Origin: Sulfolobus acidocaldarius SUSAZ
GTDB lineage: Archaea; Thermoproteota; Thermoprotei_A; Sulfolobales; Sulfolobaceae
NCBI GenBank assembly: GCA_000508305.1
Contig: CP006977.1
Span: 1,644,621-1,708,620 of the forward strand
DNA: 64,000 nt
Direction: 5' to 3'
In this document: positions 1 to 64,000 of the stretch, piece by piece
How the letters are laid out: every line of letters begins with the position of its first letter
Position numbering within the stretch: the first letter of the stretch is position 1
Translations under genes and position numbers: made by a program
The notes under the pieces: model-generated
Told to the model about the DNA's origin: nothing
The model's database searches: none
Seen by the model: the letters and a program-made list of their open reading frames with translations, nothing else

Positions 1-1303
1 AAGAGACGTACTCTTTTACATTCTCTTTTCTCTCAGCCATTGGGTCCAGAGGTGTACTTGGTACATTCCTTACAACCTCGATTGAGTTAGCGGGATCAGT
101 TCTGGTGCACAGAGCCCAAACCACCTGATTTAAGTCTGAGGGGTCTATGTCTTCATCCACCACTATAACATACCTCCCCCCGTAGGAAGTTAGCGGACTC
201 GTAGCTAGTATATGCCCTAACATGGTCTGATGACCAGCAAACGCCTGTTTTATTGCCACAACCACCAGAGCCCTGGAGAATCCCACCTCGTGTGCCCAAA
301 CTCCCTTTATATCCCTAATCCCAATTCTCTCCAACATATCCCAGATCATTGCAGATCTCATCGGACATCTGAAGTAAGAGTAATCATAGGGTGGAATACC
401 TGGAGTAGTACCCAGGAGTATTGGGTCGTTCCTGTAATAAACCCTCTTTACCTCAATGACTGGGTTCTTCATCCTTCCCCCAGCGTAGTATCCCATGAAC
501 TCTCCAAAAGGTCCCTCATCAGTTAACTCTCCCGTAATGTACCCCTCTATTGCAATCTCGCTCTCTGCAGGGATAGGTAATCCTGTATCTTCTCCTCTCA
601 AGATCTCAACCCTCTTTCCCGATACAGCACCTGAGAAATTATATTCAGACACACTCTGGGGCACTTCCATTCCCGAGAAGATGAAGAGGTCAAGGGGTGG
701 AGAGAAAGAGATGACTATGGGACACTTCTTTCCCTGTTTAAGATATTTCTCCATGTGTATCCTACCATGGTGAGGAGAGTCAATGAAAATGGCTACTCTA
801 TTCTTATCCACTAACATGACTCTATAAGCCCCAACATTTACCCACTCTGACTCAGGGTCCTTTGTTATAACAGCATCAGCTGTGCCTATGTATCTTCCAC
901 CGTCATGCTCATGCCATTTAGGGGAAGGGAATTTAAATAGGTCAACCTTTTCGCCAACGTCAACGTTCTCCAACAAGGGGGAGTCGCTCATCTCTCTCGG
1001 AGAGTAGTTCATGTACTCCTTTGATGCATAAGCCAGCCTCTCCCTCAACTTCTTGACCAGGTCTATATCACTATTGGCTGAAAGATTCAGGGCTAAGCTC
1101 ACCCTCCTGTAGTCCAGTAATGCACCTGTGAGAACCCTGTAACCCTTAGGGTAGTCCTTAATTTCGTCAAAGAGTAGGGTGAATTTCCTCCTCTTAGCGT
1201 TTAAGTCAGTAATGGCTCCTATCTCTAAGTCCCAACTTGCACCTTTCACCTCTCTGAGGAGACCTAGTTCCCTCACTTTCTCAATAAAATCTCGTATATT
1301 CAT
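1..1303 (-). CDS. UbiD family decarboxylase (C-terminus cut by window start)
   Basis: About 434 codons are open from the ATG at 1303 to the window edge. The product matches the UbiD family of prenylated-FMN-dependent (de)carboxylases, which act on aromatic or alpha,beta-unsaturated acids. Family hallmarks read in the translation: the N-terminal block GRYIGTADAV with a following Asn-Val-Gly-x-Tyr-Arg, then EGYI followed by EGPFGEFMGYY, whose acidic residues belong to the catalytic Glu/Arg set, and a late STPLDP motif near residue 420. Members usually have 430-490 residues, so only the tail is probably missing. A TATA-like stretch about 28 bases upstream (1328-1337) suits leaderless transcription from 1303. 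The neighbours (ADH, cyclase, Rieske oxygenase) suggest aromatic acid breakdown, but the substrate is not known. Family call is firm. Confidence 0.88.
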   Translation of the reverse strand, partial: MNIRDFIEKVRELGLLREVKGASWDLEIGAITDLNAKRRKFTLLFDEIKDYPKGYRVLTGALLDYRRVSLALNLSANSDIDLVKKLRERLAYASKEYMNYSPREMSDSPLLENVDVGEKVDLFKFPSPKWHEHDGGRYIGTADAVITKDPESEWVNVGAYRVMLVDKNRVAIFIDSPHHGRIHMEKYLKQGKKCPIVISFSPPLDLFIFSGMEVPQSVSEYNFSGAVSGKRVEILRGEDTGLPIPAESEIAIEGYITGELTDEGPFGEFMGYYAGGRMKNPVIEVKRVYYRNDPILLGTTPGIPPYDYSYFRCPMRSAMIWDMLERIGIRDIKGVWAHEVGFSRALVVVAIKQAFAGHQTMLGHILATSPLTSYGGRYVIVVDEDIDPSDLNQVVWALCTRTDPANSIEVVRNVPSTPLDPMAERKENVKEYVS

Positions 1304-1309
1304 TGTGTA

Positions 1310-1337
1310 TATATAGTGTGACTTTGAATTTTTAAAC
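1310..1337 (-). promoter_or_regulatory. Promoter of the UbiD gene with a motif shared with the ADH promoter
   Basis: The TATA-like stretch is at 1328-1337 (plus strand aatttttaaa). Between it and the start codon lies plus-strand tatatagtgtgact (1310-1323). The same 14 bases, with one mismatch, occur at 3704-3717 upstream of the alcohol dehydrogenase on the same strand. The position near the expected transcription start suggests an operator; that is inference. Confidence 0.4.
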
Positions 1338-1634
1338 AATAGCGTGCCCTTAGTATGATCCATAGCTGAAATGGAGTGGGGAAGTTCTGGTAAAGCTTTA
1401 CGTTTAGTTACTCTTACGTGGACAAAATACCTTAAGACTACTGTAAGTACAATAGGCTTTAGCAAGGAACAAGGAGCCTTTTACTTTACCTTTTGAGGTA
1501 GTCTCTCACCAGCTTTATCTTAAGAGAGCGGTTATTGAAAGAAAGTAGGTGAGAGACATCCCTTATCCTGTTGTGCACGTCGAGATACATGTGGGAAATG
1601 ACGTTTAAATATCAGGTTTTTTAGTTAAATAATT
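1338..1634. other. Intergenic stretch with a 10-bp inverted repeat
   Basis: No gene is visible between the divergent UbiD and cyclase genes. The only structure seen is a perfect inverted repeat: gtctctcacc at 1501-1510 and its complement ggtgagagac at 1548-1557, 37 bases apart. It is too far from either start codon to be a simple operator and has no U-rich tail, so no role is assigned. Confidence 0.35.
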
Positions 1635-1663
1635 TTTTAAATACTCTTTATACTTATTAAGTT
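1635..1663 (+). promoter_or_regulatory. Promoter of the cyclase-family gene
   Basis: A TATA-like run tttttaaata lies at 1635-1643, about 25 bases before the ATG at 1664, the usual Sulfolobales spacing for a leaderless transcript. Confidence 0.5.
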
Positions 1664-2614
1664 ATGATATATAACTTTGAAGAAGAGTTAAGGAGAGCTC
1701 CTAAGAACTGGGGAAGATGGGAGAAAGACGATGAGATCGGGACTCTCAATTTCGTCACAAGAGATCACATACTGAGATCATTGATGGCTGTGAGGACTGG
1801 GAAGACTTTCACTTTAGGCTTATGGATTAATAGAAAGGAGGGAGACCCAATCTGGATAGGTAGAAGACCCATAGTGCACTTGATGACAAAGGACGAAGGA
1901 ACCTATATTTCAGGAAAGGCTGAACCCAGACTAGGGGGAGGAAAGTCTGCATATGATATTGTCATTATGCACTTACAGGGTAGTACACAGGTTGACGCAT
2001 TGGGTCATTACTGGAAGGATAACACTTTACATAACGGCTTTGACTCCTGGGCGACCATTGGTGGTCTAGCTAAGGACGACGTAAGTAAGTTAGCTGAGAG
2101 GGATATTTTAGGTAGGGGTGTCTTATTTGATGTAGCTAAATATAAGGGTAAAGGGAGTTTAGATAAGGGTGAAATGACATCTTTCACTGACTTACTTGAC
2201 ACTGCTAAGGAGGAGGGTGTAAAGATTAACAAGCATGATATAATCCTGGTAAGGACGGGTTTCCTGAAGACTTTCTATGAGAGGGGTCCAAATGAGTTTT
2301 ACAAGGATTTTAGCGAGCCAGGAATAACCTATGAGCGTAAGCTGGTGAAGTGGTTTTACGAAAATGAGTTCATAGCTTATGGTAGTGACACGATAGCCTC
2401 AGAGCAGACATATTCCTCCACACTGGGGATAATGCTCCCCTTACACATATTCTTCCTCAACTACTTGGGGCTAACTATAATGGAAATGCTATGGTTAGAG
2501 GATCTAGTTAAGGATTGTGCTGAAGACGGTCAATATGATTTCTTCTTCGTAGCCTCCCCTCTTAAGGTCATAGGTGGAACTGGATCCCTAATAAACCCCA
2601 TAGTGATCAAGTAG
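1664..2614 (+). CDS. Cyclase family (kynurenine formamidase-like) metal hydrolase
   Basis: This 316-residue protein matches the PF04199 cyclase/arylformamidase fold, a group of metal-dependent hydrolases that open amides, lactones or similar bonds. The metal motif of the family, HxGTHxDxPxH, appears here as QGSTQVDALGH around residues 106-116: the Asp and last His are kept, but two His positions are Gln. A Gln-containing version (GSTQWDAL-type) occurs in a long-chain subgroup of this family as I recall, so the change need not mean loss of activity. At about 316 residues it is longer than bacterial KynB (about 210), again as in that subgroup. It sits between UbiD and ADH genes, which points to organic acid catabolism. 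Substrate unknown. Confidence 0.75.
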   Translation: MIYNFEEELRRAPKNWGRWEKDDEIGTLNFVTRDHILRSLMAVRTGKTFTLGLWINRKEGDPIWIGRRPIVHLMTKDEGTYISGKAEPRLGGGKSAYDIVIMHLQGSTQVDALGHYWKDNTLHNGFDSWATIGGLAKDDVSKLAERDILGRGVLFDVAKYKGKGSLDKGEMTSFTDLLDTAKEEGVKINKHDIILVRTGFLKTFYERGPNEFYKDFSEPGITYERKLVKWFYENEFIAYGSDTIASEQTYSSTLGIMLPLHIFFLNYLGLTIMEMLWLEDLVKDCAEDGQYDFFFVASPLKVIGGTGSLINPIVIK

Positions 2615-2652
2615 TCCTGTAACTTAAGGGCGTAGAGGCTCTCCCCCTCCCA

Positions 2653-3687
2653 TTAAATGACCTTAAGTACTTGCCGACCACTGACTTTTCCTCTCTCAAG
2701 GTTGTCTAAGGCGTCGTTAGCCTCCTCAAGGCTTAAGACCTTTGTTATCATAGGCTTAATCTTACCGCTCTCTGCTAATTCGAGTACCTCCAAGAAATCT
2801 TTCCTGTTACCTGTAAGAGTCCCTATGAATTGCCAACCCATGGAGTGGAGTCTCAGACCAGCATCGTGGGGAAGTCCACCGCCATAGGTTCCAACTTTCA
2901 CGTATTTCCCTAACTTAGCCAATAAAGTGTAGTAGTTACTCGTGGTGAACTCTGAGCCCACGAAATCTATTATTACATCGACTCCCCTACCATTAGTTAT
3001 TTTTTTCACCTCCTCTTGGTCTACCTTACTGGTGACGTAGTCTGCCCCCAAATTCGTGGCTAACTTTAGACCCTCTTCACTTACGTCCACTCCTATTATT
3101 AGGCTTCCGTGAATAGCCTTGGCTATTTGTACTGCAATACTCCCTAGACCTCCCCCTGCTCCTACGATCATTACACTCTTTGAGGGATCTAAATTAGCTA
3201 ACCTTAAAGCCCTATAGGCTGTAACACCTGAACAGGCTAAAGGCGAGGCTGTTGAAGTTGACAGGTTTCTGAGCTTAAACAGATACCTATAGTCTGGGAC
3301 TAACACGTATTCACCATAACCCCCATTAACATTTATCCCTAACCATTTGGGATTATCACAGTATTGGTCTTCACCTATTTTACAATAATGACACGACCCA
3401 TCACCGATCCACGGATCAACGAGTACCTTATCACCTTTCTTAAAGCCCTCTACGTTACCTCCTAGTTCTGCGACCTCTCCTGCTATCTCATGACCAATAA
3501 CTAAAGGTAGAGTGGGTTTACTTGAGCTAATTCTATTGAATATCGCACCTGACCTTACAGATAGGTCAGTGTGGCACACACCGGTGTATTTTACCTTTAC
3601 TAACACTTGTCCTACACTGACTTCAGGAACATCCACATCTTCCAAGTGTAAGGGGTCACCGAATTTACGTAATAGCATTGCTTTCAT
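2653..3687 (-). CDS. adh: Zinc-dependent alcohol dehydrogenase (MDR family)
   Basis: This 344-residue medium-chain dehydrogenase is very like the Sulfolobus NAD-dependent ADH. Visible are the catalytic zinc ligands Cys38, His66 (in GHE) and Cys152, the structural zinc cysteines 99, 102 and 110 with an acidic residue (Asp96) as the fourth ligand in place of the Glu known from the S. solfataricus enzyme, and the dinucleotide-binding turn GAGGGLG at 177-182. It would interconvert alcohols and aldehydes or ketones in the cytoplasm. It lies convergent to the cyclase gene, 38 bases apart. Its promoter shares a motif with that of UbiD, so the two may be co-regulated. The physiological substrate is not evident. 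Confidence 0.9.
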   Translation of the reverse strand: MKAMLLRKFGDPLHLEDVDVPEVSVGQVLVKVKYTGVCHTDLSVRSGAIFNRISSSKPTLPLVIGHEIAGEVAELGGNVEGFKKGDKVLVDPWIGDGSCHYCKIGEDQYCDNPKWLGINVNGGYGEYVLVPDYRYLFKLRNLSTSTASPLACSGVTAYRALRLANLDPSKSVMIVGAGGGLGSIAVQIAKAIHGSLIIGVDVSEEGLKLATNLGADYVTSKVDQEEVKKITNGRGVDVIIDFVGSEFTTSNYYTLLAKLGKYVKVGTYGGGLPHDAGLRLHSMGWQFIGTLTGNRKDFLEVLELAESGKIKPMITKVLSLEEANDALDNLERGKVSGRQVLKVI

Positions 3688-3700
3688 CTAGTGGTCATCT

Positions 3701-3738
3701 CACTATATAGTGTGTCTGTATATACATATAAATAACGT
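3701..3738 (-). promoter_or_regulatory. Promoter of the ADH gene with palindrome and shared motif
   Basis: An AT-rich TATA region covers about 3720-3738. Nearer the gene lies the perfect 12-bp palindrome cactatatagtg (3701-3712), which overlaps tatatagtgtgtct (3704-3717), nearly identical to the element before UbiD (1310-1323). Confidence 0.4.
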
Positions 3739-3889
3739 AGGACATGTTTCATATAACTACACCCTCCTCTCTCTACACTTCTCATATCTAATTCGACCTC
3801 AAACTAGGTCTAAATTTCCGTAAAAGTGCATGTCATAACTTTCCTTCTCTGCAATCATTTTCATGTTTTCTGATCTTATTTCCCACATC

Positions 3890-5221
3890 CTATAAACTCT
3901 CCTTTTGAGTCTCATACTCCTCCTTTGATATGGTACCCTTAGTCTCCTTCGTAAGTATTGTACCCACTAATATTATTACAGAGATCACTATTAAGGTGTA
4001 AAACATTATGGAAGGGAAAGCAGAGAGACCTGCTGAAGCTACTGCTAGACTGATTATGGTTGGGATTGTCCCTCCTATGGCGAACCCAGTATTCCACGTG
4101 AAGCCGACTCCTGTTCCCCTCACGCTAGCTGGATATATCTCATTTAGATAAGTCATTAGCATCCCTCCTCCTATATCAACTAAGAACAAAATTGCAAAAG
4201 AGTGAAGAATTACTTGATTTAGGTCGCTGGATTTTAGTGACCCTAGGGAGAGAAAGAGAGGTCCAACTATTGCTAGTATAATAATTGCACCTATTAATGA
4301 CGTTATCTTCCTCCCTATTATCTGGGATATCTCCCCTCCTATTAGTGGTCCTATTGACATCCCAATTGACCCTATTATCATGACTATTGCTATTTCGGTC
4401 TTGGCTAATTTATTTACACTACTTAAAAATGTAGGTAGTATACCATCAGTGACATAGAAACTTGCACCCCAACCAATTGAAAGTAATAATGCAACACCTA
4501 ACTGGTACTTATATTTTGAAAATATCTCCTTAAGTGGAGATTTCACGACTGAACCTCTCTTTTTAATTTTAGTCCAAACCTCAGACTCAGGGACTAAATA
4601 GTTTACAAATCCCAGTACAGCTAAGCTCAGTAGTCCGCCAAAGAACATCACTCTCCATCCCCATTCCAGATAGGAACTTCCAGGGTAAAGTATAGTTGTC
4701 AAGAAGAACCAACCAGCCGCTATGAGGTATGCTACTCCAGCTGCTGAAAACCCTAATCCACCTACAATCCCTCTATACCTCTCTGGGACAGACTCAGGTC
4801 CTATGACATGACTACCTGCAGTTATGCCTCCTATGAATACCCCTTGAATCAGTCTCACTGCTAATAGTAATACTGGTGCCATAATTCCTACTACTTGATA
4901 AGTCGGTAATGCACCCTGTAATGTGGAAGTTATTACAAGACCTATTAGACCGTAAAAAATAGCCCTCTTTCTACCTACCTTATCCGATACCCTAGACCCG
5001 AAGACTGTAGCACCTACAGGTCTCATGATCAGTGAGGTAGCAAACCCTGCATATGTTGCTGCTATAGACAAGAAAGTGATACTTGAAGGGAAAAACAGGG
5101 AAGAGATATAAGGTGCAATCAGTAGGATAGTGAACAGGTCATACAAGTCGAATGTCCAAGTGAAAAAGGTTGCTAAAGTCCATTTAAAATGATTTGAAGT
5201 AAATTTTTCTTCTTTTTTCAT
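3890..5221 (-). CDS. MFS transporter, metabolite/H+ symporter type
   Basis: The protein has 12 predicted membrane spans and looks like the metabolite:H+ symporter group (relatives carry shikimate, aromatic or dicarboxylic acids). The N-terminal FDLYDLFTI motif and the loop-2/3 signature SDKVGRKRAIF fit this group. I place the start at 5221 (443 aa), because a TATA-like attataag (5251-5258) is about 34 bases upstream of it. An ATG at 5239 would add six residues (449 aa) but lies only about 16 bases from that box. Its position inside the catabolic region suggests uptake of the acid that the neighbouring enzymes degrade. Confidence 0.85.
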   Translation of the reverse strand: MKKEEKFTSNHFKWTLATFFTWTFDLYDLFTILLIAPYISSLFFPSSITFLSIAATYAGFATSLIMRPVGATVFGSRVSDKVGRKRAIFYGLIGLVITSTLQGALPTYQVVGIMAPVLLLAVRLIQGVFIGGITAGSHVIGPESVPERYRGIVGGLGFSAAGVAYLIAAGWFFLTTILYPGSSYLEWGWRVMFFGGLLSLAVLGFVNYLVPESEVWTKIKKRGSVVKSPLKEIFSKYKYQLGVALLLSIGWGASFYVTDGILPTFLSSVNKLAKTEIAIVMIIGSIGMSIGPLIGGEISQIIGRKITSLIGAIIILAIVGPLFLSLGSLKSSDLNQVILHSFAILFLVDIGGGMLMTYLNEIYPASVRGTGVGFTWNTGFAIGGTIPTIISLAVASAGLSAFPSIMFYTLIVISVIILVGTILTKETKGTISKEEYETQKESL

Positions 5222-5415
5222 ATTAATCTGAAAACCCATTAATAGGGTAAATTATAAGCCTTATCTCAAAGTTAATAGAGATATTACGGAGGTTACAGCT
5301 GGTTTATATCAATTTAATTATCAGGCAAGACACTAATAACGCACTGAATTCATTAACTTTTTAGACTTCTTTAGTAAATTTTGACAGTAAAGTTTTAATA
5401 TTATATATAATAAAC

Positions 5416-6759
5416 ATGGAGTCAGAAAATTTCATGTTAAATACTGACCTTGATTTAGGCATACCATTGAAGGCAATGAATGACCAGGGTGTATTTAACG
5501 AGGAAATAGAAAGGATATTTTCAAACAACTGGATCTTCTTAGGTTTTATGGATGAAGTTTTAAACCCTGGAGACTTTGTGGTGAGGAGAATAGGCTTAAA
5601 CTCGATAATCGTGGCAAGGGGAGAGGATGGTAAGATAAGAGCTTTTTTCAACGCCTGTAGGCATATGGGGACCGAGTTATGTGAAGCTGAGTTTGGAAGG
5701 GTTAGTACATTTACCTGTCCCTATCATGGATGGACATATAATAATATGGGGAAACTTGTAGGTGTCCCCGTAAAGGACATAGCCTATAAGAGGTTTAAAT
5801 TCAGCGACGTCTCCCTGTATGAGATCAAAATAGATACGTACGAGAACCTCATATTTGGAAATTTAGGATCTTCAACTCAGTCCTTATCAGATTACCTGGG
5901 CGAAACAAGGTGGTATCTGGACATCTTCTTTAAGGCAAGTGGGGGTATGAAAATTGTTGGAAAGCCAATCAAGTTCATTGCAGACTTTGACTGGAAGTCA
6001 GGGGCGTCTAATTTCGCAGAGGACAGGCTACATACAATTACCACGCACAGGTCTGTTGTGGAGTTGGGATATGCTAGCCCCATTTCCAGGTTTGGGTATG
6101 TGACTCCAGGTTTGAGTGAAATAACTGCCTGTTATCTGAATGACAGTCTAGGAAGACCAGTCGGCGCGTTCGGAATGCGATTCCCACCAGACGAAAGTAT
6201 ACCAGGGTTTTTTGGCTTTTATGGAGATCACTTCAGGGAGCACTTGAAACCGGATGGTGTGTCAGAGGACCAGTTTAAGATATTTCAGAGAGTATCTCAC
6301 TGGGTTGGTACCATATTCCCTAATTTGAGCTTCTTCACTGCTGCAGACCAGACCGACAAGTCTGGTAAACCGAATTCTCCTGTTAGCCTCATTAGGTTAT
6401 GGCAACCTCTAGGTCCTGGTAAGACTGAAGTATGGACATGGGTGGTGGTACCAAGAGTGTTACCAGATGAAATAGCAAAGAGAGTATATGAAGTCACAAC
6501 GAGCCACTTTGGTCCCTCTGGAGTTGCAGAAATGGATGATACTTCCATATGGAGGAGGATATCTAAATCAGCCTCAGGGAATTTGGCAAAGAAAATAAGC
6601 CAGCTAATTATAGGTGGGCTAGATTCTGTCTCAGATCTACCAGTTCTAAGGGACTGGCGTGGTCCAGGGTTAGTTAGACCAACTCAATTTCATGAAGATG
6701 GTCCAAGGACCTTTTGGAGAAGGTGGTTAATGGAAATGGGGTATGAGGTAAAATGGTGA
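5416..6759 (+). CDS. Rieske non-heme iron oxygenase, large (alpha) subunit
   Basis: This 447-residue protein is the catalytic subunit of an aromatic-ring-hydroxylating oxygenase, which adds oxygen to an aromatic acid or hydrocarbon. The Rieske [2Fe-2S] ligands are Cys81, His83, Cys101 and His104 (CRHMG and CPYHGW). The mononuclear iron facial triad is His206, His211 and an Asp at 374 or 375 (EMDDTSIW); Asp203 is the bridging acid between the two metal sites. Length and both domains are normal. Its stop overlaps the start of the beta-subunit gene by seven bases, so the two are translated together. No ferredoxin or reductase gene for electron supply is seen nearby. Substrate unknown. Confidence 0.9.
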   Translation: MESENFMLNTDLDLGIPLKAMNDQGVFNEEIERIFSNNWIFLGFMDEVLNPGDFVVRRIGLNSIIVARGEDGKIRAFFNACRHMGTELCEAEFGRVSTFTCPYHGWTYNNMGKLVGVPVKDIAYKRFKFSDVSLYEIKIDTYENLIFGNLGSSTQSLSDYLGETRWYLDIFFKASGGMKIVGKPIKFIADFDWKSGASNFAEDRLHTITTHRSVVELGYASPISRFGYVTPGLSEITACYLNDSLGRPVGAFGMRFPPDESIPGFFGFYGDHFREHLKPDGVSEDQFKIFQRVSHWVGTIFPNLSFFTAADQTDKSGKPNSPVSLIRLWQPLGPGKTEVWTWVVVPRVLPDEIAKRVYEVTTSHFGPSGVAEMDDTSIWRRISKSASGNLAKKISQLIIGGLDSVSDLPVLRDWRGPGLVRPTQFHEDGPRTFWRRWLMEMGYEVKW

Positions 6760-7265
6760 ATATTGCCATGGTGGATCCACAGGTTTACATAAACTTATGT
6801 GAATTTCTCTACAACGAAGCTGAAATTCTGGACAATGAAATGTATAGGGAATGGTTAGAGATGCTGGGAGAGGATTTTGAGTACCTTATAACTTATGTCC
6901 AACCCGAAAAGGGAGCTAAACTTAAGTATTCGGAAGATTCCTTCCTCATGAAGGCAAATAAGCAGAAACTGAGTGAAATGGTTAAGCGTCTGTATCATCC
7001 ATCAGGATGGGCTCTTCAGGATTCTCTCAGCAGATTTAGGAGAATAGTGGGAAACATAAGGGTTAAGGAGGCTTCAAACAACACTGTGAGGGTGAGGAGT
7101 AATATAGCCCTATTTAGGATAGAGATGAATGAAGGGAGCCAGAGTGTAATCACAGGAGAAAGAGAGGACTTACTATCCCTAAACGGAGAAATAAGGCTAA
7201 GGAAGAGGGTTGTTGTGTTAGATTCACCATCTCTTTTAACTTACAACTTGTACTTTCCAATATAA
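6753..7265 (+). CDS. Ring-hydroxylating oxygenase, small (beta) subunit
   Basis: This 170-residue protein has the SnoaL-like cone fold of oxygenase beta subunits, shown by an N-terminal helix with acidic and aromatic residues (EFLYNEAEILDNEMYREWL), a central RFRRIVGNIRV segment and a C-terminal RKRVVVLDSP strand. Beta subunits are structural and help hold the alpha3beta3 hexamer. It overlaps the alpha-subunit gene by seven bases. A second in-frame ATG at 6768 is an alternative start that would remove the overlap. Confidence 0.85.
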   Translation: MVNIAMVDPQVYINLCEFLYNEAEILDNEMYREWLEMLGEDFEYLITYVQPEKGAKLKYSEDSFLMKANKQKLSEMVKRLYHPSGWALQDSLSRFRRIVGNIRVKEASNNTVRVRSNIALFRIEMNEGSQSVITGEREDLLSLNGEIRLRKRVVVLDSPSLLTYNLYFPI

Positions 7266-7347
7266 CATGGTGTTTATGTTATCTCATGGGAAGAAATTTT
7301 GAATTAATGTACAAAGGTTTAATTACTAGTTAAAAATATAATCAATC

Positions 7348-8001
7348 ATGGCGACATTCACAAAATACCCCCTGAAGTTCCTTAGACTCAGTCTGATACA
7401 TGAGAACTGTTGGAGCAGGTATTATGAGGTACCTGAGATCGCTAACATACTGAATTTGACACCCTACCCTGAGAGGAATATTCTCAAGGTCTCCCTACTG
7501 ATGTCTGAGAAGGGATATAGGGACATAATGAATCTGAAGTCCAGAGGCAAGGTAAAGGATATTTTTAACATTTATAAATGGAGAAACAGGTTTTACGTAG
7601 ACCTAGTCAGGGATTATGACAACTCCATTTACTCTATCATAAACAGGAACAATGGAATACTCATTAGTACACTGAAGTATGACGGCAAAGAGATATGGAA
7701 CCTCCTGGTTTATGAATATAAGGTAAACAGGCTCATTAAGGAGTTCCAGGAGTTTGCTGAAATAGTCAAGGTGAACATTGAGGACGACATACCCACAGAA
7801 AACCTCACCAATAGGGAGTTGAAAGTGTTGACAACAGCCCTAGATTTAGGTTACTTCGACTACCCGAGAAAGATAAAGTCAAAGGAGTTATCGGAGATCC
7901 TGGGTATTTCAGAGCCCACTTTCGTCTTTCACCTTAGGAACGCAGAGAGAAAGATTGTCAATAATTACATTAAAAAGCTCGGAAAGAACATGTTGTCTTA
8001 A
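7348..8001 (+). CDS. Bat-type HTH transcriptional regulator
   Basis: This 217-residue protein ends in a helix-turn-helix of the bacterio-opsin activator type (HTH_10): LTNRELKVLTTALDLGYFD, then KSKELSEILGISEPTFVFHLR. The N-terminal 150 residues are a variable sensor-like domain with no motif I recognise. Archaeal relatives often sit beside the genes they control. Its place between the Rieske oxygenase and the acyl-CoA synthetase suggests it controls this catabolic set. A TATA-like tttaatta at 7318-7325 suits a leaderless start at 7348. Confidence 0.8.
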   Translation: MATFTKYPLKFLRLSLIHENCWSRYYEVPEIANILNLTPYPERNILKVSLLMSEKGYRDIMNLKSRGKVKDIFNIYKWRNRFYVDLVRDYDNSIYSIINRNNGILISTLKYDGKEIWNLLVYEYKVNRLIKEFQEFAEIVKVNIEDDIPTENLTNRELKVLTTALDLGYFDYPRKIKSKELSEILGISEPTFVFHLRNAERKIVNNYIKKLGKNMLS

Positions 8002-8171
8002 CCTTAAATTCGGTTAGACGGGTTTTTGAACACTTCTCCCTTAACAAGAGGAAGAAATGTCTTGAAGTTAACTCCCTTCAACACCCCACGTTAATGTACT
8101 AAAGATGAAAATAATGAATTAATAAATATATTTAAAAATGCTTTAACCCCATTTTAATATGTGATAGGATT

Positions 8172-9857
8172 ATGGTTGAAGTAATAAGGGATAAAAAGAT
8201 AGTAGTGAAACCAAACCTTACAAATTATGACGAAATATACAGGAATTTTAACTGGAATAACGCTAGAAAAACACTGAATTTTGTGGAAAAGGGAAATGTC
8301 TCAAAGCTCGTTATGGATCTAAATTCTGATGGCAAAGACAAGAGTGGGTTGATATGGATCAGCGAGAAGGGAGATATCAAGAGTTATACATTCCATGACC
8401 TAGAGGTGAAAGCATCACGCTTTGGGGCTGTTTTGAAGGACTCAGGTATTAAACCTGGAGACAGAGTGGTTGTAATGTCTAAAAGGGTACCATCACTGTA
8501 TTTTTCCCTCATGGCTATTGGCATGATTGGGGCAGTCATAGTCCCTATATACTCCACATTCGGTGAGGAGGCAATTAGATATAGAGTTGAGAACAGTGGC
8601 TCTAAGGTGGCAATTTTACATGAATCACTTGCTGATAAGTTTAAGAACATTTCAGGGATAAGGATCTTAAAGACGTCAGAAGAGGGGATAATGAACGAAC
8701 CGAACGTGCATAACATATCATATGTGGAGAGGTCGATAAATGATCCCACGTTGATATTGTACACTTCAGGGACAACTGGAAGACCAAAGGGAATATGGCA
8801 CTCACAGGACATTATGACCTTCTATTACTTCTCTGGTAAATACCACTTTGACATGCATGCACAGGATAAGTTTTGGCACACAGGAGATCCCGCGTGGGTT
8901 GCCGGGTTTGCAGGAGTGTGGACAGCATGGCTCAACAGCATTCCAATAGTGTCTTACGAGGGGAAATTTGACGCAGAGTGCTGGTATTCTAACATAGAGA
9001 GGGTGAAGGTCACTTTAATGTCCACTGCACCAACTGCGATTAGGCTACTGAAAAAGGAGGGTATTGAGCTCGCCAGAAAATTTGATCTCTCCTCAATTAG
9101 GTTCATCCACGCAGGAGGGGAGTATGTTGACCCTGACATAATAAGGTGGAGTATGGAGGTTTTTGGGGTACCAATACATGATGGTTATGGTCAGACCGAG
9201 ACTGCAACTTATGTCATTGCAAACTACATTTCAATGCCCATTAAGATAGGGTCAATGGGCAAACCACTGCCAGGTGTAAAGGCACTTGTAGTGGACGAAA
9301 ATGGTAATCCCCTACCGCCTAACACTAAGGGAATACTGGCATTAGATCCTGACTTTCCGGCTATGGCTAAAGGTATATGGAACGATGAGGAGAGGTGGAG
9401 GAACAGTTTCAAGAATGGTTATTATTTAACAAGTGATATGGGTTATATGGACGAAGACGGTTACTTTTGGTACCTTGGAAGGGCTGATGACATAATAAAG
9501 GTTTCAGGGTACAGGATCAGTCCAGTTGAGATCGAAAGCGTTATAATGACACACCCAGCAGTTGCAGAGTCAGCTGTCATAGGAGTTGAGGACCCAATAA
9601 GGGGATTCAGAATAAAGGCATATATAGTGCTAAAGAAGGACTATTCTCCGTCAGATGAGTTGAAGAACGAAATAATCAACCACGTAAGAGTTAAGCTAGG
9701 AGCTCACGTTGTTCCTAGGGAGGTGGAGATTGTGAAAGAGTTGCCACATACTCTGAGTGGTAAGACCATGAGGAGGGTGTTGAGAGCAATTGAGAGTGGT
9801 TCACAACTAGGAGATGTAAGTACACTTGAGAATCCAGAGACGGTGAAGAGGGAATGA
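8172..9857 (+). CDS. Acyl-CoA synthetase (AMP-forming)
   Basis: This 561-residue adenylate-forming enzyme activates a carboxylic acid with ATP and CoA. Core motifs are all present: the phosphate loop LYTSGTTGRPKG near residue 200, DGYGQTET near 340, the SDMGYMDEDGYFWYLGRADD hinge region near 420, and the C-terminal catalytic lysine in LSGKTMRR near 530. It resembles the acetyl/propionyl/medium-chain acyl-CoA synthetases; specificity cannot be read. The enoyl-CoA hydratase follows 69 bases later and a molybdenum hydroxylase after that, so a CoA-ester degradation route is likely. Confidence 0.9.
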   Translation: MVEVIRDKKIVVKPNLTNYDEIYRNFNWNNARKTLNFVEKGNVSKLVMDLNSDGKDKSGLIWISEKGDIKSYTFHDLEVKASRFGAVLKDSGIKPGDRVVVMSKRVPSLYFSLMAIGMIGAVIVPIYSTFGEEAIRYRVENSGSKVAILHESLADKFKNISGIRILKTSEEGIMNEPNVHNISYVERSINDPTLILYTSGTTGRPKGIWHSQDIMTFYYFSGKYHFDMHAQDKFWHTGDPAWVAGFAGVWTAWLNSIPIVSYEGKFDAECWYSNIERVKVTLMSTAPTAIRLLKKEGIELARKFDLSSIRFIHAGGEYVDPDIIRWSMEVFGVPIHDGYGQTETATYVIANYISMPIKIGSMGKPLPGVKALVVDENGNPLPPNTKGILALDPDFPAMAKGIWNDEERWRNSFKNGYYLTSDMGYMDEDGYFWYLGRADDIIKVSGYRISPVEIESVIMTHPAVAESAVIGVEDPIRGFRIKAYIVLKKDYSPSDELKNEIINHVRVKLGAHVVPREVEIVKELPHTLSGKTMRRVLRAIESGSQLGDVSTLENPETVKRE

Positions 9858-9926
9858 ACATAATAAATTAATGAGATTAAGGATAAAAATTTAAATCTAT
9901 AACAAAAATATTTGGTGGTGAAATAA

Positions 9927-10691
9927 ATGATTAAGGTGGAGTTGGATAAAGAAAATAGGATAGGTAAGGTACTAATTGATAGACAAGAGAAAATGAACGC
10001 CATAACTGTGAGTATGAGGAGAGAGATAGGAGAGAGAATACTAGAACTAGAGAAGTCACCGGACGTGAGAGTAATTATTGTGAGAGGGTTAGGAGGGAAG
10101 GCTTTCAGTTCCGGTGGCGACGTAAGTGAGTTCCTCTCCCTGACTCCAGAAACTCTTATTGACTGGGGAGAAGATCTTTCCAGTTCAGAGAGGATAACCA
10201 AACCTGTAATAGCCTCTATTGATGGCTATACATTTGGCGCTGGTTTAGAACTTGCGCTATCATGCGATATAAGGATTGCGACTCCAAGAAGTGAGTTCGG
10301 ATTACCAGAGATAAGATTGGGCATGGTACCTGCAAGCGGTGGAATAACAAGGTTGGTTAAAGTACTAGGGCTCTCTAGGGCTACGTATATGCTCATGTTA
10401 GGGAAGAGGATCGATTCTCAACTTGCCTATCAGTGGGGTATAGTCCACGAGATAGTGGACGTAGAGAAGCTAGACGAAAGGACATATGAAGTTGCTAAGG
10501 AATTAGCTGGTCTTTCACCTCTAGCCTTAAAGGCACTGAAGAAAGTGTTACACGAGATAGCTGATTCACCAATGTATGTTGGATACGATATTGAGAGGAA
10601 AACCTTCGGATTGTTGAAGTACAGTGGAGATTTCAAAGAGGGGGTAGATGCATTCCTGAATAAGAGGAAGCCAAATTTTGACGGTAAATAG
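9927..10691 (+). CDS. Enoyl-CoA hydratase/isomerase family protein
   Basis: This 254-residue crotonase-fold protein should hydrate an enoyl-CoA. The oxyanion-hole segments KAFSSGGDVSEF and GYTFGAGLELALSCDI are present, and both catalytic Glu residues are kept (in GLELA and in FGLPEIRLG). A clear ribosome site ggtggtga at 9913-9920 supports the ATG at 9927. Two bases separate its stop from the next gene. Likely a step in beta-oxidation or ring-cleavage product degradation. Confidence 0.9.
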   Translation: MIKVELDKENRIGKVLIDRQEKMNAITVSMRREIGERILELEKSPDVRVIIVRGLGGKAFSSGGDVSEFLSLTPETLIDWGEDLSSSERITKPVIASIDGYTFGAGLELALSCDIRIATPRSEFGLPEIRLGMVPASGGITRLVKVLGLSRATYMLMLGKRIDSQLAYQWGIVHEIVDVEKLDERTYEVAKELAGLSPLALKALKKVLHEIADSPMYVGYDIERKTFGLLKYSGDFKEGVDAFLNKRKPNFDGK

Positions 10692-10693
10692 CC

Positions 10694-12970
10694 ATGTTTA
10701 AAGAAGGACTGAGGTTCGTCAAGGGAGAGGGAAGTTACATCGATGATATGATAATAAAAGAGTACAAAAATCATCTATACGTTTCAATACTCAGATCTCC
10801 GTATGCACATGCGCTTATAAAGAAAATAGATTACAGTGACGCTTCTAGAGCAGGTGTTAAAGTCATCACGTTTAAAGACCTCATGAACTTTTTAAGCCCA
10901 TTTCCCCTTTCTCTAGATACGAAAGTAGAGTACTATCCCATTGCCAGGGATAAGGCTGTGTATTACGGTGAACCGGTAGCACTGGTAATAGCCAAGGACC
11001 AATATGAGGCTGAGGACGCCAAAGAACTCATTCAGGTAGACTATGAGCCTATTAGACCTGTAGTTACCATAGAGGATTCACTGAAAAGCGAACCGATCCA
11101 TCCTCAAGTAAAATCAAATATAGTGTTAAATAAAACTTTCACTTTTGGTGACTTTCAGTACGAATCAGAGAAGTCAGAGGTAGTTGTTGAAAATAAGTTG
11201 AAGTTCCCCAGATATAGCTGTTCACCACTAGAGACATATGAGGTGTTTGCAAGATATGACGGGGATAAATATGAGATATACTCCAACTTTCAAGGACCGT
11301 ACTCAATTCACTATCTGCTCACAAAGGCGTTGAGAGCTGATATTTTACTGAAAGGACCAAGAGATATCGGAGGTTCTTTCGGTATAAAGAGCGCGATTTA
11401 CCCTTACATGGCGTTAATTGCATCGGCTAGTCGTGTAATAGGGAGACCATTACTGTGGAGGGAGACGAGGTCAGAACACGTTATTGCGAGCTCTGCAGGA
11501 GCTGAAAGGGAGTCTGTGGTAAAAGTTTACGGTAATAGGAGTGGGAAAATAAACGCAATTGAGATCAAAGCCATTGATAACTTGGGTGCCTATCCTAGAC
11601 CGCCAGAGCCAGGAAACCTGTTGAGGAACCACGGCAACCTAACAGGAGCTTATGACATTAAATCCATGAAGGTGAACTACATGGCAGTTTTAACTAATAC
11701 TATTCCTACCGGTCTGAATAGAGGCTACGGTGCTCCCCACTTGTATACAGCTATTGAGACAACAATTGATATGTTCGCGGATGAGATAAAGATGGATCCA
11801 CTAGACGTTAGGATGAAGAATGTTATAAAGGACGAGTACTATGAAACGGCTTCTGGTGGTAAGTATAGGTCGTTCAGCTGTTATAAAGTGTTGAGGAGGA
11901 TGAAGGAGGTATATGATGAATTTAGTGCTGATGCAGAGATGGAGAGGGCTAAAGGTAAGAGAATTGGAGTAGGAGTCTCCCTGATAATTGAGCCCTCTGG
12001 GACAAATATTGGCTACCTGGATTTAGCCAGAGAGTCATCAGACTTCTTACCTAAGTCCTCAGCACAAGACGTTGTAATGGTCTATATTGACCTTTACGGA
12101 AAAGTTAAGGTTTTTGTGAACGGGAGTAATGAAGGTCAAGGTCATGAGACTATAATATCGGAACAAGTATCAAGGAGATTAGGTGTAAAACCTCAGGACG
12201 TAGACGTGATATATAGGACAGACACAGAGAGACCTTGGGCTGTTTCCTCTGGGACATATTCCAGCAGATTTGCGCCCATAGTCATGGAAGCCTTAAATAG
12301 GGCTCTGGAGAGTTTAGAGGACAAGCTGTTGTTGGCTGCCTCTGAGCTCTTAGGAGTCCAAAAGAGCTCCCTAAAGATAAAGGAGGGAAAAGTCACCACT
12401 GTGACTGAAGATAAATCCATATCCTTAAGGCAATTGGTTGGAATATTCCACTGGGACCCCATAAAACTCAGAAATACTGAGCAAGGGTTAGTTGCTGTAG
12501 GTCACTTCCAATCACCCTATGCCAACGACCTCAAAGAGGGCAAAATAAACTCTTCAATATCATATGGGTGTATGGGTCAGGTGGTGGAGGTTGAAATTGG
12601 AGAGACCGAAATGCCATCTATTAGGAGGGCTTATGTTATACATGACGCGGGGAAGATACTTAATGAGAAAATTGCAGAGGGACAAATAGTAGGGGCATCA
12701 TTTCAAGGTGTCGAGGTCTCACTTTTTTCTTCACTCGAGTATAATGAAGATGGTATTCCTGTATCCCAAAACTTCAGTGACTATCTTGTATTGACAGCCA
12801 TGGAGTCACCTAACATAGAGGTTCAGCATATTACGAGTGATCCCAATCATGTAGCTGGATTGGGGGAAGGAGGAATAATAAGCATGCCACCTGCAATAAT
12901 AAACGCACTGAGGAAGGTAATTAAGATCAGCACTATCCCTGCCCTGAGAGAAATCACCGGTTCGAAATAA
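10694..12970 (+). CDS. Xanthine dehydrogenase/aldehyde oxidase family, molybdenum-binding large subunit
   Basis: This 758-residue protein has the N-terminal alpha/beta hammerhead domain followed by the molybdopterin-binding domains of the CO dehydrogenase/xanthine oxidase family, which hydroxylate aldehydes, N-heterocycles or (in reverse) reduce hydroxybenzoyl-CoA. Cofactor motifs visible are GGSFGIK near 231, NRGYGAP near 344, EGQGHET near 481 and the catalytic Glu in GLGEGG near 732. The length is typical. Odd point: the FAD-binding and [2Fe-2S] subunits that normally accompany it are not beside it in this window, so it must borrow them from elsewhere or act with other partners. It is probably in one transcript with the hydratase. 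Confidence 0.87.
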   Translation: MFKEGLRFVKGEGSYIDDMIIKEYKNHLYVSILRSPYAHALIKKIDYSDASRAGVKVITFKDLMNFLSPFPLSLDTKVEYYPIARDKAVYYGEPVALVIAKDQYEAEDAKELIQVDYEPIRPVVTIEDSLKSEPIHPQVKSNIVLNKTFTFGDFQYESEKSEVVVENKLKFPRYSCSPLETYEVFARYDGDKYEIYSNFQGPYSIHYLLTKALRADILLKGPRDIGGSFGIKSAIYPYMALIASASRVIGRPLLWRETRSEHVIASSAGAERESVVKVYGNRSGKINAIEIKAIDNLGAYPRPPEPGNLLRNHGNLTGAYDIKSMKVNYMAVLTNTIPTGLNRGYGAPHLYTAIETTIDMFADEIKMDPLDVRMKNVIKDEYYETASGGKYRSFSCYKVLRRMKEVYDEFSADAEMERAKGKRIGVGVSLIIEPSGTNIGYLDLARESSDFLPKSSAQDVVMVYIDLYGKVKVFVNGSNEGQGHETIISEQVSRRLGVKPQDVDVIYRTDTERPWAVSSGTYSSRFAPIVMEALNRALESLEDKLLLAASELLGVQKSSLKIKEGKVTTVTEDKSISLRQLVGIFHWDPIKLRNTEQGLVAVGHFQSPYANDLKEGKINSSISYGCMGQVVEVEIGETEMPSIRRAYVIHDAGKILNEKIAEGQIVGASFQGVEVSLFSSLEYNEDGIPVSQNFSDYLVLTAMESPNIEVQHITSDPNHVAGLGEGGIISMPPAIINALRKVIKISTIPALREITGSK

Positions 12971-13064
12971 TCTCCTAAGTCTTGATTAGTGGAGAATGAC
13001 GTTACCCTTAGTGAGTAATCTAGATTATTGTTGTTAGAAAAATAATTTAGGATGTTTTAGTTAG

Positions 13065-13111
13065 CTGACTTCCTCACCGCCTTGAAAGGCGAGGCTTTCC
13101 TTCTTTTGTAA
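13065..13111 (-). repeat. 47-base hairpin repeat, IS200/IS605-like end (copy 1)
   Basis: The 47 bases match 29330-29376 at 42 positions. They hold a hairpin (cgcctt / aaggcg) flanked by ctgacttcctc and ctttccttcttttgtaa. On the minus strand it reads as the conserved end of Sulfolobus TnpB-type elements. No tnpB is next to it. It lies 95 bases after the stop of the molybdenum hydroxylase gene. Confidence 0.6.
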
Positions 13112-13353
13112 TCTCATCTGCACTCTTCATCCTTAAAGGAGGTAAAGCCCTTATAATACACTCAATAGACTCTTGTACTTAGACCTTTCGAAGAGAGATA
13201 GACAAGTTATTGTTAAAACGAGGAGTAGATTGGTTTTGATAAGGAGAAAAGTGTTTTTGCTTGAAATCTAAATTATATTAATCTATGGTCCGTCTTGAGG
13301 TGATACCCGTTTAACAAAACATTTTTGTAAAATTAAATCTTTATCATATAATA

Positions 13354-13361
13354 TTTATATA
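13354..13361 (+). promoter_or_regulatory. TATA box of the 13.4-kb transporter gene
   Basis: The run tttatata at 13354-13361 predicts transcription from about 13384. That lies 100 bases before the first ATG of the transporter but just before 33 open codons that continue its reading frame; see the finding on a damaged or unusual start. Confidence 0.45.
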
Positions 13362-13484
13362 TTTGATCATTTCGAATTATTTAGGTGATCAAAGTTAAGC
13401 TCTGAAAGGACAAAGGTTATAAATGACGCTATAAGTTACCTGGTTGAGAAATATACTCCAAAGGGAAACTATATAGGTTTTTTA

Positions 13485-14759
13485 ATGCTTGCAGCAATAT
13501 TTGTCGATATTTATGATTTCCTTGCAATATCCTTCGTTCTTCCCTATATAAAGTCTACATTTAATCCGTCACCAATCCTCCTCTCAGTTGTTGCTGCTGG
13601 TATACAAATAGGTGCTGTTGTAGGTGCAGCAGTTGGTGGTTGGATAACTGATAAGTTGGGAAGAAGGACAGCATTTATGCTTACTATCTCGATGATGACC
13701 ATATTAGGAATAGGGCAGGCTTTCTCACCAGACATCATAACACTGACTATACTTAGAGTCTTGATAGGATTTCCATTAGGGATGGACTTCGCAGTAGGCT
13801 TTGCATATATCTCGGAATACTTGAAGAGGGGAAGGAGAGAGGTCATAGGGAGCAGCTGGCAAGTCTATGCAGGAGCCTCAGAGGTTGCGGCAATCCTCGT
13901 AGTTCTAGCCATGACAGTTGGAGGTCTACCCCATGATCTAATATGGAGGGTTGCATTAGGTTTAGGCGGAGTATTCTCTTTAATAATAGCTATTCTCAGG
14001 TCTAGATTACCTGAAACCGCAATATGGCTTATCGCTAATGGTAAATTCACTCAGGCTAAGAAATTAGTTAAAGAGGTCTATGGTGAAGATCTATTAATGT
14101 TGCCCGACCAAGACTTAGAAGTGGAGAAGCCTACGCTATCAAAGTTCCTTAATGTAATGAGTAAAGACAGGATAAGATTAAGAGGTATTATATCGTCATG
14201 GGTCCAGAATTTCGCCCTTTCAGCTGAATTCTACACCTTTACATTCTATGTTCCTATTATACTTCAGCTTTTAGCTGTCTCTAACCCAGTTCACGTGCAG
14301 CTCATAACCTTAGCCATCTACGTTGTAGCTGTAATTTCAGCATTCATTGGCTCATACTATCTTATACCAAGGGTAGGTCTAAGGAAGACGACAGTATACG
14401 GTTTTGCATTCACTTTCTCCTCCTTACTTTTAGCAGCATTTGGAGTATACGCAAGAGAGCTCATACTTGTGGCAGTGGCAGCTGCGATAATGCAGTGGGG
14501 TCACTACTGGGACTCCCTAGCAGAGCCTGTTGTTGCTAACATAGTAACACCCACAAAATACAGGGGTTTAGCCAGTGGCACTGCTTACGCATTTCTAAAA
14601 GCCGCAGCAGTACTAAGTATTTTGGCATTCCCTCTAGTTTCAACATCAATTGGTCTGTTTGGCGCAACATTGATGAGTAGTATGTTTGCACTCTTAGGCT
14701 TAATCTCAGCAATATTCATAATGCCTGAGGTATATAATAAAGTATTCCAAGAGGACTGA
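13485..14759 (+). CDS. MFS transporter, possibly with damaged 5' end
   Basis: From the first ATG the product has 424 residues and about 12 membrane spans, with the loop signature TDKLGRRTAF after span 2 and PETAIWL after span 6, as in the metabolite/H+ and phosphate symporter groups. The frame stays open 32 codons further upstream, to a stop at 13386, and codes for a hydrophilic leader (SERTKVINDAISYLVEKYTP) that looks like a normal N-terminus for this family, yet it contains no ATG, GTG or TTG. A GTG at 13385, where the TATA box predicts the transcript start, is in another frame and ends after six codons. Either the start is non-standard or a one-base frameshift broke the gene. The shikimate/quinate dehydrogenase-like gene follows 89 bases later. 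Confidence 0.8.
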   Translation: MLAAIFVDIYDFLAISFVLPYIKSTFNPSPILLSVVAAGIQIGAVVGAAVGGWITDKLGRRTAFMLTISMMTILGIGQAFSPDIITLTILRVLIGFPLGMDFAVGFAYISEYLKRGRREVIGSSWQVYAGASEVAAILVVLAMTVGGLPHDLIWRVALGLGGVFSLIIAILRSRLPETAIWLIANGKFTQAKKLVKEVYGEDLLMLPDQDLEVEKPTLSKFLNVMSKDRIRLRGIISSWVQNFALSAEFYTFTFYVPIILQLLAVSNPVHVQLITLAIYVVAVISAFIGSYYLIPRVGLRKTTVYGFAFTFSSLLLAAFGVYARELILVAVAAAIMQWGHYWDSLAEPVVANIVTPTKYRGLASGTAYAFLKAAAVLSILAFPLVSTSIGLFGATLMSSMFALLGLISAIFIMPEVYNKVFQED

Positions 14760-14848
14760 GTGAGAGTGATAAGGAATTTATACATGTTTTTTATTCACAT
14801 TTTTATTTACTTGAATGTTTCACTTCCTTACAGGAGATGAGGTTTTAA

Positions 14849-15646
14849 ATGTCGATAGAGATAGACAATTACACGAGGCTCTTTGGTCTCATTGGGGAGA
14901 ATATCCATTACACCATATCCCCGGCGATTCACAATTACGTATTTCAAAGACTCGGTATTAACGCAGTGTACTTGAGCTTTGATATAAAGAGGGATAAGTT
15001 TAATGTCGTAATGCCTGGCTTATTAGGAGTTGCCCAGGGGTTAAATGTTGGTATTCCCTACAAACAGAGAATGGTGAAGTTCTTAAAGGATTTATCAGAT
15101 GAGGCGAAGACTATAGGAGCTGTTAATGTAATTCATGAGCTTAAGGGCTACAATACTGATTATACAGCGTTTTATACCCTTGTCGAGGAAAGGGCTCCAG
15201 AGAGGGTTGAGACTTGTACAGTTTTTGGGGCAGGGGGAGCTGGGAGAAGTAGTATCGTAGCATTAGGTAAGCTCTTTGGCTGTAGGATCAACATTTTAGA
15301 CATTGTAGATAGGAGTGATACTGAGGCTGAATTTAGGAATGAGGGGTTTAATGTTAAATTTGTGAGCTCTTGTGGTAACTCTGATATTGTTGTGAACGCT
15401 ACACCAAACCCTGACTTTGTACCTGATCATTGTATTAACAGTAAATTGGTTATTGACTGGGTGTATTCCCCTGTAAATACCTCCTTGATTATTAGGGCTA
15501 AAAGGGAAGGAATTAGGACTGTCAATGGTTTAGAGATACTAATTAAACAAGCTGTATTAGGTGAAAGGATATGGTTTGGAAGGTCTATTGAGGAAGAGGA
15601 AATAAGTAAGTACCTTTACGAGAAGAAACTGGTGAGAGTGGAATAA
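14849..15646 (+). CDS. Shikimate/quinate dehydrogenase-like protein (AroE family)
   Basis: This 265-residue protein has the two AroE domains: an N-terminal substrate domain with TISPAIHN (usual SxSPxxHN, first Ser replaced by Thr), NVGIPYK (usual NVTxPxK, Thr replaced by Gly, catalytic Lys kept), GAVNVI and GYNTDY with the catalytic Asp, then a Rossmann domain with GAGGAGRS. It would oxidise or reduce shikimate or quinate with NAD(P). It stands alone, away from other aromatic amino acid genes, next to a transporter, so a catabolic role on quinate or shikimate is as likely as biosynthesis. The two substrate-site changes support a non-housekeeping role, but that is inference. Confidence 0.82.
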   Translation: MSIEIDNYTRLFGLIGENIHYTISPAIHNYVFQRLGINAVYLSFDIKRDKFNVVMPGLLGVAQGLNVGIPYKQRMVKFLKDLSDEAKTIGAVNVIHELKGYNTDYTAFYTLVEERAPERVETCTVFGAGGAGRSSIVALGKLFGCRINILDIVDRSDTEAEFRNEGFNVKFVSSCGNSDIVVNATPNPDFVPDHCINSKLVIDWVYSPVNTSLIIRAKREGIRTVNGLEILIKQAVLGERIWFGRSIEEEEISKYLYEKKLVRVE

Positions 15647-15787
15647 TTCGCCAACGCTTTTTGGCTTAATTATTGAATTTAATGTCTAAACTTAAACCTA
15701 ATACCTAACCAAAAAAGCTATTTTTCTAATCTTATCAAGCTAGTGACGTACCCATGTTTGTCATGCATGTATACTATGTTTTCCCTG

Positions 15788-16522
15788 TCAGATGTTTATT
15801 ACAGAGATTTGATAAGCCCATATTATTGACAAGATGGACAGTAATGCAATGAAGAGGGAGTCTCGCTTTACTCCTTTCTTACCTAACCTAGCTAACTCTT
15901 TCATAGAACCTAATTTTTGTCCTGGTCTGATGAAACGTAAAGACGGTTCTATCAGTGATAATAGCAGTAGTGGAACCTTAAAGACGTATAAGCTTAGGAA
16001 AACCAGTATAATTACCGAAATTACCCATGCCTCTTGAACAACTCCTTTACTTAACTTTCTGAAAGGTATCTTGTACTCCACATAAAGTGCACCAACTAAA
16101 ATGTACAGTATCCAATATAATGATGGGAGCAAGAAGGAGTTGTAGACAAATATGTTCCAAACTATGGACAGTGACGATAAAAATGTAGTACCTAAGACAT
16201 TCCCCCACATTGTGTTCCTAAAATAATATAACGCAAATGTCAACAATATCAGGGAAATAGGAAGGATAAGGAGAATTGACTGTTTTATGAAGAGATAGGG
16301 TATTGACGCCAAGATAATTAAAATATAGTCCACTTTACTGAGTTTAAGTACCATAACCTTAGGTTGTAAATGTTCTAGGATAGGTAATGTATAGGCTAGT
16401 ATAGGTATCAAGATTATCGTCCTAAAGAAATTTAAATTATAAAAAGGGATTAATGAGACTACATAAGACATGATCCCAACGACATAGAGGGCGTGGTTCC
16501 TGACCTTCCTATGAGAACTCAT
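15788..16522 (-). CDS. Polytopic membrane protein of unknown function
   Basis: This 244-residue protein has about seven or eight predicted membrane spans and few charged residues. The only soluble stretch is near residues 190-222 and is basic (RFIRPGQKLGSMKELARLG), ending in a last span, a pattern that faintly recalls YwiC/UbiA-like integral proteins, but no catalytic Asp motif of prenyltransferases is visible. It stands alone, with the next gene on the other strand. Confidence 0.6.
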   Translation of the reverse strand: MSSHRKVRNHALYVVGIMSYVVSLIPFYNLNFFRTIILIPILAYTLPILEHLQPKVMVLKLSKVDYILIILASIPYLFIKQSILLILPISLILLTFALYYFRNTMWGNVLGTTFLSSLSIVWNIFVYNSFLLPSLYWILYILVGALYVEYKIPFRKLSKGVVQEAWVISVIILVFLSLYVFKVPLLLLSLIEPSLRFIRPGQKLGSMKELARLGKKGVKRDSLFIALLSILSIIWAYQISVINI

Positions 16523-16781
16523 AGCGACATGATAAATCTATAAGGGTAAAAAGATGTAACCTAAATGTTAAGGGAGTGGTAGTTAAAATTCATGAAAAAC
16601 TTACGAATCAACCATGTTTAATAATATTGGTCTAAGGGGAGCTTGAAAGTTTTTCACTTTCAGTTAAAATTTCACCTATATGACAAAATATACACATGGC
16701 TAAGATATTACTTAGAGTTAAGTACCTCACGACATTTCATCATAGTCATTAACATTAGAGACTGAAGAATCAAAATATTTC
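16523..16781. other. Intergenic stretch without visible gene
   Basis: The divergent gap runs from 16523 to 16835. The left part shows no open frame or repeat I can support; the right end holds the promoter of the hemerythrin operon. Confidence 0.4.
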
Positions 16782-16812
16782 ACCCTTAAAATTTAGGGTT
16801 TCTTAATATATA
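16782..16812 (+). promoter_or_regulatory. Promoter of the hemerythrin/NnrS operon with upstream palindrome
   Basis: The TATA-like cttaatatata lies at 16802-16812, about 28 bases before the ATG at 16836. Directly before it is acccttaaaatttagggt (16782-16799), an imperfect 18-bp palindrome that covers the place of the B-recognition element. A factor bound there would be expected to block or help TFB, so this is a candidate operator. Confidence 0.45.
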
Positions 16813-16835
16813 CAATTCAACACTAACATAAAGTC

Positions 16836-17426
16836 ATGTGGAAAGAAGAAATAAAGGAGGAACATTCGATAATATTAAAGGCTACTAAGTCCCTTTTGTT
16901 CTCCGCTGCTCTAAGTCTTCTATATAAAGACCATAAGTACTTAGACTTCGCACTGGATTTTTATCAAGACTTCTATGAAAACTTTGTGATAAACTGCCAT
17001 AATAAGAAAGAGGAAAGGATATCCTCACTTATCAACTTTGATGATACTGTAAGGGATCATGCTGAGATAAAGAAGATTGCCCTCAGAGCATTCAGTGATA
17101 CAGAAAGAATAGGTGAATTCTCAATAGTAATGATGAACCATGTGGTTGAGGAAGAAAACAAATGGTTAAGTAACGTAAATGGTGATTTTGAGGAGGTTAT
17201 GGAAGAAGTTGAAAAAGATATAGGAGAGGAAGTGCATAAACACTATGTAAAGAGTGTGGAAAAACTTTATAGCAGTATTACGACCAAGTTCCCAATCCTG
17301 GACATTTTACAAGTAACTCCCACCACTAGTAAACTTGTCGTGATTACAAGATTTCCTCCAGAGAAAATTTTCAAATTAAGACGTAAGGCTAAGATAGGAA
17401 ATGAAATATGGGTAGCAGAGGTGTAA
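16836..17426 (+). CDS. Hemerythrin-like (HHE) protein
   Basis: This 196-residue, mostly helical protein has an N-terminal EEIKEEHSIILKA helix, a CHNKKEER segment, a DHAEIKK helix and a MNHVVEEENKWL helix, which together give the His/Glu pattern of hemerythrin-type di-iron four-helix bundles (about residues 1-125). The C-terminal 60 residues hold a short beta segment ending EIWVAEV that resembles the end of a DUF2249 domain. Such proteins bind O2 or NO, or repair iron centres. It is first in a five-gene operon, with the next gene four bases on. Confidence 0.7.
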   Translation: MWKEEIKEEHSIILKATKSLLFSAALSLLYKDHKYLDFALDFYQDFYENFVINCHNKKEERISSLINFDDTVRDHAEIKKIALRAFSDTERIGEFSIVMMNHVVEEENKWLSNVNGDFEEVMEEVEKDIGEEVHKHYVKSVEKLYSSITTKFPILDILQVTPTTSKLVVITRFPPEKIFKLRRKAKIGNEIWVAEV

Positions 17427-17430
17427 AGAA

Positions 17431-17853
17431 ATGAATGGAGTAGTCCAAAAGTTAATAAATGACCACGTAGAGGAGGATAGACTTTTAGATGAACTCAGAG
17501 AACATTCTAACGGTGATGAAATGAGAAGAAAGTTCAGTATTTTCTCCAAGAACCTAAAATATCATATATTTGTGGAAGAGGAGATACTCTTTCCAAAGCT
17601 AGATCTCAGCGATCCTATGGTTATTGAGTTAATGAACCAACATGTTGCTATGTGGAATCTGATGGCTCAAATCGAGGGATCTTACGATATTAACTCACTT
17701 AAGATGCTATCATCACTTCTTAAGGTCCATAATGCCATAGAGGAGACTAACGTCTATCCTAGGCTTAATGAATTGAAGCTAGAGGATGTCAATGAGCAAA
17801 TTCCTGAGGGATGGGTGCCAAAGTTTATGAGGGGAAAGACCCTGACTTTTTAG
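17431..17853 (+). CDS. Hemerythrin HHE domain protein
   Basis: This 140-residue protein is a single hemerythrin domain. Likely di-iron ligands are in LINDHVEED (helix 1), YHIFVEEEILFPKL (helix 2, the H-x3-E pattern), NQHVAMW (helix 3) and KVHNAIEETNVYPRL (helix 4). It is probably a cytoplasmic O2/NO-binding or Fe-S repair protein, as known for YtfE/Ric and hemerythrin relatives. It starts four bases after the stop of another hemerythrin-like gene and belongs to the same operon. Confidence 0.85.
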   Translation: MNGVVQKLINDHVEEDRLLDELREHSNGDEMRRKFSIFSKNLKYHIFVEEEILFPKLDLSDPMVIELMNQHVAMWNLMAQIEGSYDINSLKMLSSLLKVHNAIEETNVYPRLNELKLEDVNEQIPEGWVPKFMRGKTLTF

Positions 17854-17891
17854 GGTGTGTGTTTTAGATAACTCAATCCGAATTAATTGAT

Positions 17892-18506
17892 ATGACGCAG
17901 AAAGTTTTGGATGTGAGAAAATATTCACCCACTGTAAGGCATAGCCTTATCTTGGAAGAATTTGAGAGACTTAAAGCTGGTGAAGGAATGTACATAATTA
18001 ACGACCATGAACCAGCACATTTACTTCACTTTTTATCCCATAGAGACGATTTTGATATCAATGCTTATTACGCAAAGGAAGAAGAGGAAGGTAAGTGGAT
18101 AGCTTTTCTAAAGAAGAAAGAGGTTCAGGGTGAGGCTAGAGCCATTGTCACGAACTTCGATAGTAATAAGAAACTCTCAGAAACGTCATTCACACCCGTC
18201 CAGATCTTAAGGACAAACACGTATGCGGTAATATTGGCATACTTCAAGCCTGGACAGTTCATTCCGGTTCATAAACCGAGTATTGATGTAATCCTTCTGA
18301 TAAGAAAAGGTAAAGGTATAGTCGTAGCTGGAGACGATAAGCACAATGTAAAGGAAGGTGATATAGTGATAGTGCCCAGAGGAGTTAAGAGAGGTGTGCT
18401 AGCTGAGACTGAGATGGAAATACTTCATATAGTATCTCCCCCACCAAATGAAAGAGATCATGAGGAAGTTGAAGAGGGTCTTAGAAGAGGTAAATTTGAG
18501 GGTTAA
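17892..18506 (+). CDS. DUF2249-cupin fusion protein
   Basis: Residues 5-75 match DUF2249 (LDVRKYSPTVRHSLILEEFE, then NDHEPAHLLHFLS and EEGKWIAFL), a small domain that accompanies hemerythrin and nitrite/NO-reductase gene sets in many prokaryotes. Residues 115-195 form a cupin barrel (FKPGQFIPVHKPSIDVILLI, then GDIVIVPRGVKRG), with only part of the usual metal-binding His/Glu set. The role is unknown; redox sensing or protein repair is plausible from the company it keeps. Confidence 0.78.
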   Translation: MTQKVLDVRKYSPTVRHSLILEEFERLKAGEGMYIINDHEPAHLLHFLSHRDDFDINAYYAKEEEEGKWIAFLKKKEVQGEARAIVTNFDSNKKLSETSFTPVQILRTNTYAVILAYFKPGQFIPVHKPSIDVILLIRKGKGIVVAGDDKHNVKEGDIVIVPRGVKRGVLAETEMEILHIVSPPPNERDHEEVEEGLRRGKFEG

Positions 18507-18508
18507 AA

Positions 18509-18877
18509 TTGACTGTGAATGTGGATGAGTGGAAAAAGAAGATAATGGAGGGACTAAAGGATGTATATGATCCAGAAATACCCATAGACATCGTTAACCT
18601 TGGGTTAATATACGAGCTGAGGATTTCGCAGGAGGGGGAAGTATATATAAGGGTGGGTGTTACTACCCCTTATTGTCCTGTTACTGAGGATATTGCTTAC
18701 ACTGTAGAGCAGGTCATAAAGGAAAGTGTAAATGCTAAGAGCATAGACGTAGAACTAGACCTAGATACTAGATGGACTCCATTAATGATGACTGATGAGG
18801 GTAAGGAGACGTTCAAAAAGAGATTTGGATACGATATTGTTGAGATGTGGAAGATGCAACATGGGGAAGAAGAATGA
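18509..18877 (+). CDS. MIP18/PaaD-family (DUF59) iron-sulfur assembly protein
   Basis: This 122-residue protein carries the DUF59 hallmarks DVYDPEIPIDIVNLGLIYEL and TTPYCPVTEDIA, with the conserved Cys. These proteins help to insert or repair Fe-S clusters. The TTG start at 18509 is chosen because a purine-rich ribosome site (gaggg, 18500 region) lies six bases upstream; GTG codons at 18515 and 18521 are alternatives. It begins three bases after the cupin stop, so it is translationally linked. Confidence 0.85.
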   Translation: MTVNVDEWKKKIMEGLKDVYDPEIPIDIVNLGLIYELRISQEGEVYIRVGVTTPYCPVTEDIAYTVEQVIKESVNAKSIDVELDLDTRWTPLMMTDEGKETFKKRFGYDIVEMWKMQHGEEE

Positions 18878-19944
18878 GGGTAGGAATGCTACTTCTCCTT
18901 GAAGGCTTTATTATTCTTCTTTTCGGAGGAATCCCTGCAGTTCTAACATTTATGGATATACAAGGATTTCCCTACCCTTTACCCACAACGTTTTTTGAAT
19001 TTCACTGGTTTGTGATGATTTATGGGTTCTTCCTAACGATTATAGGTAATGAAATACTTGTGGCTTTAAGCATGGAGTGGAAGGGCGAACAGGCACCAGA
19101 TTATTACGTCATAGGATTTGCCATAACCGTATTGATCTCACTACTCTTGTCCTCAACTCCTTATAGCTTTTACCTAGTTCTCCTTGCCTTAGGAATGCTA
19201 ATATACCACTCAAGGATTTACCTCAGTCCCTCTAAACTAGGGTTAAGACCAACTACCTATAATTACCTGTTATTTGTGACTCTAATTGTGACAGTTTTTG
19301 TCACAGCCTTCCAAATATTCCTGGATTCGCCCTGGATTTCCCTAATCTTTCCCACCTTAACTATCTTTTCGGTAATGAGCAGAGATATAGGTTTAGTCTT
19401 TGGGGGAAGGTTAATAAAGGATAAAGAGATAGTGTTTGCTTACGTTTTTCTCTTGATAGGTTTGCTTGTTTACCCGAACTGGATATCCTCACTACTTATA
19501 TTTGCTGGATGGTTTTTTTCATTCCACGGATCAGGATTAATAAGGGCAAGGGGAAGAGTCTATCCTAAGGTTAGTCTATCCATTGCATGGATCTGGTTAC
19601 TACTGTCATCAGTATTCTCTATTACTAATTATGATGCATTTATACATACTATTGCAGTTGGCTTCCTATTCAATACAGTGTTTGGGGTCGATGTAGTTCT
19701 AATAGACATGCTCATCTCAGCTACAGGTGTCCATGTCAAGGTGAAACCCTCTTATATCCCAATAGTACTCCTCAATTTAGGCTTACTAACTAGGGTCATA
19801 TTTGATATGGGAGTTACTTTTCCATTATTACTGTTGTCAGCGCCTCTTCAGGGGATAGGAATATTATCCTTCTACCTGAATACCTTCAGACAAGTCTTCA
19901 GACAACTGAGAAAAACACCGCAAATAGAAAAACGAGTTCAGTGA
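18874..19944 (+). CDS. NnrS-like multi-span membrane protein
   Basis: From the ATG at 18874, which overlaps the previous stop as ATGA, the protein has 356 residues and about 11-12 membrane spans. The N-terminal pattern FFEFHWFVMIYGFFLTIIGNEIL fits NnrS, a heme- and copper-containing membrane protein that protects against nitrosative stress in bacteria. Several membrane His residues expected of NnrS are present in the first part, fewer in the rest, so the call rests partly on context (hemerythrins, DUF2249, Fe-S repair). A start at 18847 would give nine more residues but a 31-base overlap. Confidence 0.65.
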   Translation: MRVGMLLLLEGFIILLFGGIPAVLTFMDIQGFPYPLPTTFFEFHWFVMIYGFFLTIIGNEILVALSMEWKGEQAPDYYVIGFAITVLISLLLSSTPYSFYLVLLALGMLIYHSRIYLSPSKLGLRPTTYNYLLFVTLIVTVFVTAFQIFLDSPWISLIFPTLTIFSVMSRDIGLVFGGRLIKDKEIVFAYVFLLIGLLVYPNWISSLLIFAGWFFSFHGSGLIRARGRVYPKVSLSIAWIWLLLSSVFSITNYDAFIHTIAVGFLFNTVFGVDVVLIDMLISATGVHVKVKPSYIPIVLLNLGLLTRVIFDMGVTFPLLLLSAPLQGIGILSFYLNTFRQVFRQLRKTPQIEKRVQ

Positions 19945-20245
19945 ACTCGTAAATGGAATATGCAGTATAGAACCCCGAGCCGTAGTTACTCTCCTTTTTT
20001 AATATGTAGTAAGAACCACCTATCACATGAGTGGTGAGAAAGAACACGGTAAGGGTGAAAAGTATCAAATTGAATTTCGATAAACTAATAAAGGTAGTCA
20101 GATATAGATAATAGAAAATTTCGAACAGCGCTAGTGGTACCCCTAACCTTTTACTTACTGTTTTATTTTTAAGTAATGCTAAGGTACCAATCCAACCATG
20201 TTCGATTATCATTATTGTCGAAAGTGAAGTGATTAAGGGATTCAT
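19898..20245 (-). CDS. Small four-span membrane protein, unknown function
   Basis: This 115-residue protein has about four hydrophobic spans and no motif I recognise. It is convergent with the NnrS-like gene and their 3' ends overlap by 47 bases, so antisense pairing of the two transcripts is possible. Its size and span pattern recall DoxX or DUF-type small membrane proteins, but nothing is diagnostic. Confidence 0.55.
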   Translation of the reverse strand: MNPLITSLSTIMIIEHGWIGTLALLKNKTVSKRLGVPLALFEIFYYLYLTTFISLSKFNLILFTLTVFFLTTHVIGGSYYILKKESNYGSGFYTAYSIYEFTELVFLFAVFFSVV

Positions 20246-20379
20246 GAGATAGGGAAAGAAACTTTAGTACTAATAATATGGGGCTAAAAGGTAAGGTGAA
20301 ATACGGTTTCAACATACTTACAGTCAATCGTTATACAAGATCCAACCAAGTTTGATAAGGTGAGGCACAAAGTGTATAC

Positions 20380-21033
20380 TTACTCGAATATAGTTAGAGC
20401 ATTTTCCCTGAAAATTTGGAGGTGCTTACCCATTCTCCTCTCTATTATGGACTTTGGCAGAGAGCCATTGTATTTAACTGTCAACCTTACTATGCTCCCT
20501 AACTCCTTTTTACTAACTAGGAATTCAGTCAGTATTAACATTAGACTTCCCTTGAAGCCTATGTATTTAATTAGGAATTTGTTAGTTCCCTTTACCCTAT
20601 TCATCACATATGGAACATTTTTCACACTGATAAGCCCTGAGAACTTGAAATCTATTATATAGGAATTTCTCTTGACCCTGTTTACAGACTCTAACTCAGG
20701 TATAAAGGTCTTGAAAACAAAGGCATTTGAAAGCCTGTCAACAACCTTTTCCGCTTTATAGGGTAAAGCCACTTCAGTGGAGAGACTAACCTTGAGTTGC
20801 TCATTCCTTCTTTGAACGTTAAATATAATTCTTCCGTTCTCATCTCTCTCCTCCCCATGATATCCTATCATTTCAATCAACTTTCTTATCATTTCAACTA
20901 GGTCTTTATTGTCAGCCTTAACTTGTACTAAGATTATAGGCTTTGAAGTGAGAAATGCCCTAAGTACTCTAAACTTGCTCTCCTCCTCATCAAGTCTGGT
21001 GAGGTCAACGTATTTTGTATTAGGTTTAGACAT
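20380..21033 (-). CDS. Hypothetical protein with SRPBCC (CoxG)-like C-terminal half
   Basis: This 217-residue soluble protein has an N-terminal alpha/beta part (about residues 1-85) with no motif I know, and a second half whose order of elements (VDRLSNAFVFKTFIPELESV, a strand series, then a long C-terminal helix) fits the START/SRPBCC fold, as in CoxG. CoxG-like proteins often serve molybdenum hydroxylases or bind hydrophobic ligands; one such hydroxylase subunit lies 8 kb away, which may be chance. Confidence 0.5.
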   Translation of the reverse strand: MSKPNTKYVDLTRLDEEESKFRVLRAFLTSKPIILVQVKADNKDLVEMIRKLIEMIGYHGEERDENGRIIFNVQRRNEQLKVSLSTEVALPYKAEKVVDRLSNAFVFKTFIPELESVNRVKRNSYIIDFKFSGLISVKNVPYVMNRVKGTNKFLIKYIGFKGSLMLILTEFLVSKKELGSIVRLTVKYNGSLPKSIIERRMGKHLQIFRENALTIFE

Positions 21034-21404
21034 GTTCTTAACTCTATATTTTCGTATTATAACAATTTAAACTTTTTGTTGTTTTTAAACTTGTATATCA
21101 ATGTTATGTATCATATTAAAATGGAGATTTTTATCATAACTGGAGTGAGGTTAAGAGGTGAACGCAGGGTATAATATCTGTAATTTAGGACTCTCAGTAT
21201 TATAGGTCCCTCCTTATCCATTATGAGTGAGACAACTTCTCCCTCGAGTCTTCTTGTTACTCACTCTAATTTAGGACTTTATGATGATTGGAACATTAGC
21301 TAATTCTTTACTAAACACTTGAGCTAAAGACAAGCAAGATCTTACACTTTTACACGATAACGCATATTACCCTCTAGATAGTAAAAACTTATCCAACTTA
21401 ATCA
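21034..21404. other. Intergenic stretch, nothing recognised
   Basis: 371 bases between two minus-strand genes. The left end (21040-21120) is AT-rich and probably holds the promoter of the SRPBCC-like gene. No ORF with protein-like composition, no repeat, no RNA gene was seen in the rest. Confidence 0.35.
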
Positions 21405-22541
21405 CTATACTACAATACTTTTAAGCCTTCTCAGAATGATGTAGTATAGAACTGCAGATGAGAACCCAAAGAGGGAAATTGAGCCCCACAGTCCCAATGG
21501 ATAATATAGGTAATAGTTCATCAGCTCACTAGACACAGAAGATCCTATAACTCTTCCCAGCCCAGTCACCATACTGTAGAGCCCCATTTGCTTACCTCTT
21601 GTGTCATTATTGGCTAAAGTGTTCGCTAGAGCCTGAGAAATAGGGGTAACGATCATTTCGGCAATCGTTATGAATACTACGTCTAGCATTGCAACATATA
21701 AGTTTGTAATGAAAGCTATGGCTAGATAAGCTAAGCCATACATGACCATTCCAAAAGAGATTAACCTGACCTTGCTTCCTATTAGTCTACCTGCTAAGTC
21801 CTGAAAGGCTACAATAAGTAGTCCATTTATTGCAAACAGTATTCCCACTTCGAATTCAGTAAAGTGCAGTATTGTGTTGTAATAGGTAAGTATAGAGAAT
21901 CCTAACTGACCTACTATGGCGAATGTTAAGAAAGTAGGTATTAGGAATACTAGAAATTGCTTACTTAGGTTAAAGTTTAAAATACTCCCAACTCCCTTGA
22001 AGTCAGGTAGTATCCTGATTACAGGTGTAATGATCAAGACTAGTAATGATGAGATGAGTAATAGTGTCCTAAAGCTAAAAAATGTGAATATATAACCACC
22101 TATTAAAGGTCCTAAAGCCCATCCAGCGTTTATGCCTACCCTCTGTCTGCTGTAAGCTCTGATCAGTTGGCTTGTTCCCTTGTACATGTCCCCGACTATG
22201 GCTGTGGACGATACGTTATATACTGTGTTGAAGAAACTCTGAAACAAAATAAATACCATTACGTAAAGTGGCATATTTACGACGTATGCGAGAAGTAAGG
22301 AGAGTGACGAAAATAAAATTGAAAGAGCCATACTCCTTTTCCTACCCAGATAGTCTGTTATGATACCTCCTGATATTGAGGCTATGATGTTCACAAATGC
22401 TTGGATTAAATAGAACAATGACACAACTGATAAGGGCAATCCATACACCTTATAAAGGGCAAACCCCACATACGGCCAAATGATGGACCCACTGAGTGAC
22501 CTAAACCCGCCTATCAGGGCTAACTTATTTATGTTGTTCAT
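21405..22541 (-). CDS. MFS transporter
   Basis: This 378-residue protein has about 11-12 spans and the loop motif TDYLGRKRSMA after span 2. It resembles the drug-exporter or sugar-efflux branch of MFS with short loops; substrate unknown. It stands alone between two intergenic stretches. Confidence 0.8.
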   Translation of the reverse strand: MNNINKLALIGGFRSLSGSIIWPYVGFALYKVYGLPLSVVSLFYLIQAFVNIIASISGGIITDYLGRKRSMALSILFSSLSLLLAYVVNMPLYVMVFILFQSFFNTVYNVSSTAIVGDMYKGTSQLIRAYSRQRVGINAGWALGPLIGGYIFTFFSFRTLLLISSLLVLIITPVIRILPDFKGVGSILNFNLSKQFLVFLIPTFLTFAIVGQLGFSILTYYNTILHFTEFEVGILFAINGLLIVAFQDLAGRLIGSKVRLISFGMVMYGLAYLAIAFITNLYVAMLDVVFITIAEMIVTPISQALANTLANNDTRGKQMGLYSMVTGLGRVIGSSVSSELMNYYLYYPLGLWGSISLFGFSSAVLYYIILRRLKSIVV

Positions 22542-23118
22542 TTCATATCATAAGACCTTTAGACGTAATAAAGTTGTGTCACTTCTTGTTACTGAATATT
22601 GACAAGAATTGTTAGGTCTTCAACCTTTATATTAGTAAAGTGATCATGATGTAACATTTCATCGAATAAGAGAGTAATAACCACAGTTAAACCTCCATCA
22701 ACTTGATGTAGAAATATGTTAGGTCTTTAAGACACATGACCATTATTTAACCGTATTAACACAATTCGGGATAAAATTTCAGAATGTGAACAGCGTTCTT
22801 GTTCCCATAATATAGTCCGTAATAAATCTAAATTTTGCTATACCTCCCTTCCACTATCTCCATTTAAATAGAGACTCTAGGAGTATATTACCCAAACATT
22901 TCTCTTTATCATATATAGATTTACCTAGAGTTAATTCCTCATGGCTTCAGTGCATTTGCAAACAGTAATTTTAACTCATCCCTGAAAAATTTGAATATTA
23001 ATAAAGCTATCTCGTTTAAGACATCATAACACATGACGGCTGAAATCTCATTAAGCCGAATATTGGAATAAGGAACCTTAGAGCTTATAGGAATAAATTC
23101 CACCAACTTTATTAGGAC
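22542..23118. other. Long intergenic stretch with one small unexplained ORF
   Basis: No standard gene is visible. Two copies of gttaggtctt (22611 and 22719 area) are about 108 bases apart. On the minus strand, 22939-23034 encodes a 31-residue peptide (MCYDVLNEIALLIFKFFRDE and on) of protein-like composition that may be a relic of a larger gene or a small protein; evidence is weak. The stretch borders the IS200/IS605-type relic and may itself be decayed mobile DNA. Confidence 0.3.
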
Positions 23119-23161
23119 TTACAAAATGATGAAAGCCTCGCCTCTTAAGGCGGGGATGTAG
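23119..23161 (+). repeat. IS200/IS605-like left-end hairpin before the tnpB relic
   Basis: The stretch reads ttacaaaatgatgaaagcc and continues into the hairpin cgcct-ctta-aggcg and ggggatgtag. It is the plus-strand counterpart of the 47-base repeats at 13065 and 29330. It lies 75 bases upstream of the tnpB relic in the position of a left end. Confidence 0.6.
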
Positions 23162-23235
23162 ATTTAGAATAACGAAAAACTAGTCATTTATGGTGTAGTA
23201 AAAGTTTTTAAAACTACTTATGCATTCATGCTCTT

Positions 23236-23839
23236 ATGAGTAGTCAGGTTAAGGGGAGTAACTCTAAGCGCCCTCATGAGGGAATCGAGATCCAATCAAC
23301 AGTCTCGTTCATGGTTTCCCCCTCAGCCGGACTACTCTCCCTCGTTTCTCAGTATGGTAAAGCACTCAATTTCGTAATGGATTGGTTAAAGAAGAATAAG
23401 CCTGCGAAGGATATTGTAAAGCAAGTACATCACGCCGTTTATCGACAGTTAAGAGAGAAGTTTAATTTGCCATCTAAAGTTGCTCAAGATTGTTATAGGA
23501 ACGCTGTCACAATCTATAATGGTTGGAGGAAAAATCCTAAGCAAGGTAATTTTCCAAAAATTAAGCGCTTCTCAGTGTGGGTAACGCCCAAACTATCGTA
23601 TAGACTTGATCTTGAGAAAATGAAAGTTAACATAACTTCTGTTGGTGAACTTTCCATTATTGGTTATCCTAGAAACTACACACTGTATAAGGATTGGGAA
23701 ATTAGGGAAGCTAGACTGAAGATAGTAAACGATAAAGTATTTCTTAAAGTGACTTTTCTGAAGCAAATTCAGCCGCCAACCGCGTCTGGTGGTGTTGCAG
23801 TTGACGTTAACATGGAGAATCTCACTGTAGGCAATGATA
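23236..23839 (+). pseudogene. tnpB: Truncated tnpB (IS200/IS605 family OrfB), N-terminal half
   Basis: The first about 200 residues match TnpB: an N-terminal beta-rich start, YGKALNFVMDWLKK, a helix with VAQDCYRNAVTIYNGWRKN, KFPK-like NFPKIKRFSV, and the start of the RuvC-like domain GGVAVDVNMENLTV with the first catalytic Asp. After that the TnpB sequence stops abruptly; the rest of RuvC, the zinc finger and the other catalytic acids are missing (normal length is about 400). The next bases encode part of an unrelated ATPase. TnpB is an RNA-guided nuclease of transposons, and this copy is surely inactive. Confidence 0.85.
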
Positions 23840-24090
23840 AACAACATGTTATTATACTATGTCAAAAATAAGGACTACGAGGTTGATTTTTACGATGAGA
23901 TAAATAACAGGCTAATTCAGGTAACGTATGCAACGGATAAGGTAGAGGAAAGGGAGATCAGAGGTCTGATAAAAGCCAATGAAAAGATAAGGGCTAAGGA
24001 GTTAATATGGTAACTTATGATATCGAGGGTGAGGAGAAGATCCTTAATGGCAAGACGGTTAAGCTTATCCCCTTATATAATTTTTTGTAG
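23834..24090 (+). pseudogene. C-terminal relic of an archaeal AAA-type ATPase, frameshifted
   Basis: Directly after the tnpB stump, in another frame, the translation reads YYVKNKDYEVDFYDEINN, then RLIQVTYATDKVEEREIRGL and ANEKIRAKELIW, and after a frame change TYDIEGEEKILNGKTVKLIP with LYNFLL before a stop at 24088-24090. This is the typical C-terminus of the archaeal ATPase/DUF4143-type family (xVDF, IQVTY, a TWDYEGEE-like block, FIPLW-like end). The reading frame is broken at 24011, and restoring one G in ATATGG-GTAACT mends it. The N-terminal AAA domain is absent. It is a relic that adjoins the transposon stump. Confidence 0.7.
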
Positions 24091-24307
24091 AGAATAGAGC
24101 CATAAAGTAGTGATCCTTCCATTCTGTTATGGACATACCTGTGTGCTACTATCTACATGGATTGGACTATTACTGTAGACTGAGGGAAGAGATACGTAAT
24201 TCTCTTTGTAGAATAACACTCGACCTCATAATGAAATAATTGAAAATGAGATGAATTAGACTTCCTTTGTGTATACGCGAGATTTTAATGCTGTCGCAAG
24301 CTTTTAA

Positions 24308-24340
24308 GTCGACTTCCTATCCACCCCAAAGGCTTTCCTC
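24308..24340 (-). repeat. Degenerate IS200/IS605-like end downstream of the relics
   Basis: The bases gacttcctatccaccccaa and following ggctttcctc line up with the 47-base repeat at 29330 but have lost the right arm of the hairpin. It is inverted relative to the left-end hairpin at 23119, so the two bracket the tnpB/ATPase relics. The 200 bases before it (24091-24307) hold no gene; a 36-codon ORF from 24129 has no recognisable features. Confidence 0.4.
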
Positions 24341-24527
24341 ATTTTATAATCGTGGTTTCATGAATTTTAATGTGAATAATACTATGTAAAAGATGAGGGT
24401 ATATCCAAACTAATTCATACCTAGACCGAAAACCTAATACTCAGCGAGTTTTTTATTAATATAATTTTAATTTATAATAAGAATATATATACTTACTCTT
24501 ATAAATATAAATGTTTATATTTGGATT

Positions 24528-25886
24528 ATGGAAGGTAACGGAAACTACACCGCGAGATTAGAAAGACTACCCTGGACATCCCTACACACTAAACTGTTAA
24601 TTTTACTTGCAATAGGAGAGTTTTTTGACCTATTTGACCTATTCATTGGTGGCTTCGTAGTTCCATCGGTTGCGACTTATTACGGTATTGGTAGAGCAGA
24701 GGCTGTCTTCTATACTGTAGCATTATTATTCTTAGGGGCTTTCGTGGGCTGTCTACTATTTACACTAATAGGAGACGCATATGGAAGGAGGACTGCAATA
24801 GTACTAAACATGTTTTTACTCTCCATAGGTGAGCTGTTAGTACCCTTGGCGTCTAACGTTGGTTTATACGGTCTGTTCAGGTTTATATCCGGTTTGGGAG
24901 TTGGACCAGAGGCAGTTCTAGTACTAGACATCATGAGTACAGAGTTTTTCCCTGCCAGGATAAGAGGAAGAAGACTGGCTCTAGGATACACACTTGCCTG
25001 GACTTCTCCAATTATCATAGCTGTTTTATCAATATTTATTATACCTAGAACCTTTATCATACCCGGATGGCAATGGCTTTACGTAATAAGTGGGTTAGGT
25101 ATATTGAGTATAATACCCTTAAGGTTCCTCATACCTGAATCCCCAAGATGGTTAGAAGTTAAAGGGAAATTTGAAGAGGCTGAGAAAATAGTGAGTAAAT
25201 TTGAGGAAAGAGCACTAAGGGAGTATGGTTCTCTTCCACCTGTACCAGAAATAAAAGTGGTAAAGGCGGAGAAGATACCCATCTCAACTATATTTAACAA
25301 GGAATACAGGAAAAGGACTACAATGCTTTGGATATTCGAGTTCTTTCAAACTGCAGCTTATTATGGTTTCACTAGCTTAGCCGTAACAGTCCTGCTGACT
25401 AAGGGTTTTACGATAGTCTCTACTTTACAGTACTCACTGATAATCTACACTGGGTACTTTACAGGGTCATTAATATCTGTATTCATAATTGACAGTAAGA
25501 AGTTTGATAGGAAGTGGCAAATAGTGACAATGATCATATTGATAGGCATTGATGGACTAATATTTGGGTATTCCTTAAACGTGCCAATTTTACTTACCTC
25601 AGGTTTTATACTGGCAAATATGGCAAATATATTCTCAAATGCATTTCACCAATATGGAGCTGAGTTATACCCAACGAGAATTAGGGGATTTGCCACTGGT
25701 GCCCAGTACAGTCTTAGCAGGCTGGGTAATTTCATATGGCAGACATATTTACCTAAGATCCTAGTGGCTTATGGTCCATTTGCCATGTTCTTAGCCATCT
25801 TCATTATAGCAATAGTTGTCGCCATAGATGTAGGTATACTAGGTCCAAAAGCCTCACAGATAAAGGTGGAGGATCTATCGCCTTAA
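24528..25886 (+). CDS. MFS transporter, sugar/metabolite porter type
   Basis: This 452-residue protein has 12 predicted spans. Signatures: FDLFDLFIGG in span 1, GDAYGRRTAI after span 2, ARIRGRRLALGY after span 4, PESPRWLEVKGKFEEAE before the central loop and PTRIRGFATG in the second half, all as in the sugar porter/metabolite symporter group. A strong TATA-like run (tataaatataaatg, about 24500) is 25 bases before the ATG. It stands alone, so the substrate cannot be guessed. Confidence 0.85.
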   Translation: MEGNGNYTARLERLPWTSLHTKLLILLAIGEFFDLFDLFIGGFVVPSVATYYGIGRAEAVFYTVALLFLGAFVGCLLFTLIGDAYGRRTAIVLNMFLLSIGELLVPLASNVGLYGLFRFISGLGVGPEAVLVLDIMSTEFFPARIRGRRLALGYTLAWTSPIIIAVLSIFIIPRTFIIPGWQWLYVISGLGILSIIPLRFLIPESPRWLEVKGKFEEAEKIVSKFEERALREYGSLPPVPEIKVVKAEKIPISTIFNKEYRKRTTMLWIFEFFQTAAYYGFTSLAVTVLLTKGFTIVSTLQYSLIIYTGYFTGSLISVFIIDSKKFDRKWQIVTMIILIGIDGLIFGYSLNVPILLTSGFILANMANIFSNAFHQYGAELYPTRIRGFATGAQYSLSRLGNFIWQTYLPKILVAYGPFAMFLAIFIIAIVVAIDVGILGPKASQIKVEDLSP

Positions 25887-26069
25887 AACTGTAATTTAAC
25901 TGGATTTTGGTGAAGTGAAATATAAGTAAACACTTTTTACTTCCCTGGCTCTGCCGTCATAGAAATCTTACATCAGTGAATAGGAGGACTGTTGGTGAAA
26001 CTAAAAAAGGTCTCATAATGCAGTAGAGTGTAAAAATAAATAAAAATAAATTCTTTACTTTTTCCCATA

Positions 26070-26237
26070 TTATTTCTTTTTCTCCTTCTTCACTTCTTCC
26101 TTAGCCTTCTTAGCCTCTTTCTTAGCCATATCTACTCCTTCTTTTGCAACGTCCTTAGCTTTCTCTCCTGCCTTCTTTGCACCTTCAGCTGCGGACTTAG
26201 CCGCATCCTCTATTTTATCCTTCATTTTCTTTGCCAT
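26070..26237 (-). CDS. Small Lys/Ala/Glu-rich LEA-like protein
   Basis: A 55-residue ORF starts at the ATG at 26237 and ends with TAA at 26070. The product starts MAKKMKDKIEDAAKSAAEG and continues with repeated AKKAxEKAKD-type units to a KKEKKK tail. The roughly 11-residue spacing of Ala and Lys gives a long amphipathic helix, as in LEA group 3 proteins, which protect proteins and membranes during drying, heat or osmotic stress. The biased but regular composition and its uninterrupted frame argue for a real gene. Similar short charged proteins exist in archaea; function here is inference. Confidence 0.7.
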   Translation of the reverse strand: MAKKMKDKIEDAAKSAAEGAKKAGEKAKDVAKEGVDMAKKEAKKAKEEVKKEKKK

Positions 26238-26390
26238 ATCATTATATATTTAGAATCTCCTAATATATATTGATTTTGATTTCTTGTAGAGAAAAAACAG
26301 AGAGCGACAAAGTAGACCATATTCCCAGAGAATTTCTAAAAGTAGGAAAAGTAAGAATGAAAGAGGGAAAAAAGAATTATAAACATATTT

Positions 26391-28244
26391 TTATACTGAA
26401 TCGCTCATATCACGCTGTATCACAGAGGTTATCAAGTAATAATTGTCAAAACTCTTGATTAGGACAGCTTTATTGGCTAGAGAGGTTGATTGCGTCTTAG
26501 GTGTATAAATGGGATTATTACTAACTGTTGTGTTACTTACTACCTTCACATATACGTTAATTGAGAGTTGACCATAATAACTTTGGTTAGGAAATTCTAT
26601 AGTGATGTTGAAGTCGGTAGGTGAAGTGTTTAAATATGTTCCTACTAGTTTAGGAGATATGTTTAATATTTGGAAGATAGAGGGACTCAAGCTTATATTG
26701 TAAACTTCTACGAGACTATTCTGAGAATATAAGTCTTTAAATGCCTGTAGATTTATAGTAAAGTTAGATCCACTAATTCCATACACATAGATACCGAAAT
26801 GATATGGCGTGCCGGTCACATAAGCCAAGGAGTTATTATTTATGTTATAATTAATTGTAAATATACTAAAGTTGTAAATCTTTGAGGGAATAGGAGTAGA
26901 GAAGATTGTCTGGTTATTCTCACTTACATAAATTATGTAAAGGGGTTTTGCTCCTAGCGGTATCTGAAAAGCAACTTGTCCTTGAATAATTTGTCCATTT
27001 GTTATCTTATCTATATAATCTATAGGATTAGTTACTGCATATAGATAAATAGAGGAAGAAGATCTAGGACTGTATAAATTACCATATATACCTTTATTCG
27101 TAACAATATATATATTCCCTGGATCGAACGGAATATTAGCACTACCATTATACTTTATTGATAAGTTTGCCACCAAATATGTGGAATCTAGCTGTCCAGA
27201 TCCGCCTTGAGAATATTGCAATTTAGCCTCTGCTGTGTCATTCAATACTTGGGTTACAGCTGCATGAAATGATGGTTTATATGTAACGTTCATAAACACG
27301 TTTATATTTCCACTGTATGTCTCATTCGGTAACTTGAGTGATATTATGACATTCTCGCTCATGGGAGAAGTCGACCCTGTAGAAATTAAATACAGTCCTG
27401 GAGTCAGAGTCGAATTTATTATATTTGGTGAAATTTGAATAATACTGAACATAGAAGGAGAAACTCCTATTTTAGTTACGGTTAAGGGCATCAAGCTCTC
27501 GTTGTTTTCAATATTAAATGAAAGAGTTACTGTGTTGTTTAATGTGTAAATTGGTGATAAATTATTTAAGCTTAAACTCACCTCTGAGCTGTTGGTAAAT
27601 GTACTGACGTTAATAACTTTTAAATACTCAGTTACCACATTCTCTAAACTAACCTGACCAATAATATTACCGTTATCAACTACTCTCAATACTGAGGGAG
27701 TTGAATTTAGAGGAATGAGAAAGATTAGGTCTCTATTTTCAGTAACCTGATAACCTAGAGTAATATTTTGTGTTGGGAAGAGAAACAATGGAGCTAGCTG
27801 ATAGTTAGCATATATCAAAGATTTTAATGAAGGTAAATAGGAATGTTGTAAAAAAAAGTAACTATAAACGCTTCCGTTATTTGTAACTAATTGAAATGAT
27901 GATGGATTTAACGTGAAATTCTGAGCTTCATTATTGGTTACTGATGCCTTTATTATTACAAAATAACTGTTTTGCAATAAGTTTAGCTCACTTTGAGAAT
28001 ATATACCGCTCTGTATAAGTGAATTTGCCAACTGCATTGCGTCCTGTCGATCTATTATCATATATCTAGGGCTTATTACTACAGTAGATGAGACAGTAGT
28101 TGAGGTAGTAACTGAAGAACTCGTGGATGTCATAGTTTTAGTATTTGCCGGTGAGACATTCAAGGATCCATTGAGATACAAGAAAGACACTACAACTGCT
28201 ATTACAACTACTAGAACGATTAAAGCTAAAACCCACATTCGCAT
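26391..28244 (-). CDS. Large secreted or surface-anchored protein, unknown function
   Basis: From the ATG at 28244 the protein has 617 residues: one N-terminal membrane span (residues 3-24), a Ser/Thr-rich linker (about 30-55) and a long extracellular part rich in Asn, Ser, Thr and Tyr with very few charged residues and no Cys, typical of glycosylated Sulfolobales surface proteins. Two similar beta-rich segments (around residues 205-320 and 480-585), each with a FSIIQISP/FQILNISP-like motif and an SGNINVFMNVTY/YGQLSINVYVKV-like strand, suggest duplicated Ig-like domains. A TTG at 28253 is an alternative start; the TATA-like ctttataaaagt (28272-28283) is upstream. No enzyme motif is seen. Confidence 0.75.
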   Translation of the reverse strand: MRMWVLALIVLVVVIAVVVSFLYLNGSLNVSPANTKTMTSTSSSVTTSTTVSSTVVISPRYMIIDRQDAMQLANSLIQSGIYSQSELNLLQNSYFVIIKASVTNNEAQNFTLNPSSFQLVTNNGSVYSYFFLQHSYLPSLKSLIYANYQLAPLFLFPTQNITLGYQVTENRDLIFLIPLNSTPSVLRVVDNGNIIGQVSLENVVTEYLKVINVSTFTNSSEVSLSLNNLSPIYTLNNTVTLSFNIENNESLMPLTVTKIGVSPSMFSIIQISPNIINSTLTPGLYLISTGSTSPMSENVIISLKLPNETYSGNINVFMNVTYKPSFHAAVTQVLNDTAEAKLQYSQGGSGQLDSTYLVANLSIKYNGSANIPFDPGNIYIVTNKGIYGNLYSPRSSSSIYLYAVTNPIDYIDKITNGQIIQGQVAFQIPLGAKPLYIIYVSENNQTIFSTPIPSKIYNFSIFTINYNINNNSLAYVTGTPYHFGIYVYGISGSNFTINLQAFKDLYSQNSLVEVYNISLSPSIFQILNISPKLVGTYLNTSPTDFNITIEFPNQSYYGQLSINVYVKVVSNTTVSNNPIYTPKTQSTSLANKAVLIKSFDNYYLITSVIQRDMSDSV

Positions 28245-28253
28245 ATGGATCAA

Positions 28254-28657
28254 AATATAATGGTTGAAGGACTTTTATAAAGATTTCTCAGATTAATTGT
28301 TAGACGTAAATCTATAAACTACTTACTTACTTTAAACCGATATTCTTTCATGTATATAGGAGAACTTGTTTTATATACCGTAATTATGACATGTCATGAT
28401 TTAATAATAGTTACTGTAAAATTCCCTAGATAGCCAATAAGAAAGTTCTATGCAGACTGACCTAAATCTATAAAAATCGGAATTTGACTCTTCCAATTTA
28501 ACATCTCCAGAGACAATTACTTCTACCTCAACTTGTAGTATTTAGCCCGTAGGACTCTTCTTTCATGCTTTACCTATGAAACCCTTAGCTTACCGACAGC
28601 TTATCAATAACCTAATGTAAGCCATAACTTTAAAAAAGAAGTTGTTATATTTGTTAT
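28254..28657. other. Divergent intergenic stretch
   Basis: 404 bases with promoter-like AT-rich runs near both ends: the TATA of the surface protein gene at 28272-28283 and a weaker one (actttaaaaaag, 28627-28638) before the gene at 28658. The middle shows no ORF, repeat or RNA gene that I can support. Confidence 0.35.
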
Positions 28658-29317
28658 ATGACAAACACGATTTCATTACTCTACCCGTTAATCTCCATAA
28701 TAATTGGTGTGATTCCGGTCTTAGTCTTCAAGAAAAGCGTTTATCTCCTTGGCATAGCTGCAGCCTCATACTTCACCGCGATAATACTCAAGGAGATAAT
28801 ACAACTTTCCTTCAGAGGTTTTTTCACCACACCTTCTCTTCCCACCTACTTGAGTTACGGTATATTGACAACAGTCTTAGAGCCAGGTTTCGCTTACTTA
28901 TATTTAGTTTTAACAAAGGCTAAAGTAAATGGACAATTAGGTCTCTCGTATGGGTCTTACTTAGCCTTTTATGAAAATGCCATATTTTTGGGATTACTTA
29001 GCCTTTCAAACTACCTAATACTCAGTGTACCTTTTTCTCCCCTATCGTTTGCCCTTTACGGTTTAGAGAGGACCTCGTCATTTATACTCCATTTATTCTG
29101 GGGTTTTGCCTCTGCCCTATCAGTAAGTAAGAAGGACATTAAGTACCTGTTCATCTCCATGCCATACGGAATGACAGACTCTTTTGTAGCCTATTACGAT
29201 CTATCCCACAGTATTTCCCTTGTGTTAACTGAGCTAATTTTGTTCATAGTGTCCATCAGCTCCTTACCAATTATTAGACTATTGTACAGGATGGAAAATC
29301 GAAAATTTGACAAGTGA
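28658..29317 (+). CDS. YhfC-like intramembrane protein
   Basis: This 219-residue protein has about seven membrane spans. The order of conserved polar residues within spans (YLAFYENAIFLGLL, then GLERTSSFILHLFWG) fits the YhfC family, which is related to CPBP-type intramembrane metalloproteases; the ER and His of the second motif are kept. The full catalytic set cannot be confirmed by eye. A hairpin repeat starts 12 bases after the stop and could serve as a 3' end. Confidence 0.5.
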   Translation: MTNTISLLYPLISIIIGVIPVLVFKKSVYLLGIAAASYFTAIILKEIIQLSFRGFFTTPSLPTYLSYGILTTVLEPGFAYLYLVLTKAKVNGQLGLSYGSYLAFYENAIFLGLLSLSNYLILSVPFSPLSFALYGLERTSSFILHLFWGFASALSVSKKDIKYLFISMPYGMTDSFVAYYDLSHSISLVLTELILFIVSISSLPIIRLLYRMENRKFDK

Positions 29318-29328
29318 GAGTTTATACA

Positions 29329-29376
<48 letters not shown>

Positions 29377-29737
29377 CTGAGTTGTAGAATTAAACCTAAT
29401 TTTCTGCACTGAACTACATTACATCTACGTAAAGTATTTCACACGTGGATTGTTTTTGTCTTAGAGGAAGAAGTAAAGAAGGTAAAATGAAAAATTGAGA
29501 AGGAGGAAACTAGAAATAGCATCAGAGGAGTAGATGAAGGCTAATACAGAGAAAGTAGTTAGCCAGATTTAGGAAATGAGGAGGAAAAGGTAAGATGAAG
29601 TGCCTATTCGATTCCTTTGCTATAGACCTATGGGTAATGCATGTTATCGACGTTGAACTGGATTAAGAAATACTTAAGGAAAATACTGACAAGCGACTAA
29701 CATAGTATGATACTACCAGGTGACAGAGAATCGACAA
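29377..29737. other. Intergenic stretch, possibly a decayed gene pair
   Basis: No intact gene. The plus strand from 29460 to 29605 reads in broken frames as charged helical sequence (EEEVKKVK, then KIEKEE, EMRRKR), followed at 29594 by a short frame MKCLFDSFAID. This order faintly recalls a VapB antitoxin followed by the start of a VapC PIN domain, but at least four stops or shifts would be needed. Treated as unproven. Confidence 0.2.
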
Positions 29738-29763
29738 GCCTCGCCTTTTAAGGCGAGGTGAGG
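29738..29763 (+). repeat. IS200/IS605-like left-end hairpin of a mini-element
   Basis: The hairpin gcctcgccttttaaggcgag with a following gtgagg is the plus-strand form of the repeat at 29330. It forms the left border of a roughly 350-base element ending at 30093. Confidence 0.55.
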
Positions 29764-29782
29764 TTTTTATAGTATCGTTAAG

Positions 29783-30076
29783 ATGTTAAATTTGGTTAAA
29801 ATGATGCGTGAGGAAACCCATGGAAATGGGTATATATTAGTTCAATTAAGTGTCCTCATGCTGAAAAACAATATCCTTGAGTCTCAAGGAGGGTGGAATG
29901 AGGGTTCCTCCACGGGTTCCTCCACCAGAGGGATAGGGGTAAAATGGTTGAAGACCCAGCCTTTGGTCTACCGTTGGATGAGTGGAGTGGGGTGGGTAAC
30001 CCCCACTAGTTATGAGACGATGAGGGTGAAGGCGGTAAATCATAAACCTGTGAACCGCTCTAAAGGAACCCTTTAG
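29783..30076 (+). pseudogene. tnpB: Relic of the 3' end of a tnpB gene in a mini-element
   Basis: The region codes for the tail of a Sulfolobus TnpB: the final residues YETMRVKAVNHKPVNRSKGTL-type ending (stop at 30074-30076) lie within the right-end hairpin, as I recall for IS605-type elements of this genus. Further upstream one frame reads VYISSIKCPHAEKQYP, which fits the TnpB zinc-finger start with the second Cys lost. Everything before the zinc finger is missing, so this is a short internal-deletion derivative between a left-end and a right-end hairpin. In TnpB systems the guide (omega) RNA comes from this 3' part, so RNA-coding capacity may remain. Confidence 0.6.
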
Positions 30077-30093
30077 GGCGGGGAGGAGGTCAG
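30067..30093 (+). repeat. IS200/IS605-like right-end hairpin of the mini-element
   Basis: The hairpin ccctttaggg followed by cggggaggaggtcag includes the tnpB stop codon. It closes the element that begins with the hairpin at 29738. In intact elements the guide part of the omega RNA lies just after this point. Confidence 0.6.
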
Positions 30094-30355
30094 CTTAGTT
30101 AGCCTATACCCTGGCTAGTTAAGGTATGGAGCAGTTACACTAAAGGATAGGTTATACACTAACATAGTTGAGACTATCACAGTAAACGTCTATCATACGT
30201 TGAAAGTGAGGTAACTTATCAACATGTACTATCATAATTCGTTTTAAATCAACTAAAAATTGTTAAAAACTATTTAAAAATCCAGATTTTTCTATATCCA
30301 TAACTTTAAGTTAAGATATATCTATTTATTTATTTGAATTTCCAAAGTATTATCT

Positions 30356-31462
30356 ATGTATGACTGGTTTAATGAGATGAGAAAGAAAGACCCAGTTTAT
30401 TATGACGGAAACATATGGCAGGTGTTCTCCTATAAATATGCTAAGGAGGTTTTAAACAACTTTTCGAAATTCTCTTCAGACCTCACAGGTTACCATGAGA
30501 GACTTGAGGACCTAAGGAACGGCAAAATAAGCTTCGACATCCCTACTAGGTACACCATGCTGACATCAGATCCTCCTCTCCACGATGAGCTTAGATCCAT
30601 GTCTTCTGACATATTTTCACCACAAAGGCTACAGACACTTGAGACATTTATTAGGGAGACCACCAGGAGTCTGTTAGACTCAATTAACCCTGAAGAGGAC
30701 GATCTAGTGAAAAAGCTAGCGGTCCCGTTACCAATAATAGTTATTTCAAGGATATTGGGTCTTCCCATTGAAGATAAGGAGAAGTTCAAAGAGTGGTCAG
30801 ACCTAGTAGCATTCAGGTTGGGTAAACCTGGAGAAATATTTGAGTTGGGTAAGAAGTACCTTGAGTTGATAGGTTACGTGAAAGACCATCTCAATTCTGG
30901 GACAGAAGTGGTAAGCAGAGTTGTCAACTCGAATCTCTCAGATATAGAGAAACTAGGTTATATTATTTTGCTCTTAATAGCTGGTAATGAGACTACAACT
31001 AATTTAATATCAAATTCTGTTATAGACTTCACAAGGTTTAATTTATGGGAGAGAATAAGAAAGGAGAACCTTTACCTTAAGGCTATTGAGGAGTCATTGA
31101 GGTATTCTCCTCCCGTAATGAGGACTGTGAGAAAGACTAAGGAGAGAGTTAAATTGGGTGATCAGACTATTGAGGAGGGAGAGTATGTTAGAGTGTGGAT
31201 AGCCTCAGCAAACAGAGATGAGGAGGTATTTTATGACGGAGAGAAATTCGTCCCGGACAGGAATCCAAATCCCCACCTAAGCTTTGGGTCTGGAATACAC
31301 TTATGTTTAGGGGCTCCTTTAGCGAGATTAGAGGCAAGAATAGCGATTGAAGAATTTTCTAAGAGGTTTGGAAGTGTGGTGGTACTTGAGACTGAAAAAG
31401 TTCCGAATGAGGTACTGAATGGCTATAAAAGACTAGTTGTCAGGCTGAAGGCTACTGAATAA
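30356..31462 (+). CDS. cyp119: Cytochrome P450 of the CYP119 type
   Basis: This 368-residue soluble P450 has the full set of family motifs: the oxygen-activation helix AGNETTTN with Thr213/Thr214, EESLR (ExxR) at 245-249 and the heme loop FGSGIHLCLG with Cys317. It equals CYP119 of Sulfolobus acidocaldarius in length and, compared from memory, in nearly every residue apart from scattered changes and a different stretch before the C-terminus (RFGSVVVLETEKV). CYP119 is a thermostable monooxygenase; fatty acids are accepted in vitro, but the natural substrate and redox partner remain uncertain. A TATA-like tttatttattt (about 30323-30334) precedes a leaderless start. Confidence 0.95.
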   Translation: MYDWFNEMRKKDPVYYDGNIWQVFSYKYAKEVLNNFSKFSSDLTGYHERLEDLRNGKISFDIPTRYTMLTSDPPLHDELRSMSSDIFSPQRLQTLETFIRETTRSLLDSINPEEDDLVKKLAVPLPIIVISRILGLPIEDKEKFKEWSDLVAFRLGKPGEIFELGKKYLELIGYVKDHLNSGTEVVSRVVNSNLSDIEKLGYIILLLIAGNETTTNLISNSVIDFTRFNLWERIRKENLYLKAIEESLRYSPPVMRTVRKTKERVKLGDQTIEEGEYVRVWIASANRDEEVFYDGEKFVPDRNPNPHLSFGSGIHLCLGAPLARLEARIAIEEFSKRFGSVVVLETEKVPNEVLNGYKRLVVRLKATE

Positions 31463-31676
31463 TTCAGATTTTCCCTCTTCATTCAGCATTAAAGGAGTGA
31501 ACAGTCATAATATTATTTGTCTCTATAAGACTGACTTTTACCCTCAACAGGTAATCAGCTTATGAATTTCAGGCTATATATAGTACATCTTAAAAAGTTA
31601 TATACCTTTAATGATTTTTAGTCTCATTATTATCCGCAAAGAAATATTTATTAAAGTCTGTATTTCAAATTATATT

Positions 31677-32564
31677 ATGACTCAAAAGGGAGAAGCTGAA
31701 GGAATTGGAAGAATAAAGAGCGGTAGTCTATTTTACATTATAGCGGTCTTGATCACGTTAGTTTCAGTCTTTGTCATATTTTCACCCTTAATAGCCTCTA
31801 TATTCAGTGTATCAAGTAGTTTAAGTAACCCAAGTTCAAGCTCAGCAGCGGCTGGAGGCATTTTTGCAGGTCTTATAGGAGCTATTGTTGTTGCAGTTAT
31901 AGTCGGTATTATAATCCTTGTGTTCGTAATATTGTCGTTTCTGAGATTTAGGGATGGGTTTTCAATATTACAGGTAATAGGCAGAGATGTGGGAATTGGG
32001 AAGACTGGCACTACACTAATACTTGTGGGGGCTATTTTACTAATAATACCTTTTGTAGATATAATCGGAGCCATACTAATATTCATAGGACAGATACTGC
32101 TTGGTATTGGGATTTATAGAATAGGAGAGATTTATAACAACTCGTTAACGAAGATAGGAGGAATTCTTGTGGCAATTCCCTTGATAGATATTACGGCTTT
32201 CATAGGCATGATAATGACATATGTAGGAGTAGGACAAATACAGAGAGAGTTCGGTATGAGACCCACTTTCCCTCCATCTTCCCAAATGCCATCTCAACAG
32301 ACTGGTAGTGGAGTCCTAAGAGGAAATGGTACTGCTAACATAAATGTCTACTCACAGACACTAGAGCAAGTAATATCAGCCCAAATATTAGGTACAAACT
32401 ATATAACCGGCTTAATAGTCCCGAATATGTTACAGCCTGGTTTCAACAATTTGACAGTAAACTTCAATGTTCTGCTTAACCTAATGCCAAATAGTAATTA
32501 TGTAATTAGGCTCAACTTAGCATCAGGGAGGACTCTAGATATTAACGTAACATTTCAGCCTTAA
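31677..32564 (+). CDS. DUF973 family membrane protein
   Basis: This 295-residue protein resembles the Sulfolobales DUF973 family: a short soluble start (EGIGRIKSGSLFYIIAV), four or five membrane spans, and a C-terminal beta-rich domain of about 90 residues after a Pro/Gln/Ser-rich linker (about 195-215). I use the ATG at 31677, since a TATA-like tatttatta (31645-31653) lies 26 bases upstream; an ATG at 31611 would add 22 residues upstream of that promoter. Function unknown. Confidence 0.7.
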   Translation: MTQKGEAEGIGRIKSGSLFYIIAVLITLVSVFVIFSPLIASIFSVSSSLSNPSSSSAAAGGIFAGLIGAIVVAVIVGIIILVFVILSFLRFRDGFSILQVIGRDVGIGKTGTTLILVGAILLIIPFVDIIGAILIFIGQILLGIGIYRIGEIYNNSLTKIGGILVAIPLIDITAFIGMIMTYVGVGQIQREFGMRPTFPPSSQMPSQQTGSGVLRGNGTANINVYSQTLEQVISAQILGTNYITGLIVPNMLQPGFNNLTVNFNVLLNLMPNSNYVIRLNLASGRTLDINVTFQP

Positions 32565-32677
32565 TCAATAACTCCCATACATCGTAAGATAGACCTGGAT
32601 TACGAATGTGTTATGAAGAGAAAAACAAACAAAAGATAACCTTTTCTATTTTCCTTTATGTCCACACTACAACCTCC

Positions 32678-33241
32678 TTATCTCTGCCATAACTCTATTA
32701 TTTCTTTATTATTAAGTACTAGAGATAATTTGGTCATGTTGGCAAGTGATCTCTCATGGGCTTGCTTATCTGCTGAAGACACTGCCTCCTTTGCTATGAC
32801 AGGGATAAAACCTAGTGCCTGTGCATGCCTTGCAGAGGTTTCGACACCTATTTCAGTAGCTATGCCAGTGAATACTATTGCAATATAACCACCATGTCTT
32901 AACATCAATTCAAAGTTTGTCCCAACGAATATACTAGGGGTATTCTTCCTTAATATTACATCACCTTCCCTAGGATAAACCTCTTTGTTTATATCCCCTG
33001 GGTTAAATATTCTCCTTAAGTTTACCTTTGATTGAAATCGTTCAGGATAAGGTGTAATCATAGTATACACAATTGGCACTCCAATTGATCTAGCAGCTTC
33101 AATAAGCTCCTTAGTCTTAGCGATAAACTCCTCCTTATTAAATGTAGAATTTACTAAAGTGTCCTGAACGTCCCAGACCACTAAAACCGAATTACCCTTA
33201 TTTATCAATTTCTTTATCTCTTCAGGGTTAAAATAGGACAT
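32678..33241 (-). CDS. Isochorismatase-like hydrolase lacking the catalytic Cys
   Basis: This 187-residue protein has the isochorismatase-like fold: the first strand with catalytic Asp ([10 protein letters not shown]), a Lys in [10 protein letters not shown] and the third-site segment [16 protein letters not shown]. In cysteine hydrolases of this fold the last segment carries the nucleophile Cys (xICVE); here it is Gly, as in true isochorismatases such as EntB and PhzD. It should therefore not be a nicotinamidase or amidase of the Cys type. It may hydrolyse a vinyl ether or do something else. Monocistronic. Confidence 0.8.
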
Positions 33242-33422
33242 AGTGAAGATATACTCTTTATCGAATTTAAATCTTACTTTAAAGTGAGGAGTGTATCTAC
33301 TCCTTTCATTGATCTACGCATATAATGTAAAATTTGATAAAAACTTCCATGACAATAGAAGACATTAGACTATCTGAGAGAATTTACAATAAGACCAAAA
33401 ACCTGGAAAATTAATCTACTCA

Positions 33423-34847
33423 TTAACTCTTGTCAGCTGAGAGTTGCGCTCTAGCCTCTTTTCCTCTAAGTGCTGATAAGATAAGTGCCACTACCAAAAT
33501 CCCTATTGAGACATAAAATGCGGACTTTAACCCTATTAGGAAAGAGCTAGCCACACCACCTATGAGGTTAGTTGTACCTAAGAAAACCTCGAATGCAACT
33601 TCTCTTGGTATTGTTACAGAGGCTACACTCAACACAATAACATAACTTAACAATGTCCCTATATTGGCTAGCGTCCTTGATAACCCTGAGGCTCCACCGT
33701 AAAATCCCCTTGGCGCATTAGCCATTATAGCACTATTATTTGCGGGGAAGAAAAGAGATGACCCTAGACCGCCTATCACCGATGCAATGATCACTACATA
33801 CAGTGGAGTGTCTAGTCCAATAGAGAGGTAGATAAGCACTGCTATTATCATTAAACCCAAGCCTATTGTTGCAGGTATTCTAGCCCCTATCCTATCTGAT
33901 AATCTCCCTGTAAATGGAGAGACGATACTGGCTAAAACATAACCAGGGACCAGTAATACTGAAGCATCAAAGGGGGAGAGTCCCCTAATTCCTTGCAGGT
34001 ACATGATAATTATGAATGCAGTAGCCAAATAACCCGTTGTCTGCAGGAAAGAGGCTAAAAGTGAGTATGTAAACACTCTACTGCCCTTAAACGCTTTAAG
34101 ATCTATGATCGGAAACTCTTGTCTCCTCTCCAAGAGGAAGAATATGAGCAAGAGAATAATTCCTCCAGAGATAAGGTAAATGTTTAATGACCTCACGCCT
34201 GCACCAGCAATATCTGCACTGCCATACGCAATCAACGACAAGGAAACCAAAAGGAATGCCATCCCTAATATATCCAGTTTCACTTTTCGTCTCTCATTGG
34301 TCTTTATATATCTTAAACCCAGTAATATCGCTAGTATTCCAATTGGTACATTGATGTAAAATATATACCTCCAACCTATGAATGTTGTAATGAACCCCCC
34401 TAGAACTATTCCCAACGTAGCCCCTGCATTCCAGCCTATGGATGTGTAACCATAAGCCCTACCCCTCTTATTAGGAGGAAATAAGTCCGCAATAATAGCA
34501 CCACTATTCGCCTGCATCATCGCTGCTCCTAGTCCTTGAATCGCCCTAAAGGCAACCAGATCAACTGCTGACAAAGACGCACCGCATAAGGCAGAGCCTA
34601 TGGTGAAGATCAGAAAACCCATGTTATACAACCTAGACCTACCATATATGTCTCCAATTCGACCTAACTGAGTTGTAAATACTGCTATAATGAGTAAGTA
34701 TATGATTATGACCCAGATAATTATTGACAGGTCTGCCCTTAATTCTTGTGTTATGGTGGGAATTGCTAAGAGTACTATTGTGGTATCTATTGCAGACATA
34801 AGAGTTCCAAGTACCACCACAAATAAGGACAGGTTATCAGAATTCAT
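33423..34847 (-). CDS. MFS drug exporter, DHA2 (14-span) type
   Basis: This 474-residue protein has 14 predicted spans and the DHA2 signatures [17 protein letters not shown] (span 1), [14 protein letters not shown] (loop 2/3), the span-4 [12 protein letters not shown] and the antiporter motif [14 protein letters not shown] in span 5. Such proteins export drugs or metabolites in exchange for protons. It lies upstream of the SoxABCDD' 3' end on the same strand but is separated by 222 bases, so it is likely independent. Confidence 0.87.
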
Positions 34848-35069
34848 AAAATAGGATTACACTGAGTTAATATTTATTCCTTTTTTCCGAAAAACCCTTC
34901 AACTTGCCTCTTCATCTCGTTCGTCATTATGAGTTTAAATAACATTCCTGGAAAATTTTTTATAACTTGACCTAGAGAATTGTTCATTTGTAAACAGTAA
35001 ATGTAAGTATATATTCAAAATATTCAAATTCGAACCATATGTGAGAAACTTAAAAAAGTAGACTTAACT

Positions 35070-35270
35070 TTATATACCCATCTTATTTATTCCACGATAA
35101 ACTACTAGAAATATAATTGACGCTAATATTAAGTAAGTTGCTGCCATTATAATTGACGTGTTTGAGTTACCTATAGCATTTGAGGACAGGATATTTATGG
35201 GGATTGATAATATTATGAAAAAAATTGCAATTATGGACGTTATTAGTACAGCAACAGTCATTCTCTTCAA
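35070..35270 (-). CDS. soxD': SoxD'-like small membrane protein of the Sox quinol oxidase operon
   Basis: This 66-residue protein has two membrane spans and is last in the soxABCD operon, in the place of soxD' of S. acidocaldarius. I take the TTG at 35270 as the start, since ggtga lies six bases upstream; the ATG at 35261 is an alternative and would give 63 residues. It begins one base after the soxD stop. Its role in the oxidase is unknown. Confidence 0.65.
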   Translation of the reverse strand: MKRMTVAVLITSIIAIFFIILSIPINILSSNAIGNSNTSIIMAATYLILASIIFLVVYRGINKMGI

Positions 35271-35271
35271 G

Positions 35272-35394
35272 TCATCTCACCAATATTGTAATTAGTTTTA
35301 TTGAGTCCCATAAAAGGTTGTAGGTCATAAATCCTATCATAAATGCAGTTGCACCGAAAATTAGCCCCAAAATTACCAGACCTAATTTGTTCAT
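35272..35394 (-). CDS. soxD: SoxD, tiny single-span subunit of the SoxABCD quinol oxidase
   Basis: A 40-residue ORF, beginning MNKLGLVILGLIFGATAFM and ending in ITILVR. It has one membrane span, sits between soxC (stop six bases upstream) and the soxD'-like gene, and fits the about 39-residue SoxD known from S. acidocaldarius in size and place. A purine-rich gagtgatgaaag before the ATG can serve as ribosome site. Such short genes are easily missed in annotation. Confidence 0.78.
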   Translation of the reverse strand: MNKLGLVILGLIFGATAFMIGFMTYNLLWDSIKLITILVR

Positions 35395-35400
35395 CTTTCA

Positions 35401-37092
35401 TCACTCCTTAACAAATATTTCATAATGATAGAGCTGAATAGCAGCTCCCCACAACATTAATATCACACCAAGATCCATACCAGCATATGTGGCTTGGGGA
35501 CCTACACTAGGTAAAGTCCACATTAGACCTAGTAATACGAGCGAAATTATGAACAAAGCAATAATTCCAAAGAAGGCAATCTTCTTCCTTACACTTACTC
35601 TTGAATTGGAATTTCCTACTGAAGCGACAGGCTTACCTCCTAGGACGTAGAACGATATCCTCCTTAATGCGTATATTGCAAATAGACCAAGTGGTACCAG
35701 AATTATACCGTTTATAAGTGTTGGGAATTGGATGAAATTGAATAGTGTAGCAGCAAATGACAGTGTCCCCACAGCTCCTAGCAATATCTCCATAGGAGTG
35801 ATATTCATCTTTATTACCCTAGAGTCAGTTGTAGTTGGGCTCACGGTCTTAGTTTTTCTATCAGTGGGCCATAAATACACAATTATACCTATTATCACCA
35901 GTGGAGATCCAAGGAACTCAATCTGGGCAGATGTTGGCTCTGGAACGCCAGGTTGGAGGTATCCCCAGATAGATAGCTCCACTAGATAAACTGCTAACGT
36001 AGTCATTATCCATGTCCAGAATTTCCTTCTCGTTACGTACAACGAGTCTGATGGGTCCAGGAATGGAAGTAATATTAAGATCAGTAATCCTACGACTAGC
36101 AATGCCAAAGTGAGTATCGGAGTTATTGGTATTCCATTAGGCAACAGGAAGTCAACAAGCTTGAACAGAAATAGGAAGAACCACGGTGGATAAGGCTGAA
36201 CGCTAACTGCCTGAGGAGATCCAGCTTGGGGAGCTGGGTATGGATTAATAACTATAGGCAATCCATTTATGTTAGCTAACAGGTTAGGTACAAACAGAAT
36301 AATCCCCCAAGTTATCAGTACAATCGACAGCATGTACACAAAGTTTCTTGGCCACCATGGGTTGAACTTCTCTTGCTCCTCCTTAGTGTAGTAGGAAGGA
36401 ACCTTGGGCTTCTCCCTTGTTGCAGGAGTCATTCCATACCTTTCAGAAAGCATAAAGTGGAACAAGAAGAGTACACCTAACAAGAACACCATAATTACGT
36501 GCCAACCTAAAAGTCTGTCAAACAGCTCAGACCTCACCAGTGGACTAGAGGACAACGCAGCACTACCACCAGGTCCAAATAGCCATCCAACTATTGCAGT
36601 TGCCCCAGGTATACCCGTACCCACTAAAAGCTGATCACCAATATCAATTGCATTTACTCCTAAGACATCACTGACTAGGCTGTATCCAAAGAAGGAAGCC
36701 CCTAGGGTCAAAGTAAGTAGTATAACTCCTGTCACCCACTGTAACTCTCTAGGTTTCTTGTATGCTCCTTTGTAGAAGTTTCTGAACATGTGAATGTAGG
36801 CTAGAAGAATCATAATATATGAACCGTACAGGTGACTGAACAGTAAAACTGAACCGTAAGGTACACTGTTAATCAGAGTTTGGGTTGACTGATATGCAAA
36901 TGCAGGCTGGTAGTAAAGGAGGAGGAAGAGACCGGTTATTATTGTATAGGCAAATGATGCAGCAACCATAGCTCCGAGCCAGTAAGATACATTATACATA
37001 TAATCTGGAGTCCTGAACAGGGGTGCCTCATTTATTCCTAATCTTTCTAAAATCGAATCTATTATTCCTGCTTTCTTCTCTTCAACCAACAT
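35401..37092 (-). CDS. soxC: SoxC, cytochrome b-like subunit of the Sox quinol oxidase
   Basis: This 563-residue membrane protein corresponds to the di-heme cytochrome b-type subunit of the SoxABCD complex. Heme ligand pairs are visible as His87-x13-His101 and His198-x13-His212. The quinol-site PEWY motif of the cytochrome bc1 complex reads PPWF here, in a PYPPWFFLF context. The first 400 residues form the cytochrome b core of eight or nine spans; the last part adds further spans. A ggggtga ribosome site precedes the ATG, which overlaps the soxB stop by 11 bases. It links caldariella-type quinone oxidation to the heme-copper subunit. Confidence 0.93.
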   Translation of the reverse strand: MLVEEKKAGIIDSILERLGINEAPLFRTPDYMYNVSYWLGAMVAASFAYTIITGLFLLLYYQPAFAYQSTQTLINSVPYGSVLLFSHLYGSYIMILLAYIHMFRNFYKGAYKKPRELQWVTGVILLTLTLGASFFGYSLVSDVLGVNAIDIGDQLLVGTGIPGATAIVGWLFGPGGSAALSSSPLVRSELFDRLLGWHVIMVFLLGVLFLFHFMLSERYGMTPATREKPKVPSYYTKEEQEKFNPWWPRNFVYMLSIVLITWGIILFVPNLLANINGLPIVINPYPAPQAGSPQAVSVQPYPPWFFLFLFKLVDFLLPNGIPITPILTLALLVVGLLILILLPFLDPSDSLYVTRRKFWTWIMTTLAVYLVELSIWGYLQPGVPEPTSAQIEFLGSPLVIIGIIVYLWPTDRKTKTVSPTTTDSRVIKMNITPMEILLGAVGTLSFAATLFNFIQFPTLINGIILVPLGLFAIYALRRISFYVLGGKPVASVGNSNSRVSVRKKIAFFGIIALFIISLVLLGLMWTLPSVGPQATYAGMDLGVILMLWGAAIQLYHYEIFVKE

Positions 37093-38635
37093 TATTCACC
37101 CCTTTCTTACTATCAATTTTCTTTACCAGTTCACCCTTATCAACCTGCATACTAAAATTACTTACAGATGGTGATGAAAAAACAGGTTGCTTTGATGCAT
37201 AAGCTAAAGCATCGAACATCCCCAGAAATAACGTGAGGAGCAAACCGGGTATGCCTATTTCGGCTAGGAACGATTCCACTAAATTATAGGGCTGGAATAT
37301 GACAGGATAAGCTATCATTCTTCTTAAAAAACCTAAATAACCTGCGATTGACATAGCGTATCCTACACCCATGAAAGGAGCAGTCCACCATATCATACCT
37401 ATCCTCATCCACTTAGATGATGTTGCACTAAAGTTAAACCCGGCAAAACTCGTCCTTAACATGTCAAGAAACACTGTCGTGAAACCCATTACTATTAATG
37501 TCCATATCATAAGGTGGAAGTGTCCAACCACATAGTATGAGTTGTGGAACAGGGGATTTATTGAGTTCTCAGGTAGAACCAATGCTTGGGCTCCGGCTAG
37601 TATAAAACCTATCAAAGATATTAACCCACCCATTCCAACAGGGTCCTTCCAGTCATACTTCCTTGAAGTGAGGATTGTCAGACCTAAGTTAAGTACTGTC
37701 AGTCCAGATCCTGTTGCCAATATAAGTGTGGATAAGTTCACCCATTCCCTCAACACAATTGGTAGGGGCCAAGTCTGTAGGTGGTGAACCCAAACTCCCA
37801 TTGTTCCTATTGCTAGTAAATATATATTCCATCTAGCCCACTTCTCGCTATATAAAGATCTACCAGCATACTGAGGTATGTAATAGTAGAGTGCACCAAA
37901 TAGAGGGAACGGTACATAATAGACTACGGGATGACCGTAGAACCAGAACAGGATTGCCCAAAGTAAGTTGTTTACAGGCACATTTGCAAAGAAGTATAAG
38001 GTATACCAGAGTGTCGCTGCTGCCAACGCAGGAAGGGTAACTGCTATCACAATCGAGAACGCTACACCATAAGCTGCAAATATGTTTAGTCTTTCACCCT
38101 TAGGCTTAGTTGCATAGGCATCTGCAATAAGTGTAACAAAGGCTGCAGTCTGCAATATAACTGCTATTGACATTACCAAATAAGCCATTCCCATTAGCTG
38201 GGGTGTTGTGTAAAATAGGAAAGCGTGAAACTGACTATTTGACTCGATTGCTAAGGGAGGATACATATACCAGCCCATATCAGGGGAGCCAGCCATAGCG
38301 ATTGCTAACAGGATATTTGATAACCAGAAGAATATCGCCATCTGTTTAGTGTGAATTATGGACAATTTGCTCTTATACATGGAGAAACCTATTACTGCTG
38401 CTGCAGCTAGTGGCACAAAGGCTATCATGCCAGCCCATCCGTGTATTGTCAGAGCACTGTAATACAGTTCGCCTACATTAGGGGAATTCTGGTTATAGGT
38501 CAGAAATGTCCTTAAGTTCATTGCAGCTATTCCTAGCACTCCTAACCAAAATATAGAACCTATAGTATATAGCCAAACTACACTTAGAGTGTCTTTTGGC
38601 CAAACCACATTTTTTATTCTCTCCGTGAGACTCAT
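37082..38635 (-). CDS. soxB: SoxB, heme-copper oxidase subunit I
   Basis: This is the catalytic O2-reducing subunit (517 residues from the ATG at 38635). Ligands seen: His65 and His374 for the low-spin heme, His372 for the high-spin heme, and His235 (in GHPVVY), His284 and His285 for copper B. The GHPVVY form without the Glu of A-type enzymes marks a B-type oxidase. I prefer the ATG at 38635, which forms TGATG with the soxA stop; an upstream in-frame start would add 23 residues rich in Cys that read across the soxA end. The length equals that known for S. acidocaldarius SoxB. Confidence 0.95.
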   Translation of the reverse strand: MSLTERIKNVVWPKDTLSVVWLYTIGSIFWLGVLGIAAMNLRTFLTYNQNSPNVGELYYSALTIHGWAGMIAFVPLAAAAVIGFSMYKSKLSIIHTKQMAIFFWLSNILLAIAMAGSPDMGWYMYPPLAIESNSQFHAFLFYTTPQLMGMAYLVMSIAVILQTAAFVTLIADAYATKPKGERLNIFAAYGVAFSIVIAVTLPALAAATLWYTLYFFANVPVNNLLWAILFWFYGHPVVYYVPFPLFGALYYYIPQYAGRSLYSEKWARWNIYLLAIGTMGVWVHHLQTWPLPIVLREWVNLSTLILATGSGLTVLNLGLTILTSRKYDWKDPVGMGGLISLIGFILAGAQALVLPENSINPLFHNSYYVVGHFHLMIWTLIVMGFTTVFLDMLRTSFAGFNFSATSSKWMRIGMIWWTAPFMGVGYAMSIAGYLGFLRRMIAYPVIFQPYNLVESFLAEIGIPGLLLTLFLGMFDALAYASKQPVFSSPSVSNFSMQVDKGELVKKIDSKKGVNNVG

Positions 38636-39141
38636 CAGCCCACCACCTCTATCGTACCAGTCATGTAAGACGAGTTGTAACCCGCATACTCCGCATCTCT
38701 CCACGTGTAGTTACCTGGCTGATTAATTACAAAATACGCATAGCTCGTTATCCCAGCCACATTATTGAGGTTGATCACTCCGTCAGGTGTTCTCAAGTAA
38801 AACCCGGTATCAACTTGTGGAGAATTTATGATCAAGATCACTGGTTCGCTCTTGTTCACTACAATTAAATCAGGGGTCCACTTATATTGTGTCACAGTAA
38901 GATTGACTACCAACATCCCGTTTATTACTTCCGAGTATTGCCCTGGTGGTGGAGGGTGAGAGTTGAAGTATTGGACTGCTTTTTGGGCTTGTTCAGGTAA
39001 TCCTGCGTATGTTGGTAAACCATAGTCAAGTGAGAAGCTCTTTCCTGTGGATAAGTAATATACGTTCCAGCTGAAGAATATAACTACTAGAACTAGCATG
39101 ACGATGAACCAGATCTCTTCAGCATGTTCCTTAATATCCAT
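38635..39141 (-). CDS. soxA: SoxA, subunit II of the Sox quinol oxidase
   Basis: This 168-residue protein has one N-terminal membrane anchor (about residues 10-32) and a cupredoxin-type outer domain. The CuA site of cytochrome c oxidases (CxxxC..H..M) reads DAEYAGYNSSYM here: both Cys and the His are absent, so no CuA is expected, in line with a quinol oxidase. The length matches S. acidocaldarius SoxA. First gene of the operon, with a GGTG ribosome site about 10 bases before its ATG and a TATA-like tttataagt at 39178-39186. Confidence 0.93.
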   Translation of the reverse strand: MDIKEHAEEIWFIVMLVLVVIFFSWNVYYLSTGKSFSLDYGLPTYAGLPEQAQKAVQYFNSHPPPPGQYSEVINGMLVVNLTVTQYKWTPDLIVVNKSEPVILIINSPQVDTGFYLRTPDGVINLNNVAGITSYAYFVINQPGNYTWRDAEYAGYNSSYMTGTIEVVG

Positions 39142-39666
39142 AAACCCTAAACACCTTATTATACATCTCCTATAGGGTTTATAAGTCTTTGTTATTGAAG
39201 AATTACAATATTTTGAGTTTTAATAAATATAGTATTTAAACAATAAAGCCTTTAAGTACTTTATCAACACTGAGAGTATTAATACTTTTTAATAAAAATA
39301 TATGCTAAAATGAACTTTATTGTTATTCTCAAAAAATTTTGAGTCATGAGGTTTAATTAATATTTACTCCTAGACAGTGTAAAAAATGAATGTTATCACT
39401 CTACTCCACTAATATCCAATATTGATGCGGAAAATAATAATTTTCCTTCTTTATTCTTTTAATGAAAATAAATAAGAGAAATGGTTTGAATTCAGTAACT
39501 CCACACTCCACTCAGTTTTTTGAATTTTTTACATATTATGATCTAATAATTAAGCTTCTTTATTAATATATGAATATCAACTTGTACTTAAAAATAAAAT
39601 TAGAATCTCGAGATATAATGAAAACTTTTAATAAAGTTTATAAGGAATAGGTAATATAGGTTAACA
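39142..39666. promoter_or_regulatory. Divergent soxABCDD' / soxL promoter region
   Basis: 525 AT-rich bases without a gene. For soxA the TATA-like element is at 39178-39186, followed by a short leader with a ribosome site. The 8-bp inverted repeat aaaccct-a at 39142-39149 and t-agggttt at 39173-39180 brackets the presumed transcript start. For soxL, gtttataagg at 39636-39645 predicts a leaderless start at 39667. The 39200-39620 stretch is extremely AT-rich, with no other signal that I can support. Confidence 0.55.
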
Positions 39667-40653
39667 ATGAGACCTAGATCTGGAGGAATTCCAATTATAA
39701 AGCGGGATGATCTTATATTTTCATTGAAATTAGTAAGAAAGATGAGGAATCCAAAAACTAGATTTGATGAGGCTGAATTTGTAAAGAATGGTAGAGATTA
39801 TCTATTTAACTATGCAGAAAAGAATGTGGGTCCTTTAGATCCCAGTAGGAGAGCCTTTTTAAAGGCTGTTCTAATTGGAATCGGTGTAGCAGCAGTTGCC
39901 AGTGCTGTTCCAATCGTGTCTTACCTTAACCAACCTGAAATTTCCTTGAATAGTTTTCCCTGGGTCATTATAGTGGACTCCAGTGGTAATCCCATTAAAG
40001 CCTCACAACTGCAAGTAAATAACCCAGAGATCCTTATATTTGAGTACCCCATGGAGGGAGATATAACTTTCCTCTTGAACCTTGGTGACGAGAATGACAA
40101 TCCAATTCAAGTACCTCCAGCTACAGTCACAATACCCGAAAATGGTGTAACATACTCATTCCCTGGAGGAGTGGGTCCCAACAATTCCATCGTAGCTTAT
40201 TCAGCTATATGCCAACACCTCGGTTGTGCTCCACCTGAAATACACTTCTACCCTCCAAAATATATGAAAGTTGGGCTTCCAACACCTAACTACTTACCTG
40301 ATGTAGCTTTACAGGCAGCTCAACAGGCTAATGCACCAGGTATAATCCATTGTGACTGCCACGGTTCTTCTTATGACCCATATCATGGTGCATCTGTGCT
40401 TACTGGACCAACAGTTAGACCACTTCCTTATGTTCAGTTATATTGGGATTCAAACACAGACTTCCTATATGCCGTTGGCATGAATCAGAAGGCACCAGTA
40501 ATAATCGGACATTCGTCTGATCTTTCAGGTTATGCTTACTTATCCTCGTACGACGAGTCCACGGGTTGTAAAAAGTTACTGTTAAATAGTAACCAGACAC
40601 CTTCAAATTGTTACACAGAAGTACAAAACTATGGAAATACCTTTCAGGGATGA
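39667..40653 (+). CDS. soxL: SoxL, Rieske iron-sulfur protein
   Basis: This 328-residue protein has a basic N-terminal tail of about 60 residues, a Tat-type signal with anchor (SRRAFLKAVLIGIGVAAVAS, near 61-80) and an outer Rieske domain. Cluster ligands lie in CQHLGC and CDCHGSSYD, with the two extra Cys that form the stabilising disulfide. It corresponds to SoxL, which sits divergent to soxABCD in S. acidocaldarius. It passes electrons from quinol outside the membrane. The next gene overlaps its stop as ATGA. Confidence 0.93.
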   Translation: MRPRSGGIPIIKRDDLIFSLKLVRKMRNPKTRFDEAEFVKNGRDYLFNYAEKNVGPLDPSRRAFLKAVLIGIGVAAVASAVPIVSYLNQPEISLNSFPWVIIVDSSGNPIKASQLQVNNPEILIFEYPMEGDITFLLNLGDENDNPIQVPPATVTIPENGVTYSFPGGVGPNNSIVAYSAICQHLGCAPPEIHFYPPKYMKVGLPTPNYLPDVALQAAQQANAPGIIHCDCHGSSYDPYHGASVLTGPTVRPLPYVQLYWDSNTDFLYAVGMNQKAPVIIGHSSDLSGYAYLSSYDESTGCKKLLLNSNQTPSNCYTEVQNYGNTFQG

Positions 40654-41096
40654 GAGATATGAAGACATCCATATTTGACTACATGTATGAAAAGTACACG
40701 CAAACTACTAAGTTAATGTCAAAAATGAATTATATGCCAGCCATTGCAGCTGGCGAAATAGCCTTACTCCTAATACTATACAGTGGAGGCATGGGGTTAG
40801 CTATATACAATTTACCACTTGAAGGACCATTACTCATAATGCATTTATATGGTGCCATATTAGTGGCTGTTTTAAGCCTAGGTCTCCTGGCAGCTGCAGT
40901 AAACTATAGGGATAAGGGGGCTATTCTAATATCTCTTCTTAATGTCCTTTCCATACTCTATGCAGCATTCGAGGGCTCCTTCTATTTTGGTGGTATTGTT
41001 GACGTGTCTTATTTAATGCAAATGGGTATGGGATTTGTGTTTGCAGTTATTACCGCATCAGGTTGTTTAATATATGCCATAAAAAGAGGTGAGTAA
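40650..41096 (+). CDS. Four-span membrane protein in the soxL operon
   Basis: From the ATG at 40650 (overlapping the soxL stop as ATGA) the product has 148 residues and four membrane spans with a short charged N-terminus (KTSIFDYMYEKYTQTTKLM). An ATG at 40659 is equally possible. I recognise no family motif. Its translational coupling to soxL suggests a role in assembly or function of the quinol-oxidising complex. The next gene codes for a protein of like size and shape. Confidence 0.7.
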   Translation: MRDMKTSIFDYMYEKYTQTTKLMSKMNYMPAIAAGEIALLLILYSGGMGLAIYNLPLEGPLLIMHLYGAILVAVLSLGLLAAAVNYRDKGAILISLLNVLSILYAAFEGSFYFGGIVDVSYLMQMGMGFVFAVITASGCLIYAIKRGE

Positions 41097-41499
41097 TGTG
41101 GTCACAACAGAAAGTAGGATAAGACCAAGTAGATTAATTTTATACACGTCTCTAGTTGAAACGTTTCTCCTTGCTGGATTGTTCTTTGAGGGGATATCAA
41201 CAATGTTCTATGTTAATATCCCGCTAACCCAATATAGTGAGGCACTGATACTCTCTGGTCACATAATCTTCGCATTACTTGTTGGATTTTTTGGAGTCGC
41301 AATTTTAGCTCAAGCGATCAGAGAAGGATTAAGGAATGTCTACATCCTTTCCATTCTCAACATGATTTTCATAGGAATAGCAGCGGCAGGTGGCTTAGCG
41401 TTTTACGGAATACTCAACCCAGACTACTCATACCTCATGGCTCTGGGATTCTTTGGTTCCCTATTTTCTACGTCCTCAATACTGTTTTACTCCCTTTAA
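41089..41499 (+). CDS. Second small four-span membrane protein in the soxL operon
   Basis: This 136-residue protein (GTG start at 41089, overlapping the previous gene by eight bases) has four spans with Glu in spans 1 and 2 (VETFLLAGLFFEGIS) and a His in SGHIIFALLVG. It has roughly the span lengths and spacing of the product encoded just before it, so the two may come from a duplication. No known family is recognised; an SoxL-linked membrane role is inferred. Confidence 0.7.
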   Translation: MSNVVTTESRIRPSRLILYTSLVETFLLAGLFFEGISTMFYVNIPLTQYSEALILSGHIIFALLVGFFGVAILAQAIREGLRNVYILSILNMIFIGIAAAGGLAFYGILNPDYSYLMALGFFGSLFSTSSILFYSL

Positions 41500-41692
41500 A
41501 AAGCCAATAACATAATTTTATTTATTTTTTTGAATTTAATAATTTTTATTAGATATTTCCTGTAAAGTCGCATGATACCTTATACAATATGTATTTTTTA
41601 TTTAATTTATTAAAACTTGTAAAGCCCTTCTCTCCAACAAATTCTTACACGTAACTACGAGGAGACTACATTAACAAAAACTTATATTCATA

Positions 41693-42193
41693 ATGAGTAA
41701 ATTTACACACATGACGATAATATTTGATATTTTAAATGAAGTTCACGGTTTCTTTGGTGCCTTATGGGCTGGTGCAGCATTCTTGAACTTCCTCATAAAA
41801 CCACGAGAGAAAGAACAGTTCGCCAGAATGGGAAAATTCTTTCTAATTTCCTCTGTTGTAACAATTATCACCGGCATAATAATATTTGCGTATATATACC
41901 TTATACCATATAACGGAAACCTGTTCATAGTAGATGCTGTATTACATGACAGTTTAAACATTAGAGTGAGGGCTTTCCTTAATCTGGTTGGTGGCGCGTT
42001 AGGTCTTTTGGCTTTTGGTTCAGGTTTAGTAATTAGTAACAGAATAAGACAGTTAATGAACCTTAAAGAAGGTGATGTACTTGGACTAGAGATAAGGAAT
42101 TCAATTACAACGCTCTCCAAGCTTAATATAGTGTTCCTATTACTTTCAATTTCCATGATGATTTTAGCAGGGTCTATTGCACAGGTTATTTGA
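41693..42193 (+). CDS. CopD/DUF2269-like four-span membrane protein
   Basis: This 166-residue protein has four spans. The first span has NEVHGFFGALWAGAAFLNF, which resembles the His-x5-Trp-x-Gly pattern of CopD and related heme- or copper-binding membrane proteins. Other spans lack clear ligands except HDSLNIRVR near residue 87. It may take part in copper delivery to the nearby oxidase, but this is a guess from context. Confidence 0.5.
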   Translation: MSKFTHMTIIFDILNEVHGFFGALWAGAAFLNFLIKPREKEQFARMGKFFLISSVVTIITGIIIFAYIYLIPYNGNLFIVDAVLHDSLNIRVRAFLNLVGGALGLLAFGSGLVISNRIRQLMNLKEGDVLGLEIRNSITTLSKLNIVFLLLSISMMILAGSIAQVI

Positions 42194-42266
42194 ACATAAG
42201 TTATGTAAACATTTCCAAAATCCATCACATTAACTGGCTTAAATAGACGATAAAATCCAGTTTTTC

Positions 42267-43451
42267 TCAGAATAAGGATATTATTCCACTTAATAAAAGT
42301 AGAGCTACTGTAATCCAATAAATTACCAGCCTTCTCCTGCTGTAACTGTACTTACCCATTATCTTCTTATCACTAACCAGGAGCCCTACAAAGAGGGAAG
42401 GGATGAAGACTATTATAGGTGTTACGGACATTAAAGATAATATAGTGTTAACTATCTGTTCATAATTATGACTGAATACGAACGCAATAAGGACTGCTGG
42501 AATAGACTCCGATATATACAGAAGAGTTACGTTCTTGTAGTTATGTTTATTTAGTGCTTCCAATGTACCCCAAGCACTTCCTAAAGATTCAACTATCAGA
42601 GCCAATAAGCCTCCACATATTAGACCTATTCCAAACAAGTACGGTGAGTATGAACCACTTATGGCAGATAAGGCATATGACATCTCCCTGTAATTTAAGG
42701 GATCAATAGAAGAGGACAACCCTGTAGTCGATACCTCGATAGCTACCATTAACAGCTCTGACACTAAAGCCCCTATAAATGTCTCCAGTGATGACCACTT
42801 CACCTTAATGTCTTTGCCCAGATCTGAGTTATCATATTTATATGCAGTAGCAGAGGCTTGATAAAATATCATGAAGGGCATAACAACTGCTCCAATGTTT
42901 GCAGCTAAGAAGAATAGGAAGGACCTAGAGGTGGAAAAGTACAATAGTTCTTGGTTTGGGGAAACTCCTCTTAGAAGTGCTTGAACTATAAATGCGACTA
43001 TAAGAAAAATCGATATGCCTAATAATGTCTTTTCCATCTTTTCATAAGTCCTAGTTAACACAATTGATAAATGGATCACAAAGAATAATGGTAAACTTAT
43101 ATAGACTGGAACACCAATCATTAGAGAGCCAACAGCAATCCCGACATATTCAATAACATAAGTGAAAAGGTCAACTAAAAACATGGGAATTGCAGCGACT
43201 AGGGCAAACTTCTGTGAGAACTTTTCCCTCAGAATAGTCCCTAATCCTTTTCCATTGTTTACAGCTCCTACTCTTCCTGCAGCATCCTGAACTATGAAAA
43301 GCGGAAGCGTGAGAACTAACAGCAGAATTATCAGCCTGTAACCATATGTTTGTCCATCAGCAACTCCTGTCAATATACTAGCGGCGTCAACATCAGCCAT
43401 CATTACTATCCATGCAGAACCAAACAGCTTTACGACATCATTAATACTCAT
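42267..43451 (-). CDS. Nramp (SLC11)-related transporter with altered metal-site motifs
   Basis: This 394-residue protein has about 11 spans and the Nramp (LeuT-type) layout. The span-1 metal motif DPGN is replaced by DVDAAS (about residues 21-26), and the span-6 MPH motif is GAVVMPFMIFYQ (about 188-199), so the Met remains but the usual His after Pro is Phe. In true Nramp proteins these residues hold Mn2+ or Fe2+. This protein is likely to move another ion or solute. Such divergent Nramp-related proteins are known, some for Mg2+ or Al3+. Convergent with the CopD-like gene. Confidence 0.78.
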   Translation of the reverse strand: MSINDVVKLFGSAWIVMMADVDAASILTGVADGQTYGYRLIILLLVLTLPLFIVQDAAGRVGAVNNGKGLGTILREKFSQKFALVAAIPMFLVDLFTYVIEYVGIAVGSLMIGVPVYISLPLFFVIHLSIVLTRTYEKMEKTLLGISIFLIVAFIVQALLRGVSPNQELLYFSTSRSFLFFLAANIGAVVMPFMIFYQASATAYKYDNSDLGKDIKVKWSSLETFIGALVSELLMVAIEVSTTGLSSSIDPLNYREMSYALSAISGSYSPYLFGIGLICGGLLALIVESLGSAWGTLEALNKHNYKNVTLLYISESIPAVLIAFVFSHNYEQIVNTILSLMSVTPIIVFIPSLFVGLLVSDKKIMGKYSYSRRRLVIYWITVALLLLSGIISLF

Positions 43452-43684
43452 AGTGATGTATAGACAGCATGATTTATATTTTTTACGATTTGGCGTAATT
43501 CACGTGAAACAGAGATACCAGCTAACACTAAACTCATTTCCCCAGTTCTTAGATGAACGATAAGGATCAAAGAGAGAATCAGAAGAAAAAGAAGTGGAGT
43601 TTTGATGAATCTGCCGATTATTATCATTATCTACTACTGTTTTCTTACCTTTACTCTCCAACCTTATAATTTGAACTTTCTTGT

Positions 43685-45058
43685 TCACGCGCTTAAAATT
43701 TTAAGCTCTCCTGAAGTCTCCTCCAAGGACTTATCCTTTGTCTCAGGTATTGAGATCAGTGTAACTATAGCTGATACTATGGCTACGGCACTTAGGAAGC
43801 CTATAGCAAATGACTCACCGTATTCTGTGAAGAGCGACGGAAATACAAAGGCAGTCAAGGCAGCACCAATCCTTCCAGAGGCTACGGTCAATGACTGAAC
43901 AAATCCTCGTATCTTAGTTGGAGCTAACTCGACACCTAAAATTCCAACTGCACTCACTGAACCAGGTCCAGCTTGACTTGCAAAGTTATTGAGACCGTAT
44001 ATTAGGAAAGCTATTATGGGTGAAAAACTCAATGCAAAGCTCTTGTATAACGAGAAACCCAGGAGAGCTAATGCCATTCCAATAAAGCCTATTGTCTGCA
44101 ATGGTTTCCTACCTATCCTATCAACTAACATAAGGGCAACTATTCCACCTGGGATCACAAACAACCCTTCTATCATTATCTGAAATACTCCAGGGTTAAT
44201 TCCTAGGCTTGAGGCTATAAGCGAAGGACCGAATAGATTTCCTGCATAAGCTACTATATCGAACAGGAACCATAGAACACAAGCAGCTAAAAACTGCCTC
44301 CAAAATTTCATTAGGTAGAATCTGAAGTTGTTTCTGTCTCTTAAATCGGTGTTCACTGAATACTCCTCTCCAGTCACACTCTTTATGACACTGTTCAACT
44401 CCTTTAAATCTCCCTTAATTCTCCCCAAGTATCTAGCAGTCTCAGGTATTTTCCTTCTGAGGTAAATTACAGACGCTGCAGGTATTGCTCCTGCTGCTAA
44501 TACCACTTTCCATACAAGTTGAGGGTTAAGTCCAATACTCGAAAGACCTAAGTATAATAGCGCTGATGTTGTTGCACCAAATCCCCAAAATAGACCAAAG
44601 CCTAACGCCAACATCTTCCCTCTGTCCCTAGCATTTGAGTGCTCCGCCATTATCATTGGCGATAGCACATAGTCTGCGCCTATACCTAATCCCAATATGA
44701 ACCTAGCAATAATTAGTTGTACTGGGTCAACAACTAGGGATTGAAGTAGTGCACCTATCGTCAAAATCACAACATCTACTCCGTAAAAGGTCTTCCTCCC
44801 CTTATTAGATAAAAATCCAAAAAGTATAGCTCCAACTGCTGATCCCATGAGGGCTGAACCAGTTATTAAGGAGACATATAATGAATAGTCTGGGTTAGTC
44901 TTTGTTATTCCGAAAGTCTGCAACACGGTGAGCAATACTATGCCTATAGAGGATAGATCATAACCATCTGTGAATACTCCCATCCCAGTAGTTATCATTG
45001 ACTTGAAGTGAAACCAGCTCAGATTCTTCTCATCTAAAGGCTTAAAGGGTTTACTCAT
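43685..45058 (-). CDS. MFS transporter, phosphate/H+ symporter type
   Basis: This 457-residue protein has 12 spans. Span 1 reads GMGVFTDGYDLSSIGIVL, close to the PHS family (PHO84-type phosphate symporters), and the second half has APTKIRGFVQSLTVASGRIG. SNKGRKTFYG is the loop-2/3 signature. Relatives in Sulfolobales often carry phosphate or organic acids. A GTG-started frame of 62 codons overlaps its stop but is not protein-like in its second half. Confidence 0.83.
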   Translation of the reverse strand: MSKPFKPLDEKNLSWFHFKSMITTGMGVFTDGYDLSSIGIVLLTVLQTFGITKTNPDYSLYVSLITGSALMGSAVGAILFGFLSNKGRKTFYGVDVVILTIGALLQSLVVDPVQLIIARFILGLGIGADYVLSPMIMAEHSNARDRGKMLALGFGLFWGFGATTSALLYLGLSSIGLNPQLVWKVVLAAGAIPAASVIYLRRKIPETARYLGRIKGDLKELNSVIKSVTGEEYSVNTDLRDRNNFRFYLMKFWRQFLAACVLWFLFDIVAYAGNLFGPSLIASSLGINPGVFQIMIEGLFVIPGGIVALMLVDRIGRKPLQTIGFIGMALALLGFSLYKSFALSFSPIIAFLIYGLNNFASQAGPGSVSAVGILGVELAPTKIRGFVQSLTVASGRIGAALTAFVFPSLFTEYGESFAIGFLSAVAIVSAIVTLISIPETKDKSLEETSGELKILSA

Positions 45059-45425
45059 ATTATCTCTGTGTTATGATTAATTGTGGTAGATATAAATATT
45101 TCGTATTATTAACTAAATATATTTATATATTGAAATAAGAACTAAATAGTGGTTTATAAAATATGTAGTTCATGGGACAAAATCTATTTTTATAAGCAGT
45201 ATTGAAGTTAATTCAATGGATTGAATACTAATTATAAAAAGGCAGTAATTATTAACAATATTTCCTTATAACAACGTACTTAACTGAAATTATTTTAAAA
45301 TATTACTTATATTTCAGGAAGTTTTTGCTATGATTAAAAACAACAAAACCTTTTTAAGTCATACATATTGAAGAGGTAAGTAAAAGAAAAACTGTGGCTT
45401 TATCTTTATACTTTCTCAGAAATAG
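45059..45425. other. AT-rich intergenic stretch
   Basis: 367 bases between two minus-strand genes. The right-hand third of the upstream side (45062-45125) has the AT-rich promoter of the phosphate-type symporter gene. No ORF, hairpin repeat or RNA gene could be supported. Confidence 0.35.
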
Positions 45426-46166
45426 CTAACTATTCACAATTGCATATGGCACAGTAACGGAATTGGATGCGACTAATACAACCCACATACCAGACTCTGC
45501 ATGATAATAGTATCCACATGCTATCCAGTAGTAACCGGCTGGAATATTAGGTAGTACTGCTACAGCAGACTGTCCACCGGATATACCATTATCATAGTAG
45601 TCTGTAGCATTAACTCCTACATATAGCATGATCTTACCATCAGCTGATATATTTCCGTTGTTGGGAATTGCTGTATTGTTTAGCACTATTAGGGCGTTAT
45701 GGGGTAAAGATTGAGGGTTAGTTAATTTCACTAACACATTCCATCCTGCAGGTACGTAAATTCTCATTTGACCATTAGAGGTGCCATTATAGTTTAGGGA
45801 ACTCCCTTGTACAACTAGATAAATAAACACCGTTTTATTGCTGGGGTTATACTGTAGTTGATAGGCTCCTGGGGGTAATGTAGATGTTGTAGTAGTCATA
45901 GTAGTGGATGTGGTCGTTGTGGAACTAGTGGTAGATGTAGTAGTGGAAGAGGACGACGTGGAAGATGACGTTGATGAAGTACTCGTTGTTGTGGATGTTG
46001 TAGTTGTACTTGAGCTAGCCGATGAGCTACTACTGGTACTACTACTGCTGGACGATGTAGTACTACTAGTGGGTTTTCCATGTTTAAAACTCATTATGGC
46101 GAAAACACCTGCAATTATTACGATAATTACTACAACCGCTATTATGACTATAGTTGAGGTCTTCAT
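45426..46166 (-). CDS. Sulfocyanin-like blue copper protein
   Basis: From the ATG at 46166 the protein has 246 residues: an N-terminal membrane anchor (about 3-25), a Ser/Thr-only linker of about 60 residues (positions 33-95) and a cupredoxin domain of about 140. Type-1 copper ligands are visible: His in SLPHNAL, then Cys, His and Met in CGYYYHAESGMW. It matches sulfocyanin (SoxE family), the membrane-anchored electron carrier to oxidases in Sulfolobales. An in-frame ATG at 46220 would place 18 residues before the anchor; the TATA-like tatataaag (46187-46195) argues for 46166. The linker is presumably glycosylated. Confidence 0.88.
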   Translation of the reverse strand: MKTSTIVIIAVVVIIVIIAGVFAIMSFKHGKPTSSTTSSSSSSTSSSSSASSSTTTTSTTTSTSSTSSSTSSSSTTTSTTSSTTTTSTTMTTTTSTLPPGAYQLQYNPSNKTVFIYLVVQGSSLNYNGTSNGQMRIYVPAGWNVLVKLTNPQSLPHNALIVLNNTAIPNNGNISADGKIMLYVGVNATDYYDNGISGGQSAVAVLPNIPAGYYWIACGYYYHAESGMWVVLVASNSVTVPYAIVNS

Positions 46167-46183
46167 AGGTTCATGAATACGCA

Positions 46184-46198
46184 CATTCTTTATATACT
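46184..46198 (-). promoter_or_regulatory. TATA box of the sulfocyanin gene
   Basis: On the minus strand gtatataaag lies about 25 bases before the ATG at 46166 and thus selects this start over the ATG at 46220. Confidence 0.5.
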
Positions 46199-46293
46199 TT
46201 ATCCAAAATTTTTTATACATTAAAATTCTTAAAATAAATTCGGTTTAAGTTAGTCTTTTTTATTGTAGCCAGTTCTATTTCACACAAGAGATT

Positions 46294-47379
46294 CTAATTT
46301 CTAACATTCCTGAAGAACAGGAAGAAAAGAACTGTAGCTAGACTATAAAGGGAACAAGTTATTATGAAGGGTAATACATAGTTACCTATATTAAAATAAA
46401 AACCCCCTATACTAGGTCCAAAGGCTCTGGGTATAGAGAACATCAAATTAACTATTCCATTCGCCCTACCTCTCTCGTTCTCTGGAACTAACTTCAGCAC
46501 CATAGCCTGAAATACGGGAGAGGTCATATTCATCAATGCGTTTCTTGTTACAAAAATTATTGCGCCGATAATAAATGATGGAGAAAAAGGGAGTAAGAAG
46601 AGAAGAGCAATTGCAGTTGCATGTAGGTATACTATTGTTTTCACTCCTCCAATCTTCTCAGCTATAATTACTGAGAAATATGTGCTAAAAGCTAATGTTA
46701 GATCTGCTATTGCAAACACTGGACTCATCTGTGAGCTGGTAACCCCAAATCTGAGGTTAAACCATAGTGACATAAGTGGAACTACTAGTCCTGCCCCTAG
46801 ACCTATTAGAGCCTCTGTCGAGAACTTTCCTATTGTCCCTAAACTCTTAAGAGCCATGTTTCTGTATCCCTTATAACTCTCCTTGACGGGGAATAACAGT
46901 AGTAGGGAAATTAAGTTGATAATGACCTCAATTAGCAATATCTCCTTATAAGTAAGTACTAGGGGGAGTAGACTTCCAGCGACTGATAACAGGATTGTTA
47001 GACTTTGCCTAACTCCTAAAAGTCTCTGAAAACTTTCAGATCTTTCTGCCAATAAAGACATTATTAAACTCCCTGATCCCCAAGTCTGATAAAACAGATA
47101 AGCTAAGGGATATCCCAGAAACAAGAAGAATAGAGATAGTGTACTTATACCCCTACTTATTATAGAGAACTTTTTCCTCCCATACATATCCCCTAGGAAA
47201 GAGAGGGTTAAGGAAATCAATGCACCAATGATTATTGACCCTGATAATAACTCACCAATAGTCAGAGGATTAAGTCCTAATGAAAGGAGATAAAGGGACA
47301 TAATTATAGTGTTAGCCCCCATGGATATACCGAAAAGCGATGACGATATGACAAGCAAAAAACTCTCGTATTTAGCCAT
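46294..47379 (-). CDS. MFS transporter
   Basis: This 361-residue protein has about 11-12 spans with short loops and the loop-2/3 motif GDMYGRKKFS. Pairs such as NERGRANGIVN in the second half place it near the drug-efflux and sugar-efflux branches. No substrate clue. Length is at the low end for the family. Confidence 0.78.
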   Translation of the reverse strand: MAKYESFLLVISSSLFGISMGANTIIMSLYLLSLGLNPLTIGELLSGSIIIGALISLTLSFLGDMYGRKKFSIISRGISTLSLFFLFLGYPLAYLFYQTWGSGSLIMSLLAERSESFQRLLGVRQSLTILLSVAGSLLPLVLTYKEILLIEVIINLISLLLLFPVKESYKGYRNMALKSLGTIGKFSTEALIGLGAGLVVPLMSLWFNLRFGVTSSQMSPVFAIADLTLAFSTYFSVIIAEKIGGVKTIVYLHATAIALLFLLPFSPSFIIGAIIFVTRNALMNMTSPVFQAMVLKLVPENERGRANGIVNLMFSIPRAFGPSIGGFYFNIGNYVLPFIITCSLYSLATVLFFLFFRNVRN

Positions 47380-47651
47380 ATTTTAGTATAATAATAGTCA
47401 CTTTATAAAAAATATGTCGATTAAGGTTAACTAAATAAATAACATAAATAGTTTTAATTCAGTTATAGTTTCTCCGTGTAGAGTAGTAAAATAAGAAAGT
47501 TTGACCTCTTCCCGACATAGATTCTGTGGCAACAGATAGAGTCCAATTTCATTAATTCTATTTAGAATGTGGTACAGCTGAAGAGAGTGACCCTCTTACG
47601 TTATACGTTGATTATTATTATTCCAGTAATAGCTTCGGACTTCCTTGAAAA

Positions 47652-49124
47652 TTACTTACTTTGTTTTTGTAACAGCTTCAGTGAAAATTTCTTTAAGTAA
47701 CTTCTAACATCATGGAAGACTATATTGTCATGTGGACAAGCCTCTACGCAATCGCCTACACCTATACACTTAAATGACTTAAATTCTCCTTTTTTGATGA
47801 AATTTGCCCTCATGTCCGTTAACCCAACAGGGCATGCTAATGCACAGTCTACAGTTTTACAGTTCAGACACTGTTGAGGGTCCTTTACCTTTAGCTTAAA
47901 AAGACCTAAATACCCGAAGAATTGGTTAAATGTCCCCCAAGCACATATACCCTCAGTTACACATGCATAGTTGCCTAAAAATGGCATAAACATAAACTGG
48001 AAATACCAAATCACATTAAAGTAAAGACTCGCATAGAATTGTACAACGTCATTACCTAAGACTGAAAATGAAATTACTCCCTCGTAGTTGAAATAGGATA
48101 AGACAGCAAACACGATCAAAGACACCCACACTGTAATAATTACCCACTTGTACCAATTAGTCATCTTAGAGGTCAATGTCTTTCTTCCCAGCTTAGAACT
48201 CCTATTGTATTTCCTCATAGAGCCTTGAAATGTGCCCTGTAACATGAATGGGGCTGTACAAGTGACAGAGCATATTTGCCTACCTCCAAATAGAAATGAG
48301 AGAATTGCTGTTACTGCAAAAGTTCCTATTATTCCATCAATCAAGTATGACGGCTCCACAGGACCATAAGTCCCTAAACCATTAAACCACATATAAGGAA
48401 TATATTGTACACTACTTGATATTGGGGAGAAGTTAGGAAGCCAAATACTATAAAACGCATACGCAAACATCATTAATAAATATCTTATCTTATTCTCCAA
48501 CTTATTCAGCTCTAATACTCTAAATGAACCTAATAATCCCATCCACACTCCCATATTTATCATAAACCACGGACTTGCTGTTATTGTAGCAAAAACAGAC
48601 AGAAAATCCATCAAGGCAAACAAAGGGCTAGTCAAAGGGAAGAAACCAAAATTACTATACAAGCCTGTAACATTACTTATCATCCCTGTTTCAAAATTCA
48701 GTATTCCACTAGCGAACCAAGAAAGAGAAAATGCCAAGAGGAGAATTAGGAAAGCTACTCTAGAATTGCTAAGGTAACTAACCTTTCTCTGGATATTGAA
48801 CTTTACCCTATACATTAAATATGCGGAAACCAATAAACCCGAAATCACAGCATAATATGTGGGCAAATTGTAAGCTTTCGAAAAAAATTCAAATGAATAC
48901 ACTACGACGAGAACAGATAAGATATCTATTAACTTATATGGATAATTTGATAGTGACAACCTCTTATAGTATAAACTCTGAAACAGAAATCCAATAAGTA
49001 CCATAGTTGCAAACGTAACTGGTAAAGTTAAGAAAGGGATTAGTAGGGCTATCATGATTGTAAAAATATATGAATTTCTAAAAATGTATTCCACAAATCT
49101 ATTTAGGATTTTCACATTATTCAC
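47652..49124 (-). CDS. NapH-like membrane protein with two C-terminal [4Fe-4S] motifs
   Basis: This 490-residue protein has about nine or ten membrane spans, a Cys-rich loop RQICSVTCTAPFMLQGTF near residue 285 of the type seen in NapH/NosR/CcoG-like proteins, then a last span and a C-terminal ferredoxin domain (CLNCKTVDCALACPVG and CIGVGDCVEACPHDN, near 420-470). Such proteins oxidise quinol and pass electrons on, or the reverse. A ggtgatgag ribosome site supports the ATG at 49124. It follows the pilin-signal protein gene by 97 bases on the same strand, next to the molybdoenzyme operon, so it probably serves that enzyme. Confidence 0.8.
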   Translation of the reverse strand: MNNVKILNRFVEYIFRNSYIFTIMIALLIPFLTLPVTFATMVLIGFLFQSLYYKRLSLSNYPYKLIDILSVLVVVYSFEFFSKAYNLPTYYAVISGLLVSAYLMYRVKFNIQRKVSYLSNSRVAFLILLLAFSLSWFASGILNFETGMISNVTGLYSNFGFFPLTSPLFALMDFLSVFATITASPWFMINMGVWMGLLGSFRVLELNKLENKIRYLLMMFAYAFYSIWLPNFSPISSSVQYIPYMWFNGLGTYGPVEPSYLIDGIIGTFAVTAILSFLFGGRQICSVTCTAPFMLQGTFQGSMRKYNRSSKLGRKTLTSKMTNWYKWVIITVWVSLIVFAVLSYFNYEGVISFSVLGNDVVQFYASLYFNVIWYFQFMFMPFLGNYACVTEGICAWGTFNQFFGYLGLFKLKVKDPQQCLNCKTVDCALACPVGLTDMRANFIKKGEFKSFKCIGVGDCVEACPHDNIVFHDVRSYLKKFSLKLLQKQSK

Positions 49125-49221
49125 ATCTCATCACCACGTTTAATTAAATGTAAATAATGTAAAAGTAAAAAATTTACTACATTTACCTTTAATCAAGTTA
49201 TTTAATGACATATTTGTTGTT

Positions 49222-50232
49222 TTATATTGGGTATGGGTATACTGCTGGGTCGCTGAAGTATAATACCATGTTTGAGTTTGTTGCTGACATTAGTTGAGTT
49301 GGTGATGTTATCCCTGGGACAACAACCTGTAAGTCTGCATTAACAAGTGTTGTCCATATTGGGTTCTTAGCATTTGCCATTCCAACTGCACTGTCATAAG
49401 TCATCATTGCATTCTCAAGTGCCTGAATATTATTTAAACAGTTAGCTGTTGGGTTAGTTGTATTTGATGGTACTATAGCCTGGCATTGGCCTGTAATTGG
49501 GTTGGGGAATATGTTTGGATCAAAAACCAAAACAACAACAATATACCATGGTATGCTCTGGTTTGTTGTAAATGTCACCAAATGATCGTGGGCTGGTGTT
49601 GGCAAAACACCCTCAGGTAGACCAAATACACCATTCTTAATACCCAAAGCCTGCTCAACAGCAGTAAATGCTGGGGAGTAGATCAAACTCATGTGGTCAG
49701 GACAGGCAGTCTTTGTCAAAGCAGCACCACACTGTGTGGTAATAACATAAGTCACGTTATTGTAAGTAAATGTGGGGAAGCCCTGAGATGTTGCACCAAG
49801 TTGAGGAACACCAAATATTGACAAACTGGCAAATGCAGGGACTAAGACAAACACAGGGGCAGCGTTCTTGGGGAATGCTGAAATATTACCAGCACCAACC
49901 TCACAACCCATTGCAACCTTACTCTGGTTAGTCTCATTGGGGAAGAAAGTAGTAGAAGGTGGAGTACACATGAACTGGGCAGTGTACTGGAATGTTATAA
50001 CTTGACCATTGTAAAAGGCACCAGAGGAATTAACAGTAACAGGCTGAGTCAAAGTAGAAGTAACTGTAGTAGTTCCAGCTGGTAACGTTGTGGTAACAGT
50101 AGTGGCTGGACCAGTGGATTTAGTCGCAAATAGCACAAAACCTACGGCAGCTATTATGATCAATATTACAACCGCTACGGCGAATACAGTATTAGATACG
50201 GCTTTTTCTATTTTTCCCTTATCTTTTTTCAC
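49222..50232 (-). CDS. Surface protein with class III (pilin-type) signal, unknown function
   Basis: This 336-residue protein (GTG start at 50232) has a short basic start, then K10-A11-V12-S13 followed by a hydrophobic helix (VFAVAVVILIIIAAVGFVLF), which fits the archaeal class III signal cut by PibD. After a Thr-rich linker (about 37-68) comes an outer domain with six Cys (in MCTPP, MGCEV, TQCGAA, TACPDH, GQCQAI and ANCLN) and several His, among them PAHDHLV and PDHMSL. Cys pairs may form disulfides or bind metal; no CxxCH heme motif is present. It lies between the chaperone gene and the NapH-like gene. I do not recognise the family. Confidence 0.75.
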   Translation of the reverse strand: MKKDKGKIEKAVSNTVFAVAVVILIIIAAVGFVLFATKSTGPATTVTTTLPAGTTTVTSTLTQPVTVNSSGAFYNGQVITFQYTAQFMCTPPSTTFFPNETNQSKVAMGCEVGAGNISAFPKNAAPVFVLVPAFASLSIFGVPQLGATSQGFPTFTYNNVTYVITTQCGAALTKTACPDHMSLIYSPAFTAVEQALGIKNGVFGLPEGVLPTPAHDHLVTFTTNQSIPWYIVVVLVFDPNIFPNPITGQCQAIVPSNTTNPTANCLNNIQALENAMMTYDSAVGMANAKNPIWTTLVNADLQVVVPGITSPTQLMSATNSNMVLYFSDPAVYPYPI

Positions 50233-50261
50233 AATAGTTCACTTCTTTCATGTATGGCTAA

Positions 50262-50333
50262 GGCTATTTTAAAAATATATTTAAAAAATTCTAACGGAAA
50301 AGGAAAAACAGGTTTGAAAAATTCTAACGGAAA
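50262..50333 (-). promoter_or_regulatory. Promoter with 17-base direct repeat before the pilin-signal gene
   Basis: The 17 bases aaaaattctaacggaaa occur at 50284-50300 and again at 50317-50333, a spacing of 33 bases, or about three helical turns. A long TATA-like AT run (about 50265-50282) lies between them and the GTG start at 50232. Such an arrangement suits tandem binding of an activator upstream of the TATA box; this is inference. Confidence 0.5.
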
Positions 50334-50351
50334 TATTTAAACCTGATATTA

Positions 50352-51053
50352 TCACCTTGATCCATGAAAGGATTGACCTAAATTACTGTCCACAGTTCCA
50401 ACAAATTTAGCCCTCTTTGACATTTGACTATAATCATAGTTGATCCATCTCCCTAAGTTGGCACAAACTGGTCTAAATATGTCTGATCTACCGTCGCTTA
50501 ACACATCATTAATCCATTCAGGCACCCAGCTCATAATATGTGTCGTCATAAAGTTATACTGGTCCATGACTATTTTAGATATGTCTCCATTATCCTTTGA
50601 TAAATTTATTTCCTCCCTAATCAAGAATGACATAAACCCTAAGATAGTAGATATATGGTCAGGCTCATGCATAAAACTTCTGCTCTTCATCACTAAACCT
50701 CTTGTGGTGTAAAATCTAACTATGTCATTGTATCTAAAGGTTGTTATACCCTCGCCTATAAGTAAGTAATTTCTCTTACTTTCGACCGGAGTTAAAGGTT
50801 TATTTCCAAAACCTGTAAGGAACAATGTCGTGTACTCAATCAGGTAGTCCTTCTTTGATTTACTCTTGAACTTCTTCCTTATTTCGAACATATCCACGTT
50901 GGCTATCTCCTTTAATACACCTCCTACTTTTTCAGTTACGTCATTCAACTTATCTAACATATCATTAAATTCCTTATCCTCTATTTTATATAGAAAGATT
51001 TCAGAAAAAGTGTCGTATATTAAAAATCTTAGAATTGCTTGCTCACTGGACAT
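50352..51053 (-). CDS. TorD/DmsD-like chaperone for the molybdoenzyme
   Basis: This 233-residue helical protein matches the TorD family, whose members guard cofactor loading and Tat export of molybdoenzymes. The signature EPDHISTILGFMSFL (near residues 137-151) fits the family consensus EPxDHIxxEL-xFM. It lies 11 bases after the Fe-S subunit gene in one operon with the Tat-exported catalytic subunit, as expected. In Acidianus a TorD-like protein (SreE) holds this place. Confidence 0.83.
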   Translation of the reverse strand: MSSEQAILRFLIYDTFSEIFLYKIEDKEFNDMLDKLNDVTEKVGGVLKEIANVDMFEIRKKFKSKSKKDYLIEYTTLFLTGFGNKPLTPVESKRNYLLIGEGITTFRYNDIVRFYTTRGLVMKSRSFMHEPDHISTILGFMSFLIREEINLSKDNGDISKIVMDQYNFMTTHIMSWVPEWINDVLSDGRSDIFRPVCANLGRWINYDYSQMSKRAKFVGTVDSNLGQSFHGSR

Positions 51054-51064
51054 AGGAAAACATC

Positions 51065-51898
51065 TTAACTACCAGAGTTATTGCTCTGAGTTGTTGTGCT
51101 GTTGGTTCCCTGTGACCCCAATTGGACTACACCTGTTGCAGTCCAGACGTTAAAGTATTCTTCCTGGGATAATAACTCTACATCATCATTGCCTGCATAA
51201 TCACTTCTCCATGGTAAGTAACCGCTAGCTGGATTTGCTCCAGTCTCAGGTCCCATCACAAATCCACCTTTATCCACAAACAATATAGTTCCTGGATCTG
51301 TTGGATCCAATATATTTGCCCAGATTCTAGCCTGAACCATACATCCGTGAATACATGCTGGAATTCTCTCCTCTGGTGGTATGGTTGGATCATATAGTCT
51401 ATCAAAACAATGCGTACACTTTTTCACCACTCCTTGAACTGGATCAAAGAACCTGTTACCATAAGGGCATCCATAAATGCAGTACTTACAACCTATGCAC
51501 TTGTTATAGTCGACAAGAACTATACCGTCTTCAACTCTCTTGAAAGTTGCCCCCACTGGACATACAGGTACACAAGGGGCATTCATGCAGTGGAAGCAGT
51601 TTATTGGTATATTATAAACCTTGGTTTGAGGCCAATTCCCCACTTCAACGTTTAGCACTCTCAGCCAGAACATTACATCTAGGTCTCCATAGGGGTTAAG
51701 ATCAGGTAATGGTCCGAACATACCTGATGTGTTCCACTCTTTACACGACATCTGGCAACCTGCACAGCCAAAGCACTTATTTAGATCCGTAATTATTGCA
51801 AAGTTCTTAGATGGTTTAAACGGTAACCTATATTCAACTCCGTTTTGATACATGTCTAGGGTTATCTTTTGGGGTTGTGTATTATTTGTGGAGGACAT
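51065..51898 (-). CDS. Four-cluster [4Fe-4S] electron-transfer subunit (TtrB/PsrB/DmsB type)
   Basis: This 277-residue protein has four ferredoxin-type cysteine groups: [40 protein letters not shown] and CTHCF...CIHGC. This pattern is that of the beta subunit of DMSO reductase family enzymes, which wires the catalytic subunit to the membrane. There is no signal of its own, so it is likely exported together with the Tat-signalled catalytic subunit. A gaggtgaag ribosome site supports the ATG, and the gap to the catalytic gene is 11 bases. Confidence 0.92.
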
Positions 51899-51909
51899 AT
51901 TACTTCACC

Positions 51910-54900
51910 TCATGGGGAGACTTGTTCTGATGCATAACCATACCTCAACTTATAATTATCAATCACGTAGCCATTTTGGGCTAAAGAGCCAGGGGATATA
52001 AAGCTCCATATTTCTGTGTTCTGCATTGAGTTAGCATTGAAACGTAAGTAGGGTATATCAACTGCTTGTGCAAAGGCAGGTGCAACTGGGGAATTGCTTA
52101 CACTTATTTGTCCGCCTATCTGAGAGACTATTATGCTTATTATATCCTGGTTACTGAAGTCCTGCCCCATATAAATGAAAGTACTTGCAGACACGCTGAC
52201 CTTATTTGTACTAGCCTTTCCCACTATCTTTATTCTGGCATCATGCCATGCTGTCTGTCCTGTTATAGGGTCTAAGTTTAATATGGGAAATGCATTGTCC
52301 ACGTTAGGGTCTAGTGACCCTCCTCTAGAGGGAGGCATGTATGCTACGGAAGCCCAATTGTTTAATATACTGTATTTCACCTGAGGAGAGTCCTGAGTTT
52401 GACTCCTGAAACCTGGTAATGCCTGAGAGGATACTATCACCCATGCTGAACCTGGTCTAGTTGCCTCATCCAGGAACACTAATGCAGTGAGCTGAGTTGT
52501 TAGTCCCCCACTCTTGGGCTCGTTTACAGCCTGGAAAGTGACAAAATCTCCATTGTTTATACCCATTGAGTTAACATAGGGGTCTGCCGAACTTAGGACC
52601 ATTGGGGTATAAGGTATAATAGCTGTCAACCATGGAGTAGTGTAAGACCAGGAGTGATATGCTCTGTCATGTCTCCTCACAAAGAATGTCAATGGATATT
52701 GGGAGAGGTCTATACCATCTTGAGTAATATCAGACTTCCATGTTGGAGTGGGGTAATACCCTCCAAAAGGTTTGAAGTAATCCAATATGTTCTTCCTAAG
52801 AGCATTACCGTAACTATCATTAGGCAGTGTGGATGGAACGAGGAACTTAGAGTTGTTTGTTAACTTGTAATAATAGTAATACGCCGCGTTATAACCTGTC
52901 CATTTTCCGGCCGCAGCAAGTCTAAATTTCTGCAAATATTCAAGATATACCCTGTGAATATAGGGTAACCCAATATTACCATAGCCTCCTGGCATGTACG
53001 CTCCCCATCCTCTAAAGTAGAACATATTGACATTTCTCATGTATCTTATTGAAGGTGGAAGTACGTATACTGCGCCTCCCTTACCTACCTTTACTACTCC
53101 TGGATTTATGTCATTTAATGTCATTTTTCCGTTTGCGAAGTTATTTATTATACTTTGTAACATGTTCTGGAGTAACGGTTGGAACTTTACAGGTAGTCTG
53201 AAGTAATCCTCAATTCCACCATTTCTGTTACTTGCACCTATGGTGTAAGTGGTTGCTGTAGAGAACGTTGAACCACTAGGCACTTGAGAGGTAATCTGGC
53301 TTATGACTGTATTTTGGTCAGAACCATTTGGAACAAATGAGGCATATAGCTTAAGCTGTTGGGGATTTGGAGTTTGCGCTTCAGCATCATTTTTCAATAT
53401 ATACTCAAAGTTGTTACCATATCCCGCTATTAAAGTCCCTGATTTTAGGATGTAAATTCCTGAGGATATTAAGCCTGGTTGACCTTGAGAAAATATTTGT
53501 TGCCCCGTGATAGGGTCATGTATTGTGACTGGGCTAACAAGTGGTAGACCTGTTACTGGATCCTGGGTGGTATAATGTGGGTTGTTAGTGGGACTAATAG
53601 ATAAGTTGGGATTGGATTTTTGGTTTGGATACCCTCTAACTAACCATAGGAGTGTAAGTAGAAAATCACCCGCACTTAGTACAGGGTATAAAGATGGAAG
53701 TGAAGGCCAGTTCAAGGAATCAGAGGGTCCACTTGGTAAAGTAGTAGGTCTATCAAACGTTGAGTGAAAACCATATACCTCTAGGAATGACAAGTCGGGA
53801 ATAACTAAATCTACAACATTATCGTTCTCGTGCATAAAGAGGTCAATAGTTGCAGTGAATGGTATAATATAGTTTCCGTTCGAATCCGTCTCTGTAACCT
53901 TTTGTAATACATCACTTAATGTGTAAGCGTTATTCCAATGTGGCGAGGTTAGGTACCACATCATAGCCTGGACATTATATGGTATTATACCTTTACTAGC
54001 ATACTTATTCATCATGTACGCAGTGTATGAGACTGCCGAGTAAGATCTCTGCGTAGTAAGTGGTAATTCCCAACTATAACCACGGTCAACCAGTAGAGGT
54101 CTACTTGTTTTATAAACTACCAAGTCATCTGGACCATCAGGGAAACCATAGGGACCCGTAGCTATCACTGACACACTGGTGATTTCAACTGTTCCATCGT
54201 TATGTATTAATTCGTTCTTGAGAAAACCTGCCCTACCACCTGCCTGTGGTTTTACGCCTAAGGATGCAAGATCAGGATCTATCGATGGGGTATTAGCTAA
54301 AGGATGTGGTGGTACTCCGTGACCAGGGAAGTAGTGAGGATATGGATATTTATACCCATTAGCCCCTGGATTGTCCCAAGCACCTAACATTAATACTAAG
54401 TAGTAAGCTGAAGCAGCAGATTGGAATCCATTACCATGTGCTGCTAGCCCTCTCATAAAGTAAATGGAAACAGGTCTACCTGTAACTGACTCATGATACC
54501 TTCCTAGGTAATCAACCCACTTTACAGGTTGCTGAATAGCCTTCTGAAATGCAACAACTGCTAGTTCATTTGCGATCCTAACTACAGTGTACTCTGGTAT
54601 TCCAGTAAGATTAGAAACATTTATGGCACCGTATTGAGCCGTTTGATCTGGTGAGGTATAGGGATCATAGTTAATCAACTCAGCTCTCAGAAGTTCAAAC
54701 CCTGTTGTAACAGTCAAGGTTATGGTATTACTGCTACTGGGTGATGCAGGCACAGTTACCTGAATTGCTGGAATCTTTATTGTTTGACCATTCCTTAATT
54801 TATAGGGGACTTGAACTAAATTACTGATCATACTTGAAGGTAACTCGTCTAGGGTCAAGATGGGCATAACACCGTTTTGCCATGGTATATCGACATAAGA

Positions 54901-56268
54901 GTAAACATTGCCATCACTTCCCAATACAGCCTCTAGCCATTTCGAAGCAGAGAAAGTAAAGGAAACAGTACCGCCTGAGGACGTTGTTGCAGTAATCTTC
55001 TGTGAGGTGGAATAGAGGCTGTTTTTCACTGGCATTCTAACATGTAAACCTGTATTATTGCTCGCATTAGGGTCTGAGGGGTCTAATGGGTCTCCATACT
55101 GAGGATTGGGATTTAATATTACTAGCCAGGATAAATTTGTATAATACCTCAAGAACTCCTCGTCTATATGAGGGAAATTGGCGGTATCTGGTATTTCGCC
55201 AAATTGAGGAAGAGGCACCACTTGACCGTTAGGCGCAACAGTCTGGAAAAGTAGTTGTCCTGTCCCACTGTAATATGAAGAAACTTGTTTTAAGGTAATA
55301 GGATTTAAGACTGTCTTCCCATTGGAAACCTTATATACGTAATAGTGGAAATCTAACAAAACCCTTATCCATCCCATGAACAAGGCTCCGTCTGTAGCTG
55401 GATTTACATACAGATGCTCATCCGAGACACTGTAGAAGCCAAATCTCTCAGGGGCTATGGTTAAGACTTTGCCGCCATTTTCCCTTATCCTAGCTATAAT
55501 TCTCCTCATCCAATTAGGGAAGTGATCCCCAGCAAGACCGGCTAAAATGAAGTATTGGGCTCTCGTCTCATCAGGTCCTGCATATTCCCACACTGGCGCA
55601 CCAGTAACATAAACTCCTGCTGAGTAGACATTCATTGAACAAAATCCTCCGTGTGCACCAGAATTAGCAGTGCCAAAATTAGCAGCGAAGAAACCTGCTG
55701 TTATTCCAGGGATCAACTGATCCCTTCCAGTAAATAAGACAAATGAATGGGGATTAGTTTGCCTGATCTTTAATAGACCGGGAAAGTCACCTATACCTAA
55801 ACTTCCCGGGTTCAAACCTAACTTCGACCAAGAGCTCGCATTGGCACCATTCACAAGGATATCATAAGCAGTATCATAGTCAATGGCAATCCATTTACCT
55901 GACCCTCTAGGTCCAGCCCTCAATAGAGGATACCTTAGCCTTGAAGGAACGAAGTAGTAATACACATCAGCTGCTCCTCTAGGACAAACTCCGCCATCAT
56001 TTATGTGCCATCCAATAGTCCCTGTAACGAACCTAGGATATCCCTCTGGAGTTCTAACTACCTGAATTGCACATCTACCTAAACACTGGAAACAGTTAGT
56101 GTACACTACTTCGTCAGATGGATAGTTTAGTGTGTAGCTAGTTGTGTCGGCAAGTGGTCTAAATATTTTATCTACAACTGATGGAGTACCAAGGAAAACT
56201 GCAGTACCTAAACCAGCAAATCCACTTATTTTTAGAAAGTCTCTCCTACTTAGCTTTAATTGACTCAT
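51910..56268 (-). CDS. Very large Tat-exported molybdopterin oxidoreductase, catalytic subunit
   Basis: The 1452-residue protein begins with a Tat signal ([20 protein letters not shown]). A [4Fe-4S] site follows at Cys59, Cys62, Cys66 and Cys95, then the molybdopterin domains. HGGFCSMN offers Cys210 as the Mo ligand, as in tetrathionate, polysulfide and thiosulfate reductases. Further fits to TtrA/PsrA are [12 protein letters not shown] near 289, [10 protein letters not shown] near 365 and [15 protein letters not shown] near 550. The C-terminal cofactor domain comes after about 1200. Relatives have about 750-1050 residues, so there are some 400 extra, mostly hydrophilic Ser/Asn/Pro-rich stretches. 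It acts outside the membrane. Candidates are tetrathionate, sulfur, polysulfide or an oxyanion; sequence alone cannot decide. Confidence 0.9.
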
Positions 56269-56470
56269 TAATTAAATTTTTAATAAAGTTTTTTTAAGTA
56301 TTCACTTCAATTTGAAGATATGACTGAATGTTCATATTTACTATACTTATTCATTACCACAACCACGATAAACTTTTGAACAAATAAGCTCACATATAAT
56401 TTATCATTATTTTTTGATGAAATTTATAGTAGTATAAATATTTAAGATTAAGTGCTTACAATTTAAAATA
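56269..56470. promoter_or_regulatory. Divergent promoter of the molybdoenzyme cluster with 13-bp palindrome
   Basis: On the minus strand a TATA-like actttattaaaa lies about 15-25 bases before the catalytic subunit start. Just upstream of it sits the perfect palindrome cttcaatttgaag (56305-56317). On the plus side AT-rich tataaatatttaag (about 56434-56447) precedes the regulator ATG at 56471. The palindrome is a candidate operator for the adjacent winged-helix regulator. Confidence 0.5.
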
Positions 56471-57100
56471 ATGATAAGATTAGAACCGAATGACATACTA
56501 GTGTTGGAGGAGTTAATTTTATACATTCAGCTCACTTCATATCGTTTCTCCAAGCTTACAGGGGTATCAAATGCGACAGCGTGGAGGACATTCAACAGGC
56601 TAGTGGGATTAGGCTTAGTCAAGAGGGAGGATAAAAGGGGGTTTTCAATAACAGCTAGGGGTGCCATAATACTCTACTTAAACACATCTAAGGGCAATGT
56701 GAAGAGAAGATGTTTGTCAGTTCTAAAGAAGTTGTGGAACTATGATGGCGATGAGGAGAAACTCAAGTATTTCCTAGAAGATGTAGATAAAGTTTTGAAG
56801 AATATGAACCTATCACCGTTTGTCATATGTTTTAATCAGCCTGTAACTATCGCCACAATGTTATACAGTAGACTTGATGAGCTAAAGGAGGAGACGAAAG
56901 AGGTTATAGCAAATATTTTGATAAACTTTTTCCCGTCAATAAACCTGAGGAACAGATGTAAGGCAATTATCTCATATGACAATAGTGGAAAACCTTATGT
57001 ACTTGCAGCAAAGTGCAAGATAGATGGTATAAAATTAAGGTATTATTGTCCCGAGATATCAAAGTATCTCAGTGTCAAAAATGCTGAATTACCTCAATGA
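56471..57100 (+). CDS. Winged-helix regulator of the molybdoenzyme cluster
   Basis: This 209-residue protein has an N-terminal winged helix (SKLTGVSNATAWRTFNRLVGLGLVKREDKRGF, near 28-60, in two parts) of the MarR/Lrp-like kind. The rest has scattered Cys (RRCLSVL, VICFNQ, NRCKAII, AAKCKID, RYYCPEI) that could hold a metal, a cluster or a redox switch. It is divergent from the catalytic subunit, so it is likely its regulator. Its C-terminal domain is not recognised. Confidence 0.7.
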   Translation: MIRLEPNDILVLEELILYIQLTSYRFSKLTGVSNATAWRTFNRLVGLGLVKREDKRGFSITARGAIILYLNTSKGNVKRRCLSVLKKLWNYDGDEEKLKYFLEDVDKVLKNMNLSPFVICFNQPVTIATMLYSRLDELKEETKEVIANILINFFPSINLRNRCKAIISYDNSGKPYVLAAKCKIDGIKLRYYCPEISKYLSVKNAELPQ

Positions 57101-57944
57101 CTACTTGGCACTAGGTTTTAGTCCTTCTACTATTTTAGGTACATGCGAGCTGAGCGAACAATTTGAGATTTACCATGGAGAGAAAGGTGAAGAAGTAAGC
57201 CTATTTTTCATTAAGTCAAGTAAACCAATAGAGAAGAGGAGCAAAATAAACATACATTACTTCTCTCCAAAACTTGAAGTCATAATAGAGAGAAGCGTAA
57301 AGTTAAATGGAGAGGCTCTGGTCTCAGCGTCCACACTGCGTATTGTTGATATAACTTTTCCCCCTGAATCTGAAATTTACGACGGTCTGTTGAGAGGTCT
57401 AGTGTTAAATCCCATAGTGGTTAAGGGAGCTGTAGATAACCTTTATTTCAAAAGAGAGGACATCTTATTTGGATGGGGCTTAGGTGAGGGCATTGCGAAG
57501 CTTGGAAAGTTTGAACCCAGTGACTATTGCATAATACAGCCTCTAGGTGAGTTAGCATTTATCTCTCTCTACAATAGGTTTGTGATGGGGAGACTTACTT
57601 TAGATGAGTCCTATGTTAGGAGAGAAAAGGAGAAGATTCTCGAAATTAGTTCAAAAGTTTACAGGGAACTCGGTGAGGTGGTAATAGAGAACGAGAATAA
57701 CCTTGCATATGTTGAGGATATTGGCATGAGCCAGGACTCTATCGAGAGATTGAAAACGCTGAAGATAAAAACTATCATAGTTCATGATAAAAACATTTTC
57801 GAGTTAACAAAAAACTTCACAAAAAATCCTTTTGCGAGTCCATTTTCAGTGGTCATACTGGGAAACAAGATTGGTGTAGACAGGGTAGTTGATAAAGCTC
57901 TTAGCCTCGGCTTAAGAGTTTTCAGATCAAATTTTAGTAATTAA
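57081..57944 (+). CDS. Unknown protein of the molybdoenzyme cluster
   Basis: From the ATG at 57081 the product has 287 residues (a GTG at 57072 would add three). It overlaps the regulator stop by 20 bases. It appears soluble, alpha/beta, with a Cys in GTCELSEQFE and a Cys in DYCIIQPLGE; the C-terminal 70 residues (TLKIKTIIVHDKNIFELT, then VVILGNKIGVDRVVDKAL) resemble a small Rossmann-like domain. No family is recognised. Tight linkage suggests a maturation or regulatory role. Confidence 0.65.
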   Translation: MLNYLNDYLALGFSPSTILGTCELSEQFEIYHGEKGEEVSLFFIKSSKPIEKRSKINIHYFSPKLEVIIERSVKLNGEALVSASTLRIVDITFPPESEIYDGLLRGLVLNPIVVKGAVDNLYFKREDILFGWGLGEGIAKLGKFEPSDYCIIQPLGELAFISLYNRFVMGRLTLDESYVRREKEKILEISSKVYRELGEVVIENENNLAYVEDIGMSQDSIERLKTLKIKTIIVHDKNIFELTKNFTKNPFASPFSVVILGNKIGVDRVVDKALSLGLRVFRSNFSN

Positions 57945-57984
57945 GGAAAAATTATTTTTAACTTCATATTGGTGATCATAAATC

Positions 57985-58749
57985 GTGGACACGGAAGGAG
58001 AAGAGGATCCAATATATGAAGCTGAGAGACTAATTGAGAAAGGGAATTACCCTGAGGCATTGAACATCTTAGGTAATTTGAGCTTACCTGAAGCCTACAT
58101 CTTGAGGAGCAAAGCCTATCTTGAGATGGGAAAAAGTGAAGAGGCTATAAGAGAACTTAAAGAGGGCATAAACAGATTTCCCTATGCCCACTACATGTAT
58201 TATGAGTTAGCCTTACTTTATTTCACTTATAATGACCTTGTTAATGCATTGGACGAGGTAAATAATGCTCTTTCAATTCTACCTTATTCCTATGATTATA
58301 ATAAACTAAAGGCTAGGATACTGTTCGAAATGCAGGAATATGAGGAGGCTTTTGAAGTTCTCACCTACGTGATAAAGATGAAGCCTGATGATGTTGAAAG
58401 TAGGTTATTACGTGCTCAATGCTTCTACTTGACAGGAAAATTCCTAGATGCACTTAAGGAGATAAATAGGGCTTTAGAGTACAACAACAAGGACGAGACA
58501 CTACACACCCTCAAGGGTAAGATCTATCTGGAGACCCATTTCTACAAGTTGGCACTAAGCGAGTTCAAAATATCTGTATCCATAAGACCCACCGCTGAAA
58601 ATTATTATCTTCTTGCCTTCTCAGAGTACATGACAGGAGAGTGTGAAAAAGCCGTAAGTGATTCTGAGAAGGCTTTAAGCCTTGATCCCAATAACGATGT
58701 GATAAGGGAGTTCTATGAGTCCTTAAGAAATATGTGTGGACAGAAATAA
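57985..58749 (+). CDS. TPR-repeat protein of the molybdoenzyme cluster
   Basis: This 254-residue protein is made of about six or seven tetratricopeptide repeats from residue 7 to the end (for instance AYILRSKAYLEMGKSEEAIR and TLKGKIYLETHFYKLALSEF). A ggtgat ribosome site at 971-976 of the 57-kb line (57971-57976) supports the GTG at 57985. TPR proteins are scaffolds, so it may gather the assembly factors encoded around it. There is no signal peptide, so it should be cytoplasmic. Confidence 0.82.
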   Translation: MDTEGEEDPIYEAERLIEKGNYPEALNILGNLSLPEAYILRSKAYLEMGKSEEAIRELKEGINRFPYAHYMYYELALLYFTYNDLVNALDEVNNALSILPYSYDYNKLKARILFEMQEYEEAFEVLTYVIKMKPDDVESRLLRAQCFYLTGKFLDALKEINRALEYNNKDETLHTLKGKIYLETHFYKLALSEFKISVSIRPTAENYYLLAFSEYMTGECEKAVSDSEKALSLDPNNDVIREFYESLRNMCGQK

Positions 58750-60331
58750 TTTCAGTTTTTTGAAAAGAATCATTATTTTCCGGTTAAGCGTCTCTGAAAC
58801 TAGATATTGCTTGTCAATAATAAGGCTAAATGTTGGGCTAATAGTGTCTAAGAAGGCTAGAGAAATGCTAGGAGACGAACTTTTAGTTAGTATATTTAAT
58901 GATGGAGAAATCGCATATGTAGCTGAATATGGTGACTTCATGGAGAAAGACTTGAAAGAGAATGGGGTAAATGCACTAGTGGTAGTTAGTGAGAGCGAAA
59001 ACAGGGATATTAAGGACTTTTTGAGTAACATAGACGAGTTAACCAATATACACCCTTTGTCAGTGGAAGTGTTAGACATTAACTGGTTACAGTCAAGGGA
59101 GCAAGCAAAAGCCCTAATACTAGCTTACCTAAGCAAAGCTTCCCTCTCCTTCCTGGCAAGGAGAGTTCAACCACTACGAAACAAGAACTTAACTAGAAGG
59201 TCGCTCTTAAGGAGAAAATTGTATTATTATAAACCTTACCCTGTACTTTCCCAGGAGATATCCTTTGAGAGGGAGATGAAATACCTCTCATCACTTTGTG
59301 AATTAGTGGTGAAGACCCCTGAGGGTCCACAAGTTTCTGATCCTGACAAGTGTACTTCCTGTGGATTTTGCTCAGGTATGTCATTTTTAGGTTACCTGGA
59401 AATGCCTAACTTCAGTACAGACCAAGTCATTGCATTTATTAACACACTGAGTAATTATGCCCCTAAGGATAAGCCTGGTATAGTCCTGATCACGTGCAAC
59501 AGGATTACAGATATACCAAAGCTGAGGGAGGCATATATATATCCTCTTATATCTCCCTGTGTCTCATCAGTTCACGACTCTTTTCTAACAGCAATCCTGG
59601 TCTCTGGTTTTTACCCCGTACTATACTCCCCTGACAGCTCTTGTGAACTGAGAGATAGGGCAAAAATAAGGGCAGAGGTTGCTATCAAGAGATTCCCCGG
59701 AACCGAAATATGGTTCCCTTATGTGGAGGATCTAAATGAATTAGAGGACGTATTGAGAAATATCGTCAGGGATTCCACCATATTGACTAGGAATGAGATA
59801 CCCCAGGACATAGTTTTATCGAGAAGCAGGAGGAGGAATTTACTATTGTGGTCCATCTCTCAGTTCAGATCACAGTCGAAGCTAAACGAGGAAGACGAGA
59901 TACCTGGAGTGTTTAAGGTGGTAGTAGATCCTGATAAATGCGTTCTTTGTGGAGTTTGTGTAAGATCTTGTCAAATGTTGGTATTTGACATTAAAAATAC
60001 CTCCAACAGTACAACACTATATCATGATTTATCATATTGCATAGGTTCGCAGAGGTGTGTCAGAAATTGTCCTGAGGGGGCGATAACACTGATGGGATCA
60101 GTTAAAATAAAGGAACTGGGTAACAGATCAGTGGTCTCGGCAACAGTAGGTAAATGCAAATACTGTGGGAAGCCACTAGATTCAATCAAGGTGAAAAACA
60201 GAGTAGGTGAGATTTTGATGAGTTCAGGAATAAATGACATTGAAGACTATGTAGACGTGTGTAACGATTGCAAACAGAAGAACATGAGTAAAAAGTGGGT
60301 TGAAAGGACATTGGGGTTGAGCAAAAAATGA
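58736..60331 (+). CDS. MvhD-like / ferredoxin / zinc-ribbon multidomain protein
   Basis: The 531-residue protein starts at a GTG inside the TPR gene (14-base overlap). After an unknown domain (1-190) comes a partial cluster motif CTSCGFCSG near 205. A segment with LITCN, PLISPCVSSVHDSFL and YSPDSSCELRDRAKI (240-315) has the Cys spacing and layout of the MvhD/FlpD electron-transfer domain of heterodisulfide reductase systems. A two-cluster ferredoxin (CVLCGVCVRSCQ, CIGSQRCVRNCPEG) follows near 405-450, then paired CxxC groups (CKYCGK, CNDCKQ) that may bind zinc or iron. There is no signal, so it is cytoplasmic. It could carry electrons to or from the enzyme, or aid its assembly. The Acidianus sulfur reductase operon also has an Fe-S protein gene of unclear role. 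Confidence 0.72.
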   Translation: MDRNNFSFLKRIIIFRLSVSETRYCLSIIRLNVGLIVSKKAREMLGDELLVSIFNDGEIAYVAEYGDFMEKDLKENGVNALVVVSESENRDIKDFLSNIDELTNIHPLSVEVLDINWLQSREQAKALILAYLSKASLSFLARRVQPLRNKNLTRRSLLRRKLYYYKPYPVLSQEISFEREMKYLSSLCELVVKTPEGPQVSDPDKCTSCGFCSGMSFLGYLEMPNFSTDQVIAFINTLSNYAPKDKPGIVLITCNRITDIPKLREAYIYPLISPCVSSVHDSFLTAILVSGFYPVLYSPDSSCELRDRAKIRAEVAIKRFPGTEIWFPYVEDLNELEDVLRNIVRDSTILTRNEIPQDIVLSRSRRRNLLLWSISQFRSQSKLNEEDEIPGVFKVVVDPDKCVLCGVCVRSCQMLVFDIKNTSNSTTLYHDLSYCIGSQRCVRNCPEGAITLMGSVKIKELGNRSVVSATVGKCKYCGKPLDSIKVKNRVGEILMSSGINDIEDYVDVCNDCKQKNMSKKWVERTLGLSKK

Positions 60332-60870
60332 ACTTCGTTATAACTTTGCTTAACACGTTGATAAGAGCCCCTAATCTAAAGGATATCCTGAAGCAGATCG
60401 AGGGATCTAATTATTTCAAAGTTGAAATTGATCCTACAAACATGACTGTGAACTCTGATGCTTATCTCCTAGAGGAGCTCTCCTATAGGGGAAGGATATT
60501 CATAGCTACAAATGTCCCATCTAAGTTAGCCTATGAGATCTTAAACAGGTTTAACCTAGACAGTTTCATTACCAGAGTGGTCTCTGCTGAAGATGTGGGC
60601 GTGTTTACCACAAACCCTAAATTTTTTGAATATTTATACAGAATGACTGGAATACAAAGAGGAACAGGTTATTTCATAACTTCCAATACCATCTCAATTA
60701 ATAATGCAAAGTCAAATCAATTTAAGGTAGTCATGATAGATCGTGAAGGTGGAAATTCCGTAAACCTGGTGGACGTAATAAGAGTTAGGGACCTTAAGAA
60801 GATCGTTGAACTGACAGGAAAGAGTTATGTTGACTCCAAAATTGGTGATTCCTCACTGAGGTGTAAGTGA
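60328..60870 (+). CDS. HAD-like protein without the catalytic aspartate
   Basis: This 180-residue protein follows the HAD fold in order: a first strand VITLLNTLIRAP where motif I should be DxDxT, GRIFIATNVPSKLAYEILNRF (motif II), RVVSAEDVGVFTTNPKFFEYL (like the SSEEVGxxKPDPxIF block), GYFITSNTISINNAKSNQFK (like the GDS...DxxxA block) and VVMIDRE. The nucleophile Asp, the Lys of motif III and the acidic motif IV are all lost, so it is not expected to be a phosphatase. Its ATGA overlap with the Fe-S gene indicates a joint role, perhaps binding or chaperoning. Confidence 0.6.
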   Translation: MNFVITLLNTLIRAPNLKDILKQIEGSNYFKVEIDPTNMTVNSDAYLLEELSYRGRIFIATNVPSKLAYEILNRFNLDSFITRVVSAEDVGVFTTNPKFFEYLYRMTGIQRGTGYFITSNTISINNAKSNQFKVVMIDREGGNSVNLVDVIRVRDLKKIVELTGKSYVDSKIGDSSLRCK

Positions 60871-60871
60871 T

Positions 60872-61288
60872 TTGATATCCGATTCAGAGGTCGTGGAAAT
60901 ATTTAAGGAGTTGGGAATGAAGGTAAAGGAGGAAAAACAGCAAGGGTTACACTTTCACGTAAATATATCTCCACCAACTGCAAATTCCGCCATAGTGTCT
61001 ATAATAAGACCCACAGCCTTTTCGAAGTACTACATCGTGACCATGGCAATAGAGGTTGACCCACCTAAACTTAATAAGAAAGTGTTGAGGGAGATCGGTG
61101 TAGAGTTGGCTAGGCTAAATGTGGAATTTTACGTTATGCCACCAGAGAAACCAACTGCAATTCAGATTGCTAAACTACTATATCAAGAGGACTTAAGTAA
61201 AAACGAACTAATAAACACGGTAACACTCGTGAAGAACGCAGGTTTTATCGTATTTAATATACTCAGTGGAGAAAATATGAATGACTAG
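60872..61288 (+). CDS. Small alpha/beta protein, possibly DUF2299
   Basis: This 138-residue protein starts with TTG at 60872, supported by gaggtg about nine bases upstream. The layout (a helix, HFHVNISPPTANSAIVSIIRP, YYIVTMAIEVDPP, a helix, FYVMPPEKPTAIQIAKLLY) recalls the DUF2299 family as far as I remember it. It is next to the HAD-like gene with a one-base gap. Function unknown; it is probably cytoplasmic. Confidence 0.55.
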   Translation: MISDSEVVEIFKELGMKVKEEKQQGLHFHVNISPPTANSAIVSIIRPTAFSKYYIVTMAIEVDPPKLNKKVLREIGVELARLNVEFYVMPPEKPTAIQIAKLLYQEDLSKNELINTVTLVKNAGFIVFNILSGENMND

Positions 61289-61345
61289 TAATATCAATAA
61301 AATGAAATTAAGGTTTATTTATTATAATAATTATACTTACATACA

Positions 61346-62395
61346 ATGGGTCTGTTCACTGCACCAGCTCCAGGTACTAATTTTGGAATAAACTCACCAC
61401 TGTTGCAGATTAACCAATATCCTGAATGGGATGTAACAGTTGCAATAGCACTCTATTTCACTGGACTCGCAGGAATGTTGATGGCTATAACTTCAATCCT
61501 AGAATTCACAGGGAGATATCCTAATTTGGTAAAGAGGAACTCAATCTTCGTATTTATATTTGCTGTCCTATCTCTGGTTGCGTTTGATATACATTTAGGA
61601 GTACCTATAAGAGGGTTCTATGCCCCTGCAAATGCATTCGGAGCTCTTTTGAATTCGTGGATGGCTAGAGGTATTGAATTCGTGGGAGGACTTCTAGTTT
61701 TCTCGTTGATTTTTATGGCTATTAAGGTACTTGATGTGAAAAATGTTGTTGCCACATGGGTATTTGCAATTTTAGGGCTCTTGGCAGGCATTTTTTCCAC
61801 AACTTATAGTGGTTTTGAACTATCTGCAGCAACTGGTGTACCCTTCTGGAATAACGGAGGTCTTCCTGCACTTTTCTTAGCATCAGGTATAGTAGGTGGT
61901 AGTGCTTGGAGTTATATAATAAGTCTTGTGACAAAGGGAGAAGAGGGAATTAGGGCTAGAAGGCTCACGGCTAAACTTTTAGCTTATTCTGCAGTAGCTG
62001 AGCTAGCAACGTGGTTCCTATTCATGGCAAATGTCAATTTCGTTTACGTATTCGATGAAGTAGCCTATAACTACCTAATATCGGGAGTAACGTTTGTAAT
62101 AGACCTAGTATTACTCGGATTGACATTTGTAGTGCCTGGTGTAGGTAATCTAATGATGTGGAGAATGTTGAGGAAAACTAACTCACATTCTCCAAGTCCT
62201 TCACCTATTGACTTTCCTAACTACTTGAAAATAATAATACTTGTCGTAGCGATATTAGCTTTAGTCTCAGGATTCTTCACTAGGGAGGATATACTTTTCG
62301 CTGGTCAGTACGCGTATCAAGTATCCCCACTAACGCCATTCCAATACAGTAGTAATCAGCCTACTCCTATAGGCTCATTTGGATGGAGAAGCTAA
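61346..62395 (+). CDS. NrfD/PsrC-type membrane anchor subunit
   Basis: This 349-residue protein has nine predicted spans and the hallmarks of NrfD-like quinone-binding anchors: an Arg-rich HLGVPIRGFYAPANAFGALL stretch near span 3 and TYSGFELSAATGVPFWNNGG followed by LPALFLASGIVGGSA near span 5, close to the PsrC/TtrC/SreC pattern. It carries no heme ligands of its own and should exchange electrons between the quinone pool and the Fe-S subunit outside. The Acidianus sulfur reductase anchor SreC belongs to this group. It has its own AT-rich promoter (about 61310-61340). Confidence 0.85.
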   Translation: MGLFTAPAPGTNFGINSPLLQINQYPEWDVTVAIALYFTGLAGMLMAITSILEFTGRYPNLVKRNSIFVFIFAVLSLVAFDIHLGVPIRGFYAPANAFGALLNSWMARGIEFVGGLLVFSLIFMAIKVLDVKNVVATWVFAILGLLAGIFSTTYSGFELSAATGVPFWNNGGLPALFLASGIVGGSAWSYIISLVTKGEEGIRARRLTAKLLAYSAVAELATWFLFMANVNFVYVFDEVAYNYLISGVTFVIDLVLLGLTFVVPGVGNLMMWRMLRKTNSHSPSPSPIDFPNYLKIIILVVAILALVSGFFTREDILFAGQYAYQVSPLTPFQYSSNQPTPIGSFGWRS

Positions 62396-62433
62396 AAAGG
62401 AAAAAAGAATGATATCTTAAAACACATACTCTT

Positions 62434-63741
62434 TCATTTTTTCTCTAGTTTTTCCAGTGGAACCCTGTAAGTGTCTACTCCTTTAATATACCAGATTACA
62501 CTAACTATACCACCCATAAGCCAGAGAGCGAAATTGAGGATCAGATAATCTACGAGTGAAAATGATGATGTAACAACGAGAGAAATCCCATAGGCGGTAA
62601 TTGGAAATATCCTTATGAGTCCTATCATGAATGCCCTCACATTACTGGGCATTAATACAGGCTCATATACAGTTCTCACTGCCCAACTGAACTCACTAAA
62701 CAACATATTTACAAACAGAAGAACAAAGAAAATTTGAATGTTAAAGTTCATGGTAAGTAATACTATTGGTATCATACTCAATGTACCGCCCAGATAGGAT
62801 ATCATGGAGAACATTCTTGTGTTAATCCTCCTCACAACCAGAGTTGCTAAGAAGCCTGAGACTGATGCGCCTAAATTAGCTATGAATATTATGAAAGGTG
62901 TTTGTGAACTCGAGAAGTAATAATCAGCAACAGTAAACGCCATTAGACCGTAAGTGAGATATTGTGCTACACCTAAGACAACCAAAATTATGTACCTGAA
63001 GGTCAAGTTGGTGTTATCCTTAACCTGAACTTGAATATCTAATTCCCTAGTTTCTTTAGCTACCTTACTAGCCTCTTTCTCAGCTTTACCCAAATCCCCT
63101 TTAGTTACAAGCCACCTAACTGACTCAGGTAAGAGAAACCTTATTACAATAGCAAACACAATACCTAAGACAGCAACTAAGGATACAGCGAGGAGCTCAA
63201 TCATAAATGAGTTAGAAAGGCTGAATGTCAAGTAACCTATAAGAGCAGCTACAGTAGCCCCGATGTTGTCGAAATTTGGTCCTAATATTAAGATACTGTC
63301 TCTATAATTTATGGGCATCATCTCTGCACTATATGACAACATAACAGGAACCTCGCCTTCGACCCCAAATTCACCAAGTATTATGCCTATCACGATCAGT
63401 AGAATATATGGAAATTGCGCTAAACTAGTTGTGTTAAATCCAGACAGTACAGAAGCAAGAATAATTAAAATTGTCCCTACTGAGTAAAGAGTCATAGTTA
63501 TGAAGAATGTTACTTTCCTCCCTAACTTTCTGTCTGAGAAGAAGGATAGGATTAGGTTTCCTGCCAAAGCCGCAAGAGTGGGTGTGAGTAAAAACAGAAC
63601 GCTGTTTATATTGGGATAAAGTAACGGGGCTATAGAGGATATAACACCCCACATGAAATAACCTACGGCAACTGACGCAAACATTAGAGTGTGAACGGTA
63701 GTCCACTTCGAGGCATCAACTGATTTTACTATTTTTTCCAT
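62434..63741 (-). CDS. MFS transporter, metabolite/H+ symporter type
   Basis: This 435-residue protein has 12 spans. Its first span is VAVGYFMWGVISSIAPLLY, less typical than in the sugar porters, but SDRKLGRKVTFF after span 2 and PESVRWLVTKGDLGKAEKEA before the central loop fit the group. It is convergent with the anchor gene (38 bases). Substrate unknown; a sulfur-compound or carboxylate role is conceivable because of its place, but unsupported. Confidence 0.82.
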   Translation of the reverse strand: MEKIVKSVDASKWTTVHTLMFASVAVGYFMWGVISSIAPLLYPNINSVLFLLTPTLAALAGNLILSFFSDRKLGRKVTFFITMTLYSVGTILIILASVLSGFNTTSLAQFPYILLIVIGIILGEFGVEGEVPVMLSYSAEMMPINYRDSILILGPNFDNIGATVAALIGYLTFSLSNSFMIELLAVSLVAVLGIVFAIVIRFLLPESVRWLVTKGDLGKAEKEASKVAKETRELDIQVQVKDNTNLTFRYIILVVLGVAQYLTYGLMAFTVADYYFSSSQTPFIIFIANLGASVSGFLATLVVRRINTRMFSMISYLGGTLSMIPIVLLTMNFNIQIFFVLLFVNMLFSEFSWAVRTVYEPVLMPSNVRAFMIGLIRIFPITAYGISLVVTSSFSLVDYLILNFALWLMGGIVSVIWYIKGVDTYRVPLEKLEKK

Positions 63742-63903
63742 AAATTAGGTTTCATATAAGCGAGTTATAAAGTTAGTTATATTCAAATCCTATAACTTTC
63801 AATACCTCATTGATTTACAAAAATAGACGTTCTTAGTTACCTTAAGTTGCCTAAAATACTTAAGAGTTAAATATTTAAACTTTAAATGATTTGGCTTTTA
63901 CTT

Positions 63904-64000
63904 ATGCAGTATAAGTGGATAGCTCTAAGTAATACCACAATCGGAGTGTTAATGGCTTCCATAAACGGTAGTATAACCATAATTTCGTTACCGGCAATCT
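63904..64000 (+). CDS. Start of an MFS exporter gene (cut by window end)
   Basis: Thirty-two codons from the ATG at 63904 are open to the window edge. The translation [20 protein letters not shown] followed by [11 protein letters not shown] is the typical first span of DHA2-type drug exporters (AxxxGSIxxISLPAI). A TATA-like gttaaatatttaaac (63867-63881) lies about 25-35 bases upstream. Confidence 0.7.

Follow-up and report, generated by a model that had tools for sequence, protein, structure and literature searches.

The window analysed here, by which we mean the whole 64,000-nt stretch of the Sulfolobus acidocaldarius SUSAZ genome (CP006977.1, positions 1,644,621 to 1,708,620), carries next to a P450 gene, which we take to be CYP119-like, a mini-element with the hallmarks of a transposon derivative (Table 1). 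It lies in a decayed PIN-like gene (vapC-like, by eye; about 29580–29720), the homologue of which is open in the sister genome (G023, locus L182). The original prediction, that this is a mini-element composed of a left-end hairpin, a tnpB 3' tail starting in the zinc-finger codons (at about 29806) and a right-end hairpin overlapping the stop codon, was borne out when these parts were read, the hairpin at 29739–29758 and the stop (TAG at 30074–30076) inside the right-end fold. The right end at 30093 also proved correct, but the left end had been placed too far in, at 29738, since alignment of 11 copies and the empty sites in G023 put the true start at 29725, directly after TGAC. The tail is degenerate, as the ~45 nt for the NADLNGAIN motif are absent and the frame is broken past KCPH. 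The element's ORF found no match in Pfam and the element itself none in Rfam up to E 1.

Table 1. Features of the mini-element (positions in the window)
Feature	Position	Strand	Basis
Whole mini-element	29725..30093	+	369 nt, one of 11 copies; copy alignment and empty sites
TGAC target tetranucleotide, host side, presumed TnpB TAM	29721..29724	+	10 copies with TGAC, 1 with TAAC; 8 empty sites in G023 with TGAC
Left-end hairpin CCTCGCCTTTTAAGGCGAGG	29739..29758	+	Direct reading; common to minis and full elements
TATA-like box TTTTTATA, directly 3' of left end, putative RNA promoter	29764..29771	+	Motif only
Stem S1 GCGTGAGGA / TCCTCATGC	29806–29814 with 29853–29861	+	Homologous stem in zinc-finger codons of intact tnpB; arms coevolve across minis
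Hairpin S1a (CCCAT / ATGGG), enclosed by S1; S1 and S1a form the presumed omega-RNA 5' domain	within 29806..29861	+	
Degenerate tnpB 3' tail	29806..30076	+	Protein and DNA matches to tnpB of L093 and L087
Presumed omega-RNA scaffold, S1 to terminal stem	29806..30093	+	Fold z-score and covariation
Terminal stem CCGCTCTAAAGG / CCTTTAGGGCGG, right-end hairpin region	30055..30081	+	MFE and consensus fold
Right-end tetranucleotide TCAG, element end	30090..30093	+	10 copies with TCAG, 1 with TCAA
Presumed 16-nt guide, host flank	30094..30109	+	TnpB-system rule (established knowledge)

The window's genome (G000, a single contig of 2,061,920 bases) harbours 11 copies of the mini-element (E ≤ 6e-136), which are 347–369 nt long and have sharp alignment ends, the ten besides the window copy being 88–95% identical and scattered. 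When the two flanks of each copy were joined and matched against G023 (2,225,959 bases), 8 of the 11 gave clean empty sites that have TGAC immediately at the junction and lack a target duplication. For a ninth copy, TGAC adjoins the right flank in G023 and the left flank is rearranged, the G023 target corresponding to the window copy has diverged, and the joined flanks of the eleventh found no match in G023. The clean empty sites imply either movement since the two genomes diverged or departure of copies from G023. The hairpins at both ends are homologous to the ends of IS605 elements encoding a Y1 TnpA (full tnpA–tnpB elements in G030), and together with insertion 3' of a tetranucleotide and the presence of many copies devoid of a transposase gene of their own, this makes the mini-element a non-autonomous member of the IS200/IS605 elements (PATE/MITE-like). 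G000 has no match to the Y1 transposase profile (PF01797), hence no TnpA acting in trans from the same genome, which is needed for present mobility although not for descent. The empty sites thus show past activity, and the source of TnpA has been lost or was outside.

A second, much shorter type of element is found in the same genome, with a single hairpin and 43 nt (form TTAC|AAAA...GCCTCGCCCTTTAGGGCGGGGAGGARGTCAG), apparently the start of the left end joined to the right-end hairpin. One lies in the window on the minus strand (29330–29372, with the complement of TTAC at 29373–29376), and there are at least 21 further places in G000. Length was identical in all 22 examined, and ~10 have precise empty sites in G023, which indicates that these REP-like end-only units moved in G000.

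Where does the interior of the mini-element come from? It corresponds to the 3' end of a tnpB gene of IS605 type that is intact in relatives, within elements of ~1.8 kb encoding a Y1 TnpA of 137 aa and a TnpB of ~433–445 aa, which Pfam recognises as Y1_Tnp (E 3.9e-44) and as OrfB_IS605 plus Cas12f1-like TNB, respectively. Alignment of genes and minis reveals that the outer stem S1 already exists in the zinc-finger codons of intact tnpB, and that the minis begin at S1. Derivation from a TnpB of G000 was considered and rejected, as the family is represented there by the minis and a 38–48% identical cousin only. At E ≤ 1e-60, no intact cognate TnpB was found in G000, G003, G010, G014, G016 and G020. 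A tree built on the 3' core has the minis of G000, G003, G010, G016 and G023 clustered (96% support) around a single tnpB (G023, locus L093), and the remaining minis nested among intact elements from their own region of the tree. Intact relatives are also present in the S. islandicus plasmid pHVE14 and in the virus SMV1, which makes these a possible outside source of both TnpA and TnpB. The L093 gene (566–2225) encodes an intact TnpB of the cognate family, behind a 107-aa ORF, with neither an adjacent Y1 TnpA nor a visible left hairpin, and is possibly a domesticated TnpB.

Elements of this kind are widespread. A DNA search returned matches in 25 of 31 Sulfolobaceae genomes, many of them at the right end only, and across the order the core turned up in 33 of 147 genomes. 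Minis that have left end, S1 and core were recognised by eye in G000, G003, G010, G012, G014, G016, G018, G020, G021, G023 and G030; G029 has a degraded one and G009 another. The same plan is seen in at least 11 Sulfolobaceae genomes and in two from another family (G102 and G064). A second form, present in G021, G012, G029 and G064, has a rebuilt S1 in which the 3' arm comes first and has a new partner (TCCCC GTAA GGGGA). Among the minis of G021 and G012 (L101, L127, L129, L136 and L137), 5' halves are 85–94% alike between genera, whereas 3' cores are only 78–83% alike, some of them being closer to the local tnpB, a contrast that hints at gene conversion with resident elements. In G102 (L187, G102:C10:44200-45300), two omega-RNA cores stand in tandem and in the same orientation, separated by a short spacer that contains Ns.

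The guide RNA of TnpB systems consists of the 3' end of tnpB plus the right end of the element, the guide itself being taken from the flank, and these are the parts that the minis have kept. The comparison with Sulfolobales TnpB that had been proposed shows that the sequence and the fold of the window copy are homologous to the tnpB 3' end and right end of intact elements. The fold is stable (z −3.8 for 29790–30093, and −4.6 for one mini of G030), and a consensus computed with RNAalifold for 24 minis from 8 genomes has 89% of cells paired and changes on both sides in 32 of 71 pairs (0/500 shuffles as high). The end hairpins, which TnpA needs as DNA, were left out when the interior stems were analysed. 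In the same 24 minis, 90.6% of interior cells are paired, and 23 pairs and 68 cells have changed on both sides, versus no more than 14 and 30 after sliding of the partners. In a mini-dominated clade of 20 sequences (the minis of G000, G003, G010, G016 and G023 and divergent ones grouped with them), the counts are 17 pairs and 44 cells versus at most 10 and 18 (0/500 shuffles), whereas for the minis of G016 and G010 alone covariation is not significant (60/500 shuffles). Pair counts are those of alignment A1, as MAFFT in the absence of the left end misaligned S1, and the shuffles ignore relatedness, although swaps of S1 arms between lineages give the same pattern group by group. In these swaps, with arms anchored by hand, the S1 duplex reaches −17.3 kcal/mol with its own arms against −12.6 kcal/mol with swapped ones (0/20000 permutations). 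Among the 11 copies in G000, paired positions vary more often (22/140) than unpaired ones (20/229), and most changes keep pairing. Part of the fold signal could be inherited from the tnpB genes; the covariation of the interior supports a complete omega RNA that selection has kept.

One rival explanation is that of a plain MITE or PATE, in which TnpA in trans acts on the ends, nothing else matters and the interior is no more than an inert remnant of tnpB. The fit of the architecture to a known Halanaerobium PATE, the absence of a cognate TnpB from G000 and the mobility of the 43-nt units, which shows that ends alone suffice, all speak for it. However, an inert interior would be expected to decay or disappear, whereas interior stems covary in minis that are non-coding and S1 arms coevolve far past the swapped controls, which leaves this explanation unlikely, if still the most serious of the rivals. 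As to how the RNA would be made, most minis have a TATA-like run 20–32 nt 5' of S1 (the window copy has it at about 42 nt), which suggests that a promoter at the left end now drives the RNA directly.

TnpB with its omega RNA cuts where a TAM is followed by a match to the guide; the guide is taken from the flank of the element, and such cutting favours retention of the element. In the current view, cleavage of empty donor sites by TnpB is what retains transposons in genomes. We favour, and consider probable, the explanation that the minis are non-autonomous IS605-type transposons, consisting of two ends and a complete TnpB omega-RNA gene, whose guide in cis let both TnpB and TnpA be borrowed. 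In this scenario, (i) TnpA acting in trans would move the mini by its ends, (ii) an RNA beginning at the promoter beside the left end would carry the scaffold and then flanking bases as guide, (iii) excision would leave an empty site (TGAC plus guide) for TnpB, acting in trans, to cut and (iv) repair from a sister copy would restore the element. Transcription, binding by TnpB and cutting are what we infer. Since the guide is read from the element's own flank, it must be provided in cis, which would explain why minis kept the RNA while losing both proteins; with an omega RNA of its own, a mini needs TnpB only in trans, and loss of the RNA would end that benefit. As relatives throughout the Sulfolobales have preserved the fold, the RNA probably benefited the element also where TnpB came from another source.

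The guide had been predicted to come from the bases past the right end. At the eight empty sites in G023, the first 16 of these bases show, by eye, 0, 0, 1, 2, 2, 2, 3 and 4 mismatches attributable to genome divergence, so sister copies do match TGAC-adjoining empty targets; this part of the prediction stands for them but does not extend to the window copy, whose sister site has diverged and whose host gene has decayed. A search of G000 with the window guide (30094–30109), as had been suggested, yielded no second site with TAM and guide at fewer than 3 mismatches. The prediction of an orphan omega RNA is upheld by homology to the 3' end and right end of intact tnpB elements, by an omega-RNA-like fold and by stems maintained through compensatory change across the minis of many species. 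It is not supported where it proposed use by a TnpB from elsewhere in the same genome, as G000 has neither an intact TnpB of the cognate family nor a Y1 transposase. The orphan omega RNA has good support as regards its anatomy and a past function, and none as regards activity in G000 today. The same applies to present use in G003, G010 and G016, which also have minis without an intact cognate TnpB. With both proteins gone, the copies in G000 are probably idle, or orphaned, now, and trans use is plausible in relatives that have both parts, e.g., G023 and G030. Both parts are combined in an S. acidocaldarius DSM 639-like strain, with 3 minis and one intact cognate TnpB, and in an S. tokodaii-like strain, with 9 minis and 7 tnpB loci. 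Either the fold was maintained beside a cognate TnpB and then outlived it, or it is served by something that was not recognised.

One candidate for such service would be another TnpB of G000, for example the 473-aa protein or those of 380–423 aa. Such TnpBs exist in the genome and have the terminal sequence of the right end in common with the mini, over its last 25–34 nt in the 380–423-aa ones. Sharing is limited to that terminal stretch, though, the tnpB tails upstream being different and without DNA match to the scaffold, the 473-aa protein is only 38–48% identical to the cognate family, and a TnpB usually accepts its own scaffold only, so that we regard this as very unlikely. Equally improbable is that the RNA was co-opted as a regulator of host or element, working through base pairing or together with a nuclease-dead TnpB rather than by cutting. 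Minis do persist in genomes that have no cognate TnpB, but their positions and flanks differ between sister genomes, as is the case for mobile elements and not for fixed regulators.

Guide-RNA copies that stand without a nuclease gene have a precedent in the ORF-less HEARO (IscB omega RNAs), which differ from the minis in that they belong to IscB, are bacterial and have the guide at the opposite end. The closest element in plan is a PATE-like one in Halanaerobium hydrogeniformans, with a left hairpin, the last 58 nt of tnpB and a right end (PMC7290912), and a presumed TnpA-in-trans movement is another common trait. In contrast to that element, for which an omega RNA is unmentioned (PMC7290912), the mini is multicopy, occurs in many genomes, and has a covarying fold and a TATA-like box. 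In S. acidocaldarius itself, the tnpB gene SACI_RS09365 has been reported to show processing sites together with small-RNA coverage, as would fit an omega RNA (PMC12817955), and circular forms have been reported in two Sulfolobales (PMC12558985). Like these TnpB omega RNAs (also termed sotRNA or reRNA; PMC12817955), the putative RNA of the window is composed of tnpB 3' end and right end with a guide from the flank, but its gene stands without a tnpB gene. In the literature searched, which misses most subscription papers, no paper describes TnpB minis reduced to an omega RNA, hence novelty is provisional.

Like the window mini, SMN1 and SMN2, the Sulfolobus miniature noninverted-repeat elements (PMC3718332, PMC3839810), are short, non-autonomous and found in Sulfolobales. 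SMN2 was annotated as a MITE in SMV1 and supposed to use an IS200 transposase (PMC3839810). That the window element is SMN2 was rejected, there being no meaningful sequence match. SMN2 is like the mini in plan (left end, tnpB tail and right end), and differs in sequence and origin, as the 3' half corresponds to the tail of a 408-aa TnpB from an element with a 213-aa resolvase-like TnpA, a helix-turn-helix serine recombinase of the IS607 type (by eye), whereas the mini comes from IS605. SMN2-type minis covary as well: they are 95.5% paired, and 13 pairs have changed on both sides versus at most 8 when slid.

Judged by these comparisons, the plan of a putative guide-RNA mini is a recurrent one, seen again in the second form with its rebuilt S1 and in SMN2 with its IS607 TnpB. 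We see an even chance that guide-only transposons, SMN2 included, form a long-lived class in the Sulfolobales that stems from both IS605 and IS607 elements, depends in trans on a transposase to move and on TnpB to be kept, and has the RNA as its sole product. If true, this would provide a sizeable collection of natural single-guide omega RNAs and alter our picture of Sulfolobus MITEs; and if an RNA-only element is conserved, it represents a natural test, predicting that a guide RNA in cis and a nuclease in trans suffice for maintenance. As for the distribution of SMN2, it is found twice in the virus SMV1 (L185:33927-34177 and 47749-47999) and at further loci (L196–L221 and L223), with 25 copies in G011.
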